A stretch of DNA of 64,000 nucleotides. Origin: Myxococcota bacterium (lineage in GTDB: Bacteria; Myxococcota_A; UBA796; UBA9615; JAKLKC01). Location of the stretch: positions 1 to 64,000 of the forward strand of contig JAKLKC010000011.1 of the NCBI GenBank assembly GCA_023150875.1, read 5' to 3'. Positions within the stretch are counted from its first letter, which is position 1. Every line of letters starts with the position of its first letter. The translations under genes and the position numbers were made by a program. Shown here one piece after another: positions 1 through 64,000 of this stretch. The notes under the pieces were generated by a model, which worked only from the letters and a program-made list of their open reading frames with translations, was not told the DNA's origin and ran no database searches.

Positions 1-640
1 CGTCCGGGTCCGACGCATGCTGCCCACCCTGTGTGAGGGCGGCTTCGTCGAGCGCGCCGAGAACGTGCTCGCCTTCGGCCTGCCCGGCCGCGGCAAGACC
101 CACGTCCTGTGCGCCGTCGGCTACGCGCTGATCCAGCGGGGCTACGCCGTCCTGTTCACCCCCGCCTACCGCCTCGTCCAACAGCTCCTCGTCGCCAAGC
201 GCAACCTCACCCTCGAAGCCGAGCTGAGCGCCCTCGACCGCTTCGACGCCGTGATCCTCGACGACATCGGGTACATCCAGCAGGACCGGGAGGAGATGGA
301 GGTGCTCTTCACCTTCCTGTCCGAGCGCTACGAGCGTAGGAGCGTGCTGATCTCCAGCAACCTGGTGTTCTCCCAGTGGGACCGGATCTTCAAGGATCCG
401 ATGACCACCGCCGCCGCCATCGACCGGATCGTCCACCACGCGACGATCCTCGAGCTGGTGGGGCAGAGCTACCGCACCGATGCGGCGAAGGAGCGCAACG
501 CGGAGCACGTCGCCGCCGGCACGCCCGCAACCGCCCCTCCTCCGCGGGGGAGGGGCGGCGAGAGCACCGCACCTCTCAGCCGGAACGGGCTCCCGGATGG
601 GGAAGTGTAATTGTCGTTGGTGGGTGAATGTAGTTGACGC
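1..640 (+). mobile_element. Right end of an IS21-family insertion sequence (partial)
   Basis: An IstB-type ATPase gene is followed by a short non-coding tail, and the tail runs directly into the broken reading frame of a glutathione S-transferase gene on the other strand. This is the arrangement expected at the istB-proximal end of an IS21-type element. The transposase gene istA and the left end lie outside the window. The exact right end is not certain. The GST-like reading breaks off at about 640-655, so the junction is probably between 615 and 650. Terminal repeats and the target duplication cannot be checked because only one end is present. Confidence 0.7.
2..610 (+). CDS. istB: IS21-family helper ATPase IstB (5' end missing)
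   Basis: IstB is the AAA+ ATPase that works with the IstA transposase in target selection by IS21 elements. The frame is open from the window edge, so the protein starts upstream; about 203 C-terminal residues are visible, against roughly 250 for the family. A Walker A motif (GLPGRGKT) lies near residue 27 of the visible part and a Walker B motif (AVILDDIG) near residue 80, followed by the sensor-like segment SVLISSNL and the family's usual SYR near the end. The last 35 residues are low-complexity. Their DNA holds a perfect 10-bp hairpin stem (531-540 with 549-558). The first ATG in the window is at 17 but is probably internal. Confidence 0.88.
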   Translation, partial: VRVRRMLPTLCEGGFVERAENVLAFGLPGRGKTHVLCAVGYALIQRGYAVLFTPAYRLVQQLLVAKRNLTLEAELSALDRFDAVILDDIGYIQQDREEMEVLFTFLSERYERRSVLISSNLVFSQWDRIFKDPMTTAAAIDRIVHHATILELVGQSYRTDAAKERNAEHVAAGTPATAPPPRGRGGESTAPLSRNGLPDGEV

Positions 641-849
641 CGAGCAGTTCCCAGGTAGTCCGGGAAGGTGACCCGCATCCGGCGGTAGGGGATCCCCCTG
701 TGGTGCAGGTAGACGCGCACCTTCGCCGAGTAGGGGCTGGTGATCTCCTCCCAAAGGCGGAGGTGCCCCTCCGAGCCCGGGGGGAGCCGGCGCTGGGACT
801 CGATCTCCCGGGACTGGCGGAGCAGGTTGCGGGGCGTGGGGTCGATCAC
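640..849 (-). pseudogene. Glutathione S-transferase, truncated by the IS21 element
   Basis: About 70 N-terminal residues remain of a cytosolic GST-like protein. After a 30-residue lead-in, the segment around residues 31-60 (LRLWEEITSPYSAKVRVYLHHRG) is cut short here as a recognisable thioredoxin-fold start: the SPYSAKVR stretch is the usual position for the glutathione-binding beta-alpha unit. The start is a GTG at 849 with a GGAGG ribosome site a few bases upstream, and it lies 49 bases after the stop of the halogenase-like gene on the same strand. After about residue 66 the reading becomes insertion-sequence DNA. The helical C-terminal domain is missing, so the product is almost certainly non-functional. 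Confidence 0.65.
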
Positions 850-898
850 GGGCGCCTCCGTCGATCGGGGGCGTCGACCTGGCGTCGAAGGCGGAGGG

Positions 899-2704
899 TC
901 AGGCGGCGGGGCGGGTGCCGGCGGGGATCGCCGCCGCGGGCTCGCCGGAGGCGCGGGCCCAGGGCTGGAGCTTCGGCACGTGGGTGTACCCGCGGAACTC
1001 CTGGCGGAGGCGGCCCACCGAGGGGTTGCGGGTCTCGCCCCGATGTTTCAGGTCGTGGGCCTTCTCCAGCACCGTGGCCTTGGCGGCCTGCTTCAGGAAG
1101 CGGGCGAGGTGCATCGCGCGACGCGGCTTCTCGACGAAGCCCCGGGCGCCGAAGCCGGCCAGCACGAACTTCGCGTACCACGCCGCGACATAGAAGTACG
1201 TCCTGGAGACCTCGCGGTAGATGTTGAGCATCCCGGGGGTCCAGACGGCGTTCTCGATGAACTTGTCGAAGTGCTTGGGCGTGTTGTAGTCGAACACGAG
1301 CTGGTCGGCCCTGTAGCAGTCCATGAACCCGATGTTCTTGCCCCGGGCGATGAGCTCGCCCAGCTCTTCGTACAGCTCCGCATTGAAGTGTCGCTCGCAG
1401 TTGGCGAGGAGGCGGCGGACGAAGGCCGGGTCCAGGTGCCACTTGCCGGCGAAGATGGGGACGTGGGTGCCGAACCACCAGATGTACTCGTAGTAGATCC
1501 GCCAGCTCATCACGCTGGCGTCGCCCAGCATCTTGCCGTGGTCGTGATACAGATGGATCACCGTGCGGGAGTACCACATGTTGAAGTCGTCGGCGGTCTT
1601 GCGGATCTCCTCGGCGCCGGGATCCCCGGCGAGCTTCCTCTTGACGATCTCGGTGACGCTGCTGACGGCGAATGCGATGGTGGACGTGCCCATCGAGTAG
1701 AAGGCGTCCCCGATGTAGGCGGCGTCGCCCACCACGTACCAGTTGTCCGGGGAGAACATCCGGGTCCTGGGCATGTGGGCGACCCGAGGCCAGTACTGGA
1801 AGTCGATGACCTCTCCGCTCTCCAGGAGCCGATACAGGACGTTGTGGTTCTCCTTGAGGAAGGCGTAGAACTTCTCGCGGGTGTTCAGGTCCTTCCCGTC
1901 GACCTGATCGTGGTGGAACATCGCCCCCACCGACAGCGACATCTCGCCGGTGTCCAGGGGGATCATCCACAGCCAGTGGCCGTGGCCGAAGAAGTGGTTC
2001 GTGCCGTAGTAGTGCGAGGTGGCGCAGTTGTCCGGGTCGTAGCCGTCGTGGAAGATCGTGCGGTCGACGTTCTTCACCCGGACCCAGACGGAGCCGTTGT
2101 TCAGGCCGAACAGGTTCTCCGGACCGGTGAGCACGTTGTCGGTCTTGCGGCCGATGATGAAGCGCCGTCCCGCCGCGTCGACGAGGTGCTTCGCCCTCAG
2201 GACCTCCCGCGTCCCGGCGGCACGCTCCACGTGGACGACGTGGGGCTCGTCGCCCGGGGTGAGGTCGACGTCGACCACCGTGCCGACGCAGTGGACCATC
2301 CCCTTCTGGACGTTCATCCGCTGGAGGTCCACCTCGAGGCGGCCGCGGTGGATCTGGAACGACGCGATGGGAGGGTTGCGGTTGTTCCAGATGCTGAAGT
2401 AATCGTCCATCGCCCCGGTCTTCGACGGGTCCTTGGGCCAGTGGAAGTTCAGGCCGTTCTTGGGCGGCTGGTTCTCGATGAAGTACTCGTGCAGCCCCAG
2501 GTCCTTGTAAGCGAAGAGGGCGGCGACCTCGACCATCGACTCGCCGATCTTGTCGATCTCCAGGACGCGCTCCTCGGTGCGCGGATCCACCAGGGCGATC
2601 CGGATCCCCGGGACGTTGAGCAGGAGGTGGCGGGCCTGGAACTGGCCGGCGATGCCGCCGCCCATGATGACGACGTCGTAGTCGGCGCGCGTCTCGGTCT
2701 GCAC
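899..2704 (-). CDS. Flavin-dependent halogenase-like FAD monooxygenase
   Basis: The predicted enzyme uses reduced flavin and oxygen to halogenate or oxidise an organic substrate in the cytoplasm. From the chosen start it has 601 residues. The FAD-binding GGGIAG motif is at residues 15-20. The ribose/pyrophosphate motif GDAAYIGDAFYSMG is at 326-339. The halogenase hallmark WxWxIP is present as WLWMIP at 244-249. K82, in the context PPKNGLNFHW, aligns by eye with the catalytic lysine of tryptophan halogenases (K79 of PrnA). I chose GTG at 2704 because GGAGGA sits six bases upstream; an upstream extension to 2770 would add 22 residues with no ribosome site. The next gene downstream is the broken GST. 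The substrate is unknown. A non-halogenating relative of the family remains possible. Confidence 0.78.
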   Translation of the reverse strand: MQTETRADYDVVIMGGGIAGQFQARHLLLNVPGIRIALVDPRTEERVLEIDKIGESMVEVAALFAYKDLGLHEYFIENQPPKNGLNFHWPKDPSKTGAMDDYFSIWNNRNPPIASFQIHRGRLEVDLQRMNVQKGMVHCVGTVVDVDLTPGDEPHVVHVERAAGTREVLRAKHLVDAAGRRFIIGRKTDNVLTGPENLFGLNNGSVWVRVKNVDRTIFHDGYDPDNCATSHYYGTNHFFGHGHWLWMIPLDTGEMSLSVGAMFHHDQVDGKDLNTREKFYAFLKENHNVLYRLLESGEVIDFQYWPRVAHMPRTRMFSPDNWYVVGDAAYIGDAFYSMGTSTIAFAVSSVTEIVKRKLAGDPGAEEIRKTADDFNMWYSRTVIHLYHDHGKMLGDASVMSWRIYYEYIWWFGTHVPIFAGKWHLDPAFVRRLLANCERHFNAELYEELGELIARGKNIGFMDCYRADQLVFDYNTPKHFDKFIENAVWTPGMLNIYREVSRTYFYVAAWYAKFVLAGFGARGFVEKPRRAMHLARFLKQAAKATVLEKAHDLKHRGETRNPSVGRLRQEFRGYTHVPKLQPWARASGEPAAAIPAGTRPAA

Positions 2705-2742
2705 GGGGGATCCTCCTTCGGGGGAGCGGGAGCGAGGCGCGC

Positions 2743-2770
2743 ATCGTAACGACGCGCAGCCGAAGCACAA
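2743..2770 (-). promoter_or_regulatory. Possible sigma-70 promoter of the halogenase-like gene
   Basis: On the minus strand a TTGTGC (2765-2770) and a TACGAT (2743-2748) are separated by 16 bases, ending about 38 bases before the GTG start. The -10 region lies in an imperfect palindrome with GCGCG arms (about 2737-2757), which could be an operator. The match to consensus is modest. Confidence 0.35.
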
Positions 2771-2822
2771 CCTCCGATGGACACCCCAAGGACCGGCGCC
2801 GGCCCCCGACGGGGCGCAGTCC

Positions 2823-3827
2823 CTACTCCTTCTTGCCCCCGCCGCGGACCTTGCCCACCGATTTGCGACGGACAGGGCCCTTGAGTGCCCGGCTGACGGG
2901 GCTCGGGGCCTTGCCGGTGGCGGGACGAGGGGACCGGCGCTCGGGCTTCCCCGCCGGGGGGGTGGCCTCGTCCCGGGGGGGGCGGCTGGGGCCGGGGCGC
3001 TCCTTCCGGTCCTTGGGTTGGGCCCAGGCCGCCTTGCGGCGGGGGGCGCGGCTGGCGGCCTCCGCGGGGGTGACCAGGCGGACCTCCGGGGCCTCCTCCC
3101 CCCGGGCGATGGCCTTCAGGACCTCCACCTCCCGCGGGGTCAGCTCGCGCCAGGACCCGACGGACAGGTCCCGGAGGGTGAGGCCGGCGAAGGCGGTGCG
3201 CTTGAGCTTGAGCACCCCGTGGCCCAGGAACTCCATCATGCGACGGACCAGGCGGTTGCGGCCCTCGTACACCGTCACCTGGACCCAGGTGTTCTTCTCG
3301 CGCGCCTCGACGATGGTCACCTCGGAGGGGAGGGTGCGACCGTCCTCCAGGGGGATCCCCTTCTCCAGGGCCGCCGCCTTGCGGTCGGTGAACTGGCCGG
3401 TGACCTTCACCAGGTAGGTCTTGGGGATCTTGAAGCGGGGGTGGGTGAGGCGGTGGGCGAGGTCCCCGTCGTTGGTCAGGAGCAGCACCCCCTCGGTGTG
3501 GTAGTCCAGGCGCCCCACCGGCTCCACCCGGACGGGCAGGTCCTCCAGCAGGTGCTGGACGGTGCGCCGGCCCTGGGGGTCCTCGTCGGTGGTGACGACG
3601 CCCAGGGGCTTGTGGAGGAGCACGTAGGTGGGGCGGGGCGTCGTGCGCGGGAGCAGGCGCCCCCGCACCTTCACGTGCACGTCCTCGGGGTCGACCCGGG
3701 TGCCCGGCTCGGTCACCACCTTGCCCGCCACCGTGACCTCCCCCTCCTGGATCAAGCGGTCCGCCTCCCGGCGCGAGGCGATCCCGTGCATCGCGATCAG
3801 CTTGTTCAGGCGGATGGCTTCACCCAT
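2823..3827 (-). CDS. rluB: 23S rRNA pseudouridine synthase, RluB/RsuA family
   Basis: This enzyme converts a uridine of ribosomal RNA to pseudouridine. The 334-residue protein has an N-terminal S4 RNA-binding domain (about residues 4-50, with RLNKLIAMHGIASRREAD) and the RsuA-type catalytic domain from about 65 to 230. The catalytic aspartate is in GRLDYHTEGVLLLTNDG near residue 102. After residue 240 there is a basic, proline-rich, low-complexity tail, as is common in RluB of GC-rich bacteria. The ATG at 3827 has AGGAG eight bases upstream. The gene overlaps the end of scpB by eight bases, and the scpA-scpB-rluB order is widespread in bacteria. RluB is more likely than RsuA from this context. 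Confidence 0.9.
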   Translation of the reverse strand: MGEAIRLNKLIAMHGIASRREADRLIQEGEVTVAGKVVTEPGTRVDPEDVHVKVRGRLLPRTTPRPTYVLLHKPLGVVTTDEDPQGRRTVQHLLEDLPVRVEPVGRLDYHTEGVLLLTNDGDLAHRLTHPRFKIPKTYLVKVTGQFTDRKAAALEKGIPLEDGRTLPSEVTIVEAREKNTWVQVTVYEGRNRLVRRMMEFLGHGVLKLKRTAFAGLTLRDLSVGSWRELTPREVEVLKAIARGEEAPEVRLVTPAEAASRAPRRKAAWAQPKDRKERPGPSRPPRDEATPPAGKPERRSPRPATGKAPSPVSRALKGPVRRKSVGKVRGGGKKE

Positions 3828-4593
3828 CGTGGGACTCCTGGGGGAGGGTGGCGACCGGGGGGGCGTCGAGGGCGCCCGGGCCCTCCCACTCCTCCCGCGG
3901 GCCGAGGTCCGCGAACTCCCGCAGGGAGGGCAGGTCGGCGAGGTTGCGCAGGGCGAAGACCTGCAGGAAGAGGCGCGTCGTGCCGTAGGTCATGGGGCGG
4001 CCCGGCTCCTCGCGGCGGCCGATGATGCGCACCAGCCCCCGGTCCATCAGGCTCTTGACCGCCGCCCCGGAGTCCACCCCCCGGATCTCCTCCAGGTCGG
4101 CCCGGGTGCAGGGCTGGCGGTAGGCGACGATGGCCAGCACCTCCAGGGCCGCCCGGGACAGCTTGACCGGGCGGCGGCCGGTGAAGGCCCTCACCCAGGG
4201 GGCCGCCTCGGGGCGGGTGCGGAGCTGGAAGCCCGCGGCGACCTCGGCGATCGTCATCCCCGCGCCCCGCTCGTCGTACTCCCGCGCCAGCTCGGCGACG
4301 CGGCGCCGCACCTCGCCGGCGTCGATGTCGGGGGAGCCGAGGACCCGGGCGATGTCCCCGGCGCCCAGGGGGCGGTCGGCCACCAGGAGCAGCGCCTCGA
4401 TCACCTGGCGCACCCGGAGGGGATCGGCGAGCTGCTCCGCCGGGACCGGGTAGGGATCGGGGCCCGGAGCGGGGAGGTCCCCGGCGAGGACGTCGCGGCC
4501 CCGGCCCGCGGCCTCCAGCTCCCCCTGGAGGCGGGCGAGGTCGTCGTCCTCGGGCACCTCGGGGGGATCGTCGCCGTCCCGGACGTCGCTCAC
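3820..4593 (-). CDS. scpB: Segregation and condensation protein B
   Basis: ScpB is the winged-helix partner of ScpA in the SMC condensin complex, which organises and separates the chromosome. The 257-residue protein has an acidic 55-residue lead, then the paired winged helices. The first begins at LRVRQVIEALLLVADRPL and the second contains LSRAALEVLAIVAYRQP and the conserved RGVDSGAAVKSLMDRGLVRIIGR segment, cited here by its ends at about residues 171-193. The GTG start at 4593 overlaps the scpA stop in a GTGA, so the two are translationally coupled. The length is slightly above the usual 180-200 residues because of the extensions at both ends. Confidence 0.9.
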   Translation of the reverse strand: MSDVRDGDDPPEVPEDDDLARLQGELEAAGRGRDVLAGDLPAPGPDPYPVPAEQLADPLRVRQVIEALLLVADRPLGAGDIARVLGSPDIDAGEVRRRVAELAREYDERGAGMTIAEVAAGFQLRTRPEAAPWVRAFTGRRPVKLSRAALEVLAIVAYRQPCTRADLEEIRGVDSGAAVKSLMDRGLVRIIGRREEPGRPMTYGTTRLFLQVFALRNLADLPSLREFADLGPREEWEGPGALDAPPVATLPQESHDG

Positions 4594-5399
4594 GCCTCCC
4601 CCCCGGCGTCGATCTCCGCCTCTCCGAAGGGCAGGCTCTCCTCGGGCCCCTCCCAGCGGAGGTCCAGGAGGATCTCCCCGTGGGGCTCGTCCTGGCGCAC
4701 CCGCAGCACCTTCAACCTCGTCAGCTCCAGCAGGGCGAGGAACGTCACCAGGACCTGCCTCCGGGACTCGCAGCCATCGAACAGGCCGCGGAAGGTGGCC
4801 GATCCGCCGGCATGGCGCAAGCCCCGGTAGAGGAATCGCATGCACTCGCGGATGGACACGGGGTCCAGGAGGACGTGGTGCTCCGCCGGTCCCCGGGCCC
4901 GCTCCGCCAGCAGCTCCCTGAGGGCGGAGAGCAGGTCGAACAGGGAGGCGTCCACGGGGGCTGGGCCCGCGGAGTCCCGGGCGGCCGCGGTGTCGGGGCG
5001 CACGAAGGCGTCCCGGTCCAGGACCCGCGCCCGGGCCAGGGCGTCGGCGGCGTCCTTGTACTTCCGGTACTCCAGCAGGCGGAGGATCAGGTCCTGGCGG
5101 GGATCCCCGCCCTCCTCCTCCTCGTCGGGCTCGGGGGCCCGGGGCAGCAGCTCGCGGCTCTTGAGGTAGCAGAGGGTCGCCGCCATCGCCAGGAACTCCC
5201 CGGCGATCTCCAGGTCGAGCCGCTTCATCAGATCGAGGTACTCCAGGTACTGCTCGGTGATGGCGACGATGGAGATCGAGGTGACGTCCACCTCGCTCTT
5301 GCGGCACAGGTGGAGCAGGAGGTCCAGGGGACCCTCGAAGACCTGGATGTGGACCCGCGGCAGGTCCGCGGGGCGCGGCGGCGGGGCGATGGCTTCCAC
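4590..5399 (-). CDS. scpA: Segregation and condensation protein A
   Basis: ScpA is the kleisin that bridges the SMC heads. The 269-residue protein shows the family's N-terminal signature FEGPLDLLLHLCRKSEVDV at residues 21-39, then ITEQYLEYLDLM and EFLAMAATLCYLKSRELLP up to residue 86. An acidic linker follows, and the C-terminal winged-helix region ends near residue 250. The GTG at 5399 lies five bases after the stop of the M50 protease gene. A second in-frame GTG at residue 16 is possible but would leave no ribosome site of comparable quality. The gene is coupled to scpB downstream. Confidence 0.9.
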   Translation of the reverse strand: MEAIAPPPRPADLPRVHIQVFEGPLDLLLHLCRKSEVDVTSISIVAITEQYLEYLDLMKRLDLEIAGEFLAMAATLCYLKSRELLPRAPEPDEEEEGGDPRQDLILRLLEYRKYKDAADALARARVLDRDAFVRPDTAAARDSAGPAPVDASLFDLLSALRELLAERARGPAEHHVLLDPVSIRECMRFLYRGLRHAGGSATFRGLFDGCESRRQVLVTFLALLELTRLKVLRVRQDEPHGEILLDLRWEGPEESLPFGEAEIDAGGEA

Positions 5400-5404
5400 G
5401 GGGC

Positions 5405-6058
5405 TCAGGCCAGCGCCAGGCTCGTCAGCGCGGCGATGATGCGGTGGGCCGGCCCCATCAGGAAGGAGGCCACGCCGGGGATCAGGATGATCAGGAACAG
5501 GGGCAGGGCCCCCAAGGACTGGGCCATCCACATCCGCTCCCGCGCCGCCGGGGGAAGGAAGAAGGCCAGCACCTTCGACCCGTCCAGGGGGGGGATGGGC
5601 AGCAGGTTGAACCAGGCGAGGATCACGTTCCAGATCACCCCCAGCCGCGCCATGGCGTACAGGGCCTCCACCAGGGGCGTGTCCACCCGGAGCGCCAGGC
5701 CCGCCAGGGGGCGCATCGCCGCGGCGAAGGCGATGGCGAGCACGGCGTTGGAGAGGGGTCCCGCGAAGGCGATGAGGGCGGCGTCCCGCAGGGGGTTGCG
5801 GAGGCGGTGGGGCGAGAAGGGCACCGGCTTCGCCCAGCCGAACATCAGCCCGCCGAAGAGCATCCCCATGAGGGGGAAGGCGATGGTGCCGATGGGGTCG
5901 ATGTGGGGGGCGGGGTTCAGGGTCAGCCGGCCCAACTGGCGCGCGGTGTGGTCCCCCAGCAGCTCGCCGGCGAGGGCGTGGGCGCACTCGTGGAAGACCA
6001 GCGAGAACAGGAAGATCGGGAACGACAGGATGGCGAGCTGGAGGGTGTCGGCGTTCAT
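5405..6058 (-). CDS. Site-2-protease-family membrane metallopeptidase (M50)
   Basis: This is a small intramembrane zinc protease of the YwhC/S2P branch. In 217 residues there are about five or six hydrophobic segments. The zinc site HECAH lies near residues 23-27, inside the first helix region. The third ligand motif NLLPIPPLDGS is near residue 150. There is no PDZ domain. It is the first gene of a minus-strand run leading into scpA and scpB, an order seen in many genomes, although a functional link to condensin is not known. The substrate is unknown. Confidence 0.85.
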   Translation of the reverse strand: MNADTLQLAILSFPIFLFSLVFHECAHALAGELLGDHTARQLGRLTLNPAPHIDPIGTIAFPLMGMLFGGLMFGWAKPVPFSPHRLRNPLRDAALIAFAGPLSNAVLAIAFAAAMRPLAGLALRVDTPLVEALYAMARLGVIWNVILAWFNLLPIPPLDGSKVLAFFLPPAARERMWMAQSLGALPLFLIILIPGVASFLMGPAHRIIAALTSLALA

Positions 6059-6160
6059 GGCGCTCCGTGGTCCCGGGCCCCGGCCGCCGCCGCGTCGGAC
6101 GGGGGAACGGCGCCTCCCCGGGCAATGTAGGTCGCCCCCGCGCCGGGCGCCCGTGGCCGT

Positions 6161-6859
6161 CTACTCGCGCTCGCGCACGACCCGCCGCATCTCCTGGACC
6201 ACCTCGTCGACCCCCATGCGGGTCGAGTCGATGCGGACGGCGTCGTCCGCGGGGCGGAGGGGCGCCAGGGCCCGGGTCGAGTCCTGGTGGTCCCGCTTCG
6301 CGATGTCCCGCCGGACCTCCCCGAGGGAGGGGGACTCGCCCCGGGCCTCCAGGTCCCGGAGCCGCCGGCGACCCCTCTCGTCCGGGGCGGCGTCCAGGTA
6401 GAACTTCACCTCGGCGTCGGGGAAGACCACCGTGCCGATGTCCCTCCCCTCCATCACCACGCCTCCCCCCTCGCCCAGGCGCCGCTGCTCCCCGGTCAGG
6501 GCGGCCCGGACGGCGGGCAGGGCGCTCACCGCGGACGCCGCCATCCCGACGGCGGAGCTGCGGATCTCGTTGGTGACGTCCCGTCCGTCCACGAAGACCC
6601 GCTGCCCCCCCGCGGGGCCGGGCTCGAAGCGGAAGCGAAGGGTCCGGGCCAGCCGTCCCAGGGCCTCCTCGTCGTCCGCGGCGATCCCCTGGGACATCGC
6701 CGTCGCCGCCAGGGCCCGGTACATGGCGCCGGTGTCCAGGTAGGTGTAACCGAGGGCCTTCGCCAGGGCCCGGGCGACCGTGCTCTTGCCCGCCCCCGAA
6801 GGCCCGTCGATGGCCACCCTGAGGCGGCGGGGGGCCGCGCCCGTCGGGTCCCCGCTCAC
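6161..6859 (-). CDS. cmk: Cytidylate kinase
   Basis: This enzyme phosphorylates CMP and dCMP with ATP. The 232-residue protein has the P-loop GPSGAGKST at residues 19-27, the nucleotide-monophosphate segment [11 protein letters not shown] at 41-51, the family-specific long NMP domain (about 60-130) with [10 protein letters not shown], and the [20 protein letters not shown] region at 138-157, ending with a basic lid. The GTG start at 6859 overlaps the accA stop as GTGA. The ORF is complete and close to the usual length of about 225 residues. Confidence 0.93.
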
Positions 6860-7896
6860 CGGTCGGCGTCCCCCAGCGGCTCGTCCTCGTCGAAGGTGAT
6901 CTCCACGCCGTTGACCCTCCGGCCCCTCTCGCTGAAGCGCCCGAGGTGGCGCACCCGCTGGTAGCGGTCCGCCGCGAGCTCGTCGGGGCCCAGGCCGCGC
7001 AGGGCCTCCAGGTGGCGGCGCAGCGCGTCGCCCAGCTCCCGCGCCGCGCCCTCCGGGTCGCGGTGGGCCCCCCCCAGGGGCTCGGGCACCACCTCGTCGG
7101 CGACCCCCAGGCGGTGGCAGTCGGGGGCGGTGTAGCGGAGCGCCCCCGCGGCGACCTCGCCCTTGCTCTGGTCCTTCCAGAGGATGGCGGCGCACGCCTC
7201 GGGGGAGATCACCGAGTAGATGGAGTTCTCCAGCATCAGCACGCGGTTGCCGACGCCCACGGCCAGGGCGCCGCCGGACCCCCCCTCCCCGATCACCGTG
7301 CAGACCACCGGCACCCTGAGGCTCGACATGACCATGATGTTCTTGGCGATGGCCTCCGCCTGTCCCCGGGCCTCGGCCTCGATCCCGGGGTAGGCCCCGG
7401 GGGTGTCGATGAAGGTGAGGATGGGCCGGCGGTACCGCTCCGCCAGGTTCATGATCCGGAGAGCCTTCCGGTAGCCCTCGGGGAAGGGCATGCCGAAGTT
7501 GCGGACGACGTTCTCCTTGGTGTTCCTCCCCTTCTGATGCCCGATCACCGCCACCGGCCGGCCGTCGAAGCGGGCGAGGCCGCAGACGATGGCCTGGTCG
7601 TCCATGAAGTTCCGGTCGCCATGGAGCTCGTACCAGTCGGTGAAGAGCATCCGGACGTAGTCGAGGGTGTAGGGCCGCTGGGGATGGCGCGAGAGCTGGG
7701 TGCGCTGCCACGCGCCGAGGTCCTGGAAGATCTCCTTGCGGAGCTTCCTGGCCTTGCGGTCGAGGTTCTCGATCTCGCGGGAGCAGTCGACCTTCCCGGA
7801 GGCGGCGATCCGCCGCAGCTCGGCGATCTTCTCCTCGAGCTCCAGGATCGGCCGCTCGAACTCCAGCACGAAGTCCTTGGCCATTCTCGCCTTCAT
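6856..7896 (-). CDS. accA: Acetyl-CoA carboxylase carboxyltransferase, alpha subunit
   Basis: AccA, with AccD, transfers the carboxyl group from biotin to acetyl-CoA in the first step of fatty-acid synthesis. The 346-residue protein has the family's N-terminal coiled segment [16 protein letters not shown], then the crotonase-fold core with [23 protein letters not shown] and the oxyanion-hole region [10 protein letters not shown] near residue 196. The C-terminal tail is acidic. The ATG at 7896 overlaps the miaA stop as ATGA. A second ATG at residue 5 (7884), preceded by AAGG, is an alternative start. accD is not in the window. Confidence 0.93.
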
Positions 7897-8903
7897 CCGT
7901 TCGCGGAGGCGCGCCCCCCCGGCGGCGCCCCGACGGCAACCGGGGGATCCTGAAGGAAAGCGCGCGCCTGTTCAAGCGCCTCCGCGATCCCGTCGGGCGG
8001 GGGAGGCAGGGGACGGGCTCGAGCGTCGCCCCGGAACCACTGGACCTGCCTCCGGGCGTAGGCCCGGGTGTCGGCGATCACCCGGGCCAGGGTCTCGTCG
8101 GCGTCGATGGCGCCGCCCAGGTGCTCCACCACCCGGCGGTAGCCGAGCCCCCGCAGGCCGCGCCCCGAGGGGTCCGCCCCCGACGCCAGCAGGCGCCGCA
8201 CCTCCTCCACCCACCCCGCCTCGAACATCCCCCGGGCGCGGGACGCGATCCGCTCGTCCAGGACCTCCCGGGGGACCTGGATCGTGAGGCGCAGCGCCGG
8301 GAAGAGGCCACCGGGGAAGCGGTGGGCGGCGTGGATCTCGCTGAGGGGCCGGCCGGTGAGGCGGTGGACCTCCAGGGCCCTCTCGATCCGGACGAGGTCC
8401 CGGGGGTGCAGGCGGGCGGCGGCCTCGGGGTCCACCTCGCCCAGGAGGCGGTGGAGGGTGCCGGGCCCCCCCTCGGCCTCCGCCCGGCGCAGCTCCGCCC
8501 GCACCCCGGGGTCCGCGGCCGGCGCCGGGGCGAGGCCGTCCAGCAGGGCCCGGATCCACAGCCCCGTCCCGCCGACCACCAGCGGCACCCGGCCCCGCGC
8601 GGCGATCTCCCGGACCGCCCGGGACGCGAGGTCCCGGAAGCGGGCCGCCGAGAACGCCTCGTCGGGGTCGATCACGTCCAGCAGGTGGTGCCGGACCCGC
8701 GCCCTCTCCTCCGGGGTCGGCTTCGCGGTGCCCACGTCGAGGCTGCGGAAGACCTGCATGGAGTCGGCGCAGACGATCTCGCCCCCCAGCTCCTCGGCGA
8801 GGCGCATCGCCGTCTCCGACTTCCCCGAGGCCGTCGGCCCCTGGAGCACCACCAGCCGGGGAGCGGGGGGATCCGCCTGCGGGGCGCGCGGCGCGTCAGC
8901 CAC
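7893..8903 (-). CDS. miaA: tRNA dimethylallyltransferase
   Basis: MiaA adds a dimethylallyl group to A37 of tRNAs reading UNN codons. In the 336-residue protein the P-loop is GPTASGKSE at about residues 22-30, followed by the catalytic [17 protein letters not shown] segment near 46-62 and [15 protein letters not shown] near 109-123. The C-terminal swinging domain includes [11 protein letters not shown] and [11 protein letters not shown]. The GTG start at 8903 overlaps the last eight bases of mutL. The mutL-miaA neighbourhood is common in bacteria. Confidence 0.93.
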
Positions 8904-10770
8904 GGGACAGCCAGCGATCGACGTCGGCCCGGCTCATGCGGGCGCGCAGGGGGCGGCCGCCGGGCATGGGGCTGGCGAGGTCCAGCCCGTCCAGCCGGGA
9001 CAGGAGCGCCCGGGCCTCGTCGGGCCCCGGGGCGGCGCAGCGCGAAGCGGGGCCCAGCCGGGCCACGAGGGAGGCGAGGCGGTCCCGGAGCCCCTCGGCG
9101 GCGGTGACGTCGCCGGGGGAGGGCAGCTCCCCCAGGATGGCGTCCACCAGGACCCGCACCCGGCCGGGGTCCACCCCCGGGGGCACGGTCTTCACCGCCA
9201 CGCAGTCGGGGCCGAACGGCTCCGCCTCGAGGCCGAGGCCCAGCAGCAGGTCCCGCCAGCCCTCCAGGAGCGCCACCCGCGCCTCCGGCAGGTCGATGAC
9301 CTCGGGGACCAGCAGCAGGCCCGGCCCCTCCCCGTCCCCCTCGGCGAGGCAGCGGACCCCCTCGTACACCAGCCTCTCCCGTGCCGCCCCCAGGTGGACG
9401 AAGACCAGGTCGCCGCCGTCCCGCGCCAGCAGGACGTCCTCGTCCAGGGCGCCGATGACCTCGATCCGCGAGAAGGGCCCCCCCGGGGTGGCGGGGTCCG
9501 CCCCGGGGCGCGCCAGGGGCGGCGGGACGCTCGCCGGCGCCGCGGGCGAGGCGGGAGGACGGGGATCGCGGGACGGGGGGGGCGGCGGAGGCTCCGGGGG
9601 TGCGGGAGCGCGCCGGGGGCCCGGTGGCGACTCCCCGGGCAGGGGGAGGGGCTCCCGCCGGGCAAAGGGCAGGGGCAGGGAGGCCGCCCCGGGGTCGCGG
9701 TCCGACAGGGAGATCCGGTCCCACCCGGACGCGGGCACCGGCGGAGGGGGCTCCGGGGTCCACCCCTCCGATGCCTCCCGCCGCAGCGCGTCCCGGAGGG
9801 GGTCCACCACGGCGCGGAAGACCTCCTGGGAGCGGACGAAGCGGACCTCGGTCTTGGCGGGGTGGACGTTCACGTCCACCTGGTCCCCGGGGAGGTCGAC
9901 GAAGAGGACCACCACCGGGTAGCGGCCCCGGGGGATCGCCCCCTGGTAGGCGTCCAGGACCGCGGCCGACACGATGCGGTCCCGGACGAAGCGGCCGTTC
10001 ACGTAGAGGTAGAGCCCGTCCCGGGTGGAGCGGGTGAGGGACGGCTCCGAGGCCAGCCCCCTCACCCTCACCTTGCCCGCGCCCCCGAGCACCGGCCTCA
10101 GCGCCTCCCCCACCCCGCGGCCCAGCACGTCGGCGGCGCGGCGGGTGATCTCGGTGGTGCGGGGGGCGCGGAGCGCCTCGGTCGCGCCGGCCACCAGGGT
10201 GAAGGCGACGTCGGGGCGGGCCAGGGCGAGGCGGGTGACCGCCTCTTCCACGTGGGCGAGCTCGGTGCGGTCCCCCTTCAGGAACTTCAGGCGCACCGGC
10301 ACGTTGAAGAAGAGGTTCCGGACCGAGACCTCGGTGCCGGGGGCCGCCGCCGCGTCGGTCACCTCCTGGACGATCCCTCCCTCCAGGCGCAGGCGGGTCC
10401 CGGCGTCCGCCCCCCGGAGGCAGGTGCGGATCTCGGTGCGGGAGACCTCGGCGATGGAGGGGATCGCCTCCCCCCGGAATCCCAGGGTGCGGACGTCGAA
10501 GAGGTCGGCCTCGTCCCCCAGCTTGCTGGTGGCGTGGCGCAGGACGCAGAGGAGCGCGTCGTCCCGGCCCATGCCGGCGCCGTCGTCCCGCACCCGGATG
10601 AGGGAGCGCCCCCCGGCCCGGACCTCGACCTCCACGGTCCCCGCCCCGGCGTCGAGGCTGTTCTCCACCAGCTCCTTCACCACCGAGGCGGGACGCTCGA
10701 CGACCTCGCCGGCGGCGATCTTGTTGACCAGCCCGTCGGGGAGGACTCGGATGTTGGGCGGCGCGCTCAA
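8896..10770 (-). CDS. mutL: DNA mismatch repair protein MutL, without endonuclease motif
   Basis: MutL couples MutS mismatch recognition to downstream repair. The 624-residue protein has a complete GHKL ATPase domain: VENSLDAGA at 35-43, DDGAGM at 62-67 and GFRGEA at 97-102, followed by the transducer domain to about 335. A long proline-rich linker runs from 335 to 432. In the C-terminal dimerisation domain the position of the metal-binding DQHA(X)2E(X)4E motif reads VHLGAARER (458-466), and the CPHGRP motif near the end reads MPGGRP. Both metal sites are therefore lost, as in MutL proteins that need a separate nicking enzyme. The start codon is a TTG with only a weak ribosome site. Confidence 0.93.
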   Translation of the reverse strand: MSAPPNIRVLPDGLVNKIAAGEVVERPASVVKELVENSLDAGAGTVEVEVRAGGRSLIRVRDDGAGMGRDDALLCVLRHATSKLGDEADLFDVRTLGFRGEAIPSIAEVSRTEIRTCLRGADAGTRLRLEGGIVQEVTDAAAAPGTEVSVRNLFFNVPVRLKFLKGDRTELAHVEEAVTRLALARPDVAFTLVAGATEALRAPRTTEITRRAADVLGRGVGEALRPVLGGAGKVRVRGLASEPSLTRSTRDGLYLYVNGRFVRDRIVSAAVLDAYQGAIPRGRYPVVVLFVDLPGDQVDVNVHPAKTEVRFVRSQEVFRAVVDPLRDALRREASEGWTPEPPPPVPASGWDRISLSDRDPGAASLPLPFARREPLPLPGESPPGPRRAPAPPEPPPPPPSRDPRPPASPAAPASVPPPLARPGADPATPGGPFSRIEVIGALDEDVLLARDGGDLVFVHLGAARERLVYEGVRCLAEGDGEGPGLLLVPEVIDLPEARVALLEGWRDLLLGLGLEAEPFGPDCVAVKTVPPGVDPGRVRVLVDAILGELPSPGDVTAAEGLRDRLASLVARLGPASRCAAPGPDEARALLSRLDGLDLASPMPGGRPLRARMSRADVDRWLSRG

Positions 10771-10809
10771 GGATCGGTTCCCCGGGGGGTGTGGGCGGGC
10801 CTTCCGCCG

Positions 10810-12129
10810 TCAGCGGCCGCCGAGGCGCTCCAGGGCCAGGCGCTTGCCCAGCTCGACGGCGGGCTGGTCGAAGGGATCGACGCCGGCCGCGAGGCCGGTG
10901 AGGGCGGCGGCGGCCTCGAAGAGCATGATCAGCGCACCCATGGAGCGGGCGTCGATGCGGGGGATCTCCACCGTCCACGAGGGCTGGCCCCGGTGGGCGA
11001 GGGCCAGGGCGGTGGCGGCCCTCTCGGCCTCAAGCAGCTCGGCGACGGTGCGGCCGGCGAGTTGGGCCGGCAGGTAGGGGGCGGCGGGGATCGCCCGGTC
11101 CGTGCCGGAGGGCTCCAGGACCCTGAGGAAGGTGAACACCTTGTCCCGCGGCCCATCCAGGAAGAGCTGGAGCTGGGAGTGCTGGTCGGTGGCACCGGGG
11201 GCCGAGAGGGCGGTCCACCCGAAGGGGTGCCCGTCGGGGCCCTGCTTGCCCAGGGACTCGGACCAGAGCTGCACGAACCAGGAGCCGAACTCCTTGAGCC
11301 GGTCCGCGTAGGGCATGAGCACCGCGACGTCCCGGGCGGGGTGGTGGGCCAGGTGGAGGGCCGCGAGGGTGGCGGCGGGGTTGTCGTCCCCCACCGGGCG
11401 CAGGCACCGGGAGGCCATGGCCGCGGCGCCGGCCAGCAGGCCCGGGGCGTCGTGGCCTCGCCACGTCAGGGGAAAGAGCCCCACGGCGGTGAGCACCGAG
11501 AAGCGCCCCCCCACGTTGGGGGGAACCGGCAGGGAGCGGATCCCCCGCTCGTCCGCCCAGGCCCGCAGGGGCCCCGAGGTGGGATCCGTGGTGACGATCA
11601 CCCGGGGGGCGAAGGGGCCGTCGGCCTCGTCGTTCACCCCTTCGAACACCGCGAGCTGCGCCAGGGTCTCCATGGTGCGGCCGGACTTGGAGATCGCGTT
11701 GAAGGTCGTCCGGCCGGGGTCGATGCGGGCCGCCAGCGCGGCGATGGTGTCCGGGTCGACGTTGTCCAGCACCGCCCAGCGGGACTCCCCATCGTCCCAG
11801 CCCCGGAAGGGCTCGGAGAGGGCCTCGTCCACCGCCTTCGCCCCCAGGGCCGAGCCGCCGATCCCCAGGACCACCAGGAGGTCCGACGACGCGCGGGCCT
11901 CGGCGACGAGGGAGCGGCACCGGGCCACCAGGTCGTGGGCGTCGGGTCCGGACCCGAGGTCCAGGAAGCCCACGGTCCCCCGGCCCCGGGCCTCCAGGAG
12001 GCGCTCCAGGCCCACCGCGACCCGCCCCAGGGCCCGGTCCCATGCCGGACCCTCCACCTGGGCGTGCCCGGCGTCGATGCGCAGCGCCTCCGAGGGCACG
12101 GCGGGGTCGTGGCTGTCGTGGCGTTCCAT
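10810..12129 (-). CDS. pgi: Glucose-6-phosphate isomerase
   Basis: This enzyme interconverts glucose 6-phosphate and fructose 6-phosphate. The 439-residue protein belongs to the short bacterial form. It has two SIS sugar-isomerase domains, with the phosphate-binding GIGGSALGAKA near residue 90 and FNAISKSGRTMETL near 142. The family signature GATDQHSQLQLFLDGPRDK is near residue 321, and the catalytic-region ending SMGALIMLFEAAAALTG is near 395. The ATG at 12129 is followed 39 bases beyond the pgi stop by mutL, so it may head the minus-strand run of mutL-miaA-accA-cmk. Confidence 0.92.
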   Translation of the reverse strand: MERHDSHDPAVPSEALRIDAGHAQVEGPAWDRALGRVAVGLERLLEARGRGTVGFLDLGSGPDAHDLVARCRSLVAEARASSDLLVVLGIGGSALGAKAVDEALSEPFRGWDDGESRWAVLDNVDPDTIAALAARIDPGRTTFNAISKSGRTMETLAQLAVFEGVNDEADGPFAPRVIVTTDPTSGPLRAWADERGIRSLPVPPNVGGRFSVLTAVGLFPLTWRGHDAPGLLAGAAAMASRCLRPVGDDNPAATLAALHLAHHPARDVAVLMPYADRLKEFGSWFVQLWSESLGKQGPDGHPFGWTALSAPGATDQHSQLQLFLDGPRDKVFTFLRVLEPSGTDRAIPAAPYLPAQLAGRTVAELLEAERAATALALAHRGQPSWTVEIPRIDARSMGALIMLFEAAAALTGLAAGVDPFDQPAVELGKRLALERLGGR

Positions 12130-12188
12130 GTCGGTCCTCCCCCCTTGCGATGCGGGCCCGGACGAGGCGCGTCCGCCCCGGGGGTGCC

Positions 12189-12194
12189 ATTATA
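12189..12194 (-). promoter_or_regulatory. Perfect -10 hexamer upstream of pgi
   Basis: TATAAT occurs on the minus strand 60 bases before the pgi ATG, in DNA that is otherwise almost free of A/T runs. No good -35 match is visible at 16-18 bases. It is the best promoter candidate for the pgi-led operon, and it lies in the 216-base divergent gap shared with the TetR gene. Confidence 0.4.
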
Positions 12195-12345
12195 GGTCGC
12201 GGCGGCGGACCGGGCGTCCCGCAGCACCGGATCCCCCCTCCCTCCGCGCCCGCCCCCCGGCACCGCGTGCCAGGTCCCCACGGCGCGCCGGCTCCGGTAT
12301 GATGGCCACCACCGGGCGTTGCGGGCCACCCACGGACGGGCGTAG

Positions 12346-12960
12346 ATGGCGGAAGACAGCGACGGGACGGCGGAACCCACGGGTCGGGCCCTCCAGCGGG
12401 AGCAGACGCGGAGGAGGGTGTACGAGGCGGCCCTGGAGGCGTTCCGCAGGGACGGCGTGGCCGCCGCCCGCATCGAGGACATCACCCAGCGGGCCGGGGT
12501 GAGCCGGGGCACCTTCTACTTCCACTTCCCCACCAAGGACGACGTGCTCGCCGACCTGCTGCGGGAGTCCCAGGAGCGGATCTGCGCGCGACTCGCCGCC
12601 CTGCCCGCCGGTGCTCCCGTCGTGGACGCCCTCCGCCTGGTCGCCGAGGAGATGGCGGCCCACTGGCGGGCCGATCCGCAGCTCCTCCCCGAGGTGGGCA
12701 TGGTGGCGCTGCGGCGCACCTCCGCCGTGCTCGACGACACCGCCCGACTCCACCCCGCCGTCGGCGCGCTGGTGCCCCGCTTCCGGGACGCCGCGGCGAG
12801 GGGGGAGATCGCGCCCACCCTGCCCCCCGAGGTGCTGGCGCAGTTCTTCCTGGTCAGCCTCTTCGTCGGCGCCCTGGCGTGGTGCGCGGAACCGTCCGCG
12901 CCCCTCGAGTTCGGGCTGGAGGGCGTGGTGACCTTCTTCACGCGGGCGATGCGGCCCTGA
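12346..12960 (+). CDS. TetR-family transcriptional regulator
   Basis: The 204-residue protein has the standard TetR N-terminal DNA-binding domain (about residues 20-70). This includes the helix-turn-helix with IEDITQRAGVSRGTFYFHFPTKDDVLADLL, cited here by its ends at residues 43-72. The C-terminal all-helical ligand domain has no feature that identifies an effector. The gene is divergent from pgi, and the nearest downstream gene on the same strand is an outer-membrane protein 124 bases on. It could control that gene, itself, or something elsewhere. Confidence 0.85.
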   Translation: MAEDSDGTAEPTGRALQREQTRRRVYEAALEAFRRDGVAAARIEDITQRAGVSRGTFYFHFPTKDDVLADLLRESQERICARLAALPAGAPVVDALRLVAEEMAAHWRADPQLLPEVGMVALRRTSAVLDDTARLHPAVGALVPRFRDAAARGEIAPTLPPEVLAQFFLVSLFVGALAWCAEPSAPLEFGLEGVVTFFTRAMRP

Positions 12961-13084
12961 GAGGGTGTCAACGCCCTCCGATCCCGCGGTGTCGGCGCCG
13001 GTGGGTGGCCGGCCCGGCATGGCGCGGGGCGTGCAGCCCCACGACCCGGGGGCATGAAGCCCCACAGATGGAGGTCAAGAAGAC

Positions 13085-13630
13085 ATGTCCACGGACACGA
13101 TCGGCCGCGCTGCGCGCCGCCTCCTGCCCGGCCTGGCCGCCACCGTGGCCCTCGCCGCCGTCCTCGGCTCCGCCACTCCGGCCCGCGCCCAGGCGACCAT
13201 CACGGTGAACGCCGACCACGCCGGCGACCTCTTCGTCTACTCCATCCTGGGCTGGGACCAGCTCGGGCTGGGCGGCCAGGTCGCCATCCCCATCGCGCCG
13301 CGGGGGATCATCCCCACCGCCAACGATGCGCTCTACCTCGTGCTCGGCTCGGAGGTCGCCAGCCTGGAGGGGTTCGGCGTCACCGGCCGCCCCGGGGTCA
13401 CGGCGCTGGGCGGCCTCCGCTACCAGGTGTACGCCTCCCAGGTGATCGCGCCCTACGTGACCCTCCTCGCCGGCTACACGTTCGACGTGGCCAACCGCCT
13501 GCCGGACGTCCTGGGGGAGATCTACCTCGACCCCGGGATCGGCACCGAGATCTTCTTCGGGAGGAACATCGCGGCGCGCCTCGGCTTCGGGTACCACGGG
13601 TTCAATGCGGGGGTTTCCTTCGGGTTCTAG
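13085..13630 (+). CDS. Small outer-membrane beta-barrel protein, unknown function
   Basis: The 181-residue product has a signal peptide with a twin-arginine-poor basic start and a hydrophobic core, and a likely cleavage after ATPARA at about residue 36. The rest is made of alternating hydrophobic stretches typical of beta strands and ends in phenylalanine (SFGF), the usual end of proteins inserted by the BAM machinery. The ATG at 13085 is preceded by GGAGGT at nine bases. I do not recognise a family. The stop codon TAG forms part of the CTAG that begins the 211-bp repeat, so the repeat sits exactly at the gene end without damaging the reading frame. Confidence 0.7.
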   Translation: MSTDTIGRAARRLLPGLAATVALAAVLGSATPARAQATITVNADHAGDLFVYSILGWDQLGLGGQVAIPIAPRGIIPTANDALYLVLGSEVASLEGFGVTGRPGVTALGGLRYQVYASQVIAPYVTLLAGYTFDVANRLPDVLGEIYLDPGIGTEIFFGRNIAARLGFGYHGFNAGVSFGF

Positions 13631-13837
13631 TACGTCGTTCCAGAGCGAGTTCCCCAGTTTCTGAGTCCGCCTTCCAGCTCATCGGCGTCGCGGTCCCGCG
13701 AACGGGAGGCCCCGTAGGGCGGGGGCTTGTCCCCCGCCGAAGCCCCGCGGCGGGGGACAAGCCCCCGCCCTACGTTCCGGATCGGGTGGGCCTGGGAACG
13801 GAGAAACTGGGGAGGAACCTTCGGAACGACGTACTAG
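13627..13837 (+). repeat. MITE-like 211-bp element, copy 1
   Basis: The element begins and ends with CTAG. The outer 15 bases (CTAGTACGTCGTTCC) are repeated as a perfect inverted repeat at the other end, and similarity continues inwards (CCCCAGTTTCT on both sides). In the centre, GTAGGGCGGGGGCTTGTCCC and its continuation form a 26-bp perfect hairpin arm around an 8-base loop, and each arm is itself self-complementary. No open frame inside it looks coding. A second copy of identical length lies at 53363-53573 with three differences. The following 217 bases to the PilZ gene (13838-14054) hold only GC-rich DNA, with a weak inverted repeat of GGGGCGAG around 13897-13950. Confidence 0.85.
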
Positions 13838-14054
13838 GCCCACGGGAGGCCGTGGCCCCGCGGCCCCGCGGAGGGGCGTCCGCGGACTTCCCTCCCGCGG
13901 GGCGAGGGGGCGGGGTTTCCCATCGACCTCGCCCCCCTCAAGGAGGGTCCGATCCGCCCGAAGAAGATGAAGGGGGATTGGTCAGATCGACGCCGCCGGC
14001 CTCGGAAGCCGGACCTTGGCGAGGGCTCGATGAACGGGCTGAACGGAGACCTGA

Positions 14055-14789
14055 GTGTTCTTCGGCCGCAAGCCCCGTGAACACGAGCGGCAGGAGACGC
14101 CGCCCGCCCCCCAGGACGCCGTGCGGAGGGCGCTGGACGAGGCGTGCCGGAGCGGCCGTCCCGCCCGGGTGGTGACGCCGGATGGCGGAGTGCTCCTGGA
14201 GGCGCGCTTCGTCGAGCACGGCGGTCGCATCGTCCGCCTCGCCCTCGAGGGCACGGGCGACGCCGACCGCGTGCTGCAGCCGTTCACCTGCGTCTGCGTG
14301 CTGTTCAACGACGGCAGCGGCCACCGGGCCTTCCTCACCTCCGTGGACCGGTGCGCCCCCGGCGCGGGAGGGTGGGCGCTGGACCTCCGCATCCCCGACT
14401 CCCTCGCGGGGGGGAACGGGAGGGCGACCTTCCGGGTGCCGGTGGGGCGAGACTCGGGACTGGAGGCCGAGGTCGAGGACGCCCGGGGGACCCGGTGGCC
14501 GGTCCGTGTCACGGACATGAGCCTCGGCGGCGTCTCGGTGGCGTGGGACGACGCGGGCCCCGGCGACGTCGGCTTCGGTGACGACCTGACGTTCCACCTG
14601 GCGCTCGGGGGCCGCTCCGCCGAGGTCCAGGCCCGGGTACGGTACGTGGACCGTGAGTCCGGACCTGGACTCCGCCTGGGCATGGCGTTCCTCGGTGCCG
14701 TCCGCGACGGCGAGGTCGAGCCTCCCGAGACGGTCCGGAGCATCTTCTCGGCCCTGGAGGCGGCGTGGATCCGCCAGCGCGCCCGGTGA
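14055..14789 (+). CDS. PilZ-domain protein, probable cyclic-di-GMP receptor
   Basis: The 244-residue protein has a C-terminal PilZ domain at about residues 130-225. The RxxxR motif is RATFR in the segment GRATFRVPV, and the second motif is DMSLGG, matching the (D/N)xSxxG cyclic-di-GMP site. The N-terminal 120 residues resemble the YcgR-N beta-barrel arrangement in position, although I cannot confirm that family. The start is a GTG at 14055 with GGAG nine bases before it. The gene stands alone between the repeat and argR, so its pathway (motility, exopolysaccharide or other) is not indicated. Confidence 0.72.
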   Translation: MFFGRKPREHERQETPPAPQDAVRRALDEACRSGRPARVVTPDGGVLLEARFVEHGGRIVRLALEGTGDADRVLQPFTCVCVLFNDGSGHRAFLTSVDRCAPGAGGWALDLRIPDSLAGGNGRATFRVPVGRDSGLEAEVEDARGTRWPVRVTDMSLGGVSVAWDDAGPGDVGFGDDLTFHLALGGRSAEVQARVRYVDRESGPGLRLGMAFLGAVRDGEVEPPETVRSIFSALEAAWIRQRAR

Positions 14790-14942
14790 GCGTTCCCCGG
14801 AACGGCACGCCGACGGGCGAGAGTCGAACCACTCCTCCCGCATGATTATCCGACCCGCGCCTTGACGGCGGTGGATCATGCGCGTACACATCCGCGCTCC
14901 CCGGGGTCGCGAGCGGCCACCCGGGGTGAAGGCGGAGCTGCG

Positions 14943-15458
14943 GTGGTCACGGATCGTGCGCGGGCAAGGCGGCAGGCGCTCCTGGGGATCGTGAGGGAGG
15001 GGACGTCCCGGACCCAGGACGACCTCGCCGAGCGCCTCCGCCTCGCCGGCTTCGCCGCGACCCAGTCGGCCATCAGCCGCGACATCCGCGCCCTCGGGAT
15101 CGCCAAGGCCGAGGGGCGCTACGTCCTCCCCGGCGCGCCCGGTCCCGAGGCCCCCTCCCCGGGCGCTCCCCAGGTCCAGTCCCCCGACCTGGCCGACGTC
15201 GCGCGCTACTGCCGCGACGCGGTACCGGCGGGACCCCACCTGCTGGTGGTCCACACCCTGCCCGCCATGGCCCAGGCGGTGGCCTCGGCCCTGGACGCCG
15301 CCGGGTTGCCGGGGGTCCTGGGGACGGTGTCCGGGGACGACACCCTGTTCGTCGCGGTGTCGGACCCCGAGCGCCAGCGCTCCCTCCTCGCGCTCCTGGA
15401 GAGCGCCTTCCATCCCGCCGGTTCGCGGGGATCCCGCCCGGCCTCGTCCGCTCGTTGA
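14943..15458 (+). CDS. argR: Arginine repressor
   Basis: ArgR binds operator boxes when arginine is bound and represses arginine synthesis. The 171-residue protein has an N-terminal winged helix (about 5-70, with TQDDLAERLRLAGFAATQ and ISRDIRALGI) and a C-terminal oligomerisation domain from about 90. That domain holds the arginine-binding GTVSGDDTLFVAV segment near residue 146. The GTG at 14943 was chosen because GGAG lies five bases upstream; the open frame extends further 5' without a better start. Its stop overlaps a possible TTG of argG. Its position at the head of the operon suggests autoregulation. Confidence 0.88.
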   Translation: MVTDRARARRQALLGIVREGTSRTQDDLAERLRLAGFAATQSAISRDIRALGIAKAEGRYVLPGAPGPEAPSPGAPQVQSPDLADVARYCRDAVPAGPHLLVVHTLPAMAQAVASALDAAGLPGVLGTVSGDDTLFVAVSDPERQRSLLALLESAFHPAGSRGSRPASSAR

Positions 15459-15514
15459 ACGCCCCCGGAACCCTTCCCGCGCCTCTCCGTCCCGGGGCGG
15501 CGCCAGGACCGCCC

Positions 15515-16738
15515 ATGCCGCCCGACTCCCCCGCCGCACCCCGCCGCGTCGTGCTCGCCTTCTCGGGGGGCCTCGACACCTCCTGGTGCGTGCTCCACCT
15601 CATCGGGCTCGGGGCCGAGGTCGTCACCGTCACCGTGGACACGGGCGGCCTGGACGAGGCGGAGCGGCGGAGGATCGGGGAGCGCGCCGGGGAGCTCGGG
15701 GCCTCCCGGCACGTGCTGGTGGACGCCCGGGACCGGGTGTACGAGGACCACGTCTCCTGGCTGATCCGCGCCAACGCCCGGCGGGGCGGCGTCTACCCCC
15801 TCTGCGTCGGCGCCGAGCGGGTCGTCCAGGCCCGGACCGTCGCCCGGGTGGCCCGGGAGGTCTGCGCCGACGCCGTGGCCCACGGCTCCACCGGCGCGGG
15901 GAACGACCAGATCCGCTTCGACGTCGCCCTGCGGGCCCTCCTCCCGGACCTGCCGGTGCTCACCCCCATCCGCGACCTGCAGGTCACCCGCGAGAGGTCC
16001 GCAGGGGAGCTCCGGGCCGCGGGGTTCCCGGTGCGCGCCGAGACCCGGGACTATTCCGTCAACCGCGGCCTCTGGGGCACCACCATCGGGGGCAGGGAGA
16101 CCCACGATCCCTGGGCGTCCCCGCCGCCCTCCGCCTGGCCGGACACCGTCGACCCCGACGGGGCTCCCCCCGAGGGGGTCGAGGTCGTCCTGGGGTTCCG
16201 GGCCGGCCTCCCCGTGTCCTTGGGCGGCGAGCCCCTGGCGGGGGTGCCCCTGGTGGAGAGGCTCAACCACCTGGGGGCGGCCCACGGGATCGGGAGGGGC
16301 ATCCACCTGGGGGACACGATCCTCGGCATCAAGGGGAGGATCGCCTTCGAGGCCCCGGCGGCGGCGGTGCTCATCGACGCCCACCGAGAGCTGGAGAAGC
16401 TGGTGCTCACCCGGCTCCAGGCCCACCACAAGGACCAGCTCGCCGCGGTGTACGGGATGCTGCTCCACGAGGGACAGTACTTCGACCCGGTCATGCGGGA
16501 CATCGAGGCCTTCCTCGCCTCGTCCCAGCGGGTGGTGGAGGGCGACGCGCGGGTGCTGCTGCGGAGGGGGCGGGTGGAGGTCCGCGGCGTGCGCAGCCCA
16601 TACTCCCTGATGGACGAGGCCGTGGGCCGCTACGGGGAGGACAGCCGCCTGTGGAGCGGCGAGGACGCCCGGGGCTTCGCGCGGCTCTACGGGCTCCAGG
16701 GAGTGCTCGCCGAGCGGGCGCGGAGGGCGCGGCCTTGA
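15515..16738 (+). CDS. argG: Argininosuccinate synthase
   Basis: ArgG joins citrulline and aspartate with ATP. From the chosen ATG the protein has 407 residues, with the PP-loop SGGLDTS at about residues 16-22. Conserved substrate segments follow: AHGSTGAGNDQIRFD (near 124) and ETRDYSVNRGLWGTTIGG (near 178). The segment NHLGAAHGIGRG (near 250) precedes the C-terminal oligomerisation helix. I chose ATG at 15515, which has AGGA six bases upstream. A TTG at 15455, overlapping the argR stop, would add 20 proline-rich residues. The C-terminal stop overlaps the next gene's TTG start. Confidence 0.9.
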   Translation: MPPDSPAAPRRVVLAFSGGLDTSWCVLHLIGLGAEVVTVTVDTGGLDEAERRRIGERAGELGASRHVLVDARDRVYEDHVSWLIRANARRGGVYPLCVGAERVVQARTVARVAREVCADAVAHGSTGAGNDQIRFDVALRALLPDLPVLTPIRDLQVTRERSAGELRAAGFPVRAETRDYSVNRGLWGTTIGGRETHDPWASPPPSAWPDTVDPDGAPPEGVEVVLGFRAGLPVSLGGEPLAGVPLVERLNHLGAAHGIGRGIHLGDTILGIKGRIAFEAPAAAVLIDAHRELEKLVLTRLQAHHKDQLAAVYGMLLHEGQYFDPVMRDIEAFLASSQRVVEGDARVLLRRGRVEVRGVRSPYSLMDEAVGRYGEDSRLWSGEDARGFARLYGLQGVLAERARRARP

Positions 16739-17787
16739 GGAAGCTCCGCCTGAACAAGATCGCCTCGGCCACCCGCAACGCCCGCCTGGCCCGGGAGGTG
16801 GTGGTGGCTCCGGACGTCGTCGCCCGGGAGGGCTCGGTCATCGCCGTGCGGGCCCTGGAGAGGAAGAGCGTCTACAACGAGCTGGAGGACTGCAACGGGC
16901 GCATGGCGGCGGTGAACGAGGGGGACGTGATCGCGGGGGTCCTGGGGGAGAGGCGGGCGCTGCGGGGTTACTCGGGCGTGGTGCCGGAGCGGGTCGCCCC
17001 CGGGGACGTGCTGCACCTGCTCAACCTGGGCGGGGTGATCGGGCGCTGCACCAGCAGCGTCGTCGAGGTGGGCCCCCCGGGGCGGGTCGAAGTGCTGGGG
17101 CAGGTCCTGTCGTTCCCCTACATCGGGGATCGCCGCGGCCTCCCCGCGAGCATCCTGGACCAGGCGCTGCCCGCCGCGGAGGTCCTCGACGTCTCGGCGC
17201 CGGTGGTCTACGTGTCGGGGACCTGCATGAACTCGGGCAAGACCTTCGCCGCCTGCGAGGTGATCCGCGGCCTGGCCCGGCGGGGACGGCGCGTGGCCGC
17301 GGCGAAGCTCACGGGCGTGTCGCTGCTCCGGGACACCCTGAAGATGGAGGACGTCGGGGCCTTCCGCGCCCTGAACTTCAACGACGCCGGCGCGGTCTCC
17401 ACCCGCCCCGACCGGATCCTGCCCATCGCCCGGGGCCTGCTCAACGCCCTGGACCGCGACCGGCCGGACTGCGTCGTCGTGGAGCTGGGGGACGGGCTGC
17501 TGGGAGAGTACGGGGTGATGGAGATCCTGAAGGATCCCGCGCTGTTGCAGGCGGGGCGGGCCCACGTCGTGTGCGCCAACGACCAGGTGGCGGCGTGGGG
17601 GGCGTGGCGCCTCTTCGTCGAGGAGATCGGGGCCCGGCCCACGGTGATGTCGGGGCCCGCCACCGACAACGACGTCGGCAGGCGTTTCTGCGAGGAGAGG
17701 CTGGGGCTCCCGGCGGTCAACGCCCGCACCGACGGGGAGCGGCTGGCCGCCGTGGTGGACGATGCCCTCTTCGGAGGTGGGGCGTGA
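16735..17787 (+). CDS. P-loop protein of unknown function in the arginine operon
   Basis: I do not recognise this 350-residue protein with certainty. The N-terminal half (about 1-150) is beta-rich with GDVIAGVLGERRALRGYSG. The second half is a P-loop NTPase fold with the Walker A-like GTCMNSGKT at 162-170, a possible DxG-type segment (CVVVELGDGLLGEYG) near 245-259, and a VCANDQVAAWG segment near 280. The layout recalls DUF1611/DgcN-type P-loop proteins, one of which is reported as a D-glutamate N-acetyltransferase, but the match is by general pattern only. The gene is wedged between argG and argC with a 4-base overlap on each side, so it is co-translated with the pathway. An acyltransferase or regulatory role is inference. 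Confidence 0.75.
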   Translation: MRKLRLNKIASATRNARLAREVVVAPDVVAREGSVIAVRALERKSVYNELEDCNGRMAAVNEGDVIAGVLGERRALRGYSGVVPERVAPGDVLHLLNLGGVIGRCTSSVVEVGPPGRVEVLGQVLSFPYIGDRRGLPASILDQALPAAEVLDVSAPVVYVSGTCMNSGKTFAACEVIRGLARRGRRVAAAKLTGVSLLRDTLKMEDVGAFRALNFNDAGAVSTRPDRILPIARGLLNALDRDRPDCVVVELGDGLLGEYGVMEILKDPALLQAGRAHVVCANDQVAAWGAWRLFVEEIGARPTVMSGPATDNDVGRRFCEERLGLPAVNARTDGERLAAVVDDALFGGGA

Positions 17788-18845
17788 GCGCGCCGGAGCG
17801 GCTCCGGGCCGCGGTGTGCGGCGCCAGCGGCTACGTGGGCGGCGAGCTGGTCCGCTGGCTGCTGCGCCACCCCCGGGTAGACCTGACGCGGGTCACCGCC
17901 GGCACCCGCGCCGGCATGCGTCTCGACGCCGTCTTCCCGCAGATGGAGGGACACACGGACCTGGTGCTGGGGGGCGAGTCCCCCGGGGCCCTCTGCCGCG
18001 AGGTGGACGTGCTGTTCCTGGCCCTCCCCCACGGAGAGGCGGCCCGGGCGGTGGCGGAGCTCGGCCCCGACGCCCCGGGCCTCCCCCGGATCGTGGACCT
18101 GGGCGGCGATCACCGGATCCCCGACGCGGGGGTGTGGGCCCGGGCCTACGGCCACCCCCACCCCGCGCCCCACCTGGTCGCTGGCTTCGTGTATGGACTC
18201 CCCGAGGCGAACCGCGACCTGCTCCCGGGAGCCCGCCGCGTCGCCAACCCCGGGTGCTTCGCCACGGCCCTGGCCCTCGCCCTGCTGCCCCTGGCGCGGG
18301 GGGGCGGGCTGGACGGACCCGTCCCGGCCTTCGGCCTCACCGGCTCGTCGGGGAGCGGGATCATGCCCAGCGAGACGACACATCATCCCGCCCGCGCCGG
18401 AAACGTGCGCGTGTACAACGCCCTGTCGCATCGGCACGTCCCCGAGGTGGAGGGGATCCTGCGACAGGTCGGGGAGGGTCGCGTCGGGGACGCGTTCCGC
18501 CTGGACTTCGTCCCCGCCTCCGCCCCGCTGGTTCGGGGGATCCTCGTCACGGTCTTCCCCCGTGGCGCGGCCGGCGGGATCGACGACGTGGCCCGGCTGT
18601 ATCGAGACACGTATTCGTCCGCTCCCTTCGTGCGCGTGGTGGACCGCGCGCCCGGGCTGAGCTCGGTGCGGGGCACGAACCGGGCCGAGGTGGCCATCCA
18701 CACCGGCGAGGGAGGGGCCCTGGCCGTCTCCTGCGCCATCGACAACCTCGCCCGGGGGGCCGCCACCCAGGCGATCGCCAACCTGAACCTCTCCATGGGC
18801 TGGCCCGAGTCCCTCGGCATCGACGCCATCGCGCTGGTCCCCTGA
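17784..18845 (+). CDS. argC: N-acyl-gamma-glutamyl-phosphate reductase
   Basis: ArgC reduces the acylglutamyl phosphate to the semialdehyde with NADPH. The 353-residue protein has the nucleotide-binding GASGYVG at 13-19 and the catalytic cysteine C158 in VANPGCFAT. A substrate-binding GSSGSG is near residue 190, and the histidine-bearing HRHVPEV segment is near 213. The GTG start at 17784 follows GGAGGTGG and overlaps the previous stop as GTGA. The acyl group may be acetyl or succinyl; ArgC sequence alone does not tell. Confidence 0.92.
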   Translation: MSAPERLRAAVCGASGYVGGELVRWLLRHPRVDLTRVTAGTRAGMRLDAVFPQMEGHTDLVLGGESPGALCREVDVLFLALPHGEAARAVAELGPDAPGLPRIVDLGGDHRIPDAGVWARAYGHPHPAPHLVAGFVYGLPEANRDLLPGARRVANPGCFATALALALLPLARGGGLDGPVPAFGLTGSSGSGIMPSETTHHPARAGNVRVYNALSHRHVPEVEGILRQVGEGRVGDAFRLDFVPASAPLVRGILVTVFPRGAAGGIDDVARLYRDTYSSAPFVRVVDRAPGLSSVRGTNRAEVAIHTGEGGALAVSCAIDNLARGAATQAIANLNLSMGWPESLGIDAIALVP

Positions 18846-18853
18846 GCCCCCCG

Positions 18854-20050
18854 ATGGACACCCCGATCCCCCTCGTCTCCGATCCCGAGGTCCTGGCCGA
18901 TCCCGTCGCCGCCGAGGACCGCTACCAGCTCCCCACGTACGCCCACCTGCCCCTGGTCCTGGTCCGGGGCGAGGGATCCCGGGTCTGGGACGTGGCGGGC
19001 CGCGCCTACTGGGACTTCTACGGAGGGCACGCCGTCGCCCTGCTGGGCCACGGGCACCCCCGGCTGGTGGAGGCCATCGCCACCCAGGCCCGGGCCCTCA
19101 CCTTCTACTCGAACCAGGTCTACTGCCCGGTGCGTGCCGCGGCGGCGAAGGCCATCGTGTCGTTCGCCCCCTCCCACCTGCGCCGGGTGTTCTTCTGCAA
19201 CTCCGGCGCGGAGGCCAACGAGGTCGCCCTGAAGCTGGCCCGGGGCGCCACCGGGCGGACCCTGGTGGTGGCGATGGACGGCGGCTTCCACGGCCGGACC
19301 GCCGGGGCCCTGTCGGTCACCGGGATCCCCCGCTACCGGGACGCCTTCCCCCCCGGCCTCGGGCACGCCCGGTTCGTGCCCTTCGGTGACCTGGACGCCG
19401 CCGCCTCCGCCATCGACGGCGACGTGGCGGCGGTGATCCTGGAGCCGATCCAGTCCATGGCGGGCGTGGTGGCCGCCCCACCCGCCTTCTACCGCGGGCT
19501 GCGGGAGCTGTGCGACCGGGCCGGGGCGAAGCTGGTCTTCGACGAGGTCCAGACCGGATGGGGCCGCCTGGGAGCGCCCTTCGCGGCGGACCTCTTCGGC
19601 GTCGCCCCCGACCTGATCACCTCCGCGAAGGGGGTGGCGGGGGGCTTCCCCATGGGCGTCGTGCTGGTGGACGATGCCACCGCCGCGACGGTGAAGCGGG
19701 GAGACCAGGGCACCACCTTCGGCGGCGGTCCGATGGCGTGCGCCGCTGCCCTGGCGGTGCAGGAGGCCATCGCCGGCGAGGGGCTGGTCGCCCGGGCCCG
19801 GGAGGTGGGGCTGAGGGCGCGGGAGGTCCTCGGGGGCGTGGAGGGGGTCTCCGAGGTGCGGGGCGCGGGCTGCCTGCTGGGCCTCGCCCTGGATCGGCCC
19901 GCCGCCCCTGTGGCCGCCGCCCTGCGGGAGCGGGGCTTCCTGCTGGGCGGATCGGACGATCCCCGGGTGCTGAGGCTGATCCCCCCCCTCACCCTCCCCT
20001 TCGAGGCCCTGGACTCCCTGCGGGACGCCCTGGCCGAGGCGCTGGCATGA
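18854..20050 (+). CDS. argD: N-acylornithine aminotransferase
   Basis: ArgD is a class III PLP aminotransferase that converts the acylated glutamate semialdehyde to acylornithine. The 398-residue protein has NSGAEANEVALKLAR at 116-130. The PLP-binding aspartate is D230 in LVFDEVQTGWGR, and the Schiff-base lysine is K259 in SAKGVAGGFPMG. The ATG is at 18854, eight bases after the argC stop. Its stop overlaps the ATG of the transcarbamylase gene. Family members often also act on diaminopimelate precursors, so a dual role is possible. Confidence 0.9.
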   Translation: MDTPIPLVSDPEVLADPVAAEDRYQLPTYAHLPLVLVRGEGSRVWDVAGRAYWDFYGGHAVALLGHGHPRLVEAIATQARALTFYSNQVYCPVRAAAAKAIVSFAPSHLRRVFFCNSGAEANEVALKLARGATGRTLVVAMDGGFHGRTAGALSVTGIPRYRDAFPPGLGHARFVPFGDLDAAASAIDGDVAAVILEPIQSMAGVVAAPPAFYRGLRELCDRAGAKLVFDEVQTGWGRLGAPFAADLFGVAPDLITSAKGVAGGFPMGVVLVDDATAATVKRGDQGTTFGGGPMACAAALAVQEAIAGEGLVARAREVGLRAREVLGGVEGVSEVRGAGCLLGLALDRPAAPVAAALRERGFLLGGSDDPRVLRLIPPLTLPFEALDSLRDALAEALA

Positions 20051-21144
20051 GCGAGCCGACGGATCCTTCGAACTCCCTGGACGCCGCCGTGGGGCGGGTG
20101 CGGGCCGCCTGGGGCGGCGGATCCCCCCCGGGTTCCCTGCTGGACGGCTGGGAGCCCGGCGCGGCGGGGATCGACGAGGTCCTCCGCCTGGCCCGCCTGT
20201 ACCGGACCCACCGCCGCGAGATCGCCCGCGCCCGACCCCTGGCGGGCCGGGTGGTCGCGGGGATCTTCTTCGACCCCTCCCTCCGGACCCGCGCCTCCAT
20301 GGAGGCCGCGTGCGCCCGCCTGGGCGCCCACTTCCTGTACCTGCGCCCCGGGGAAGGCTCGTGGAGCCTGGAGCTCCGGGACGGCGTCCGCATGGATGGG
20401 GCCGAGCCGGAACACGTCCGGGAGGCGGCCCGGGTGCTCTCCCGCTACGCGGACCTCCTGGCGATCCGGGCCTTCCCCGGGGGCCGGGACCTGGTGGAGG
20501 ACCGGCGGGAGCCGGCGATCCGCGCCTTCGCGGCCCACGCCACCGTCCCCGTGCTGAGCCTGGAGTCCGCCCTCGCCCACCCCTGCCAGGGGCTCGCCGA
20601 CCTGATGGCCTTCGACCAGGCCGCCGGGGGACCTCCCCGGGGGGCGCCGATCTGTCTCACCTGGGCGCCACACCCGAGGTCCCTGCCCCAGGCGGTCCCC
20701 CTGAGCGTGGTGCGAATGGCGGCGGTGGCGGGCGCAGATCTGCGGATCGCCTGCCCCGAGGGGTGGGACCTGGACGAGGAGGTGATGGCGAGGGCCCGGG
20801 AGGTCTCGGCCTCCCGGGGTGGGACGATCTCGGTGTACCGGGACCCCGACGAGGCGGTCCGGGGCGCCATCGCCGTCTACGCCAAGGGGTGGGGCCCGTC
20901 CCGGCCCACCGAGGGGATCGGCGAGCACTACGGCGCCCTTCCGGTGCTGGACCGGTGGCGGGTCACCGCCCGGCGCATGGGCCTGACGGCGGGCGGGCGG
21001 GGCGCCTTCCTCCACTGCCTTCCGGTGCGCCGGAACGTCATCGTCGACGACGAGGTGCTGGACGGCCCCTGGTCCCGGGTCACCGAGCAGGCCGCCAACC
21101 GGGAGTTCGTGCAGGCCGCCCTCCTGCTGGCGTGGCTCCTATAG
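20047..21144 (+). CDS. argF': N-acylornithine transcarbamylase, succinylornithine-type
   Basis: This enzyme carbamoylates an acylated ornithine rather than free ornithine. The 365-residue protein has the carbamoyl-phosphate loop DPSLRTRAS at 76-84, HPCQ at 178-181 and HCLPVRRN at 323-330. The segment TWAPHPRSLPQAVP (205-218) is the proline-rich loop I recall from Bacteroides succinylornithine transcarbamylase. The residue after MDGAE is P121. In the published pair, a proline here goes with succinylornithine and a glutamate with acetylornithine. The K302-type lysine of Xanthomonas AOTCase is absent. The ATG at 20047 overlaps the argD stop. Succinyl specificity is inferred; acetylornithine remains possible. 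Confidence 0.82.
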   Translation: MSEPTDPSNSLDAAVGRVRAAWGGGSPPGSLLDGWEPGAAGIDEVLRLARLYRTHRREIARARPLAGRVVAGIFFDPSLRTRASMEAACARLGAHFLYLRPGEGSWSLELRDGVRMDGAEPEHVREAARVLSRYADLLAIRAFPGGRDLVEDRREPAIRAFAAHATVPVLSLESALAHPCQGLADLMAFDQAAGGPPRGAPICLTWAPHPRSLPQAVPLSVVRMAAVAGADLRIACPEGWDLDEEVMARAREVSASRGGTISVYRDPDEAVRGAIAVYAKGWGPSRPTEGIGEHYGALPVLDRWRVTARRMGLTAGGRGAFLHCLPVRRNVIVDDEVLDGPWSRVTEQAANREFVQAALLLAWLL

Positions 21145-21158
21145 TCTCCCGCTCACAC

Positions 21159-21170
21159 GATACATGTATC
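21159..21170. promoter_or_regulatory. AT-rich 12-bp perfect palindrome between argF' and argB
   Basis: GATACATGTATC stands out as an A/T-rich perfect palindrome in the only sizeable gap (54 bases) of the arginine operon, 28 bases before the argB start. It could be an operator for ArgR or another regulator, or an mRNA processing hairpin. It does not match the classical ARG box closely. Confidence 0.4.
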
Positions 21171-21198
21171 ACGTCGCGCCGCGACGAGGAGCCCCGAA

Positions 21199-22119
21199 GT
21201 GGAACGAGTCCTCCCCCTGCTCACCGCCGTCCCCTACATCCGCCTCTTCAAGGGGGAGACGTTCGTCGTCAAGATCAGCGGGGCGCTGCTGCTGGACGCC
21301 GACGCGCTGGCGGCCTTCGCCGACGACGTGGCGCTGCTCCACCACCTGGGGATCCGGGTCGCGGTGGTCCACGGGGGCGGCCCCCAGGTGGACGCCCTCT
21401 CGACGCGCCTCGGGCTCCAGCGGGAGGTCCACGCCGGTCGCCGGGTCACCGACGCCGAGACCCTGGACCTGGCGAAGATGGTCTTCCGGGGGCGGCTCAA
21501 CTCCGACGTCGTCGGCGCGCTCCGGGCCCGGGGGCTCTCTCCGGTGGGGCTCTCGGGGGCGGACGGGGGCCTCGTCACCGCCGTCCGCCGCCCTCCGGTC
21601 CCCGTCCAGGACGCCGAGTCCGGCGAGGCGCGCCTGGTGGACTACGGGCACGTCGGGGACGTGACCCGGGTGGACCCCCGCCTGGCGCGCCTGCTCCTGG
21701 ACGGCGGGCACGTCCCGGTGCTCTGCTCCCTGGCGGCCACCGAGCGGGGCGACGTGCTCAACGTCAACGCCGACACCGTCGCCGCCGAGGTCGCCGCGTC
21801 CCTGTCGGCGGCCAAGCTGGTCATGCTCACCCCGGCGGCGGGCCTGCTCGGGGACGTGACCGACGCCACCACCCTCTACAGCTACCTGGACATGCGAGAG
21901 GTCGACGACCTCGTCGCCCGGGGCACCGTCCGGGGCGGGATGCTGCCCAAGGTCGCCGCCTGCGGGCTGGCGCTGCGGCGCGGCGTGCCCCGGGTGCACC
22001 TCATCGACGGCTTCCGGCCCCACTCCCTGCTGCTGGAGGTCTTCACCAACGAGGGCTGCGGCACGCTGGTGGTGCGGGACAAGGCCGAGGAGCCCCCGAT
22101 CCCCGCGGGCGTGCAGTGA
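21199..22119 (+). CDS. argB: N-acylglutamate kinase
   Basis: ArgB phosphorylates the acylglutamate side chain. The 306-residue amino-acid-kinase protein has the nucleotide site VVKISGALL near residue 23 and the GGGP loop in VVHGGGPQVDAL near 58. The acylglutamate-binding RLNSDVVGAL is near 98, and VNADTVAAEVAASL is near 191. The end of the protein (RVHLIDGFRPHSLLLEVF) resembles the version fused to or paired with acyltransferases. The GTG at 21199 has GAGGAG 10 bases upstream. No acetyltransferase domain is attached, so the acyl donor step must be elsewhere. Confidence 0.88.
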   Translation: MERVLPLLTAVPYIRLFKGETFVVKISGALLLDADALAAFADDVALLHHLGIRVAVVHGGGPQVDALSTRLGLQREVHAGRRVTDAETLDLAKMVFRGRLNSDVVGALRARGLSPVGLSGADGGLVTAVRRPPVPVQDAESGEARLVDYGHVGDVTRVDPRLARLLLDGGHVPVLCSLAATERGDVLNVNADTVAAEVAASLSAAKLVMLTPAAGLLGDVTDATTLYSYLDMREVDDLVARGTVRGGMLPKVAACGLALRRGVPRVHLIDGFRPHSLLLEVFTNEGCGTLVVRDKAEEPPIPAGVQ

Positions 22120-23186
22120 CGGTGCTGGAGCTGCTGGAGTCCCTGGTCGCGACGCCCTCCCTCAGCGGCGAGGAGGCCGCGGTGGCGAGGCGCCTGTGGG
22201 GGGCCCTCGCCGGCCGGGGCCTGCCCGCCGAGGTCGTCCAGGAGCGCAACGTCCTGGTCCGCCTGCGGGGCCGCTCGCCAGGTCCCACCCTGCTGTTCAA
22301 CTCCCACCTCGACACCGTCCCCCCGGTGTCCGGCTGGACCCGGGATCCCTTCCGCCCCACCCGGGAGGACGGGCGCCTCTACGGACTCGGGGCCAACGAC
22401 GCCAAGGGCTGCGTCGCCGCCATGGCCGGCGCCGTCGCAGCGGTGGCGGCCGCGGGGGGCCCCCTCCGCGGGACCCTGCTGTTCGCGGCGACCTGTAGCG
22501 AGGAGGCGGGCCCCTCGGGGCTGGAGGCGCTGCTCCCCTCCCTCGGACCCATCGACGACGCCGTCGTGGGGGAGCCTACGGGGCTCCAGATCTGCGTCGC
22601 CCAGAACGGGCTGCTGATCCTGGAGCTGACCGCCGCGGGCCGCGCCGGGCACGCCGCCCGACCCCAGCTCGCGGACAACGCCCTGTACCACGCCGCCCGG
22701 GACGTGCTCGCCCTGGAGGCCCTGGCCGGACGCCTGGACCGCGACCACCCCGCCGGGGACGGGACGAGCCTGGCGGTGACCGTGCTCCAGGGGGGGGACC
22801 GCCACAACGTGATCCCCGGGGAGTGCCGGATCGTGGTGGACCTGCGCACCACCTCGGCCCACACCCCCGAGTACCTCGTCGCCCGGGTACGGGGCGAGGT
22901 CCGCTCCCTCGTCCGGGTGCGGAGCGACCGGCTGCGTGCCCGGGCCACGCCCCCCGGGGCGCTGGTCCTCGCCGCCGCCCGCGCCGCCCTCCCGGACGCC
23001 CCCCTGGTCTCCTCCCCCACCCTGTCCGACTGGGCGCACCTGGAGGGGGTGGCGGCGGTGAAGCTGGGACCGGGCCTCTCCGAGGTGAGCCACACCGCCG
23101 ACGAGTGGGTGGAGATCGGCGCCGTGGAGAAGGCGGCGGAGGTGTACCGGCGGATCGCCGCCGAGCTCCTGGGGAGTCCGAAGTGA
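22116..23186 (+). CDS. argE: M20-family deacylase, probable N-acylcitrulline deacylase
   Basis: In this pathway the M20 zinc hydrolase is expected to remove the acyl group from acylcitrulline, giving citrulline for ArgG. The 356-residue protein has the metal ligands in NSHLDTVPP near residue 70, GANDAKG near 93, the catalytic glutamate pair in CSEEAGP near 128, and GEPT near 152. The lid domain is present. The GTG start at 22116 overlaps the argB stop. By sequence alone LysK or DapE relatives cannot be fully excluded, but the position between argB and argH favours arginine synthesis. Confidence 0.85.
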   Translation: MTVLELLESLVATPSLSGEEAAVARRLWGALAGRGLPAEVVQERNVLVRLRGRSPGPTLLFNSHLDTVPPVSGWTRDPFRPTREDGRLYGLGANDAKGCVAAMAGAVAAVAAAGGPLRGTLLFAATCSEEAGPSGLEALLPSLGPIDDAVVGEPTGLQICVAQNGLLILELTAAGRAGHAARPQLADNALYHAARDVLALEALAGRLDRDHPAGDGTSLAVTVLQGGDRHNVIPGECRIVVDLRTTSAHTPEYLVARVRGEVRSLVRVRSDRLRARATPPGALVLAAARAALPDAPLVSSPTLSDWAHLEGVAAVKLGPGLSEVSHTADEWVEIGAVEKAAEVYRRIAAELLGSPK

Positions 23187-24520
23187 GCCACGGCAAGCTC
23201 TGGAACGAGGCGGCACCCGCCGACCCCGACCTCGAGGCGTTCACCGTCGGCGAGGACCCGGTCCTGGACGCGCGGCTCGCCCGGTGGGACGCCATCGGCT
23301 CCCTCGCCCACGCCCGGGTGCTCCAGGCGGCGGGACTGCTGGGCGCGGGGGACGTCGCGGACCTTTCCCGCGGCCTCCGGGAGGTGGTGGCCCTCGCCGA
23401 CGGCCCCGGCTTCCCCATCCGGCGCGACCAGGAGGACGTCCACACCGCCGTCGAGCAGTTCCTCGCCGCCCGCGTCGGGGACGCCGCGCTCCGCCTGCAC
23501 GCCGGCCGGTCCCGGAACGACCAGGTCCTGACGGACCTGCGGCTGTGGCTGAAGTCGGAGCTGCTGGCCGCCCACGGGGAGTGGCTCCGGGCCGCCGCCT
23601 CCCTGATCGGCCTCGCCCGGACCCACTCCCACGTCGAGCTGCCGGGCTACACCCACCTCCAGCGGGCGATGCCCTCCTCGGGCGCCCTCTGGGCGGGGGG
23701 CTTCGCCGGGGCTCTCCTGGACCTCATGCCCTTGTGGGACGCCGCCTTTCTCCTGGCGGACCGATGCCCCTTGGGGTCGGCGGCGGGCTACGGCGCCCCC
23801 CTTCCCCTGGACCGCGCCCTGGCGGCGCGGCTGCTGGGCTTCGCCCGGGTGGAGGCCCCGGTGACCGCCTGCCAGGTGGGCCGGGGGATGGCGGAGTCCG
23901 CCGCCGTCCACGCCCTGGCCGAGGCGGCGGAGGTGGGCGCGAAGCTGGCTTGGGACGTCGTCCTCTATGCCTCCTCGGAGTTCGCCCTGGTACGCCTCCC
24001 CGATGCGTTCACCACCGGCTCCTCGATCATGCCCCAGAAGCGGAACCCCGACGTCGCGGAGCTGTTGCGGGGGCGGGCGGCGGCGGTTCGGGCGGCGGCG
24101 CGGGAGATCGAGGACGTGCGGGGCAAGCTGCCCTCGGGCTACCACCGGGACCTCCAGCTCACCAAGCCGCCCCTGATGAGGGGGATCGACTCGGGCCGCC
24201 AGGCGCTGCGGGTGGCGGAGCGCCTGGCCGCGGGGGTCCGCCTGGACGAGGCGGCCTGTGCCCGGGCCATGGACGCGCCCCTGTACGCCACCGCGGAGGC
24301 GGTGCGCCGGGCCGAGGGGGGACTGCCGTTCCGGGACGCCTACCGCGCCGTGTCCTCCGAGGTCCGTTCCGGCACGTTCAACCCCAGCGACCTGCGGGGC
24401 GCCCCCGACGCCGGGGCGGACCTGGATGGACTCGGCGCGCGGCTGGATCTCCTCGTCCGAGAAGGAGAATCGCGTCGGACGGCCTTCGGCGCCGCGTGCT
24501 CGGCGCTGCTGGAGGGCTGA
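23183..24520 (+). CDS. argH: Argininosuccinate lyase
   Basis: ArgH splits argininosuccinate into arginine and fumarate, the final step. The 445-residue protein begins with the family pattern KLWNEAA, contains HAGRSRNDQVLTDLRLW near residue 108 and the fumarase-superfamily signature SSIMPQKRNPD near residue 282. It ends with an intact C-terminal helix region. The GTG start at 23183 overlaps the argE stop as GTGA. It is the last gene of the operon. The 186 bases after it contain a perfect 14-bp palindrome (CGCCACCGGTGGCG, 24593-24606), possibly part of transcription ending. Confidence 0.92.
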   Translation: MSHGKLWNEAAPADPDLEAFTVGEDPVLDARLARWDAIGSLAHARVLQAAGLLGAGDVADLSRGLREVVALADGPGFPIRRDQEDVHTAVEQFLAARVGDAALRLHAGRSRNDQVLTDLRLWLKSELLAAHGEWLRAAASLIGLARTHSHVELPGYTHLQRAMPSSGALWAGGFAGALLDLMPLWDAAFLLADRCPLGSAAGYGAPLPLDRALAARLLGFARVEAPVTACQVGRGMAESAAVHALAEAAEVGAKLAWDVVLYASSEFALVRLPDAFTTGSSIMPQKRNPDVAELLRGRAAAVRAAAREIEDVRGKLPSGYHRDLQLTKPPLMRGIDSGRQALRVAERLAAGVRLDEAACARAMDAPLYATAEAVRRAEGGLPFRDAYRAVSSEVRSGTFNPSDLRGAPDAGADLDGLGARLDLLVREGESRRTAFGAACSALLEG

Positions 24521-24633
24521 CGAGCGCCCGGGCCCCGACGGCATCGACGGTGGAACCGCCCGGGACGCTCCCCGGCACGCTCGACGACGGGACGCCACCG
24601 GTGGCGCGACGGGGCCGTCCGCGCGCAGCGGCG

Positions 24634-24663
24634 TTGCGCGCCGCCCGCACCCCGTCGTATAAG
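24634..24663 (+). promoter_or_regulatory. Promoter of the lipoprotein gene
   Basis: TTGCGC (24634-24639) and TATAAG (24658-24663) are 18 bases apart and end 43 bases before the GTG of the lipoprotein gene. This is one of the better sigma-70-like matches in the window. Confidence 0.5.
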
Positions 24664-24706
24664 GCCGCCGTCCAATCGCCTTCCCGTTGTTTCGGAGGAT
24701 CCGCCC

Positions 24707-25453
24707 GTGGCCCGTAATCCCCTGCCCTTCGCCTCGTGCACCGCGTTCGCCGTCGCCGCCCTCGCCGGGTGCGTGAAGGAGCCCGAGGGCCTCTACGTGG
24801 TGTTCCTCGACCCTCCGGGGGAGGTCACCTGCACCACCGAGACGTCCGAGGACTACGAGGACGACCGGACCCAGGACGGGGGCGGCGGCAGCTCGGAGTG
24901 GACGTACACGTCCACCGTCGACCAGTCGGGCACCGCCTTCTACTTCGAGCTCATCCCCCTGGCCGACGGCACGTGGGTCCTCAACTACGGGGGCGAGCTG
25001 ATCCCCGGCACCGACGAGGGGGGCGGCTCCTACAAGTTCAAGTGGGAGAGCTTCCAGGAAGTGACGGAGACCGAGGACCACCGCGACGGCTACGCCTTCG
25101 TCCACAAGACCTCGGCGTCGACGACCACCACCGTCACCGTCGACATGGACGCCAAGGGCTACCTCACCGGATCCTGGAAGACCACCACCGTGAACGAGGA
25201 GCGGTGGCGCGAGGACGACCGGTGGGACCCCGCGGACAACGACCTGTACTCCACCCAGATCCCGTCGGACCAGTACCTCTTCGACGGCGACGGCGATCCC
25301 GTCGTGAACGACCCTGAGACGACCGACTGCTCCCAGGACGAGTGCTTCATCGTCATCACCACCACCTGCGACGACAGTGCGGGCTTCGACGCGGTCCGCA
25401 CCGACCCCGAGACGGCCGGGGACTTCCTCCTGCCCGCCAACACCGCGGCCTGA
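24707..25453 (+). CDS. Secreted lipoprotein, unknown function
   Basis: The 248-residue protein has a lipoprotein signal peptide with lipobox LAGC, the cysteine being near residue 22. The mature part is acidic and rich in threonine, aspartate and tryptophan, with a TETSEDYEDD segment and a serine/glycine linker. It looks like a beta-rich exported domain. Four cysteines in the last third (TDCSQDEC and TTTCDD) could form disulfides. I do not recognise the family. The GTG at 24707 follows GGAGGA, and a promoter is visible upstream. It stands alone before mutS. Confidence 0.7.
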   Translation: MARNPLPFASCTAFAVAALAGCVKEPEGLYVVFLDPPGEVTCTTETSEDYEDDRTQDGGGGSSEWTYTSTVDQSGTAFYFELIPLADGTWVLNYGGELIPGTDEGGGSYKFKWESFQEVTETEDHRDGYAFVHKTSASTTTTVTVDMDAKGYLTGSWKTTTVNEERWREDDRWDPADNDLYSTQIPSDQYLFDGDGDPVVNDPETTDCSQDECFIVITTTCDDSAGFDAVRTDPETAGDFLLPANTAA

Positions 25454-25530
25454 TCCCCCCCGCTCGGCCCCACCTCCCGCCCCTCCCCGCTCCTCCCCCG
25501 TCCGTCGGATCCCCTCCTTGCCCCGCGGGC

Positions 25531-25552
25531 GCGGGGACAGTATCGTCCCCGC
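25531..25552 (+). promoter_or_regulatory. Hairpin immediately before the mutS start codon
   Basis: GCGGGGAC, a 6-base loop (AGTATC) and GTCCCCGC form a perfect 8-bp stem that ends two bases before the mutS ATG, where a ribosome binding site would lie. No Shine-Dalgarno sequence is visible outside it. It could block initiation or mark the 3' end of the upstream transcript. Confidence 0.5.
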
Positions 25553-25554
25553 CC

Positions 25555-28212
25555 ATGCCGCGCCCCCCGACCAGCGACCGCCGCCCCCCTCCCGAGGCGA
25601 TCCAGGCCGGGATCACGCCGATGTTCCGGCAGTGGCTGGAGGCGAAGCGGCAGCATCCGGACGCGATCCTCCTGTTCCGCATGGGGGACTTCTTCGAGGT
25701 CTTCGGCGACGACGCCGTCACCTGCGCCCGCCTGCTGGACCTCACCCTGACCTCCCGGGACAAGGACAAGGGGGACGACGCCGTCCCCATGGCGGGAGTC
25801 CCCCACCACGCCGTGCGGGGCTACGTGAACCGACTGCTGGAACTGGGGCACAAGGTCGCCATCTGCGACCAGGTGGAAGACCCCAGGAAGGCCAAGGGGC
25901 TGGTCCGGCGGGAGGTGACCGAGGTGGTGACCCCCGGCCTGGTCACCGATCCCGACAGCCTGGATGCCCGGGCGGGGAACTACCTGCTCGCCGTGGCGCC
26001 CGCGGGCGGCCGGGTGGGGCTCGCGTGGATCGACATCTCCACCGGGGAGTTCAAGGCGTCGGAAGTCGCGGGGGAGCGCGCGCTCGCCGCGGAGCTGGAC
26101 CGGATCGGGCCCCGGGAGATCCTGCTGCCCGACGACGTCGAGGAGACCGCCCCGGCCCCTCGCCTCGCCGCGGCCCGCAAAGTGCTGGTGGGGCGCCTCC
26201 CCCGACACGCCTTCGACGCGGCCGACGCGCGCCGCGACCTCGCCGAGCGGCTCGGGGTCGCCGACCTCGCCGGGTTCGGCCTCGGGGACGCGCCCCATGC
26301 CGTCTCCGCGGCGGGGGCGATCCTCCACTACCTGCGACAGAACCGGGCCGATCGCCTGGCCCACGTCACCGGGATCGAGCGCCACGACGTGTCTCGCTCG
26401 ATGGTGCTGGACGAGGCCACCCGCCGGAACCTGGAGCTCTTCCGGACCGTCCACGAGGGGAGGCGCCAGGGCTCCCTGATCGCCCTGCTGGACGCGAGCG
26501 TCACCCCCATGGGGGGGCGCGTGCTGCGGGGTTGGCTGGCATCGCCGCTGCTCGCCCCCGACGAGATCGCCGCCCGCCTGGACGCCGTGGACCTGCTGGT
26601 GCGGGAGCCCGAGCTCCGCCGCTCCCTCCGGGACCGCCTGAAGGAGGTCTCCGACGTCGAGAGGCTGGGAGGGCGGATCTCCGCGGGCACCGCCACCCCC
26701 CGGGACCTCCAGGCCCTGAGGGCCTCCCTGGGCCAGGTCCCCGCCCTGAACACGCTGCTGAGCCGCTCCGACGCCCGCGCCCTGCCCCCCTTCGCGCCCA
26801 TCGAGCCGCTCCGGGCCCTGGCCGCGCGGATCCAGCGCACCCTCGTGGACGAGCCCCCCGCCTCCCATCGGGACGGGGGGATCGTGAGGCCGGGCTTCCA
26901 CCGGGAACTGGACGAGCTGGTGGACCTCTCCCGGGAGGGCAAGGGGGTGATCGCCCGCCTCGAGGCCGACGAGAAGCGGCGGACCGGGATCCCGACCCTG
27001 AAGATCCGATACAACCGTGTCTTCGGCTACTACATCGAGGTCACGAACGCCAACAAGGCGATGGTCCCCGACCGGTACATCCGCAAGCAGACCCTCGCCA
27101 ACGCCGAGCGGTACTACACGCCCGACCTCAAGGAGTTCGAGGCCCGGGTGCTGGGGGCCGAAGAGAGGCGCAACCAACTGGAAGAGGAGCTGTTCCTGGA
27201 GCTCCGCGCCGAGGTCGCCACCCACGCCCCCCGGATCACCGAGATCGCCCGCCGGGTCGCCGTCGTGGACGCCCTGGCCGCCCTCGCCGACGTCGCCGCC
27301 CGCCACGACTACGTCCGCCCCACCGTGGACGACTCCGGCCACATCGTGGTCCGCGACGGCCGCCACCCGGTCATCGAGAGGATGGGCCTCGGGGAGCGGT
27401 TCGTCCCCAACGACGTCGTCCTGGACGACGGGCAGCGCTTCCTGATCCTCACGGGCCCCAACATGGCGGGCAAGTCCACGGTGATGCGACAGGTCGCCCT
27501 GATCGCCATCCTCGCCCAGATGGGTTCCTTCGTGCCGGCCAGCGAGGCGCGGATCGGCGTGTGCGACCGCGTGTTCACCCGGGTGGGCGCCTCGGACGAC
27601 ATCGCCTCGGGCCACTCCACGTTCATGGTGGAGATGAGCGAGACCGCCAACATCCTCCGGAACGCGACGTCCCGCTCCCTGGTGATCCTCGACGAGATCG
27701 GGCGCGGGACCTCGACCTTCGACGGCCTGAGCATCGCCTGGGCCGTCGCCGAGCACCTCCACGACCGCGTGGGCTGCCGCGCCCTCTTCGCCACCCACTA
27801 CCACGAGCTGGTGGAGCTGGCCGACACCCGGGACCGGGTCCGAAACTACAACATCTCCGTGGCGGAGTGGGGAGACCGGGTGATCTTCCTGCGGAAGCTC
27901 AAGGAGGGGGGCGCCAGCCGGTCCTACGGGATCCAGGTGGCCCGCCTCGCCGGCCTCCCCACCGAGGTCCTGGAGCGGGCCCGGGAGGTGCTGGCGAACC
28001 TGGAGCGGGACTCCCTGGACGAGGTGGGAGGTCCCCGGTTTGCGCGGGGTCGCGGCGAGGCGAGGCGGAGCGCCTCCCAGCTCGACCTCTTCGGCAGCCG
28101 CGCCGACCTGCTGCGCCGGGAGCTGGAGCGGATGCGACCCGACGAGATGACCCCCATGCAGGCCCTGGCTGCCCTGTCCGAGCTCCGCCGCGCCGCGGGG
28201 ATCGAGGGGTGA
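25555..28212 (+). CDS. mutS: DNA mismatch repair protein MutS
   Basis: MutS recognises mispaired bases. The 885-residue protein has the mismatch-reading FxE motif in MGDFFEVFGDDA near residue 47. The connector, lever and clamp domains follow in normal order, then the ABC ATPase. In the ATPase, Walker A is GPNMAGKST, the signature region is STFMVEMSETANIL and Walker B is LVILDEIGRGTSTFDG. The C-terminal tail has QLDLFGSR, which may be a sliding-clamp-binding motif. The ATG at 25555 follows the hairpin described separately. The stop overlaps the amidase start as GTGA. Confidence 0.95.
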   Translation: MPRPPTSDRRPPPEAIQAGITPMFRQWLEAKRQHPDAILLFRMGDFFEVFGDDAVTCARLLDLTLTSRDKDKGDDAVPMAGVPHHAVRGYVNRLLELGHKVAICDQVEDPRKAKGLVRREVTEVVTPGLVTDPDSLDARAGNYLLAVAPAGGRVGLAWIDISTGEFKASEVAGERALAAELDRIGPREILLPDDVEETAPAPRLAAARKVLVGRLPRHAFDAADARRDLAERLGVADLAGFGLGDAPHAVSAAGAILHYLRQNRADRLAHVTGIERHDVSRSMVLDEATRRNLELFRTVHEGRRQGSLIALLDASVTPMGGRVLRGWLASPLLAPDEIAARLDAVDLLVREPELRRSLRDRLKEVSDVERLGGRISAGTATPRDLQALRASLGQVPALNTLLSRSDARALPPFAPIEPLRALAARIQRTLVDEPPASHRDGGIVRPGFHRELDELVDLSREGKGVIARLEADEKRRTGIPTLKIRYNRVFGYYIEVTNANKAMVPDRYIRKQTLANAERYYTPDLKEFEARVLGAEERRNQLEEELFLELRAEVATHAPRITEIARRVAVVDALAALADVAARHDYVRPTVDDSGHIVVRDGRHPVIERMGLGERFVPNDVVLDDGQRFLILTGPNMAGKSTVMRQVALIAILAQMGSFVPASEARIGVCDRVFTRVGASDDIASGHSTFMVEMSETANILRNATSRSLVILDEIGRGTSTFDGLSIAWAVAEHLHDRVGCRALFATHYHELVELADTRDRVRNYNISVAEWGDRVIFLRKLKEGGASRSYGIQVARLAGLPTEVLERAREVLANLERDSLDEVGGPRFARGRGEARRSASQLDLFGSRADLLRRELERMRPDEMTPMQALAALSELRRAAGIEG

Positions 28213-29093
28213 GGCGGGGCGCGGGGGGCCTGCCCCCGGCGGGCGGCTCGACCCCGCCGTCCCTGTGCCTCGCCCTCATCCTCGCCACGGGCTGCGGGGG
28301 AGGCTACGCGCCCCAGGGCGCCCCGGCGCCCGCCGACCCGCCTCCGCCGCTCCCGGCGACCCCCGACCGCATCGTGGTCCTGGACCCCGGCCACGGTGGC
28401 ACCGACGAGGGGGCCCACGGCGTCTCGGGGGTCCTCGAGAAGGACATCACCCTCGCCATCGCCCGCCAGGCCGCCGACGCCCTGGGGCGGACCCCGGGCA
28501 CGAAGGTGCTGCTGACCCGGGAGGACGACCGGGACGTCACCCTGCCGGACCGCGCCGCCTTCGCCAACGCCCGCGGCGCCGACGCCTTCGTGTCCATCCA
28601 CGCCAACAGCCACGCCGATCGCCGCCAGGGAGGGGTGGAGACGTACTTCCTCGACACCGCCAGCGACGACGCCGCCGCCCGCCTCGCCGCCCGCGAGAAC
28701 GCCGCCGCCTCCGCAGCCGGACCCCTGGTCCCCGGCGGGGAGGGGGACGTGCGGCGCATCGTCGGCGACCTGAGGGCGAGCGGCCGGGCCCTGCTCTCGA
28801 GCCACCTGGCCGCCCGGGTGCAGCGGAGCCTGGTGGACACCCTCGCCGCCTTCTACCCGCCCGGCACGGTGAGGGATCGGGGAGCCCGCAGCGCGCTGTT
28901 CTACGTGCTGCTGGGCAGCGACATGCCGGCGGTCCTGGTGGAGGTCGCCTACCTCACCCACCCCGACGAGGAGCGGCGCCTTCGGACCCGCGCTTACCAG
29001 GCGCAGGTGGCTGACGCCCTCGCGGGGGCGGTGCACGGATGGCTCGACGAGCAGGAGCGGCCGGGGCCCCCTCCGGAGGCGAGGGCCCCGTGA
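28209..29093 (+). CDS. N-acetylmuramoyl-L-alanine amidase (Amidase_3)
   Basis: The enzyme cleaves the bond between the peptide and the muramic acid of peptidoglycan, as AmiA/B/C do at cell separation. The 294-residue protein has a hydrophobic N-terminus with a marginal lipobox (ATGC, near residue 29) and a proline linker. The zinc-site motifs follow: DPGHGGTDEGAHG near residue 59, GVLEKDITL with the glutamate, SIHANSH near 131 and the second catalytic glutamate in LVEVAYLTHPDEER near 248. The GTG start overlaps the mutS stop. Periplasmic or lipid-anchored location is likely. Confidence 0.85.
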   Translation: MRRGAGGLPPAGGSTPPSLCLALILATGCGGGYAPQGAPAPADPPPPLPATPDRIVVLDPGHGGTDEGAHGVSGVLEKDITLAIARQAADALGRTPGTKVLLTREDDRDVTLPDRAAFANARGADAFVSIHANSHADRRQGGVETYFLDTASDDAAARLAARENAAASAAGPLVPGGEGDVRRIVGDLRASGRALLSSHLAARVQRSLVDTLAAFYPPGTVRDRGARSALFYVLLGSDMPAVLVEVAYLTHPDEERRLRTRAYQAQVADALAGAVHGWLDEQERPGPPPEARAP

Positions 29094-31702
29094 CCCTGTC
29101 TCCCGCATCCCCGGACACCGGGGCCGCCAGGGACGCCTTCGCCACCGCGAGGGCCCGGATCGCCGCGGTCCAGGAGGCGGGGGCCCCGGGGCGGGACCTG
29201 GCCCGCATGTACGCGCTGGCGGTGGACCGGGCGATCCTGGCCCTCCCCGGGGCGGATCCCGGGCCCGGCTTCGCCGTGGTGGCGGCGGGGGGCTACGGCC
29301 GCAAGGAGGTCTGCCCGGGTTCGGACGTGGACCTGCTGCTCCTGGGCGGAGATCCCGCGGACCCCGCCTTCGAGGGGTGGGTGAGGGGCGTGCTCTACCC
29401 CCTGTACGACCTCGGCCTGCGGGTCGGCCACCACCCGGGGACGCCACGGGACCTGTTGTCCCGTGCCGAGGGGGACGTGCCCACCCGGACCGCCCTCCTG
29501 GACGCCCGGTTCCTGACGGGGGACCGCGCCCTCTTCGAGGGGCTGAGGTCGGGGATCCGGGAGCGGCTGCCCGCCTGGGGCGAGGACCTGCGGGTCCAGG
29601 CGGTGGCCGCGAGCCGGGCCCGGTTCCGGCGCTACGGCGGCTCGGTCTTCCTCCAGGAACCCCACGTGAAGGAGGGGATGGGGGGCCTCCGGGACTGGCA
29701 CTGGGTCCTGTGGCTCTCGCGGGCGATCTCCGGCGCCCGGGGACCGGGGGACCTGCTCCTGGCCGGGCTGACCGATCCCCGGGACCTGGCGGACATGCTG
29801 GCGGCGCTGGACTTCGAGCTGCGGGTGAGGATCGGCCTCCACCTCCTCCAGGGCCGGCGGGAGGACCGCCTGTCCTTCGACCTCCAGGCCCCCCTGGCGC
29901 GGCGGCTGGGGTACAAGGCGTCCCGCCTCGGCACCGCCCAGGAGCGGCTGATGGGGGCCTGGTACCACCACGCCTCCCGCATGGCGTGGGCGACGGCGCG
30001 CCTGGTGAAACGCCTGACCGGGCAGTGGTGGGACGAGTCCGAGGGCTCGCCGCCGGGGACCGTGGAGGAGGAGGGCCCCTTCCGCCTGGAGGACGGCGAG
30101 GTCCGGGTGACCGGAACCCTGGCGGCGCCCGGGGATCCCCTCCCCCTGCTGGACCTGTTCCGCTTCCAGCAACACCACGGCGGGCGCCTCCACCCCGACA
30201 CCGAGGACGAGGTGCGCGCCCGGGCCCCCAAGGCCGCCGCCCGGCTGCGCCGGGATCCCGAGGTCGCCGCCCGGTTCCGGGAGCTGCTGGGGGGGCCCCG
30301 TCGCTTCCCGACCCTGCGGGCGATGTACCGCTCCGGGGTGCTGGTCCGCCTGATCCCCGAGCTCTCCCGGACGTACTGCAAGGCCCAGGGGAGCCGCATG
30401 CACCTGTACACCGTCGACGTCCACTCCCTCCGGGCGGTGCGGGAGCTGGACTCCCTGGCGGAGCCGGGGACGAGGGAGCGCCACCCCTTCCATGCGGCCC
30501 TCTACGACCGGGAGGGTCGGCGCCCCTCCCTGGCCCTGGCGGTGCTGCTGCACGACATCGGCAAGGCCTGGCCCGACGGGAACCACTCCCGCAAGGGGGC
30601 CGAGATGGCCGAGCCCGTCGCCCGCCGGCTGGGTTTCGCCGAGGACGAGGTGGCCGAGGTGGTCGCCCTCATCCGCCACCACCTGCTGCTGAACGAGGTG
30701 GCCCTGCGCCGGGACCTGTCGGATCCCGCCACCGTGACCGCCTTCACCGAGCTGGTGGGCACCCCCGAGGCCCTGGACCGCCTGTTCCTGCTCACCTTCG
30801 CGGACATGCAGGCGACCCACCCCGACCTGCTGACCCGGTGGAAGGAGACCCTCCAGCAGGACCTCTACCACCGCGCCCGGGCGGCGATGACCGGCGCGCC
30901 CCCGCCCGCAGCGTCCCCCCGGCGGGTGGCCCAGGAGGCCCGGGCCCTGCTCTCCCAGGAGGGGAGCGGCCGTCGGGCCGACGTCCTCCTCGCCCACCTC
31001 CTGGACGGACTCCCCGCCGACTTCGCCTCGCGCCACGGACCCGAGACCCTCGCCGCCTGCGCGGGCCTGCTGGACCCTGCCCGGGACGAGGCGGTGCGCG
31101 TCCACCGGCGCCCCTCCGGCCGGGGGTGGTCCGAGGTGGCGGTCGTCACCCGGGACCGGCCGGGCCTCTTCGCCGACCTGGCCGGGACCCTGGCCGCCCA
31201 CGGCCTGGACGTGCTGGGCGCCGAGGTCCACACCCGGCCCGACGGGTGGATCCTGGACCTCTTCCAGGTCACGGGGCCCGGGCGTTCCCCCGAAATCCCG
31301 GATCCGCGCTTCCGCCGTTTCGTCGCCGACCTCGAGCGGGTGCTGTCCGGAGGGGAGAGGGCCATGGACCTGCTGCGCCGGCTGCGCCGCCCCGTTCCGG
31401 CGCCGGCGGGGGGGGGCGCCGATACCCGCGTCGGCGTGGAGTTCCCCGAGCGGGCGGCGGGCGGGAGCACGGTGGTGGAGGTCACCGCCCCCGATCGCCC
31501 CGGGATCCTCCACGAGATCGCCCGCTGCCTCTTCGAGCAGCGCCTGACCATCGACCTCGCCCGGATCGCCACGTCGGGCCCCCTGGCGGTGGACGCCTTC
31601 TACGTGCGGGACGCCCGCACCGGCCGGGGGGCGCTGAGCGAGCGCCGCCGAAAGCGCCTCCGCGGGGCCCTGGTGTCCTCGCTGGAGGGGGTCCCCCCGT
31701 GA
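29090..31702 (+). CDS. glnD: PII uridylyltransferase / uridylyl-removing enzyme
   Basis: GlnD senses glutamine and modifies or demodifies the PII signal protein, controlling nitrogen assimilation. The 870-residue protein has the nucleotidyltransferase motif GGYGRKEVCPGSDVDLLLL near residues 67-85 and the GlnD-specific helical region. The HD phosphohydrolase motif HDIGKA is near residue 485. Two ACT domains lie at the C-terminus (VVTRDRPGLFADLAG near 685 and VTAPDRPGILHEIA near 800). The length matches the family. The GTG start at 29090 overlaps the amidase stop, and its own stop overlaps xerD. Confidence 0.93.
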   Translation: MTLSPASPDTGAARDAFATARARIAAVQEAGAPGRDLARMYALAVDRAILALPGADPGPGFAVVAAGGYGRKEVCPGSDVDLLLLGGDPADPAFEGWVRGVLYPLYDLGLRVGHHPGTPRDLLSRAEGDVPTRTALLDARFLTGDRALFEGLRSGIRERLPAWGEDLRVQAVAASRARFRRYGGSVFLQEPHVKEGMGGLRDWHWVLWLSRAISGARGPGDLLLAGLTDPRDLADMLAALDFELRVRIGLHLLQGRREDRLSFDLQAPLARRLGYKASRLGTAQERLMGAWYHHASRMAWATARLVKRLTGQWWDESEGSPPGTVEEEGPFRLEDGEVRVTGTLAAPGDPLPLLDLFRFQQHHGGRLHPDTEDEVRARAPKAAARLRRDPEVAARFRELLGGPRRFPTLRAMYRSGVLVRLIPELSRTYCKAQGSRMHLYTVDVHSLRAVRELDSLAEPGTRERHPFHAALYDREGRRPSLALAVLLHDIGKAWPDGNHSRKGAEMAEPVARRLGFAEDEVAEVVALIRHHLLLNEVALRRDLSDPATVTAFTELVGTPEALDRLFLLTFADMQATHPDLLTRWKETLQQDLYHRARAAMTGAPPPAASPRRVAQEARALLSQEGSGRRADVLLAHLLDGLPADFASRHGPETLAACAGLLDPARDEAVRVHRRPSGRGWSEVAVVTRDRPGLFADLAGTLAAHGLDVLGAEVHTRPDGWILDLFQVTGPGRSPEIPDPRFRRFVADLERVLSGGERAMDLLRRLRRPVPAPAGGGADTRVGVEFPERAAGGSTVVEVTAPDRPGILHEIARCLFEQRLTIDLARIATSGPLAVDAFYVRDARTGRGALSERRRKRLRGALVSSLEGVPP

Positions 31703-32637
31703 CGGCGGGCGCGAAGGGGGCCGGAGCCCCACGGATCGAGAGGGCGGTGGACCTCTACCTGGACCACCTGAAGGTCGAGCGGAACCTCGCCCCCAACACC
31801 GTCTCCGCCTACGCCCGGGACCTGGAGAAGCTGGCGGGCTACACCCGGGCCCGGGGGATCGAGGACCCGGCGGCCCTGGACCGCCAGGTCCTTTTGGCCT
31901 TCGTCGTCCACCTGGGGCGCCTCGGGCTGGGGGCGCGGAGCGTGGCCCGCCACCAGTCGGCGGTGCGCGGCCTGTTCGGCTGGCTGGCCCGGGAGGGGTG
32001 GGTGTCGGTGGACCCCACCGAGGCCATGTCTCGCCCCCGCCTGGGTCGGACCCTGCCCCACCCCCTCTCGCTGGACGAGGTCGAGGCCCTCCTCGCCGCC
32101 CCGGACCGGGAGGATCCCCGGGGGCAGCGGGACTTCACGATGCTGGAGGTGATGTACTCGACGGGGATGCGGGTCACCGAGCTGGTCACCCTGGACGCCT
32201 CCCAGTTCCACCCCGAGCTGGGGGTCTTCATCGTGCGCGGAAAGGGCTCGAAGGAGCGCATGACCCCCTGCGGGGGCCGCGCCCAGGAGGCGCTGGGGAC
32301 GTGGCTGCGGGAGGGGCGTCCCCGGCTGCTGGGGGACTCCGCCTCGTCCGTCCTGTTCCCCGGCCGGCGGGGGAGGGCACTGACGAGGCAGCAGTTCTGG
32401 AACATCGTCAAGAAGTACGCCGTCCTCGCCGGGATCCCGGGGGAGATCTCGCCGCACACGCTGAGACACAGCTTCGCGACGCACCTCGTCACCCGGGGTG
32501 CGGATGTGAGACTGGTCCAGGTCCTCCTCGGGCACGCGGACATCTCCACGACGCAGATCTACACCCACGTCACGAGGGAGCGGCTGAAGCAGGTGGTGAA
32601 GGAGAACCACCCGCGGGGGAAGGGGGGCGGGGGGTAG
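31699..32637 (+). CDS. xerD: Site-specific tyrosine recombinase XerC/XerD
   Basis: The enzyme resolves chromosome dimers at dif together with its partner and FtsK. The 312-residue protein has the N-terminal SAM-like domain (about 12-100) and the catalytic domain. Its residues are R158 in GMRVTEL, K182 in GKGSKER, H253 and R256 in HTLRHSFATHL, H279 in LLGHADIS and the nucleophile Y288 in TTQIYTHV. All are present. The GTG start overlaps the glnD stop. It is the last gene of the mutS operon. XerD is favoured over XerC by overall pattern only. Confidence 0.88.
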   Translation: MTAGAKGAGAPRIERAVDLYLDHLKVERNLAPNTVSAYARDLEKLAGYTRARGIEDPAALDRQVLLAFVVHLGRLGLGARSVARHQSAVRGLFGWLAREGWVSVDPTEAMSRPRLGRTLPHPLSLDEVEALLAAPDREDPRGQRDFTMLEVMYSTGMRVTELVTLDASQFHPELGVFIVRGKGSKERMTPCGGRAQEALGTWLREGRPRLLGDSASSVLFPGRRGRALTRQQFWNIVKKYAVLAGIPGEISPHTLRHSFATHLVTRGADVRLVQVLLGHADISTTQIYTHVTRERLKQVVKENHPRGKGGGG

Positions 32638-32694
32638 GGGGAGGAGAGAGGGTCACCCATGCCTATCCGGCTGCAACCCATCCTCCCCCGATTC

Positions 32695-32783
32695 GTGCCC
32701 GAGCCCGAGCCCGAGCCCGTCGCTCCCGCCGCGAGTGATCGGGCACGGGCCTTCGGCCCTGGCACGGGCTCGGGCGCGGGCAC
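32695..32783. repeat. Inverted repeat with GAGCCC tandem units
   Basis: The left arm (from 32695) is GTGCCC followed by three GAGCCC-type hexamers. The right arm (32765-32783) is the reverse complement of GTGCCC(G/C)GCCCGAGCCCG with one difference over 19 bases. A smaller stem-loop GGGCCTTCGGCCC lies between the arms. It sits between the xerD stop and the SmtB promoter, so it may end transcription of the mutS-xerD operon. There is no T run. Confidence 0.55.
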
Positions 32784-32809
32784 GGGGCGGGTGCCTGGGC
32801 ACTTCGTGC

Positions 32810-32837
32810 TTGACACATGAGCGCTTGTTCATATATA
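32810..32837 (+). promoter_or_regulatory. Consensus promoter with operator-like palindrome for the metal operon
   Basis: TTGACA (32810-32815) and TATATA (32832-32837) are 16 bases apart, the best sigma-70 match in the window. The spacer holds the imperfect inverted repeat ATGA-N8-TCAT, ending TTGTTCAT, similar in half-site to SmtB/ArsR-family operators and placed where a bound repressor would block RNA polymerase. Confidence 0.65.
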
Positions 32838-32919
32838 GCAAACGTCCGGGGGCGAGCCGACGCGCGTCGGCGGCCACGGCCCCCGCTCCACGCCGGACCC
32901 TTCATCGCGGGAGTGTTCC

Positions 32920-33327
32920 TTGGTCGCCTCCGTCCCCATCCACACCCCTGCTCGGCTCGACGGCGACCCGGTGGACCGGGTGCGGGCCGCCCTCGCGGGT
33001 GCGCCCGACCTCGATCGGCTCGCCGAGCTGCACCGCACCCTCGCGGATCCGACGCGGCTCCGGATCCTCTTCGCCCTGTGCCAGGAGGAGCTGTGCGTCG
33101 GGGACCTGGCGGCGCTCCTCCACGCCAGCCCCTCGGCTGTGAGCCACCAGCTCCGCACCCTGCGACAGGGACGCATCCTGCGCGCACGCAGGGATGGGCG
33201 GAGGATCTACTACCGCCTCGACGACGAGCACGTCGGCGCGCTGTTCCGGGCGGGCCTCGCCCACGTCGCCCACGGTGATGGCGACGACGCCCCGCGGGGC
33301 GCCCGCGCGGGGGGCGAGGACACCTGA
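32920..33327 (+). CDS. ArsR/SmtB-family metal-responsive repressor
   Basis: The 135-residue winged-helix protein follows the SmtB plan. The alpha-3 metal-box region reads ELCVGDLAALL with C59, the recognition helix is SPSAVSHQLRTLRQ (about 70-83), and the wing is GRRIYY. At the alpha-5 zinc site, D102, H104, H115 and H118 have the spacing of SmtB D104, H106, H117 and E120. A zinc, cadmium or lead sensor is therefore predicted. The TTG start at 32920 has GGGAG seven bases upstream. The next gene, a metal ATPase, starts within its stop codon, so the repressor probably controls both from the promoter upstream. Confidence 0.85.
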   Translation: MVASVPIHTPARLDGDPVDRVRAALAGAPDLDRLAELHRTLADPTRLRILFALCQEELCVGDLAALLHASPSAVSHQLRTLRQGRILRARRDGRRIYYRLDDEHVGALFRAGLAHVAHGDGDDAPRGARAGGEDT

Positions 33328-35465
33328 TGGCCGCGGACGCCCGGTCCCCCCGCCCCTCCCTGAAGGTCGCCGCGCCGTGCTGCTCGGGGCCCGGCTGCGG
33401 TGCAACGGCGGGACCCGCCGGAGCGCCGCCCGAGTCCCCACCCGCTGCCGCGCCCGGCGGTGCCAGCGCCCCTTCCCTTCGCTCCGGCGACGCCCTTCGG
33501 GCATGGGCGCCCACCGCCGCGGCCCTCCTCCTCGCCGCCGTAGGCGGGGTTCTCCGGCTCGCCGCGGGCCCCACCCCGGGCGGGGGCTGGCTGGGCGGAC
33601 CCGACTCCCCCCTCGGCTGGGCCTCCCGCGCCGCGTTCGCCCTGGCGGCGCTGGTGGGGGGCGCCCGGATCCTCCGGGCAGGTCTGCCCGCGCTGGCGCG
33701 CCTGCGCCCCGACATGAACGCCCTGATGTCCGTGGCCGTGCTCGGGGCCCTGGCCGTCGGAGAGTTCGGCGAGGCCGTCGCGGTGGTGGTGCTCTTCTCC
33801 GCCGCCCGCGCCCTGGAGGCCGCCAGCCTGGAGCGGGCGCGGCGAGAGGTCTCGGCCCTCGTGGCCGGCGCCCCCCAGGAGGCCCGCGTGCTCAGGGGCG
33901 GGGCGGAGGTCCGCGCGGACCCCGCCACGGTCGCGGTGGGCGAGACCGTCCGGGTGCCCCCGGGGGAGCGGGTGCCCCTGGACGGCGTGGTGGCCGCGGG
34001 GTGGTCGGCGCTGGACGAGTCCCCCGTCACCGGCGAGTCCCTGCCCCGGGAGAGGGGGCCCGGGGACGCCGTCTACGCGGGGACGGTGAACGGCGAGGGG
34101 CTCCTGGAGGTGACGGTCACCGCGCCCTCCGGCGACTCGGTCCTCGCCCGCACCGCCCGCGCGGTGGAGACCGCCCGGACCCGCAGGGGGCTCTTCGAGA
34201 CCGGCGTGGACCGCTTCGCCCGGATCTACACGCCGTCCGTCATCGCCCTCGCCGCCGGCCTCGCCGCCGTCCCTCCCGCCCTCCTGGGGGGCAAGCCCTC
34301 CGAGTGGATCCACCGGGCCCTGGTCCTGCTGGTGATCGCCTGCCCCTGCGCCCTGGTGGTCTCCACCCCCGTCGCCGTGGTCTCGGGCCTGGCCCGGGGC
34401 GCCCGGGAGGGCCTCCTGATCAAGGGAGGGCGAGCCCTGGAGGCCCTGGGCCGGGTCCGGGCCGTCGCCTTCGACAAGACCGGCACCCTGACCCGGGGTG
34501 TCCCGGAGGTGACCGACGTGCTCCCCGGGGCGGGGATCGCCGCGGCGACCGTCCTCTCCCGGGCGGCGTCCGCCGAGGCCGGCTCCGCCCACCCCCTGGC
34601 GGACGCGGTGCTGCGCCGCGCCCGGGCCGCCGGCCTGCATCCCCTCCCCCACCGCTCGGCGAGATGCCTGCCGGGCCGCGGCGTGGAGGCCGACGTCGGC
34701 GGCGGGACGGTGCGGGTGGGCAGCCCCGCCTGGATGCGGGAGATCGGCCTCGGCGACGCCGCCACCGACGGCGAGGCATCCCGGCTGTCCGGCGAAGGCC
34801 GCACCGTGCTGGTGGTCGCCGAGGGCGACCGGGTGCTCGGCCTCCTGGGCGCCTGGGACCGCCCCCGGCCCGACGCGGAGGCGGCCGTCGCCGCCCTGCG
34901 CCGCCTGGGCGTCCGCCACGTCGAGGTCCTCAGCGGCGACGGGGAGGGGCCTGCGGCGGCCGTCGCCCGGGCCGCCGGTGCCGACGCCGCCTGGGCCTCC
35001 CTGCTCCCGGAGCACAAGGCGTCGCGGGTCGTGGCCCTCGGCCGGGAGCGCGGCGAGGCGGTGATGATGGTGGGGGACGGGGTGAACGACGCCCCCGCCC
35101 TGGCCTCTGCCGCCGTCGGGGTCGCCATGGGCGCCCGGGGCTCGGCGGCGGCCATCGAGGCCGCCGACGTGGCGCTGCTTGGGGACGGCCTGTCTCCCCT
35201 GCCCCGGGCCCTCGCCCTGGGTCGCGCCGCCGGGAGGCTGATCCGCCAGAACGTCGCCCTCGCCCTCGGTATCAAGCTCGGGGTCCTGGCCCTCGCCGCG
35301 ACCGGGAGCGCCGGCCTGGCGCTGGCGGTGCTGACGGACGTCGGCGCGACCCTCCTGGTGGTCGGGAACGCCCTGCGCCTCCTCCGCCTCCCCTTGGGCT
35401 CCCTCCCGCCAGGGACCGCCGCCGCCCCCGCGGGCGGGGTCCACGCGGCGGCGGACCTCTCCTAG
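33327..35465 (+). CDS. P1B-type heavy-metal-exporting ATPase (Zn/Cd/Pb class)
   Basis: The 712-residue pump would export divalent soft metals across the inner membrane. It has the CPC metal-site motif at 340-342, DKTGT phosphorylation site at 384-388, SAHPLADAVL with the HP motif, and GDGVNDAPAL near residue 586. The last membrane pair contains DVGATLLVVGNALRLL, whose aspartate is typical of ZntA/CadA-type pumps. The N-terminus has no HMA domain. Instead a short cysteine cluster C18, C19 and C24 is followed by a low-complexity linker. The ATG overlaps the SmtB stop by one base. The stop codon lies in a CTAG shared with the convergent SIR2 gene. Confidence 0.88.
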   Translation: MAADARSPRPSLKVAAPCCSGPGCGATAGPAGAPPESPPAAAPGGASAPSLRSGDALRAWAPTAAALLLAAVGGVLRLAAGPTPGGGWLGGPDSPLGWASRAAFALAALVGGARILRAGLPALARLRPDMNALMSVAVLGALAVGEFGEAVAVVVLFSAARALEAASLERARREVSALVAGAPQEARVLRGGAEVRADPATVAVGETVRVPPGERVPLDGVVAAGWSALDESPVTGESLPRERGPGDAVYAGTVNGEGLLEVTVTAPSGDSVLARTARAVETARTRRGLFETGVDRFARIYTPSVIALAAGLAAVPPALLGGKPSEWIHRALVLLVIACPCALVVSTPVAVVSGLARGAREGLLIKGGRALEALGRVRAVAFDKTGTLTRGVPEVTDVLPGAGIAAATVLSRAASAEAGSAHPLADAVLRRARAAGLHPLPHRSARCLPGRGVEADVGGGTVRVGSPAWMREIGLGDAATDGEASRLSGEGRTVLVVAEGDRVLGLLGAWDRPRPDAEAAVAALRRLGVRHVEVLSGDGEGPAAAVARAAGADAAWASLLPEHKASRVVALGRERGEAVMMVGDGVNDAPALASAAVGVAMGARGSAAAIEAADVALLGDGLSPLPRALALGRAAGRLIRQNVALALGIKLGVLALAATGSAGLALAVLTDVGATLLVVGNALRLLRLPLGSLPPGTAAAPAGGVHAAADLS

Positions 35466-37177
35466 CTCGGGACCCGCCCTTCCGCCGCCAGCCGTTCCAG
35501 GTCCTCGGGCCGGGGCCGCCCCCCGTCGGCGCCGGACCCGAGGGCCGCCAGTTCGCCCAGGGCCACCCGACGCTCCCCGGCGGGCAGCAGGACCGAGGCG
35601 CGGTGGAGCAGCCTCTCCGCCGCCTCGCCGTGGGCCGCCCGCGCCTCGTCGCCTTGGGGACCGCCACAGCAGCGGGCCAGCAGTACGTGGGCCTGGGCCA
35701 CCCGCACGCAGCCCCAGCCCACGGTCCGGCGCGCCGCCGGACCCTCGGGCCAGACCTCCCCCTCGAACGTGCGGACCGCCGGCCCGAACCGCGCCAGGGC
35801 CTCCAGCACGAAGGCCCGGGCCGCCCGGGTCCTGCCCCAGCGCAGCATGGACTCCGCCACCGCCCGGGCGGCGTCCAGGGCGCGGCTGGCGTCCCCCAGG
35901 GCCACCTCCCGCCCCGCCTCCCCCTCCCCCTCGATCTCCGACTCCACCGCCCACAGCCGCCACGCCGAGCGCGGGTCGCCGAGTCGATGGTAGGCCACGG
36001 CGAGGGCCCGCCGCGACCGGGCCCGGAGCCTCCCCGAGGACGCGGCCCACGCCGCCTCCAGGGCCTCCCGCGCCTCGCCGTCGGCCCGCAGGTCCAGCAG
36101 CGCCTCCCCGATCCGCGCCCGCAGCTCGGGAGATGAGGCGCTGGGGAGGCCCGCGCGGTCCAGGTGGAGCAGGGCGCGGATCGCCGCCGACAGGCGCGTC
36201 CGGGCCGCCGCCCTCTCCCGTTGCCCGCCCCGCGTCCCGGGGGGCACCCCCTCCCACTCCTCGACGGCGGCCAGCGCCGCCGCGGCCAGCCGATCGTGGA
36301 CGTCCACCAGGTCCTCCACCACGTCCGGGGCCCCGAGGGTCTCCGCCAGGCGGGTGAGGTCGGTCCGGGCCCGCCGCTTCCCCCGCACCCGCCGGCTGAG
36401 GCGCCGGATGCAACGGTCCATCTCCTCCCAGTCCTCGCAGTCCACCACGCTCACCCCCCGCGCCCGCCAGGACGCGGTGAACTGGGGATCGGCGCGGCGC
36501 GCGAAGGCGTAGGCGCGGGCGGGCTGGGAGCCCGGAGGGAGCAGGGACACGATCTGGTCGTAGAGCCCGCGGAAGTTGGCGTCGGTCATGCCGAAGCCGT
36601 GGAACAACGGGCGGCGGGTCAGGAAAAGGGAGGACACCAGCCGCGCCATCGCGGGGCGGCGCGTGGCGTACTCGCGGTAGTCGTCCCGGGTCAGGACGAT
36701 GGTGTCGGATGTCCTGAGGTCGCCGTGCATCTTGACCACCAGCCGCATCTCGGGCACCGGCGGCGGAAGGAGCACGTCCGCCTCGTCCACCAGGACCCGG
36801 AAGGGGATCCCCAGGTCGCTCAGGGTCCGCTCCACGAGGTCGTCGTAGTTCGTGGTGATGATCGCCTCGACCGGCAGTGACAGCAGGTCCCGCTCCCGGT
36901 CCCCCGGCCAGCCGGGGCCGATGGCGAGCACCTCCCGGAGCAGGTCCTCCAGCGCCTCCCGCCCCCTTCGGTCCACGAAGAGCTGGGCGCGGGAGAGGGG
37001 ATCGAGACCGTCCCACTCCCCGTCGGAGACCTCGGCCCCGAGGGCCGCCCGCAGATCGGCCAGCAGGTCGTCCCAGCCCCGGCGGGTGGCGCCGATGGAG
37101 AAGCCCGCGCCCAGGAAGAGCACGCAGCGCCCCCCCGCGAGGTCGCGCCCCAGTTCCGCGGGGATCCGTGCCGCCAC
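35462..37177 (-). CDS. SIR2-like NAD-binding protein with helical C-terminal repeats
   Basis: The 571-residue protein has a SIR2_2-type domain at about residues 1-260. The NAD-binding loop is FLGAGFSIGA (21-30), the catalytic asparagine is N110 in TTNYDDLVER, the catalytic histidine is H151 in KMHGDL, and the closing segment is FHGFGMTDANF (192-202). In defence proteins this domain acts as an NADase. The rest (about 290-560) is alanine- and arginine-rich and helical, suggesting TPR-like repeats. The GTG at 37177 has GGAGG seven to eleven bases upstream and lies 14 bases after the stop of the response-regulator gene, so the two form an operon. A role in defence or stress is inferred. Confidence 0.78.
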   Translation of the reverse strand: MAARIPAELGRDLAGGRCVLFLGAGFSIGATRRGWDDLLADLRAALGAEVSDGEWDGLDPLSRAQLFVDRRGREALEDLLREVLAIGPGWPGDRERDLLSLPVEAIITTNYDDLVERTLSDLGIPFRVLVDEADVLLPPPVPEMRLVVKMHGDLRTSDTIVLTRDDYREYATRRPAMARLVSSLFLTRRPLFHGFGMTDANFRGLYDQIVSLLPPGSQPARAYAFARRADPQFTASWRARGVSVVDCEDWEEMDRCIRRLSRRVRGKRRARTDLTRLAETLGAPDVVEDLVDVHDRLAAAALAAVEEWEGVPPGTRGGQRERAAARTRLSAAIRALLHLDRAGLPSASSPELRARIGEALLDLRADGEAREALEAAWAASSGRLRARSRRALAVAYHRLGDPRSAWRLWAVESEIEGEGEAGREVALGDASRALDAARAVAESMLRWGRTRAARAFVLEALARFGPAVRTFEGEVWPEGPAARRTVGWGCVRVAQAHVLLARCCGGPQGDEARAAHGEAAERLLHRASVLLPAGERRVALGELAALGSGADGGRPRPEDLERLAAEGRVPS

Positions 37178-37191
37178 CTTCCCCCTCCGCG

Positions 37192-38385
37192 TCAGGCGGG
37201 GCTGCCGACCGCCCCCAGGCGCTCCAGGTCCCTGGCGGCCTGCTCGTCGTCGGGACGTCTCGCCAGGACCGCCTGGAGGTGATGCACGACCTCGCCCCGA
37301 CGACCGAGGTCGGCGTGGACCGCGGCGAGGCAACGATGGGCGGCGACGAGATCGGGATCGTAGGCCAGGGCGAGCTGGAGCCAGTGGAGGGCCTCCTCGG
37401 AGGTCGCTCGGGATCCGCTCCCCCCCGCCACGAAGCGGGACCATCCGAGGGCCACCAGCACCTCCCCCGAGGCGGGCCAGGTCTGGCGGAGGTCGTGGAG
37501 GAGTCGCACGCCTTCGTCCACGTCCCCCCTCCTCACCCTCGCCAGGGCCTCGGCGATGGAGTCCCGGATGGACTGGGGGAAGGTGGGCAGGTCGACGTCC
37601 ATGGGGTCGCGGTCCCCCACGGCCCGCCGGACCGCCTCCGCCCGCGTGGCGTCGTAGGCCCGCCGGGACTCGGGGTCCGCCAGGGCTTCGTAAGCCTCGA
37701 TCAGGCGGAGCAGCAGGTCCCGAGCCATGGGTCGGGCATCGTCGGGCAGCTCGCTGGCCTCGGACACCCGGTACCGCGGCGCCAGCTCCCGGTAGGCGGA
37801 CTCGATCTCCGACTGGGTGGCCTCGGCCGCCACCCCGAGGAAGGCGTAGTGGTCGAGGCGCATGCGCTGGCGGTGATCGCGGCGGATCCGCTCGGCCCGA
37901 GCTTCCACGGGCTCGGGCTCGTCGGCGTCCGCGCCCTCCCCACCCTCGGGCCCCTCGTCGGATGGCTCGGGTCGGCGGCGGAGCAGCTCGTCGACCTCCT
38001 GACCCAGCTCCAAGAGGCTGAACGGCTTTGCGATGAAGCGCTCCACCCCGATCCGCCGGAGGTCCTGGGCGAACAGGGCCGGGTTCCGGTACACGGCGCT
38101 CACCATGATCGCAGGCACCCGGTCGCCCCCTGGGGCACTGCGGATCTCCTCGATCACCTTCATGCCGTTCTGGATGGGCAGCATCAGGTCGCAGACGATC
38201 AGGTCGGGCCGGTGCTCCCGGAACAGGTCCACCGCGGACGCACCATCCCGCGCCAGCACGACCCCGTGCCCGTGATACTGGAACAGGTCGACGAGCTGGT
38301 TGCCGAAATCGGTGTCATCCTCGACGACGAGGATCTTGGTGGGATCGCTGCGTCCCGTGACTCTCCCGGTGGTCTCCATCGGCAC
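37192..38385 (-). CDS. Response regulator with degenerate J-domain and TPR repeats
   Basis: The 397-residue protein has a receiver domain at about 17-137, with the acidic pair in VEDDTD, the phosphoacceptor aspartate in IVCDLMLP, the switch serine in MVSAVY and the lysine in AKPF. An acidic linker follows. Residues about 180-250 match a DnaJ J-domain (YAFLGVAAEATQSEIESAYR to EALADPESRRAYD), but the HPD tripeptide is replaced by PRY, so DnaK stimulation is unlikely. The C-terminus (about 270-390) has TPR-like helices. There is no DNA-binding output domain. The GTG at 38385 has GAGGGG eight bases upstream; ATG 38379 is an alternative. No kinase gene is adjacent. Confidence 0.82.
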   Translation of the reverse strand: MPMETTGRVTGRSDPTKILVVEDDTDFGNQLVDLFQYHGHGVVLARDGASAVDLFREHRPDLIVCDLMLPIQNGMKVIEEIRSAPGGDRVPAIMVSAVYRNPALFAQDLRRIGVERFIAKPFSLLELGQEVDELLRRRPEPSDEGPEGGEGADADEPEPVEARAERIRRDHRQRMRLDHYAFLGVAAEATQSEIESAYRELAPRYRVSEASELPDDARPMARDLLLRLIEAYEALADPESRRAYDATRAEAVRRAVGDRDPMDVDLPTFPQSIRDSIAEALARVRRGDVDEGVRLLHDLRQTWPASGEVLVALGWSRFVAGGSGSRATSEEALHWLQLALAYDPDLVAAHRCLAAVHADLGRRGEVVHHLQAVLARRPDDEQAARDLERLGAVGSPA

Positions 38386-38727
38386 GTTCGTTGCCCCTCG
38401 TACATGTCTGGGGCGGCGCGTGGCCCGCCCCCGGGTCCTCCCCGGCCCCCGGCTCGGGAGCGCCCGGTACCCTCCCGCGGGGGTCGGCTCCCGCCCGGAT
38501 CGAGTCCCTCCGGACCCTTCCGGACGCTACCGACTTCCTGAGAGAATGACAATCGGGGGGAGCGCCGCCAAGGGGGCCTCTTCCGGATCCCCGATGGAAT
38601 TCGATAGTTTGCGGCGGAATCCGCGAGGGCTCGTCCGGGGAGCCCCGGGCGGCCCCAGCACCGCGCCCTCTGCCCACCCCTCAAGCCGGGACGCCCGGCC
38701 CCACACCGGTCCGCCCCCGAGGTCCCC
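38386..38727. other. Divergent intergenic region, 342 bases
   Basis: This gap lies between the response-regulator operon (minus) and a ferredoxin gene (plus). It contains no convincing gene. A possible minus-strand promoter is listed separately. On the plus strand an A/T-rich patch (about 38595-38612, with GATAGTTT) could be a -10 region for the ferredoxin gene, without a clear -35. Confidence 0.5.
38524..38552 (-). promoter_or_regulatory. Possible promoter of the response-regulator/SIR2 operon
   Basis: On the minus strand TTGTCA (38547-38552) and TAGCGT (38524-38529) are 17 bases apart. This would give a leader of about 130 bases before the GTG at 38385. The -10 match is weak. Confidence 0.3.
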
Positions 38728-39057
38728 ATGCACGCCTACGAGAAGCACGTGTTCGTCTGCGTCCATCGCCGCCCCCCGGGGCACCCCAAGGGCTGCTGCG
38801 CCGAGAAGGGCTCGGAGGAGATCCGGGACCTGTTCAAGGCGGAGCTGAGGAAGAGGGGCCTGCTGGGGCGGATGCGCCCCAACGCCGCGGGCTGCCTCGA
38901 CGCCTGCGCCGAGGGACCGGCGGTGGTCGTCTACCCCGACGGCGTGTGGTACCGGGTGCAGACGGCGGAGCACGTCCGGGAGATCGTCGAGGGACACCTT
39001 GTGGGTGGGGAACCCGTGGAGCGCCTGAGGCTCCGCCCGAGCCCCTCCTCCGACTGA
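38728..39057 (+). CDS. Thioredoxin-fold [2Fe-2S] ferredoxin
   Basis: The 109-residue protein begins YEKHVFVCVHRRPPGHPKGCC, cited here by its ends at residues 4-24, and carries the cluster cysteines C11, C23 or C24, C56 and C60 in AGCLDACAEGP. This is the pattern of the thioredoxin-like [2Fe-2S] ferredoxin family (Shethna type). These proteins carry single electrons between cytoplasmic enzymes; the partner is not evident. The ATG at 38728 has GAGG about nine bases upstream. The next gene on the strand is a second ferredoxin of a different type. Confidence 0.85.
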   Translation: MHAYEKHVFVCVHRRPPGHPKGCCAEKGSEEIRDLFKAELRKRGLLGRMRPNAAGCLDACAEGPAVVVYPDGVWYRVQTAEHVREIVEGHLVGGEPVERLRLRPSPSSD

Positions 39058-39330
39058 ATCCCGTCGGCCCTCCCACCGCACCCGCCGCCCCCGAAGTCGT
39101 CCTGGACGCGATGGCAGGGCGCCCGCCCCCCCCCACTCGCGAGATCGTGCTCGACTCCCCGATTTCTCGCTTGACTTCGCCCCTTCCCTCGGCAAAAACT
39201 TACGTATCGTCACTTTCGCCCGGGCCACCCCTCGAAGGGCCCCCGGGGGGAGGGAGCGAGGGCGGGCCGTCCCGGACCTCTTCCCGCCTTCCCCGCGGTC
39301 ACCGAGGGCGCCCGGGCCGGGGAGCCGGAC

Positions 39331-39645
39331 ATCTTCCACGTCATCACTCGCGACTGTATCGCCTGCGACCTGTGCGTGGCGGAATGCCCCACCGGCGCCA
39401 TCCAGGCTGCCCCTCCGGGGCCACGGCGCCCGCACAAGGTCCAGGACGAGGTCTGCCTCGACTGCGGCGCCTGCATGCCCGTGTGCCCCGTGGGCGCCAT
39501 CGTCTCCACCGAGTCCGACGCCGGGATCCGCCACGGCTGGAGTCTTCTCAATGCGCGCGAGGAGCGTCATCCCCATCGACTACGAGGTGAAGAAGGTCCT
39601 GCTCCGCTTCGTGGGGCTGTACCCGACCTACGAGAAGGCGGCTGA
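39331..39645 (+). CDS. 2[4Fe-4S] bacterial-type ferredoxin, start codon non-canonical
   Basis: The visible protein begins IFHVITRDCIACDLCVAECP, then has a second cluster motif CLDCGACMPVCPVGAI. This gives two CxxCxxCxxxCP sets and a typical small ferredoxin of about 60 residues, followed by a 40-residue tail. In this frame there is no ATG, GTG, TTG or CTG between the upstream stop at 39172 and the first cluster. The best start is ATC at 39331, six bases after GGGGAG. The frame also runs 95 bases into the next gene. A sequencing error near either end could explain both oddities, but the two cluster motifs are intact. Confidence 0.65.
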   Translation: MFHVITRDCIACDLCVAECPTGAIQAAPPGPRRPHKVQDEVCLDCGACMPVCPVGAIVSTESDAGIRHGWSLLNAREERHPHRLRGEEGPAPLRGAVPDLREGG

Positions 39646-40735
39646 GGCCATCGGGATCAACCGCTCCACCATCGCGGTCTACATGGAGGGAGCGGAGAAC
39701 ATCTCGAAGGAGGTCTTCGAGTCCGTCGCCGCGACGCTCCGCAAGGAGCTCGGGCCCAAGGCCGTGGACGGCGCCTTCGGGGCCGGCTGGGCCGAGCGCA
39801 TCGCCGCCCGGGCCCGCACCCGCAACTTCCTCCACACCGACAGCGAGGCGTACCAGCTCACGCCGGGGCTGCACCGCTTCCTGGACTACTACACCACGCA
39901 GTTCCCCAGCCGTACCAAGGCCGCCAAGAGCCTCGGAGTCAACCCGCGCACGTACAAGGCCTACGTGAAGGAGACGATCTCCACCCTCCCGCGCAAGACC
40001 TTCGAGGACGCCGTCAAGAACCTCCACGGGAAGGGGCGGACCGACGCCGAGATCCTCGCCGCCTGCGGCGTGGCCGCCCTCGAAGAGGTCCTCGCCCCCG
40101 TGGAGAGGCCCGAGACCGTCCAGCTCGACGACGACGGCCTGCTGGACCAGCTCATCGCCTTCCACGACCGCGGAGGGCGATCCCTGCGCCAGGAGGCCCG
40201 TCCCCTCTACAACCTGTGCCAGCGGCGCTACGGCGGCACCCGGGCGGCGACCGCGGCCCTGATGCGGGGGATCGCGGAGTCCGCCGAGGCCCGGATCGCG
40301 GAGCACGTGAAGGACGGCGAGGTGGACGAGGCCCAGGCCGTGCTGATGCGCTTCGAGGGGGCGCTGCGGTGGTTCGCCTCCCAGCTCCGGGTGGTGGAGC
40401 GGGGCCGCGCCGAGAGCGGCGACTACGTGTGGCGCGAGGAGGTCCTCCGCTACGCCCAGGTCGCCCAGCGCCTCCGGCGGCGCCTGTACCGGGAGGCCCC
40501 GTTCACCCACGACTACATGGTCAAGGACGAGGTGGAGCAGTTCCGCTTCCGGTACCGCCACGTCCGCGCCTTCCGCGCCTACGACAACCGCATGCGCTTC
40601 GAGAACGGCGAGCTGATCTACCACAGCGCCTTCGGCGTCGGCCGGGTGCTGGGCCAGGACGGCAAGAACAAGATCCGGGTGCGCTTCCGCGGCGGCGTGG
40701 GGGACGTGATCCTCTCCAGCTCGTTCCAGGCGTGA
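39551..40735 (+). CDS. Unrecognised protein with two HTH-like repeats and an SH3-like end
   Basis: I do not recognise a named family for this 394-residue protein. Residues about 22-60 (YPTYEKAAEAIGINRSTIAVYMEG) and about 117-155 (FPSRTKAAKSLGVNPRTYKAYVKE) are two copies of the same helix-turn-helix-like unit, cited here by their ends. The middle, about 170-350, is charged and helical. The last 35 residues (LIYHSAFGVGRVLGQDGKNK and on) look like a small SH3-like barrel of the kind found in CarD or UvrD C-termini. The ATG at 39551 has GGAG eight bases upstream and overlaps the ferredoxin tail. A nucleic-acid-binding role is inferred. Confidence 0.7.
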   Translation: MRARSVIPIDYEVKKVLLRFVGLYPTYEKAAEAIGINRSTIAVYMEGAENISKEVFESVAATLRKELGPKAVDGAFGAGWAERIAARARTRNFLHTDSEAYQLTPGLHRFLDYYTTQFPSRTKAAKSLGVNPRTYKAYVKETISTLPRKTFEDAVKNLHGKGRTDAEILAACGVAALEEVLAPVERPETVQLDDDGLLDQLIAFHDRGGRSLRQEARPLYNLCQRRYGGTRAATAALMRGIAESAEARIAEHVKDGEVDEAQAVLMRFEGALRWFASQLRVVERGRAESGDYVWREEVLRYAQVAQRLRRRLYREAPFTHDYMVKDEVEQFRFRYRHVRAFRAYDNRMRFENGELIYHSAFGVGRVLGQDGKNKIRVRFRGGVGDVILSSSFQA

Positions 40736-40784
40736 CGCGCCGCGGGCCCGGTCCCGGGCGGTCCCGCGGGTCATCCACCGGTTC

Positions 40785-40817
40785 TTGACACGCCGCCGGC
40801 CGCGGACGGTCTATCCT
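40785..40817 (+). promoter_or_regulatory. Possible promoter of the M1 peptidase gene
   Basis: TTGACA (40785-40790) is a perfect -35 hexamer. The best -10 candidates are TCTATC (19-base spacing) and TATCCT (21-base spacing), ending about 36 bases before the GTG start. The spacing is longer than usual. Confidence 0.4.
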
Positions 40818-40852
40818 GGTGCGGCCCCGTCCGCCTCCAGGAGCCCACCCCG

Positions 40853-42751
40853 GTGCCACGCATCCGCCTCGCCCCCCCGGTCCTGGCCGCCGTCCTCTCC
40901 CTGCCCGGCGCCTCCGCCGCCGCCCCTCCCGCCCACCCCGAGGGCAAGGCCCTCCGCGTCCCCCACGACGCCGGCCGCGGCGGTCCCTGCCCCACCTGCC
41001 GCTCCTCCGGGGCGGCCCAGGGGGACAGCCCCCGGATCGCCTCCTATGACTACGCGGTCCGCATCGACCCCCAGGCCCGGTCCCTGACGGGGGAGGCCCG
41101 CCTCCAGGTCGTCCGGGACGGGGCCGAGCCGGAGATCGCCCTGGACCTCGTGGGACTGGACGTCTACGGCGCCACCGTGGACGGCGTGGAGACCTCCTTC
41201 GTCCGCACCGACGAGCAGGTGATCGTGCCCCTGCCCGGGGACGGGGAGTCCTTCGAGGTGGGGATCTCCTACGGCGGCGTGCCCTCCACCACGCCCGAGG
41301 GGAGGGGGCTGAACTTCACCCAGAGCATGGTGTACAGCTTCGTGGAGCCCGACGGCGCCCGCCGCTGGCTCCCCCTGGTGGACCTCCCCGACCGCAAGGC
41401 CCCCCTGCGCCTGTCCACCACCCTGCCCTCCTCGTACGTGGTGGTCGGGAACGGGCTCCTGGAGTCCGACGTCCCCGCCGAGTCGGGCTGGCACACGGTG
41501 ACCTGGGCCACCGACTTCCCCATCGCGCCCTACCTGATCAGCGTGACCGCGGCCCCCTTCCAGGTGGTCGAGGACGAGTGGAACGGGATCCCGGTGTCGT
41601 ACTGGGCGCCGGCGAGCCTCATCGAGGACGCCGCCTACGACCTCGGCCGCACGCCGGAGATGATGGAGGTCTTCTCGGACCTCTTCTTCCCCTACCCCTT
41701 CGAGAAGTACGGCACCGCCACCGCCCCCATCTCCGGGGCGATGGAGCACCAGACGGCAACCACCTACGGGACGGGGCTCATCGACGGCACCCGCTGGTCC
41801 GAGTACATCGTCGCCCACGAGCTGATGCACCACTGGTGGGGGAACTGGGTGACCTGCGCCACCTGGGACGACATCTGGCTCAACGAGGGCTTCGCCAGCT
41901 TCGGCGAGGCGCTGTGGGCCGAGGCCCTGGGGGGCCCCGACGCCTACCGGTCGTACGTCCGCGACCAGGTGGGCTCTTACCTCGCCTGGTCCGAGTTCGA
42001 GGGGATCTTCCCCATCGCCCGCCCGGACTACATGTGGGGGGGAACCGTCTACGACAAGGGCTCGGCGATCCTGGCGATGTTGCGGGACGAGCTGGGGGAC
42101 GAGGTCTTCTTCGAGGTCCTCCGGGCCTGGGCTGACGCCTTCGCCATGGGCGCGGGCACCACCCAGGACTTCCAGGGCCTCGTGCAGGCGGTGTCGGGGC
42201 GGGACGTGGGGGTCTTCTTCGACCAGTGGATCTGGGGTCCGGGGCATCCCCGGCTGGACTGGAGCTGGCGGCACACCCCCCTCGCCGACGGCCGCACCCA
42301 GGTGGACGTCACCGTCGCCCAGGTCCAGGACGTCGAGACCGTGTTCCAGCTCTCCCTGGACGTCGGCGTGTCCCCGGCCTCCGGAGGCCCCGGCGAGGTG
42401 GCCTCGGTGCGGATCGAGGCGGCGGAGCAGGTGTTCAGCCTGTGCCTGGACGGGGAGCCCGGGGACGTCGACCTGGACCCCGAGGGGCGCCTGGTGCACG
42501 AGCAGCGCCTGGTGGTGGATCCCGGCGCCGCCTTCGTCGCCGCCTGCGGTTCCGAGGCCGCGGGGGATCCCGTGCCCGGAGACGACGACGTGGAGGATCC
42601 CCCGGACGACCCGCCGCCGCCCGTGGACTCCGGAGCGGTGGAGCTGGTCCCCGCGGGGTGCGCCTGCGACGCCGCCGCCCCTCCCGGCGCTTCCGCCCCC
42701 GGCCTCGCCGCCCTGCTCCTCGCGGCGGCCCGCCTCCGCCGCCGCTCCTAG
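40853..42751 (+). CDS. Secreted M1-family metallopeptidase with MYXO-CTERM-like tail
   Basis: The 632-residue protein has a signal peptide (about 1-23), a beta-rich N-terminal domain and the gluzincin core. The exopeptidase motif is GAMEH near residue 299, the zinc site is HELMH near residue 323, and the third ligand is NEGFA near residue 345. After about residue 560 comes an acidic-proline linker, then CACDAAAPPGASAPGLAALL and a hydrophobic stretch ending LRRRS. This has the layout of the MYXO-CTERM surface-sorting tail: a cysteine pair, a hydrophobic helix and terminal arginines. The GTG at 40853 follows AGGAG. The stop shares a CTAG with the convergent SRPBCC gene. Confidence 0.88.
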   Translation: MPRIRLAPPVLAAVLSLPGASAAAPPAHPEGKALRVPHDAGRGGPCPTCRSSGAAQGDSPRIASYDYAVRIDPQARSLTGEARLQVVRDGAEPEIALDLVGLDVYGATVDGVETSFVRTDEQVIVPLPGDGESFEVGISYGGVPSTTPEGRGLNFTQSMVYSFVEPDGARRWLPLVDLPDRKAPLRLSTTLPSSYVVVGNGLLESDVPAESGWHTVTWATDFPIAPYLISVTAAPFQVVEDEWNGIPVSYWAPASLIEDAAYDLGRTPEMMEVFSDLFFPYPFEKYGTATAPISGAMEHQTATTYGTGLIDGTRWSEYIVAHELMHHWWGNWVTCATWDDIWLNEGFASFGEALWAEALGGPDAYRSYVRDQVGSYLAWSEFEGIFPIARPDYMWGGTVYDKGSAILAMLRDELGDEVFFEVLRAWADAFAMGAGTTQDFQGLVQAVSGRDVGVFFDQWIWGPGHPRLDWSWRHTPLADGRTQVDVTVAQVQDVETVFQLSLDVGVSPASGGPGEVASVRIEAAEQVFSLCLDGEPGDVDLDPEGRLVHEQRLVVDPGAAFVAACGSEAAGDPVPGDDDVEDPPDDPPPPVDSGAVELVPAGCACDAAAPPGASAPGLAALLLAAARLRRRS

Positions 42752-43233
42752 CAGCCCGCGTCCAGGCAGGCCGCCAGGGCCTCCACGGCGCGGCGATGCT
42801 CCCCCTCGACCCGGCGGGAGAGGCGCGCGGTCAGCAGCGGTATCCGCGCCCCCGTGAAGAACGCCGAGGCGCTGATCCGGCATCCTCCGCCGGGCGCCTC
42901 GGCGACCCGGAAGGTATAGAAGCCCACCAGCACGGAGCGCCGGGCCGAGAAGGTGACGGACCGGGGGGGGATCACTTCTTCGATCCTCCCCTCCACCGCG
43001 CCGCCCCCGGCCAGCCGCCCGCCGCGGAACACCAGGCGCAGCGGCCGGCCCGGGGCCAGGCTCCCCCGGGCCGACACCATGTCCGGGTACCACTCGGGCC
43101 AGCGCTCCACCCGGGAGAGGGCCGCGAAGGCGACCTCGGCGGGGACGCCGCACTCCGCCGACGCCACGGCCAGGCGTCCCTCGTTGTCCTGGGGCCAGTC
43201 CATGGGGATCGGGAGGGCCAGGCGGCGGTCCAC
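42748..43233 (-). CDS. SRPBCC/START-like small-molecule-binding protein
   Basis: The 161-residue protein has the helix-grip pattern of the polyketide-cyclase/START superfamily. PAEVAFAALSRVERWPEWYP near residue 35 is the typical first helix and strand, followed by antiparallel strands and a long C-terminal helix. No catalytic residue can be assigned. The start is uncertain: GTG at 43233, overlapping the VWA lipoprotein gene by 10 bases, or ATG at 43203, without a ribosome site. It is the second gene of a minus-strand pair. Confidence 0.72.
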   Translation of the reverse strand: MDRRLALPIPMDWPQDNEGRLAVASAECGVPAEVAFAALSRVERWPEWYPDMVSARGSLAPGRPLRLVFRGGRLAGGGAVEGRIEEVIPPRSVTFSARRSVLVGFYTFRVAEAPGGGCRISASAFFTGARIPLLTARLSRRVEGEHRRAVEALAACLDAGC

Positions 43234-43241
43234 CTCGCCCG

Positions 43242-44300
43242 TCAGGCGGATTCCTGAGTCTTGTAGGTCACTTGCAGGCGCCCCCCCTCGGGGGGGATCC
43301 GCTGCAGGTCCGGGAACTCGATGCTGTTGGAGACGGGGTCGTACTTCCAGTCGCACGTCTCGGTCTGGCCGGTGCACAGCTCCAGGGTGTGGGCCGGCGC
43401 GTCGTCGTCGGGGACCTCGTCCAGGGTGACGACGATGCTCTCGGGGATGGGCACCAGGCTCAGGTTGAAAGACCGCCGGAGCCCCGCCGACTCCAGCCCC
43501 AGCTCCGTCAGCACCCCCTCCCAGTCGTGCTCGCAGATGGAGTACGCGGATCCCCCGACGCCGTCGACGACGGCGTGGTACTCGGTGCCCGGATCCGCCG
43601 AGCCCCAGTCCGACGTACACCCTCCGGGGATGTCCCCGACGATGGCGGAGAAGTGGAGCAGGTCCCTCCCCTCCGGCCCCTTCAGGTCCAGGAAGAAGGG
43701 GATGAATTCGCTGTAGTGGATGCCGCTGCACGTCCCCGTGCCGCCGAAGTCGTGCTCGTCGGACACCACGATCACGCTGAGCAGCGCCGACTCCCGGTAG
43801 AAGCCCGCGTTGTACCCGTCCACCAGGGGCGTCGTCACCGCCCTCCGCACCGCCTCCAGCCCCATCTCGCACTCCCCCCAGCCCTCGTCCCCGACGTTGG
43901 CGTTGGCGGTGAAGGTGCCGACGGGATCGGGGGTGGTGGGGTCGATGTAGCGGACGTCGCCGTGGAGCTGGCCGATGGGCCACTGGCCGAAGTACTCGTC
44001 GTTGGTGACGACGCCGATGTGGTAGTCCAGGGTGGAGTCGGCGAAGAACTGGATGAAGTTCCAGAAGTTCTGCGCCAGCGCCTCCTGCTCCTCCTCCATC
44101 GACCCCGAGTTGTCGACGACGAAGAGGATGTCGCTGGCGGCGGCCACCCGCTGCAGGAACGTCTCGGTGACCGTCTCGGCCTCCAGGGCGTCGGGCTGCT
44201 CCGCGGGCACGAACTCCCCCGGTCCGGCGAGGTCGTAGTCGCTGCATCCCGCGGCCGCCACCAGGACCACGAGGCTTGCGCGGGTCCGTGCCGTGCGCAT
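43242..44300 (-). CDS. VWA-domain lipoprotein
   Basis: The 352-residue protein has a lipoprotein signal with lipobox AAGC (cysteine near residue 18) and a von Willebrand A domain whose metal-site motif is DNSGSM near residue 64. Further typical segments are IGVVTNDEY and VIVVSDEHDFGG. A C-terminal beta-rich part follows. Proteins of this kind, with a metal-ion-dependent adhesion site on the cell surface, are abundant in Myxococcota; the ligand is not known. The ATG at 44300 has a GGAGGGAGA ribosome site. The gene is divergent from cysS. Confidence 0.78.
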   Translation of the reverse strand: MRTARTRASLVVLVAAAGCSDYDLAGPGEFVPAEQPDALEAETVTETFLQRVAAASDILFVVDNSGSMEEEQEALAQNFWNFIQFFADSTLDYHIGVVTNDEYFGQWPIGQLHGDVRYIDPTTPDPVGTFTANANVGDEGWGECEMGLEAVRRAVTTPLVDGYNAGFYRESALLSVIVVSDEHDFGGTGTCSGIHYSEFIPFFLDLKGPEGRDLLHFSAIVGDIPGGCTSDWGSADPGTEYHAVVDGVGGSAYSICEHDWEGVLTELGLESAGLRRSFNLSLVPIPESIVVTLDEVPDDDAPAHTLELCTGQTETCDWKYDPVSNSIEFPDLQRIPPEGGRLQVTYKTQESA

Positions 44301-44431
44301 CTTCGGTCTCCCTCCCGAGGCTCCCGGCGGACGTCGGGCTCGCCCGGGGGAGGGATCGGGTACCCCCACCCCGGCGGATCGAGATATATTCCGCGCCCCC
44401 ACGCCCCCAAGGACCGGCTGCAGTCTACTCC

Positions 44432-45841
44432 ATGCGCGACGTCTTCCTCTACAACACCGCCAGCCGCGAGGTCGAGAAGCTCGAGCCCCTCTCCCCGCCC
44501 CGGGTGAGCTACTACTCGTGCGGCCCCACGGTCTACAACCACGTCCACGTCGGCAACCTCAGGACCTACGTCTTCACCGACACCGTCCGCCGGGTGCTGG
44601 AGTACGCCGGCTACGACGTGCTCCACGTCATGAACATCACCGACGTCGGCCACATGACCACCGACCAGGACGAGGGTGCGGACAAGATGCAGGTGGCGGC
44701 GGAGCGGGAGCGGAAGTCCCCGTGGGAGGTGGCCGAGCACTACACCCGCCTCTTCCTCGCCGACGTCGACGCCCTGAACGTCCAGCGGCCCCACGTCCTG
44801 TGCCGGGCGACGGACCACATCCGCGAGATGCTGGACCTGACCGCCCGCCTGGTGGAGCGCGGCTGCGCCTACGTCACCCCGTCCGGGGTCTACTTCGACA
44901 CCACGGCGATGCCGGACTACGGGAAGCTCGCCCGGCTGAACCTCTCGGGCCAGGAGGACGGCGCCCGGGTCGAGCCCCACCCGGACAAGCGCCACCCCCG
45001 GGACTTCGCGCTGTGGAAGCTCGACCAGCCCACCCACGCCATGCAGTGGGACTCGCCGTGGGGCCGGGGCTACCCCGGCTGGCACATCGAGTGCTCGGCG
45101 ATGGCGATGCGGTTCCTCGGGGAGACCATCGACCTGCACTCGGGGGGGATCGACCACATCCCCGTGCACCACGAGAACGAGATCGCCCAGAGCGAGTGCG
45201 CCACCGGCAAGACCTTCGCGAAGGTCTGGATGCACGCGGGCTTCCTCACCATCGGCGACACGAAGATCAGCAAGAGCCTCGGGAACTTCTTCACCTTGAG
45301 CGACCTGGCCGGGAAGGGCTTCGACCCCCTCTCCTTCCGGTATTTCTGCTACACCGCGAAGTACCGCCAGCCGCTGAACTTCACCGACCAGGCGCTGCGG
45401 GCCGCCCAGAAGACCCTCCAGGGGATCCGCAACTTCGTGCGGTACGCCCCGGAGTCGGCGCTCTCGGGGGAGGAGCCCTTCGTCGCCCCCCTGCGGGAGC
45501 AGTTCGCGGCCGCGATCTGCCACGACCTGAACATGCCCCAGGCGGTGGCGGTGGTCCTGGAGATGATCCGGGAGGCCAACCGCACCCGGGAGCCCCGGGT
45601 GCTGGAGGCCCTCTTCGACTTCGACCGGGTGCTGGGCCTGGGGCTGAGGGAGGTGCGGAGCGAGACCACCGCCCTGCCCCCCACGATCCGCTCCCGGGTG
45701 GCCGAGAGGGAGGAGGCCCGCGTCCAGCGGGACTTCGCCCGGTCGGACGCCCTCAGGGACGAGGTCCTCGCCGAGGGCTGGATCCTGGAGGACACACCGG
45801 AGGGGGTCCGCGTCCGGCCACGGGAGCGGGAGGAGTCGTGA
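44432..45841 (+). CDS. cysS: Cysteinyl-tRNA synthetase
   Basis: CysS charges tRNA-Cys. The 469-residue class I synthetase has the zinc-binding start CGPTVYNHVHVGNLR with the HIGH-equivalent HVHVG. A zinc-ligand segment HIECSAMAMRFLG is near residue 222, HSGGIDHIPVHHENE is near 240, and the KMSKS loop is KISKS near 281. The C-terminal helical anticodon region is complete. The ATG at 44432 lacks a strong Shine-Dalgarno. A TATATT at 44385-44390 may be its -10. The stop overlaps the Nudix gene as GTGA. Confidence 0.94.
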   Translation: MRDVFLYNTASREVEKLEPLSPPRVSYYSCGPTVYNHVHVGNLRTYVFTDTVRRVLEYAGYDVLHVMNITDVGHMTTDQDEGADKMQVAAERERKSPWEVAEHYTRLFLADVDALNVQRPHVLCRATDHIREMLDLTARLVERGCAYVTPSGVYFDTTAMPDYGKLARLNLSGQEDGARVEPHPDKRHPRDFALWKLDQPTHAMQWDSPWGRGYPGWHIECSAMAMRFLGETIDLHSGGIDHIPVHHENEIAQSECATGKTFAKVWMHAGFLTIGDTKISKSLGNFFTLSDLAGKGFDPLSFRYFCYTAKYRQPLNFTDQALRAAQKTLQGIRNFVRYAPESALSGEEPFVAPLREQFAAAICHDLNMPQAVAVVLEMIREANRTREPRVLEALFDFDRVLGLGLREVRSETTALPPTIRSRVAEREEARVQRDFARSDALRDEVLAEGWILEDTPEGVRVRPREREES

Positions 45842-46494
45842 GCGGAGGTGGCCCTCCCCTCCGGCGCGCCCTGCCCCGGCGCCTGGACGAGCTGGAGCGG
45901 CTGCTCTCGGTCCGCCCCCCCCGTCGCACCGTGACCGGCGACGAGTGGAAGAGGGCGGCGGTGGCGGTGATCCTGAGGGACGCCGCGGAGATCGGGGAGG
46001 GCGAGGACCTGGAGGTGCTGCTGATCCGGCGCGCCGACGACCCCCGGGACGCCTGGTCCGGGCACATCGCCTTCCCCGGGGGGCGGCAGGAACCCGCCGA
46101 CCCCGACCTGGAGAGCACCGCCATCCGCGAGACGCTGGAGGAGGTGGGGCTGGACCTGCGGGGAGCCCGGCGCCTGGGGCGGCTCGACGAGCTGGCCGCC
46201 CGGGCCAGCGTCCCCATGCGCCTCGCCATCACCCCGTGGGCGTTCGGGTGGACCGGGCCTTCCCCGGACCTGGTCCTCTCCGGCGAGGTGGCCTCGGCGA
46301 TGTGGGTGCCCGTCTCGCACCTGGGGGATCCCGGCCGCCGGGTGGATCACCCGGTGGAGCACGGGGGCCAGGGCTACACCTTCCCGGGGATCTCGCTGGG
46401 GCCCCACGTCCTGTGGGGCCTGACGCTGCGGATGGTGGAGGACCTCTTCGACCTGCTGGAGGGCGATCCCCGCCCGGCGGCAGGCGGGCGATGA
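45838..46494 (+). CDS. Nudix hydrolase, CoA-pyrophosphatase-like
   Basis: The 218-residue protein has a complete Nudix box, FPGGRQEPADPDLESTAIRE to TLEEVGL, at about residues 80-106, with the REtxEE core that binds magnesium. The FPGG start and the TAxRE spacing resemble the NudL/CoA-pyrophosphatase group. The enzyme would hydrolyse CoA or acyl-CoA to phosphopantetheine and 3',5'-ADP. The GTG start follows GGAGGAG and overlaps cysS. A different Nudix substrate remains possible. Confidence 0.8.
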   Translation: MSGGGPPLRRALPRRLDELERLLSVRPPRRTVTGDEWKRAAVAVILRDAAEIGEGEDLEVLLIRRADDPRDAWSGHIAFPGGRQEPADPDLESTAIRETLEEVGLDLRGARRLGRLDELAARASVPMRLAITPWAFGWTGPSPDLVLSGEVASAMWVPVSHLGDPGRRVDHPVEHGGQGYTFPGISLGPHVLWGLTLRMVEDLFDLLEGDPRPAAGGR

Positions 46495-47861
46495 ACCCGG
46501 ATTGGCCGCCGGGACTCGGGGAGCCCCGGCCGGGATCGGTCCTGGCGGGCCTGCTGGCGTCCCGTGACGCGGGGGCGGCGTCGGGTCCGCCCTCGGCGGA
46601 CGCCCTCCCGGGGGCCCGGGACGGGGTCCTGACCCACCACCACCGCCCCGCGCCCCCGGACCCCGACCGGGTGGCCGGGATCGTCGACCGCATCGAGGCC
46701 GCCAGCGGGGACGCCGCCCCGGGGGAGGCCCTGGACGCCCTCGGGGATGCCCTGGGAAGGGTGCGGGCCGTAGTGTTCGCCGACGCCGTGATCGCCGAGG
46801 TCGCCCGGCGGGGCACTGTGTCCCGGTCCGGTCTGGCCGCCGTGGCCCGCCGGCTCCTGCTCGGGGCCCACGACCCCGAGGTCGTCCGATCCGCCTTGGC
46901 GCTGCTGGGGATCTCGGGGAGCGCCGAGGACGTCTCCTGGCTGCGCCCCTTCGCCCGGGACGACGAGTACGCCCTCTTCGCCCTGGTGGCCCTGGGCCGC
47001 CTCTCCCCCGATCCCGCCGCCGAGTGGCTGGACGCCGCCCGGGTCCTCCGGGGCTGGGGGAGGATCCACGCCGTGGAGCGCCTGGCGGCCCGCTTCGCCC
47101 ACCGGCCGGAGGTGCGGCGCTTCCTGCTGACCGCGGCGTGCGAGAACGCGGTGCTCCCGGAGTACCTGGGCCTGGCCTGCGCGCAGGGGGGCGACCTGGC
47201 CGCCGCCCTGGCGGAGGCCTCCCCGGGAGACGACGCGCTGTTCCGGGGAACCGGCGAGGTCCTCGCCGCCCTCCAGGGCGGTCCGGTGGCCGGGATCGAG
47301 GCGTACCCTTCGGGCCAGGCGGCCTGCGAGGGGTACGTCGCCTTCAGCCGCGCCCGCGCCGACGCCGGCGTCCCCCCGTCCCTGGCGGACTACGGCCCCC
47401 TCGCCCTCGTGGGGCGCTGGTGCCGGGAGGACCGCCCCCGGGGGTGGGACGCGGATCGCGCGGAGCGCCTCGGGGCCGAGGTGGACGCGCTGCTCTCCCC
47501 GTTCCGGTGGCGCGCCGCCGCCCTGGAGGCCCTGGCCTCGGGGGACGGGGCCGGCGTCGAGCACGCCCTGGCGGTGGCTCGGAGCCTGGGGGGGACCCGC
47601 GGGGGCGCCGGGCTCGCCGCGGACCTCCTGGCGGCGAGCTGCCGCGGCCTCGTCGCCCAACCCGGCCGGGGCGTGCCCGCCCTGGCCGCCGCGCTCCTCC
47701 ACCCCTCCCCCGCCGTCCGGGGCGCGGCCCTCTCCACTCTGGAGGCTTGGCCCCCCGAGGCCCTGGGCCCCGAGGCCCTGGCCGCCGTCGAGGGGGCCTG
47801 GCCGGGGCTCACGGAGCCCGAGCGGGAGCGGGCGCTGGCCGCCCTGTCCCGGGACACCTGA
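46491..47861 (+). CDS. Alanine-rich helical-repeat protein, unknown function
   Basis: The 456-residue protein is almost entirely helical and alanine/leucine/arginine-rich. Its repeated pattern of paired helices (for example VVRSALALLGISGSAEDVSW near residue 126 and AVRGAALSTLEAWPPEALGP near 408) is typical of HEAT-like repeats, which usually mediate protein contacts. There is no signal peptide and no catalytic motif. The ATG overlaps the Nudix stop as ATGA, making it the third gene of the cysS operon. Nothing in the sequence indicates a partner. Confidence 0.65.
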   Translation: MNPDWPPGLGEPRPGSVLAGLLASRDAGAASGPPSADALPGARDGVLTHHHRPAPPDPDRVAGIVDRIEAASGDAAPGEALDALGDALGRVRAVVFADAVIAEVARRGTVSRSGLAAVARRLLLGAHDPEVVRSALALLGISGSAEDVSWLRPFARDDEYALFALVALGRLSPDPAAEWLDAARVLRGWGRIHAVERLAARFAHRPEVRRFLLTAACENAVLPEYLGLACAQGGDLAAALAEASPGDDALFRGTGEVLAALQGGPVAGIEAYPSGQAACEGYVAFSRARADAGVPPSLADYGPLALVGRWCREDRPRGWDADRAERLGAEVDALLSPFRWRAAALEALASGDGAGVEHALAVARSLGGTRGGAGLAADLLAASCRGLVAQPGRGVPALAAALLHPSPAVRGAALSTLEAWPPEALGPEALAAVEGAWPGLTEPERERALAALSRDT

Positions 47862-48290
47862 GGGCGGACTCGGGCTGGGGGAGCGGTCCCTCCCCCACCC
47901 CGGGGTCGCCGGGGCGGAGGAGGGGGGAGGGGCCGGGCCGTCATGGCGGGCCCCTGTGTCCATGAACGCGCTACGGCTGCCAGAATCCTTTGGGGGCCCG
48001 TCGCCGCATTGGACGGCCTGAGCCTCCCCCTCGCAGATCGACCGATCCCCGTGCTGACGATCACCGCTCTACGGGCTGCTCGAAATCCGATCAGGGGTGC
48101 GCTTGTCACATTGACGAGATCCCTGCGCCCGCTGTAGCCTCTGTTGACCTCGAACGTCGTTCGGTGTCAGGTCGCCGCTCGGGACGCGGAGTTCCATTCG
48201 TGGCGACTGGACGGCACCCACTCCCCAGTGGGGGAAGTGTCCGTCCGCATACCCAGTCCGTGCCTCGCACGGCGGAGCCGGGAGGAGATC
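47862..48290. other. Intergenic region, 429 bases
   Basis: No convincing gene is visible; an open frame reaching back to a TTG at 48144 is better read as upstream of the GTG at 48291. The segment 47888-47925 contains CCCCGGGGTCGCCG, also found at 53755-53769, flanked by C-rich and G-rich arms that can pair. TTGACG (48111-48116) with TGTAGC (48133-48138), 16 bases apart, is a possible promoter for the membrane protein gene, leaving a leader of about 150 bases. Confidence 0.5.
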
Positions 48291-48977
48291 GTGGCGGCCG
48301 ACTCCGAAGCCCATGTCCGTCATGGCGGTTTCTCCATGGGAGGCGGGCTGGTCGCCGCCGTCGCCTTCTTCCTGCCCGCGGTGCGAGGGTGTGGGGACGA
48401 GCTGTCGGTCGCAGACCTCGCCTCGAAGGACTCGGTGTACTACCTGTACGCGGTGGCGGCGGCTGCGGCGGTCATGGGCGGTTACGCGCTGGTCCAGTCC
48501 CGAGCCCGATGGGGCCTCATCGTGCAGGGGACCATCGGCTCCCTCGCCCTCGTGCACCTGTTGTCGAAAGCCGTGAAGGTGGCCAACAACGACATGGCGG
48601 ACGTCGAGCCGTTGTTCGGCTTCTGGGTGCTCCTCGGGTCGTTGGGATTCGTGGCTGCCCAACCATGGGTCAGCCTGAAGGCGCTCGGCCCCGAGCCCCG
48701 GGCCGAGGGTGCCGGACGTGACCCCCGTGTCCTGTCGGGATGGCCGCCCGCGGACCGCCCCGTGGACGACGCGGCACCCGCGGGAGCTTCGCCGGCCGGC
48801 GACGCGTGGGCGGGGGTTCAATGGTACGAACGGGACGGGCTGGCGTACCGACGGGACGGCGATGACTTGCTGGGGATGATCGTGAGGCGCTCGGCGGAGG
48901 CGGTGATCGCCGAGCGGGACGGCCATCAGGTGCGCTTGGACCGGCTCGCCCGGCGGGATCCCAGTGGTTCGGGTTAG
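48291..48977 (+). CDS. Membrane protein of unknown function
   Basis: The 228-residue protein has four hydrophobic stretches in its first half (about residues 15-32, 50-67, 73-93 and 108-124) and a soluble C-terminal region of about 100 residues with proline/alanine linkers. The segment WYERDGLAYRRDGDDLLGMI near residue 178 is its most structured part. I recognise no family. The GTG at 48291 was chosen because GGAGGAG precedes it. Codon use and base composition are slightly less GC-skewed than in the neighbours. Confidence 0.6.
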   Translation: MAADSEAHVRHGGFSMGGGLVAAVAFFLPAVRGCGDELSVADLASKDSVYYLYAVAAAAAVMGGYALVQSRARWGLIVQGTIGSLALVHLLSKAVKVANNDMADVEPLFGFWVLLGSLGFVAAQPWVSLKALGPEPRAEGAGRDPRVLSGWPPADRPVDDAAPAGASPAGDAWAGVQWYERDGLAYRRDGDDLLGMIVRRSAEAVIAERDGHQVRLDRLARRDPSGSG

Positions 48978-49077
48978 TCGTCGGATCGGGTGCTGCGCCG
49001 GCCTGGTACCCGGGGGCCCGCGTCTGCTCGCACGGCACGGGAGTGTCGGCGCGTCCGCGACACCCTGGAGGTAGGAC

Positions 49078-49368
49078 ATGGATCTGAAGAAGTTCGGCTC
49101 ATTCATCATCCTGTTCGGCCTCCTCATCGCCGCGGTAGGTGGGGCCCAGTACCTGACGAACCCACCGGTACAAGCGAAGAAGGCCGAGGGGAGTGGGCTC
49201 AGGGCATCGATCAACGCCATGGGCGAAGCGCTCGAGGCGATGTCGGAGAACGTGGAGCGCAAGCAGAAGCGAGAGTCCGCCACCGACTTCCTCTTGGGCG
49301 GAGCCGCCGTGGCTGTCATCGGGGTGGCCTTCCGGGCCTCGGCAAGGCGAGACCCGCCGTCGGCATGA
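49078..49368 (+). CDS. Small membrane protein of unknown function
   Basis: The 96-residue protein has a hydrophobic N-terminal segment (about 6-25, FGSFIILFGLLIAAVGGA) and a second near residues 70-86, separated by a charged helical loop. The ATG at 49078 follows GGAGGTAGGAC, a strong ribosome site. It lies 100 bases after the preceding membrane protein gene and may be co-transcribed with it. No family is recognised. Confidence 0.65.
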   Translation: MDLKKFGSFIILFGLLIAAVGGAQYLTNPPVQAKKAEGSGLRASINAMGEALEAMSENVERKQKRESATDFLLGGAAVAVIGVAFRASARRDPPSA

Positions 49369-49770
49369 CCCCCGTCCGGGCCGGGGGCACGTCCCGCCGT
49401 CCGTCGCCGCGGCCGGCGCGCCACCCCGGTGGGGGCGCCCCGTCTTGCCTCACCTGCCTCGGGGCTAACCTCGCCGCGCCCCTCCCGCTGCGAACGGCGC
49501 TCTGAAAGGGTTGGACACGCGCCGGCCGACGGACGCCCCTCGCGGAGGCAACGAGGACGGTCGGCCGGGGACGGTGGCCGGCAGCGTCGACCTGGGGACC
49601 ACCGATGCCAGGCGCGAGAACGGGGCACCTGCCGAGGGAGCCCCGGCGCTGGCACCGGTGGGGGGCCGGTTTCTCCCGCGGCCAGGATCGTTGGGACTGG
49701 GATCCCTACGAACCGGGGGAGGCCCCAGGCCCCGCGCGGGGCGGGGGCCGTCCGCCGCCCGGGGGCTCGT
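49369..49770. other. Convergent intergenic region, 402 bases
   Basis: This gap lies between a small membrane protein gene (plus) and kefB (minus), so both transcripts end here. It is GC-rich throughout. A CCCCC/GGGGG stem at 49369-49390 could form a terminator hairpin for the plus-strand gene, but there is no T run. Open frames crossing the region have no ribosome sites and are composition artefacts. Confidence 0.4.
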
Positions 49771-51684
49771 TCACTGTCCGCCGCCGTCGCCGGGAGCCCG
49801 GGCCTGGGGATGGGCGAGCACCGCCTGGCGCAGGGGCTCGGAGTCCCAGGCGTGGTCCTCGGAGGCCCGGCCCCCGTCGGCGTCCGCCTTCAGGATCTCC
49901 TCCAGGGCGCGGATCCTCTCTCGGGCCGTCCTCACGAACTGCTCCTGGTCGTGTCGGATCGAGGCCATCTCCCGGAGGACCGCCTCGTCCTGGCGGCGGA
50001 AGGTCCGGGCCGCCCGCAGGGCCCGGTGGGGGTGGAGTCCCAGCATGGACGCGACGTCCATGCCGAGCCGCAAGGAGGTGTCGAAGGTCTCCCGGTAGAC
50101 GTCCAGGACGCCGTGGTCGAACAGCTCGTATGCCTCGGTCCGGCCCCGGGCCCGGGCCACGATCCGCAGGTGAGGGAAGTGTTTCTTCGCCGTCCGGGCG
50201 ATCTCGAGGACCTTCTCGGGCTCGTCGACGGCGACCACCAGCACCTTCGCCTTGGCAGCCCCCGCCGCCCGCAGCAGGTCCAGGCGACAGGCGTCGCCGT
50301 AGTAGACCTTCTGGCCGAAGCGGCGCAGCACGTCGACCTGGTCGCTGTCCACGTCCAGCACCGTCGCGCCGATCCCGTTGGCGCGCAGGAAGCGCCCCGC
50401 GATCTGCCCGAATCGTCCGTAACCGGCGATGATGACCGGGGCTTCTTCGTGCATCGTGTCGGCGTCCCGGGCGGGGGACGGCCGGGTGCCGACCCGGGGC
50501 AGGAGGAGGCGCTCGTTCAGCGCCAGCACGACGGGGCTCGCGGCCATGGACAGGGCCGTCACCGCCACCATCGTCCCCGCCAGCTCCGGGGGGAGCACCC
50601 CGCTCTGCTCGGCAAACGAGAAGAGCACGAACGCGAACTCCCCCACCTGGCAGAGGGCCGCGGCGAAGACCAGACCCTGGTCCGTCCGCGCCCGGAAGGC
50701 CCGCGCGAGGCCCAGGAGCACGACGGCCTTGAGGGTCATCACCCCGGCGAGGAGGGAGAGGAAAGTGCCGGGCGCCTTCCCCATCAGTCCGAAGTCGATG
50801 GAGGCGCCCACGGCGATGAAGAAGAGGCCGAGCAGCAGGCCCTTGAAGGGCTCGATGTCACTCTCGAGCTCGTGGCGGTACTCGCTGGTGGCCAGCACCA
50901 CCCCCGCCAGGAAGGTGCCCAGGGCCGGGCTCAGACCCACGGCCGTCATGAGCAGGGTCACCGCGATCACCAGCAACAGGGCGGCGGCGGTGAACATCTC
51001 CCTCATGCCGCTGCGGGCGATGGCCCGCATGGCCGGGCGGACCAGGAACCGCCCGGCGATCACCACCGCCGCCACCGCCCCCAGCACGACGCCGCCGTGG
51101 GCCCAACCCGGCAGCGAGTCCAGGGCGCTCGGGCCGTGTCCCCCCGCGGCCCCGCGCGGCGCCGCCGTGGCGAGCAGGGGGAAGAGGGCGAGCATCGGGA
51201 TCACGGCGATGTCCTGGAAGAGCAGGACGGCGAAGGACTTCTGGCCGGCGTCCCCCTTCATCAGGCCCTTCTCCGTGAGGGTCTGAAGGGCGATGGCGGT
51301 GGAGGACATCGCCAGGACCAGCCCGAGGGCCACCGCCTGCTGCCAGGGAAGCCCGAATGCGAGGCCGAGGGCAGCCACCGCGCCTGAGGTGACGGCGAGC
51401 TGGGCTCCCCCCAGGCCCACCACGGGCCCCCGCATCCGCCACAGCAGGGAGGGCTCCAGCTCCAGGCCCACCAGGAAGAGCATCATCACCACGCCGAACT
51501 CGGCGAAGTGCATGACGTCCTGGCCCTCCTGCCCCACGAGGTGGAGACCGAAAGGCCCGATCGCCACCCCCGCGAGCAGGTAACCCAGGACGGAGCCCAG
51601 GCCGAGCCGGCGCGCCAGGGGGACGGAGACCACGGCGGCGCCGAGGTAGACGAAGGCCTGGAAGAAGAACCCGCTGGTGTCCAT
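49771..51684 (-). CDS. kefB: Glutathione-regulated potassium efflux protein KefB/KefC
   Basis: The 637-residue protein is a CPA2-family cation/proton antiporter with about 12 membrane segments (residues 1-395), including FQDIAVIP at 156-163 and the regulatory-loop signature ESDIEPFKGLLLGLFF at 274-289. A cytoplasmic RCK domain follows from about 416, with nucleotide-binding GYGRFG at 421-426 and YYGDACRLDLL. In the family it releases potassium and acidifies the cell when electrophile-glutathione adducts form. It lies 10 bases after its usual partner gene kefG, as in E. coli. Confidence 0.9.
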   Translation of the reverse strand: MDTSGFFFQAFVYLGAAVVSVPLARRLGLGSVLGYLLAGVAIGPFGLHLVGQEGQDVMHFAEFGVVMMLFLVGLELEPSLLWRMRGPVVGLGGAQLAVTSGAVAALGLAFGLPWQQAVALGLVLAMSSTAIALQTLTEKGLMKGDAGQKSFAVLLFQDIAVIPMLALFPLLATAAPRGAAGGHGPSALDSLPGWAHGGVVLGAVAAVVIAGRFLVRPAMRAIARSGMREMFTAAALLLVIAVTLLMTAVGLSPALGTFLAGVVLATSEYRHELESDIEPFKGLLLGLFFIAVGASIDFGLMGKAPGTFLSLLAGVMTLKAVVLLGLARAFRARTDQGLVFAAALCQVGEFAFVLFSFAEQSGVLPPELAGTMVAVTALSMAASPVVLALNERLLLPRVGTRPSPARDADTMHEEAPVIIAGYGRFGQIAGRFLRANGIGATVLDVDSDQVDVLRRFGQKVYYGDACRLDLLRAAGAAKAKVLVVAVDEPEKVLEIARTAKKHFPHLRIVARARGRTEAYELFDHGVLDVYRETFDTSLRLGMDVASMLGLHPHRALRAARTFRRQDEAVLREMASIRHDQEQFVRTARERIRALEEILKADADGGRASEDHAWDSEPLRQAVLAHPQARAPGDGGGQ

Positions 51685-51694
51685 GGGTGCTCCG

Positions 51695-52357
51695 TCAGCC
51701 CCGCGCGAGGGCGAAGGTGCCGGCGTCGAGGCTGGGTCGGTCGGCGACCGAGGCGGGGTCGATCCTGCCGTCCCGCAGCGCGATCAGGACCTGCCGGTAG
51801 AACTCGGCCTGGGCGGCGATCTCGTCCTCGTCCAGGCGGAGCGCGCCGTGCACCACGAGGGGGGGCAGGTACGCGAGGCCGCAGAGGTAGGCGGTCTGCT
51901 CGATGGGGGCGAGCAGCTCCCGGACGGTGAAGCGGTTGAAGCCACCGTGCTGGTAGGCGACCTCGCGCCCCCCCGTGGTGACAACCGACAAGAAGGGCTT
52001 GCCGCGCAGGGCGTGACCGCCGGGACCGTAGGCCCACCCGAACTCCAGCACCAGGTCCTGCCACTCCTTCAGGAGGGCGGGGGTGCTGTACCAGTAGAAG
52101 GGATGCTGCCAGACGAGCGCGTCGTGGCCGGTCAGCAGCGTCTTCTCCCGCTCGACGTCGACGTCCAGGTCGGGGTAGGCGGCGTACAGGTCGTGGAGGG
52201 TGATCCCGGGCAGCCCCCGGACGGCGTCGGCGAGGCGCCGATTCACCCGGGAACGGTGCAGGGCCGGGTGGGCGAGCAACACCAACACCCTCCGTGCGCC
52301 GCTCCCGTCGCCGGGCGGGGAGGAAGACCGAGGGTCGGGTGGGGACGGAGAGGCCAT
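51695..52357 (-). CDS. kefG: KefG-type NAD(P)H quinone oxidoreductase, Kef ancillary protein
   Basis: The 220-residue flavodoxin-fold protein follows the KefF/KefG plan: RVLVLLAHPALHRSRVNRRL near residue 22, DALVWQHPFYWYSTPALLKE with the FMN-binding region near 79, and VTTGG near 121. KefG or KefF is needed for full activity of the antiporter, and the gene order kefG-kefB matches E. coli. The ATG at 52357 gives a 20-residue serine/proline-rich lead. A ribosome site (AGAGG) lies eight bases upstream. Confidence 0.85.
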   Translation of the reverse strand: MASPSPPDPRSSSPPGDGSGARRVLVLLAHPALHRSRVNRRLADAVRGLPGITLHDLYAAYPDLDVDVEREKTLLTGHDALVWQHPFYWYSTPALLKEWQDLVLEFGWAYGPGGHALRGKPFLSVVTTGGREVAYQHGGFNRFTVRELLAPIEQTAYLCGLAYLPPLVVHGALRLDEDEIAAQAEFYRQVLIALRDGRIDPASVADRPSLDAGTFALARG

Positions 52358-52670
52358 GGCACTGCGCCTCTGGGAAGGGGTGGGTCGCGCGCCGTTCGGG
52401 GAGGGCCAGGGTATCGGAGCAGGGGGGAGGCCGGAAGGGGCTCTGTCGCCCGGCCAGCTCCGTTCACTCGTCCCGCCTGCGGAGGGCCCACACCCCCGGG
52501 CCCAACCCAAGAAGCGAAGGTGATGGGGGTGTGAGGGGGGGGGGCCTGGCGGGACGGTTCGAACTGCGCCAGGATGGCGTTGCTGCCAACACCACGCCGC
52601 CGATCCTCCGCCATGCCGGCGTGTCCCGCGACGTCGCGGTCGTCTTCGAGCCGACGTCGTGGCGCGCCCG
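52358..52670. other. Intergenic region, 313 bases
   Basis: This gap lies between the stop of the vapC toxin gene and the start of kefG, both on the minus strand. It holds the kefG promoter by position, but no clear -35/-10 pair was found. A G-rich tract of 8-10 Gs lies at about 52537-52546. No gene is supported. Confidence 0.4.
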
Positions 52671-53087
52671 TCACTCCCCCGCGAACCGCAGGACCCCCTT
52701 GCGCAGGGAGGCCGCACGCAGCCGGGCGTCGAGCGTCGCCAGCGGGAGCCCTTCTCGGATCGCCAGGTCGAGGTACGACGCGTCGTAGGACGAGATTCCC
52801 TCCTCGCGGGCGAGGGCCAGCACCTCCGAGGAGACCCGGCCCGGGGGCTCGGGGACGACGGTGATCCCGAGCGAGAGCACCAGGTCGCGGGCCCGGGCGG
52901 GATCGGGACCGCTGAGGCGGTCCTTGCGCTCGGCGACCGCGAGGACGTTTGCGAACTCCAGGGGCCACACCGACGGCACGATGGGTCGGTGGACCCTCAC
53001 ACGCTCGAGGACGCGGTCTGCGTAGTCGCTTCCTTCGTCGAGCGCCCAGGCGACGATGACGGAGTTGTCGGCTACGAACGAAGTCAC
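52671..53087 (-). CDS. vapC: VapC-type PIN-domain ribonuclease toxin
   Basis: The 138-residue PIN-domain protein has the first acidic residue in FVADNSVIVAWALDE near residue 7. The glutamate is in PLEFANVL near 44, and the aspartates are in SSYDASYLDLA near 101 and LATLDARLRAA near 118. This completes the four-acid metal site of the VapC family, whose members cut RNA. The GTG start at 53087 lies one base after the antitoxin stop. The pair forms a standard type II toxin-antitoxin operon, antitoxin first. Confidence 0.9.
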   Translation of the reverse strand: MTSFVADNSVIVAWALDEGSDYADRVLERVRVHRPIVPSVWPLEFANVLAVAERKDRLSGPDPARARDLVLSLGITVVPEPPGRVSSEVLALAREEGISSYDASYLDLAIREGLPLATLDARLRAASLRKGVLRFAGE

Positions 53088-53088
53088 C

Positions 53089-53328
53089 TCAGTCGCGCCC
53101 CTCGGCGATCCACGACGCGATCTCCTCCCCGGTGGCCCGGCGCCCTCGCCGGAACTCGCGGAGCGCGCGGATGGTCTCGTCGACGTTCGAAGGCGCCCTG
53201 GACTCGGGAGGTTGGAGGACCGCGATCACGACGCCGTGGCGGGTGATGACGATTCGCTCCCCCCGCTCGACGCGGTCGAGCAGCTCGCTCAAGCGGGTCT
53301 TGGCTTCGTAGGCCCCGACGGTGGCCAT
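53089..53328 (-). CDS. Phd/YefM-type antitoxin
   Basis: The 79-residue protein starts MATVGAYEAKTRLSELLDRV, the typical Phd/YefM N-terminal DNA-binding fold, with RGERIVITRHG near residue 22 as the next strand-turn. The C-terminal half (RAPSNVDETIRALREFRRGR) is the part that would wrap around the VapC toxin. The open frame continues upstream into the repeat element, but ATG 53328 with GAGAGGG nine to fifteen bases upstream is the natural start. Autoregulation at the direct repeats upstream is expected. Confidence 0.88.
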   Translation of the reverse strand: MATVGAYEAKTRLSELLDRVERGERIVITRHGVVIAVLQPPESRAPSNVDETIRALREFRRGRRATGEEIASWIAEGRD

Positions 53329-53343
53329 GGACAACCCTCTCAT

Positions 53344-53361
53344 CGACCAGTTTACGACCAG
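53344..53361 (-). promoter_or_regulatory. Direct-repeat operator of the toxin-antitoxin operon
   Basis: CGACCAG occurs twice (53344-53350 and 53355-53361), 11 bases apart centre to centre, one helical turn, directly upstream of the antitoxin ribosome site. Paired short sites at this position are typical for autoregulation by Phd-type antitoxins. The repeat element begins one base further on. Confidence 0.5.
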
Positions 53362-53362
53362 T

Positions 53363-53573
53363 CTAGTACGTCGTTCCAGAGCGAGTTCCCCAGTTTCTGA
53401 GTCCGCCTTCCAGCTCATCGGCGTCGCGGTCCCGCGAACGGGAGGCCCCGTAGGGCGGGGGCTTGTCCCCCGCCGAAGCCCCGCGGCGGGGGGCAAGCCC
53501 CCGCCCTACGTTCCGGATCGGGTGGGCCTGGGAACGGAGAAACTGGGGAGGAACCTTCGGAACGTGGTACTAG
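53363..53573 (+). repeat. MITE-like 211-bp element, copy 2
   Basis: This copy has the same length and orientation as the one at 13627-13837 and differs at three positions: one base in the central hairpin and two in the right terminal repeat (GGAACGTGGTACTAG instead of GGAACGACGTACTAG). The left terminal repeat is intact. It lies one base from the toxin-antitoxin operator repeats, so part of that operon's promoter must be inside the element. The 39.7-kb distance and near-identity imply recent movement or conversion. Confidence 0.85.
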
Positions 53574-53750
53574 TCGCGCCCCACGCCCCGGGCAAGTCCG
53601 AGCGCCGAGCCCGGCTCGACGGGCCCCCAGGGCCCCCACGGGCCGGGCGCCGCCCGAGATCCGGAAGCCGGATCGAGCCCCGCTCCGACCGGCGCCATGA
53701 TCCTTGGATAGGACGCGCCACCCCCTCCCGACAACCTGACGTCGTGGCCT

Positions 53751-53779
53751 CCCCCGCCCCGGGGTCGCCGAGGCGGGGG
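53751..53779 (-). terminator. Hairpin downstream of gspN
   Basis: CCCCCGCC (53751-53758) and GGCGGGGG (53772-53779) form a perfect 8-bp stem around a 13-base loop, beginning 18 bases after the gspN stop. It is well placed to end the type II secretion transcript. There is no U tract, so termination is not certain. The loop contains CCGGGGTCGCCG, shared with the region near 47895. Confidence 0.45.
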
Positions 53780-53797
53780 AAGGGCCCGAGTGGCGGG

Positions 53798-55210
53798 CTA
53801 CTCCTCCCCGCCCGGATCGAAGGGCGGCTCGTCCCCGGGGAGGCCCGGGTCCTGGGGATCGCCCGGGTCCAGCTCGGGGGGCAGGTCGTCGGGGGGGAAG
53901 GGGAGGCCGGGGTCGTCCTCGTCGACGCTGCGACGGAAGGGCGCCGAGCGCCGCGAGCGGGAGGCGGGGTCCTCGTCGCCGTCGGCCTGCACGGCGCGCT
54001 TCTCGCGGTTCTCGCGGATCCGCTGCAGGCGCTCCTCCCGGCGCTGGCGGGCGTCCTCGCGGCGCCGCTCCAGCTCCTCCATGCGCTTCTGGCGGGCCTC
54101 GTCATCCAGGGGCTCGGAGCCGCGGCGCGCGGTGGGGGCGTCGTCGTCGTCGTCGCCGGAGGCCGCCCGGACGGCGTCCTTCGGGCCCTTGCGGTTCTTG
54201 AACTGGGAGCGCCGGGCGGCCGCCCGGTCCTCGCGCCAGCGGGGGTTCTCGAAGGTGCCCGTGGCCAGGTAGTGGTAGAAGCCGTCGTCGGTGCGGTGGT
54301 TGGCGTTGCCCATCGCCACCTTCGCCAGGGCGTCGAGGTCGTCCCGCAGCTTGAACCGGACCTTCAGGCTCATGCGGGAGCGCCGGAAGTTCTGGTTCAG
54401 CATCACGTATCCCTCGACGTCCGCCTCCACCACGTCCGACACGAACTTCGTCTCCTCGAAGTTCAGCTTGCCCTTGTCGACGGTCATCTTGCCGCCCGCC
54501 TGGGTGAAGCGGGCCTCGGGCAGGCCGATCCCCTGGACCTTGCTGTCCTTCAGGACCAGGTCCGTGAAGGCCAACGAGCCCGTGCCCTCGCTCTTGCGGA
54601 CCTCCTTGGCGATGGTCAGGTCCGCCTGCAGGCCCAGCAGGCCCGTGCCCGAGAGCTGCCAGGACTCCCCGGCGAGGTTCATCTTCGCCAGGTCCAGGCC
54701 CTCCGCGTCCAGCACGAAGCGGGTCTGGTCGGCCCCCTGGTCCAGCTCCAGGTGGAGATCTCCCCCCCACGCGTCCGCGTCCACCGTGAACGCCTGGCGC
54801 CCCCGCACCAGCGAGAGCAGCGAGGCCCCCACCGTCGCCGAGTCCACGCTCACGAAGGGCGCGTCCGCCGCGGGATCGGCGTCCCCTCCGTAGAGCTTCA
54901 GCCCCCGGACCCTCACCCCGTCGGGGAGGACCGGCGTGAGGCCCTCCACCTTCGCCTGCCAGCCCGTCCGGTCCTCCACCTGCCACCCGAACCACGCCTT
55001 GGCCTGGTCGTAGGGGAAGGTCGCGTACAGGAACGCCAGGAAGGCGGCCACGAAGTACGCGCAGGCCCCCGCCAGGGCCAGCATCCAGAAGAGGATCCTC
55101 CGGCCCAGGGGGCGCCCCGGAGGGGGCGGATCCCCGCCGTCGTCGTCCCGCCGCCTGGGCCTGCGGCGGGGGACCTCGTCGATCTCGTAGTCGATCCCGA
55201 TGGAGCTCAT
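53798..55210 (-). CDS. gspN: Type II secretion system protein GspN
   Basis: GspN is an inner-membrane accessory protein of the type II secretion system. The 470-residue version here has a short arginine-rich cytoplasmic start, one membrane helix (about 37-63) and a long periplasmic region with the beta-rich AsmA-like pattern seen in deltaproteobacterial GspN (for example YVMLNQNFRRSRMSLKVRFK near 310). After about 370 a highly charged arginine/glutamate helix and a proline/aspartate tail follow, longer than in most family members. The ATG overlaps the gspM stop as ATGA. It is the last gene of the operon. Confidence 0.82.
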   Translation of the reverse strand: MSSIGIDYEIDEVPRRRPRRRDDDGGDPPPPGRPLGRRILFWMLALAGACAYFVAAFLAFLYATFPYDQAKAWFGWQVEDRTGWQAKVEGLTPVLPDGVRVRGLKLYGGDADPAADAPFVSVDSATVGASLLSLVRGRQAFTVDADAWGGDLHLELDQGADQTRFVLDAEGLDLAKMNLAGESWQLSGTGLLGLQADLTIAKEVRKSEGTGSLAFTDLVLKDSKVQGIGLPEARFTQAGGKMTVDKGKLNFEETKFVSDVVEADVEGYVMLNQNFRRSRMSLKVRFKLRDDLDALAKVAMGNANHRTDDGFYHYLATGTFENPRWREDRAAARRSQFKNRKGPKDAVRAASGDDDDDAPTARRGSEPLDDEARQKRMEELERRREDARQRREERLQRIRENREKRAVQADGDEDPASRSRRSAPFRRSVDEDDPGLPFPPDDLPPELDPGDPQDPGLPGDEPPFDPGGEE

Positions 55211-55821
55211 CCCTGCCTGTCCCCCTCGGCCGCCGCCGCGGCCGGTAGCGGGCCGTAGACCGTCACCTCGAGGTTCACGTCGAGCTGCTCCCGGGAACGG
55301 AAGTTGGTCTTGACCTTCAGGTCCGTCACCCGCATGTGCCGGGGCGCCGTCTTGAGCCGGTAGAGGAGCTCCACGAGCTGCTCCAAGGTCACGTTCCGGA
55401 CCACGATGTTGACCCGCTGCTCCTCGAAGAATTCCCCCTGGTTCGTACCGCCGTCGTTGATGGCGGAGATCGGCACCCCCGCGGACTGCTCCAGGTACCC
55501 CGCCAGCGAGAAGTCTCCCTGGCTGCGGAGCTCCTCCTCCATCCGCTCCACCTTCCCGCGGCTCTCGGCCAGGAGCGCCTTCATCTCCGCCACCGTGGCG
55601 AGGTCCTTCTGGCGCGCCGCGACCTGGGTCTCCAGGCGGTCCAGCGAGGAGCGCATCGCCCCCGCGCCGAACCAGAGAACCAGGGACAGCAGCAGCAGGA
55701 CCATGCCCGCCAGGAGGGCGCGGTCCCGCCTGGACAGCCGGGACCACGTCCTCTCCAGCGGCTCCATCACCGGCTCCAGCCGGGTGAGGAGCTTGTCGGT
55801 GAGTGCCTGCACGTCAGCCAT
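55207..55821 (-). CDS. gspM: Type II secretion system protein GspM
   Basis: GspM forms part of the inner-membrane platform with GspL. The 204-residue protein has a short cytoplasmic start, a membrane helix at about 35-57 (LLAGMVLLLLSLVLWFG), a helical coiled region (about 62-100), and a C-terminal ferredoxin-like domain with VNIVVRNVTLEQLVELLYRL near 140. It overlaps the end of gspL by eight bases. Confidence 0.87.
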   Translation of the reverse strand: MADVQALTDKLLTRLEPVMEPLERTWSRLSRRDRALLAGMVLLLLSLVLWFGAGAMRSSLDRLETQVAARQKDLATVAEMKALLAESRGKVERMEEELRSQGDFSLAGYLEQSAGVPISAINDGGTNQGEFFEEQRVNIVVRNVTLEQLVELLYRLKTAPRHMRVTDLKVKTNFRSREQLDVNLEVTVYGPLPAAAAAEGDRQG

Positions 55822-57538
55822 CGCTGCCTCCCTTCGCCGCCGCCGGGGCCGGCGCGGGCGGGGTCCCCGGGGTCGCGGGGCCGCCCCCCGCCGGGCCCGG
55901 GACCGCCGCGTCCTCCCCGGCCCCCCGGGGGATGGTGATGGCGAAGCGGGTCACCCCCGCCGAGCCCGTGCGGTCGTGCTTGTACGCGGCGACGAACTCC
56001 GCGTCCTTCTTCAGGGCCGACTCCACCCGGTCGACGGCGTCGAAGCTGTCGGTCCGGCCCCGCAGGTTGATCACCTCGTCGGACACGCTGAGTTCGTCGA
56101 GGTCCACCTTCACGTCCACCGGGACCACCTCCGAGAGGCGCTTCAGCACGTCCAGCGCGGTCAGGCCCCCCTCTCGCGTGACCTGGTCGGCCTTGCGCTG
56201 CATCTCCAGGGCCTTCTCCATCATCAGGGCCGTGGCTCCGCCCGCGGTGCGATAGGCGGACGGCGAGGCGTCGGGGACCTCGGCCTTCACCTGCTCCACG
56301 ATGCTCCCCTCGAGGCCCGCCAGCTCCCGGGTGAGCTGCCCGTGGCGCACGGCGAACCACGCCGTCCCCGCCACGACCCCCAGGAGCACCAGCGCCACCG
56401 CCGCCAGCACCGCCAGCCTCGTGGTCTGGACGTCCCGCCGGTAGGCGAGCTCCCCCCTCCGGAAGTGGGGGGTCCACCCGCGGCCGGGCTGGACGCCCCG
56501 GAGCGCCAGCCCGAAGGCCAGGGCATGCTCGGGGCCGACGTCGGGGGCCAGGTGCGGGTCCACGTCCCCCCGGGGCAGGGGCAGGGGCTCCACCGGGATC
56601 CCGAGCACGTCCCCCACCTGCTCCCGCAGGCCGGGCAACAGCGAGCCTCCCCCCGTCACCCAGATCCGGGAGATCTCTCCGTCCCCACGGTTCTCGAAGC
56701 CCGCCAGGGTCGCGTGCAGCTCGCTGAGCAGGGGCCCCAGGGCGCCGGCGACGGCGCCTTCGAGACCCTCCAGCGTCGCCTCCCCCGGGGCGGGCCTCGC
56801 CCTCTTCCAGTGCTCCGCCTCTCCCCGGGAGCAGCCCACGGCCCGGGCGACCGCCTCGGTCAGGTCCTCCCCCCCGTGGTCCAGGGTGCGGACGAGCCGC
56901 GTCTCGCCGCCCTTGACGATCAGGATGGTGGTCCGCCTCTCCCCCACGTCCACCAGGGCCGCAGGTCCCTCCCCCGCCAGCGCCTCGGGCGCCAGCAGCG
57001 CCAGGGCGCAGGCGTCCAGGGTGAGGTGTCGGGGGTCCGCCCCGGCCGCGGCCAGCTCCTCCAACCGGCGCGCCACGTGCCGCCGGGGGACCAGGACCGC
57101 GAAGACCTTGGAACCCTCCCCCCCCTCCGGCAGGGGGATCCCGGACTCCACGACGTGCCACTCCAGCAGCATCTCGTCCAACTCGAACGGGACCCGGTCC
57201 TCCAGCACGCCGGGGAGGGTCTGCTCGATCTGCCGGACCTGGGAGAAGGGCAGGTCCACCTGGGAGGTGGAGGCGCGGTTGCCGGCGACCGCGGCCACGA
57301 TGGAGGTGTCCCGGCCCGAGACCTCCTCCAGGAGGCCGCGGATCGCCCGCCGCTCCGCCTCGGCCCTGGCCCTCTCCAGGGCCTGGGGGGCGGCCTCGCC
57401 CTCCACCGGTTCGACCTCCACGGGCTCGATGGCCCGGGACGCGGCCCGCTGGACCTGGTACCCCCGGGATCCCCCGCTCAGCACCACCGCCTTGACGGCG
57501 GAGCTGCCCACGTCCAGCCCGATCACCGTGCTGGCCAC
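55814..57538 (-). CDS. gspL: Type II secretion system protein GspL (PilM-like)
   Basis: GspL links the GspE ATPase to the inner-membrane platform. The 574-residue protein has a cytoplasmic actin-like domain with the phosphate loops GLDVGSSAVKAVVL (7-20), LVDVGERRTTILI (195-207) and VTGGGSLLPGL (294-304), as in PilM. One membrane helix is at about 374-396, and a periplasmic ferredoxin-like domain (about 440-540) and a proline/alanine tail follow. It therefore resembles a fusion of PilM and PilN. The start is GTG at 57538, immediately after the gspK stop. Confidence 0.87.
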   Translation of the reverse strand: MASTVIGLDVGSSAVKAVVLSGGSRGYQVQRAASRAIEPVEVEPVEGEAAPQALERARAEAERRAIRGLLEEVSGRDTSIVAAVAGNRASTSQVDLPFSQVRQIEQTLPGVLEDRVPFELDEMLLEWHVVESGIPLPEGGEGSKVFAVLVPRRHVARRLEELAAAGADPRHLTLDACALALLAPEALAGEGPAALVDVGERRTTILIVKGGETRLVRTLDHGGEDLTEAVARAVGCSRGEAEHWKRARPAPGEATLEGLEGAVAGALGPLLSELHATLAGFENRGDGEISRIWVTGGGSLLPGLREQVGDVLGIPVEPLPLPRGDVDPHLAPDVGPEHALAFGLALRGVQPGRGWTPHFRRGELAYRRDVQTTRLAVLAAVALVLLGVVAGTAWFAVRHGQLTRELAGLEGSIVEQVKAEVPDASPSAYRTAGGATALMMEKALEMQRKADQVTREGGLTALDVLKRLSEVVPVDVKVDLDELSVSDEVINLRGRTDSFDAVDRVESALKKDAEFVAAYKHDRTGSAGVTRFAITIPRGAGEDAAVPGPAGGGPATPGTPPAPAPAAAKGGSDG

Positions 57539-58849
57539 CTATTCCTCCTTCCAGGACTCGATCCGGTACCGGGCGCCGGAGCTGTAGGTCAGGATGACCT
57601 CGACGGTGGAGCTGGCGTCTCGGACGTAGCCCGTCGAGGTGAGCCTGAAGGTCTTGCTGCTGGTGCTGACGGCGCTCTTGAGGGCGGCACCGTCGTCCTT
57701 GAGGGCCACGTGGCCGGACAGCAGGCTGACGAAGTCGTTGACGTTGGCGAACCGGAACAGGGCGCGCTGGGTCATCACCTGTTGGACCGCCTGGGTGACG
57801 CTCTCGTCGGTGGCCGACGGCGCGGCGAAGGCCCGCACCAGCCCCCACAGGACCGGCGCCTCGGCGGTGTTCACGTTGACCTTGCCCGACCCGTGGACCG
57901 TCCAGCTCGGCGAGAAGAGGGAGTACACCTTGTCGGTGACCCCCGCCACGAGCTGGGCCTCGGGCAGGCTGTCGAACTTGGAGTTCTTGGTGCTGTACGG
58001 GAACCGCGCGTCGGCGCGGTCGTACAGCGAGTCCTCGTACCCCCCCAGGCCCGCGGACCGCTGGGTGTCGGGATCGGTCCAGTCCAGCAGGTTCCCGATC
58101 AGCTCCCAGCGGTCGATCTTCAGCTCGTCGGTGAACAGCTTGTCGTACTGCCGGGGCGCCATGAGCCCGTAAAGCTCCAGGCCCACGGGGTTCTCCTGGA
58201 GGGTGGCGACCTGGGCGGCGAGGTCGGTCATCATGTTCAGGTTGATCTTGCGGTCCTCGTCGGAGACCTCCGCCTTGAAGTCGCCGTCGAAGTCCAGGAA
58301 ACCCTTGCGCATCCCCGATCCGCCGGCGTCGCGGCTCCTCTCCACGTCCTCCGCGCCCAGCGCCTCCCCGGTCTCCCCTCCCGCGTCCGCAGGGCCCTCC
58401 CCCCGCGTCGCGTCGGAGCCGGTCCCCGCCGTGCCGGTCCCCACCACCAGCGCCCGGAGGATGGCGGTGTCGATGAAGGGGATGGACTGCCACAGGGCGT
58501 CGTCGGGGTTCAGCCCGAACTGGGTCATGAAGGAGCGGGCCATCTCGTCGCTGGCGACGTTCCGCCCGAAGGAGAGCAGCAGGACGTAGATCTGGACGCC
58601 GCTCTTGGCGAGGTAGAAGGCCCGAGCCTGGTCCCGGGATTGGGCGGCCTGCAGGTACTTCACCCGGGCCTCGTAGTTGAAGTCCACCACGTAGGCCGCC
58701 ATGAACACGATCATCACCAGGACCAGCAGCAGCGCGATCCCCCGCTCCGAGCCAGGGTGGAGGCCGCCCCTCCGGGGAGAGCCTCCCCTCCCCTCCTCCA
58801 GGATCCGCCCCAGGGCCGCGGCGGCGCGTCGTCGCGTGTCGGCGCCCAT
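57539..58849 (-). CDS. gspK: Type II secretion minor pseudopilin GspK
   Basis: GspK caps the pseudopilus. The 436-residue protein has a 36-residue lead and a prepilin-like hydrophobic stretch (GIALLLVLVMIVFMAAYVV, 37-55). As in other GspK proteins it lacks the glutamate at +5. The large inserted alpha domain contains LNMMTD and the segment FRFANVNDFVSLLSG. Calcium-binding acidic patches are plausible (FDGDFKAEVSDEDRK). Pseudopilins GspI, GspJ and GspH lie immediately upstream in the operon. Confidence 0.88.
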   Translation of the reverse strand: MGADTRRRAAAALGRILEEGRGGSPRRGGLHPGSERGIALLLVLVMIVFMAAYVVDFNYEARVKYLQAAQSRDQARAFYLAKSGVQIYVLLLSFGRNVASDEMARSFMTQFGLNPDDALWQSIPFIDTAILRALVVGTGTAGTGSDATRGEGPADAGGETGEALGAEDVERSRDAGGSGMRKGFLDFDGDFKAEVSDEDRKINLNMMTDLAAQVATLQENPVGLELYGLMAPRQYDKLFTDELKIDRWELIGNLLDWTDPDTQRSAGLGGYEDSLYDRADARFPYSTKNSKFDSLPEAQLVAGVTDKVYSLFSPSWTVHGSGKVNVNTAEAPVLWGLVRAFAAPSATDESVTQAVQQVMTQRALFRFANVNDFVSLLSGHVALKDDGAALKSAVSTSSKTFRLTSTGYVRDASSTVEVILTYSSGARYRIESWKEE

Positions 58850-58850
58850 G

Positions 58851-59531
58851 TCAGCGGTTCATCCGGTTGACGAGGTTCCGGGTGGTGAAGGCGTGCTCCT
58901 CACCGTCCTCGTCCACGACGACGAGGGCGATCTCCACCGCCCGGGGCAGCCGGTTGGGCGTGTCCACCCCCCGGGTGTCCCACTGGTCCACCCACTCCTT
59001 CTTGTCCAGGTCGTAGTACCGCAGGTTGAAGGACTTGACCCGGTACGCCAGGGGCAGGACCACGCCCCCCCGCTCCGGGTCCCCGTCGATGCGCGGCGAC
59101 TCCCGGTGGACCAGCATGGAGAGGTCCGAGTCGGGGTCCTCCTCGCGGTAGTACGAGATCTCCGCCTGGTCCCCCTCCCGGGCGTCCTTGTAGAGCTTCT
59201 CGTGGGACAGGGAGGTGAAGATCGCCTCGTCGAAGGGGTCCTTGTCCTGCCCCTTGAAGACGGTCGCGTAGGACGACGTGGGGGAGAGGTTGGGAGATAG
59301 GAAGGCCATGGACAGCTCCCGGGAGATCCGCTCCATCGCGGTCCTGCCCATGGCCACCGTGTCGGCCTTGCGCCGCACCTGGTCCTCCACCTTCACGGCG
59401 CCCGCGAAGCTGGTCCAGAGCAGCGCCATGGCCGCGGCCATGATCGCCACCGCCACCAGCATCTCCAGCAGGGTGAAGCCCCGCTCGGTGCCGGCCCCGG
59501 GGGGCGCGCTCGTGGGGATGCGGGCGGCCAC
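58851..59531 (-). CDS. gspJ: Type II secretion minor pseudopilin GspJ
   Basis: The 226-residue protein has the prepilin peptidase site RG^FTLLEMLVAVAIM at about residues 17-31, with E5 intact, and the GspJ pattern RTAMERISRELS shortly after. The C-terminal beta region includes RYYDLDKKEWVDQWDT and the family's LPRAVEIALVV. The GTG at 59531 lies one base after the gspI stop. With GspI and GspK it forms the tip complex of the pseudopilus. Confidence 0.9.
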   Translation of the reverse strand: MAARIPTSAPPGAGTERGFTLLEMLVAVAIMAAAMALLWTSFAGAVKVEDQVRRKADTVAMGRTAMERISRELSMAFLSPNLSPTSSYATVFKGQDKDPFDEAIFTSLSHEKLYKDAREGDQAEISYYREEDPDSDLSMLVHRESPRIDGDPERGGVVLPLAYRVKSFNLRYYDLDKKEWVDQWDTRGVDTPNRLPRAVEIALVVVDEDGEEHAFTTRNLVNRMNR

Positions 59532-59532
59532 G

Positions 59533-60192
59533 CTACTTGTCCCCCCCGATCCCCGAGCCGGAACCGCCGCCGGTCGTCGGCCCTCCGCCCCCGCCGGACA
59601 GGGAGGGGAGGCCGCCGATCTCCTCCTCGTCGCCGCTGGAGACCCTCCCGCTGGGGTTCACCGCGTGGGTGACGAGGGTGATCTCCTCGGCGTGCTCCGC
59701 CCGCTTCCAACGCACCGTGACCTCGATGGCCCGGATGTACCGCGCGATCTGCTCGTCGAACATCGACAGGTCGATGGGCAGGTCCCCCAGGTCCTGGGCG
59801 GCTCCCACCTGCTCGGTCTCGGAGCCCTCCGTCTCGCCCCCGGAGAAGGCGGCCAGGAGGCCCTGGACGTTGCCGAGGTCCAGGTCGATGGGGGCGACGC
59901 TGTACTCCCACTCGAAGTCGTCGAACTCCCCGGGGTAGTCGCTCTTGAAGTCCCCGCTCTCGGTCAGCTCCGTCTCGCCGAAGCCCCTCTCCTCCAGGTA
60001 CAGCTCCACCCGGGTCATCACGTCCCGGGCGAGCATCGTGGCGGTGACGACGTCCCGGGAGTCGTCGAGCATCCGCACCGCGGTGAGCTGGGCACCGATG
60101 AGGACGGTCAGCGAGATCGCCAGGATCGACACCGACACCAGCACCTCCAGCAGGGTGAACCCCCGGGCGTCCCGCGGTGGGCGGCGACTCAT
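59533..60192 (-). CDS. gspI: Type II secretion minor pseudopilin GspI
   Basis: The 219-residue protein starts MSRRPPRDARGFTLLEVLVS, with the cleavage site after G11 and glutamate at +5. The segment ATMLARDVMTRVELY is typical of GspI. An acidic insert (about 110-145) and a glycine/serine-rich tail make it longer than the usual 120-130 residues. The ATG overlaps the gspH stop as ATGA. Confidence 0.87.
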   Translation of the reverse strand: MSRRPPRDARGFTLLEVLVSVSILAISLTVLIGAQLTAVRMLDDSRDVVTATMLARDVMTRVELYLEERGFGETELTESGDFKSDYPGEFDDFEWEYSVAPIDLDLGNVQGLLAAFSGGETEGSETEQVGAAQDLGDLPIDLSMFDEQIARYIRAIEVTVRWKRAEHAEEITLVTHAVNPSGRVSSGDEEEIGGLPSLSGGGGGPTTGGGSGSGIGGDK

Positions 60193-61004
60193 CGGTCGAC
60201 CTCCCGCTCGTCGAGGCGGAAGGAGCGGGGGTCCAGCTCCCCGTCCTCCACCCGGATCCGCCCCGTCAGGGGCTCGGTGCGGACGGACTGCACGTTCTCC
60301 CCCTGCCCGACGTAGAGGACCGCGTCCTCGACGTAGCCGCTGGGGAAGACGTGGACGTAGACGACGGCGTCGTCCTCGGGCTTCTCCGGCGGGCCCTCCT
60401 CCGCGGGGCGGCGCACTTCGTCGAAGGCCGGCGTCCATCCCCCATGGAAGGAGACACCGCCGGGCAGGGAGCGCGGTCGGGCCAGCTCCTCGTCCTCGGC
60501 AGGTTGGAAGCGGTTGATCCCTTCGTAGGGTTGGACGACGGTGCTGGCGCCGCCTCCAAACAGCGAGGAGAGGAAGCCGCCCATGCCCGACGCCGCGGTG
60601 TCTCCGGACCGGGCCTGCTCCAACGCCTGGGACTGGCTCTCCGCCTCCCGGGCCTGGTCCTCCAGCAGCTCGGCTTTCTCCTTCTCGTCCAGCAGCGCCC
60701 TCTCCTCGGCGGCCTCCCGGGCGTCCTGATCCCGGAAGATCCGCGCGACCCCGGTGGTCTCCTCGACCCAGTACGTCCCGCGGTCGAGGTTGAACGCGAC
60801 CCGCATGGGAGTCCTGCGGATGGTGGCCTCCTCGAAGACGTATCGCAGGGTGCTGGCCACCTGCCCCGAGGCGCGGCGCACGTCCGACCCGGTCCAGGTC
60901 CCCAGGGCGGGGATCGCCAGGGCGACGACGATGGACATCACCAGGATGCTCGCCATCAGCTCGATGAGGGTGAAGCCCCCGCTCCCGGGCCGCCGCGACC
61001 TCAC
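60189..61004 (-). CDS. gspH: Type II secretion pseudopilin GspH with coiled-coil insertion
   Basis: The 271-residue protein has the prepilin site GG^FTLIELMASILVM at residues 9-24. The GspH core follows, with ASGQVASTLRYVFEEATIRR near 46-64 and VAFNLDRGTYWVEE at 69-82. An unusual glutamate/alanine-rich segment (about 91-133, RDQDAREAAEERALLDEKEK and on) has coiled-coil character and is followed by a glycine-rich loop. This makes the protein about 100 residues longer than typical GspH. The end returns to beta strands. The GTG at 61004 overlaps the stop of the small ORF upstream. Confidence 0.85.
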   Translation of the reverse strand: MRSRRPGSGGFTLIELMASILVMSIVVALAIPALGTWTGSDVRRASGQVASTLRYVFEEATIRRTPMRVAFNLDRGTYWVEETTGVARIFRDQDAREAAEERALLDEKEKAELLEDQAREAESQSQALEQARSGDTAASGMGGFLSSLFGGGASTVVQPYEGINRFQPAEDEELARPRSLPGGVSFHGGWTPAFDEVRRPAEEGPPEKPEDDAVVYVHVFPSGYVEDAVLYVGQGENVQSVRTEPLTGRIRVEDGELDPRSFRLDEREVDR

Positions 61005-61171
61005 GGTCCCATTCCCCCGCCCAGCCCGAGGACGACCGGATCCGCCAGCGCGTCCAGGTCCGTCGCGGCCACGACGATGCCGGCGCCGAAGGCGAGCAGG
61101 ACGGCGCCCACGACCAGGATGAGCAGCGCCCACCTGTCGTCCCGCGGCAGTCCCGAACCCTGGTCGTCCAT
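61001..61171 (-). CDS. Small membrane protein between gspG and gspH
   Basis: The 56-residue product has one hydrophobic helix (about 14-37, ALLILVVGAVLLAFGAGIVV) followed by a short, glycine-rich tail. Its stop overlaps the gspH start as GTGA, so it is likely translated with the operon. The start is ATG at 61171 with GGAG ten bases upstream; a GTG at 61201 would add ten residues. I know of no named type II secretion component at this position. It may be a genuine small subunit or a spurious frame. Confidence 0.5.
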   Translation of the reverse strand: MDDQGSGLPRDDRWALLILVVGAVLLAFGAGIVVAATDLDALADPVVLGLGGGMGP

Positions 61172-61220
61172 CGTCACGGTGCTCCGTAGCGGTCCACTCA
61201 CCCCGCTCCCTGGCCGCGGC

Positions 61221-61727
61221 TCACTCCCAGGACACGACGTCGCCGTCGTTCCCCTCGCCGCCCTCCTTGCCGTCGGCGCCCATGCTGATGATCTCGTAGG
61301 GATGGTTGCCGTTGGACCCCGGGCTGAAGTACTGGAAGGGCTGGCCCCAGCCGTCCACCGGCACCTGGTCCTTCTCCAGGTAGGAGTTGAACTTGCGGCC
61401 GTTGCGCCCCGCCGGGGGCCGGATCAGGGCCTCGAGTCCCTCCGACGTGGAGGGGTAGCGCCCGTGGTCCAGGTAGAAGCGCTGGAGGGGGGTCCTGAGT
61501 CCCTCGATCTGCACCTTCGTGGTGTCGGCCTTGGCCTTGTTGACCGAGTTCAGCACGTTGACCGTGATCAGGGTGCCGAGGATCCCGAGGATGGTGATGA
61601 CCACCATGATCTCGATGAGCGTCATGCCGGACTGGCTCCGGCGCAGCGCCTCGAGTCCGACCCGCCGCGGCTCCGTTCCGGTGGGAGCCTCGCCGGGGGC
61701 GGCGGCCTCTGGGTGTTCGTGGTTCAT
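61221..61727 (-). CDS. gspG: Type II secretion major pseudopilin GspG
   Basis: GspG polymerises into the pseudopilus that pushes substrates out. The 168-residue protein has an unusually long 34-residue leader before the prepilin peptidase site SG^MTLIEIMVVITILGILG, with E5. The GspG signature follows: FYLDHGRYPSTSEGLEAL near residue 88 and VPVDGWGQPFQY near 122. The C-terminal segment PYEIISMGADGKEGGEGNDG carries the acidic calcium-binding site. The ATG at 61727 is 30 bases after the gspF stop. Confidence 0.92.
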   Translation of the reverse strand: MNHEHPEAAAPGEAPTGTEPRRVGLEALRRSQSGMTLIEIMVVITILGILGTLITVNVLNSVNKAKADTTKVQIEGLRTPLQRFYLDHGRYPSTSEGLEALIRPPAGRNGRKFNSYLEKDQVPVDGWGQPFQYFSPGSNGNHPYEIISMGADGKEGGEGNDGDVVSWE

Positions 61728-61757
61728 GTCTCGGTCCTCCCGCGGTGGATTCTCGTG

Positions 61758-63059
61758 TCAGTGGATCATCTGGTTCAGGCTGAGCATGGGCCACAGCACC
61801 GCCACGGCGATGAAGCCCACCATCCCGCCCATGACCAGGATGAGGATGGGTTCGAGCAGGGACGTCAGCGCGTCCACGGTGCGCTCGACCTGGTTCTCGT
61901 AGCTGGTGGCGACCTTCTGGAGCATCATCTCCAGCTCGCCGGTCTTCTCGCCGATGGCGATCATGTGGGTCACCATCGGGGGGAACTCGCCGCTCCGGCG
62001 CAGGGGTACGGCGATGGACTGGCCCTCGCTGACGCTGCCCCGGGCCTGCTCGATGACCTCGGCGATGACGGAGTTCTCCACGACGTTGCGGGCGATGGCC
62101 ATCGCCCCCAGGATGGGCACCCCCGCGGCCAGCAGGGTGGAGAGGGTGCTGGCGAAGCGGCTGACCGCCACCATCCGCAGGAGCTTGCCGAAGATGGGCA
62201 GCCGCAGCGCCCCCCGGTCCAGGGTCTTGCGGCCCCCCTCGGTGACGGCCCACTTCCGCAGGCCCCACGCGACGAGGCCCAGCCCGGCCAGGATCAGCCA
62301 CCAGTAGGACGCGAAGACCCCCGACGCCCCGAGCAGGATGCGGGTGACCAGGGGCAGGGTCGCGTCCAGGTCCTCGAAGAGCTTGCTGAACTTCGGGACC
62401 ACCACCGTCATCAGGAAGCCGAGGATGAAGAAGGAGAGGCCCACCATGACCACGGGGTAGGTCAGGGCCCCCACCAGCTTCCCCCGGAGCTTCACCTGCC
62501 CCTCGGTGTAGTCGGCGAGCTTGGAGAGCACCGCGTCCAGGGCGCCCGACTGCTCCCCGGCCGCCACCATGTTCACGTAGAGGTCGGTGAAGACCTTGCG
62601 GTGGGGCCGCAGCGCCTCCGCCAGGCTGGCGCCCTCGTTCACGTTCTCCTTCACGTCGGAGAGCACCACCTTCAGGCGCTCGTTCTCCACCTGGTCCGCC
62701 AGGGCCCCCAGGGAGTCCACGATGGGGATCCCGGCGGAGAAGAGGGTGGAGAGCTGCCGGGTCGCGGTGGCCATGTCGTCGATGGTGATCCGCTGGAAGT
62801 ACCGGCCGAGGTCCACCTCCGTGGAGAGGGAGAGCTTCGCCTTGGGGGCCGCCTTCTCCGGGGCGGGGCGGCCGGCGGGGCTCGGGCGGGGGGCCCGCGC
62901 CGACCGGGGGGAGGCCCGCTCGGTCTGCTCCCGCACGTCGGTGGCGAACACGCCCTGCTTGCGCAGGCGGGCCCTGGCGGACTTGACGGTCTCCGCGTCG
63001 ACGATCCCGTTGACGGTCTTCCCGCCCCCGGTCAGGCCCTTGTACTCGTAGACCGGCAT
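61758..63059 (-). CDS. gspF: Type II secretion inner-membrane platform protein GspF
   Basis: GspF anchors the GspE ATPase and the growing pseudopilus. The 433-residue protein has two copies of the T2SF domain. The first contains FSAGIPIVDSLGALADQVEN near residue 107 and the second AAGVPILGAMAIARNVVENS near 310. Three membrane helices are at about 200-225, 255-275 and 405-425. The N-terminus has an alanine/proline-rich linker (about 48-75). It lies between gspE and gspG in the usual order. Confidence 0.92.
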   Translation of the reverse strand: MPVYEYKGLTGGGKTVNGIVDAETVKSARARLRKQGVFATDVREQTERASPRSARAPRPSPAGRPAPEKAAPKAKLSLSTEVDLGRYFQRITIDDMATATRQLSTLFSAGIPIVDSLGALADQVENERLKVVLSDVKENVNEGASLAEALRPHRKVFTDLYVNMVAAGEQSGALDAVLSKLADYTEGQVKLRGKLVGALTYPVVMVGLSFFILGFLMTVVVPKFSKLFEDLDATLPLVTRILLGASGVFASYWWLILAGLGLVAWGLRKWAVTEGGRKTLDRGALRLPIFGKLLRMVAVSRFASTLSTLLAAGVPILGAMAIARNVVENSVIAEVIEQARGSVSEGQSIAVPLRRSGEFPPMVTHMIAIGEKTGELEMMLQKVATSYENQVERTVDALTSLLEPILILVMGGMVGFIAVAVLWPMLSLNQMIH

Positions 63060-63075
63060 CTACGCTCCGTGGGAC

Positions 63076-64000
63076 TCAATCAAGGTCCACCGCGTCGTCC
63101 TGGGTGACGCGGAGGACCTCCTCGAACGTGGTCAGGCCCATGCCCACCTTGTCCACGCCGTCGTCGCGCAGGGTCCGCATGCCCTTGCGCATGGCGACCC
63201 GCTTGATGTCGTTGGAGGACCGGTTCTGGACGATGAGCTGCCGGGTCTCGTCGTCGACCATCAGCAGCTCGTAGATCCCCGATCGGCCCTGGTAGCCGGT
63301 GTGGAAGCACCGGTCGCAGCCCACCGCCCGGTACACCCCCTTCCACGAGTCCACCTGCTCCCGGGTCAGGCCGAACTGTTCCATCTCGATGTCGGTGGGG
63401 ACGTGGGGCTGGCGACAGTGGACGCAGACCCGCCGTACCAGCCGCTGGGCCATGATCCCGATGAGGGATGACGACACCAGGAACGGTTCCACCCCCATGT
63501 CCACGAGGCGGGTCGTGGAGGTCGCGGCGTCGTTGGTGTGGAGGGTGGAGAGCACCAGGTGTCCGGTCAGCGACGCCTGGATGGCGATCTCCGCCGTCTC
63601 CTGGTCCCGGATCTCGCCCACGAGGATCACGTCGGGGTCCTGTCGCAGGAAGGAGCGCAGGCCCGAGGCGAAGGTGAGGTGGATCTTGGGGTTCACCGCC
63701 ACCTGGCCGATCCCCTGGATCTGGTACTCGATGGGGTCCTCGACGGTGAGGATGTTGATGTCCGGCCGGTTGATCTCGGAGATCGCGGCGTAGAGCGTCG
63801 TGGTCTTGCCCGAGCCCGTGGGTCCGGTGACCAGGATGATCCCGTGGGGGCGCCGGATCAGGGTCCGGAAGTGGGTGAGCTTCTCGGACGCGATCCCGAT
63901 CTGGTCCAAGGAGAGCAGCCCCTGGGAGCGGTCCTGGAGTCGCATGACCACCCGCTCCCCGTGGGCGACGGGCACCGTGGAGGTCCGGATGTCCACGTCC
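63076..64000 (-). CDS. gspE: Type II secretion ATPase GspE (N-terminus beyond the window)
   Basis: GspE powers pseudopilus assembly. The 308 visible residues cover the C-terminal ATPase domain. It opens with the Asp-box region [20 protein letters not shown], then Walker [10 protein letters not shown] and the Walker B/His boxes in [20 protein letters not shown] and STLHTNDA. The zinc-binding tetracysteine motif CVHC...CDRC lies near residues 195-234. The sequence ends DAVDLD. The frame is open to the right edge, so the N-terminal domain that binds GspL is outside the window, as are gspC and gspD. Confidence 0.92.

Follow-up and report, generated by a model that had tools for sequence, protein, structure and literature searches.

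A 64,000-nucleotide stretch of DNA from an apparent myxococcotal genome (contig JAKLKC010000011.1, positions 1 to 64,000; the whole stretch is referred to here as the window) carries an arginine operon that raises two linked questions, namely which form of ornithine its transcarbamylase would carbamoylate, and which gene product would perform the first step of the pathway.

The arginine operon

The genes are arranged in the order argR-argG-X-argC-argD-OTC-argB-argE-argH, all on one strand, and most of the junctions overlap by 4 bp, which suggests translational coupling. The arginine repressor gene argR (14943..15458, +) matches PF02863 and PF01316 over their cut-offs and its exact start is uncertain; the argininosuccinate synthase gene argG (15455..16738, +; TIGR00032, 305 bits, over cut-off) may begin either with a TTG at 15455, which would overlap the argR stop by 4 bp, or with an ATG at 15515. 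Gene X (16735..17787, +), which overlaps both argG and argC by 4 bp, encodes a 350-residue P-loop protein that is designated a putative N-acyl(succinyl)-glutamate synthase from its synteny and predicted fold. It is followed by argC (17784..18845, +; TIGR01850, 302 bits, over cut-off), encoding N-acyl-gamma-glutamyl-phosphate reductase, and by argD (18854..20050, +), encoding an acylornithine aminotransferase of family PF00202 whose best models are acetylornithine transaminases, with scores under their cut-offs.

The transcarbamylase ORF (20047..21144, +) starts with ATG, encodes 365 amino acids and is a real gene inside the operon; we refer to it as argF', for a SOTCase-like, succinyl-type acylornithine transcarbamylase, on the strength of residues P121, P214 and I332, NCBIfam scores and a tree. 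Downstream lie argB (21199..22119, +; TIGR00761, 208 bits, over cut-off), encoding a single-domain N-acylglutamate kinase of 306 residues without an acetyltransferase domain, argE (22116..23186, +), encoding an M20-family deacylase (PF01546 and PF07687; TIGR01892 at 158.9 bits, below its cut-off of 297.7), and argH (23183..24520, +), encoding argininosuccinate lyase (PF00206 over cut-off; TIGR00838 at 254 bits, just under 279.5). The operon is thus predicted to encode every step of arginine synthesis but the first, that of N-acylglutamate synthase. The initial annotation had taken the location of argE after argB as evidence for the order acylornithine, acylcitrulline, citrulline; the order itself stands, because of the enzyme class of the transcarbamylase together with the co-operonic M20 deacylase, and the position of argE does not serve as evidence for it.

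The transcarbamylase and its deciding residues

The three sequence signatures that had been read as those of a succinyl-type enzyme lie where they were said to: MDGAEP corresponds to residues 116-121, with proline at position 121, the loop TWAPHPRSLPQAVP to residues 205-218 and HCLPVRRNVIV to residues 323-333. The claimed likeness to the Bacteroides succinylornithine transcarbamylase (SOTCase) also holds, the aligned stretches MTWAPHPRPLPQAVP and HCLPVRRNMIV of that enzyme being nearly identical to those of the window protein, and the claimed departure from the Xanthomonas acetylornithine transcarbamylase (AOTCase) is seen in an alignment to 3kzc and its mutants, in which P121 faces Glu92 and I332 faces Lys302. 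A third published deciding site, Xanthomonas Asn185, is P214 in the window protein. According to a review of these enzymes (PMC4581275), SOTCases have A, S, P, V or Q at site 92, P at 185 and V, I or E at 302 in the Xanthomonas numbering, and AOTCases have Glu92, Asn185 and Lys302; P121, P214 and I332 agree with the SOTCase rule at all three sites. An AOTCase assignment was set aside on these residues, the Glu92, Asn185 and Lys302 sites being occupied by P, P and I.

The proline-rich loop of the knotted group, known here from sequence, is present and aligns to the Bacteroides loop. By alignment the substrate-binding residues of the crystal structures are kept as well (H209, R211, R328, E173, K280 and W106), the first three corresponding to the Bacteroides succinyl anchors H176, R178 and R278. 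R211 was considered as a diagnostic residue and dropped, K or R being found in both the acetyl- and the succinyl-type groups. Glutamate, asparagine and lysine occupy the deciding columns in all 16 acetyl-type enzymes from the same phylum, and glutamate is found at site 92 in none of the 71 transcarbamylases from gene-X loci, so the pattern is not a matter of chance. The sites do vary among the X-associated enzymes, with lysine at 302 in four of the 71 and glycine at 185 in three.

Family placement points the same way. The best PDB matches are to the Xanthomonas enzyme 3kzc and its mutants (E-values about 1e-64), followed by the Bacteroides enzyme, and the NCBIfam model for N-acetylornithine carbamoyltransferase scores 340 bits against a cut-off of 288. 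A quick maximum-likelihood tree with 93 rows, whose outgroup branches are long and join at points that are not exactly sure, unites the acetyl-type enzymes and that of Xanthomonas in one clade (SH-aLRT 100) and places the window protein within a supported cluster of nine enzymes associated with X. A classical ornithine transcarbamylase acting on free ornithine would share with it the fold-level kinship expressed by the Pfam family OTCace, but this reading is very improbable given the proline-rich loop and the ArgF models, which are far under their cut-offs at no more than 160 bits (TIGR00658, 143 against 281; PRK00779, 160 against 306). Grouping with classical ArgF, which the initial annotation had named as one outcome that would overturn its assignment, is not seen, since ArgI, PyrB and YgeW of E. 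coli lie apart from it. A classical ArgF/ArgI identity was ruled out by the NCBIfam scores and the tree. On sequence grounds, then, the window protein is a member of the knotted acetyl/succinyl-ornithine transcarbamylase group rather than a classical ArgF, and the deciding residues, NCBIfam scores and tree together support the succinyl-type assignment.

The two characterized relatives differ from it in separate ways. The Bacteroides fragilis SOTCase (PDB 1js1, 2fg6 and 2g7m) has the same deciding-site classes, the near-identical loop and HCLPVRRN-IV, although it comes from another phylum in which the first step is attributed to the GNAT BT3761/ArgA2 rather than, as is probable here, to X. The Xanthomonas campestris AOTCase belongs to the same knotted group and is the best overall PDB match, but has E92/N185/K302 where the window protein has P/P/I. 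SOTCase is already known from Bacteroides, and the transcarbamylase alone adds another member, here in an apparent myxococcotal genome.

The window's own genome has a second knotted transcarbamylase (contig C178, 4317-5306), which is 50 % identical to the first and lies outside any arginine cluster; it has the mixed deciding residues E, P and E, and HPLP where the others have HCLP.

Gene X and the first step

The new part of this analysis is gene X, which stands in the place left by the absent first enzyme and had been overlooked in the initial annotation. A search of the window's own genome recovered no ArgJ and no PF04768 NAT domain (the control set was silent, and the same model matches 36 genomes of the phylum), and the ArgA model TIGR01890 matched just ArgB and a weak GNAT, the latter scoring 26.7 bits where the cut-off is 202.85. 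This GNAT, as read from its sequence, is presumably ElaA/YjcF-like. There are seven GNATs in the genome, none of them inside the operon. By these models no known version of N-acylglutamate synthase is recognised in the genome, and X itself has no match to PF01960, TIGR01890 or PF04768.

X contains the Walker A motif GTCMNSGKT. No Pfam or NCBIfam family matches it above cut-off; Pfam DUF1611_C reaches 15.1 bits, under its gathering score of 25, and tblastn joins X to an annotated DUF1611 protein with 27.7 % identity over 87 %. A scan of the sequence collection confirmed at least 577 relatives, and in the best 80 of these, on which neighbourhoods were judged, arginine genes adjoin X in every case, mostly as argG-X-argC, an order also found in most of the loci fetched from the phylum. 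These best 80 span at least eight bacterial phyla as well as archaea. By record titles and tree labels, many of which are those of metagenome bins and some possibly wrong (two read Klebsiella pneumoniae), the carriers include Gemmatimonadota, Myxococcota, Acidobacteriota, Elusimicrobiota, Planctomycetota, Pseudomonadota, Armatimonadota, Eisenbacteria, Bdellovibrionales and several archaea; none was confirmed in viral contigs. Geothrix and further Holophagaceae also carry X in their arginine clusters; members of this family other than Acidiparvus were reported in a survey to be without N-acetylglutamate synthase (PMC11561045). We found no paper naming gene X in the open-access literature, which omits most subscription journals. 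ArgA3 (PMC9026213) was considered as a counterpart of X and rejected, being described as a deacetylase homologue.

Several of these loci have features of their own. At one Bdellovibrionales locus X is accompanied by argC, argD, argB and an OTC of the classical rather than the knotted type, so that the link between X and the succinyl-type enzyme is not a strict one. In a Gemmatimonadales record (L170) the X sequence is divided between two reading frames, and at three loci (L130, L135 and L136) X adjoins arginine genes but the fetched piece shows no transcarbamylase. On a Priestia megaterium plasmid (NZ_CP085446.1, 88630-89691) the gene for a hypothetical protein resembling X is clustered with genes for an ornithine carbamoyltransferase, two ATP-grasp proteins, TPP enzymes, an M20 peptidase and a member of the PEP mutase family; the whole looks like a phosphonate peptide natural-product cluster.

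The distribution of X within the phylum is close to the complement of that of the known first enzymes. Of 282 genomes, 54 have X, 140 have ArgJ and 36 have the NAT domain, and ArgJ or NAT occurs in just one of the 54 X genomes (G246, which has X and ArgJ) compared with 160 of the 228 without X (Fisher p 3e-22, uncorrected for phylogeny). A knotted transcarbamylase accompanies X in 52 of the 54, compared with 30 of the 228 (p 1e-32, likewise uncorrected). The X count leaves out, by a cut of our own, seven weak matches (E-values 5e-4 to 1e-30), all in ArgJ genomes, which are taken for relatives with another function. Genomes with and without X are both found within each of families f12, f15, f16, f27 and f45, so that the exclusion is replicated. 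A C-terminal extension of ArgB of about 150-165 residues is present in 12 of 14 scored non-X clusters and absent in X genomes. The NAT domain was confirmed in 14 genomes of the 16 acetyl-type enzymes with E, N and K; these enzymes form one clade, however, and their pairing with NAT may thus reflect a single event.

At four loci (L065, L066, L070 and L071, two of them on short contigs) there is a succinyl-type transcarbamylase and no X was found in the genome; ORF listings of the clusters of L065 and L071 showed no GNAT inside them.

These data bear on the possibility that, with a transcarbamylase of the succinyl type, X is a P-loop protein with an accessory or regulatory role, the acyl-glutamate being made by an unrecognised GNAT encoded elsewhere, as BT3761/ArgA2 probably does in Bacteroides. 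Such an arrangement has that precedent, and the seven GNATs of the genome and the few succinyl-type genomes without a detected X would fit it, yet we regard it as unlikely, since none of the seven lies in the operon and only one matches the ArgA model, far below its cut-off, while X nearly excludes ArgJ and NAT in the 282 genomes and adjoins arginine genes across many phyla.

An AlphaFold2 model of X (65 sequences, pLDDT 96.1) was compared with known structures. The top VIA matches of its P-loop half are the DUF1611 proteins 2g0t (Z 17.5) and 2obn (Z 16.6), and DgcN (7xrj), an N-acetyltransferase by its PDB title, follows at Z 15.5. Because papers place DgcN in a D-glutamate pathway, we take D-glutamate to be its substrate. 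X differs from these proteins in falling under the Pfam DUF1611 cut-off, in its location in arginine operons and in its beta-rich N-terminal domain, which, modelled alone, gave no convincing match in the PDB (best Z 3.4); this does not make the fold new. Dethiobiotin synthetase and CTP synthase match the P-loop half at Z of about 16, close to the DUF1611 and DgcN scores, so an ATP-dependent reaction by X is also possible. The modelled fold fits acyl transfer without proving it.

That the one structural neighbour with a named acyltransferase activity is an N-acetyltransferase, and that the deciding sites vary across X loci, would suit a route in which X makes acetyl- or another acyl-glutamate and the transcarbamylase uses acetyl-ornithine or another acyl form despite its succinyl-type residues. 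We think this improbable: according to published mutagenesis quoted in GapMind (PMC7311316), any of S, P, A and V at this deciding site brings about a preference for the succinyl substrate, the window protein has P, and E, N and K are retained in every acetyl-type genome of the phylum.

A proposed acyl-linked route to arginine

We consider it likely that arginine is made here by a linear route through N-acylated, most probably N-succinylated, intermediates, with X as the first enzyme; X is probably an acyl-glutamate synthase that feeds the succinyl-type transcarbamylase. X would transfer an acyl group to L-glutamate, succinyl from succinyl-CoA being the leading guess, and ArgB, ArgC and ArgD would convert acyl-glutamate to acyl-ornithine. 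The SOTCase-like enzyme would carbamoylate this to acyl-citrulline, the M20 deacylase would release citrulline, and ArgG and ArgH would complete the last steps to arginine. Knotted-group membership, succinyl-type residues, operon structure, the synteny of X and its near exclusion with known first enzymes are sequence-based, and we infer what the enzymes do, that the acyl group is succinyl and its donor CoA, and the specificity of the deacylase; the choice of succinyl follows from the transcarbamylase residues, not from X itself.

A succinyl route has been described in the Bacteroidetes, with BT3761/ArgA2 as its probable first enzyme (PMC7311316, PMC9026213), and in Xanthomonas the first step is performed by a bifunctional synthase-kinase (PMC1865377). 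We lean towards the view that X is an evolutionarily separate N-succinyl- or N-acylglutamate synthase, with a P-loop rather than a GNAT or ArgJ fold, that serves as first enzyme in some archaea as well as many bacterial lineages, groups annotated as being without one among them. N-Acylglutamate synthase catalyses the first, committed step on the way to arginine and is a recurrent gap in genome annotation, as in the Holophagaceae (PMC11561045). If this view of X is correct, the activity would have a distinct evolutionary origin, the succinyl route would reach well past the Bacteroidetes, and a single gene family would account for arginine prototrophy in many lineages, including the Myxococcota, Gemmatimonadota, Acidobacteriota, Planctomycetota and Elusimicrobiota and some archaea.
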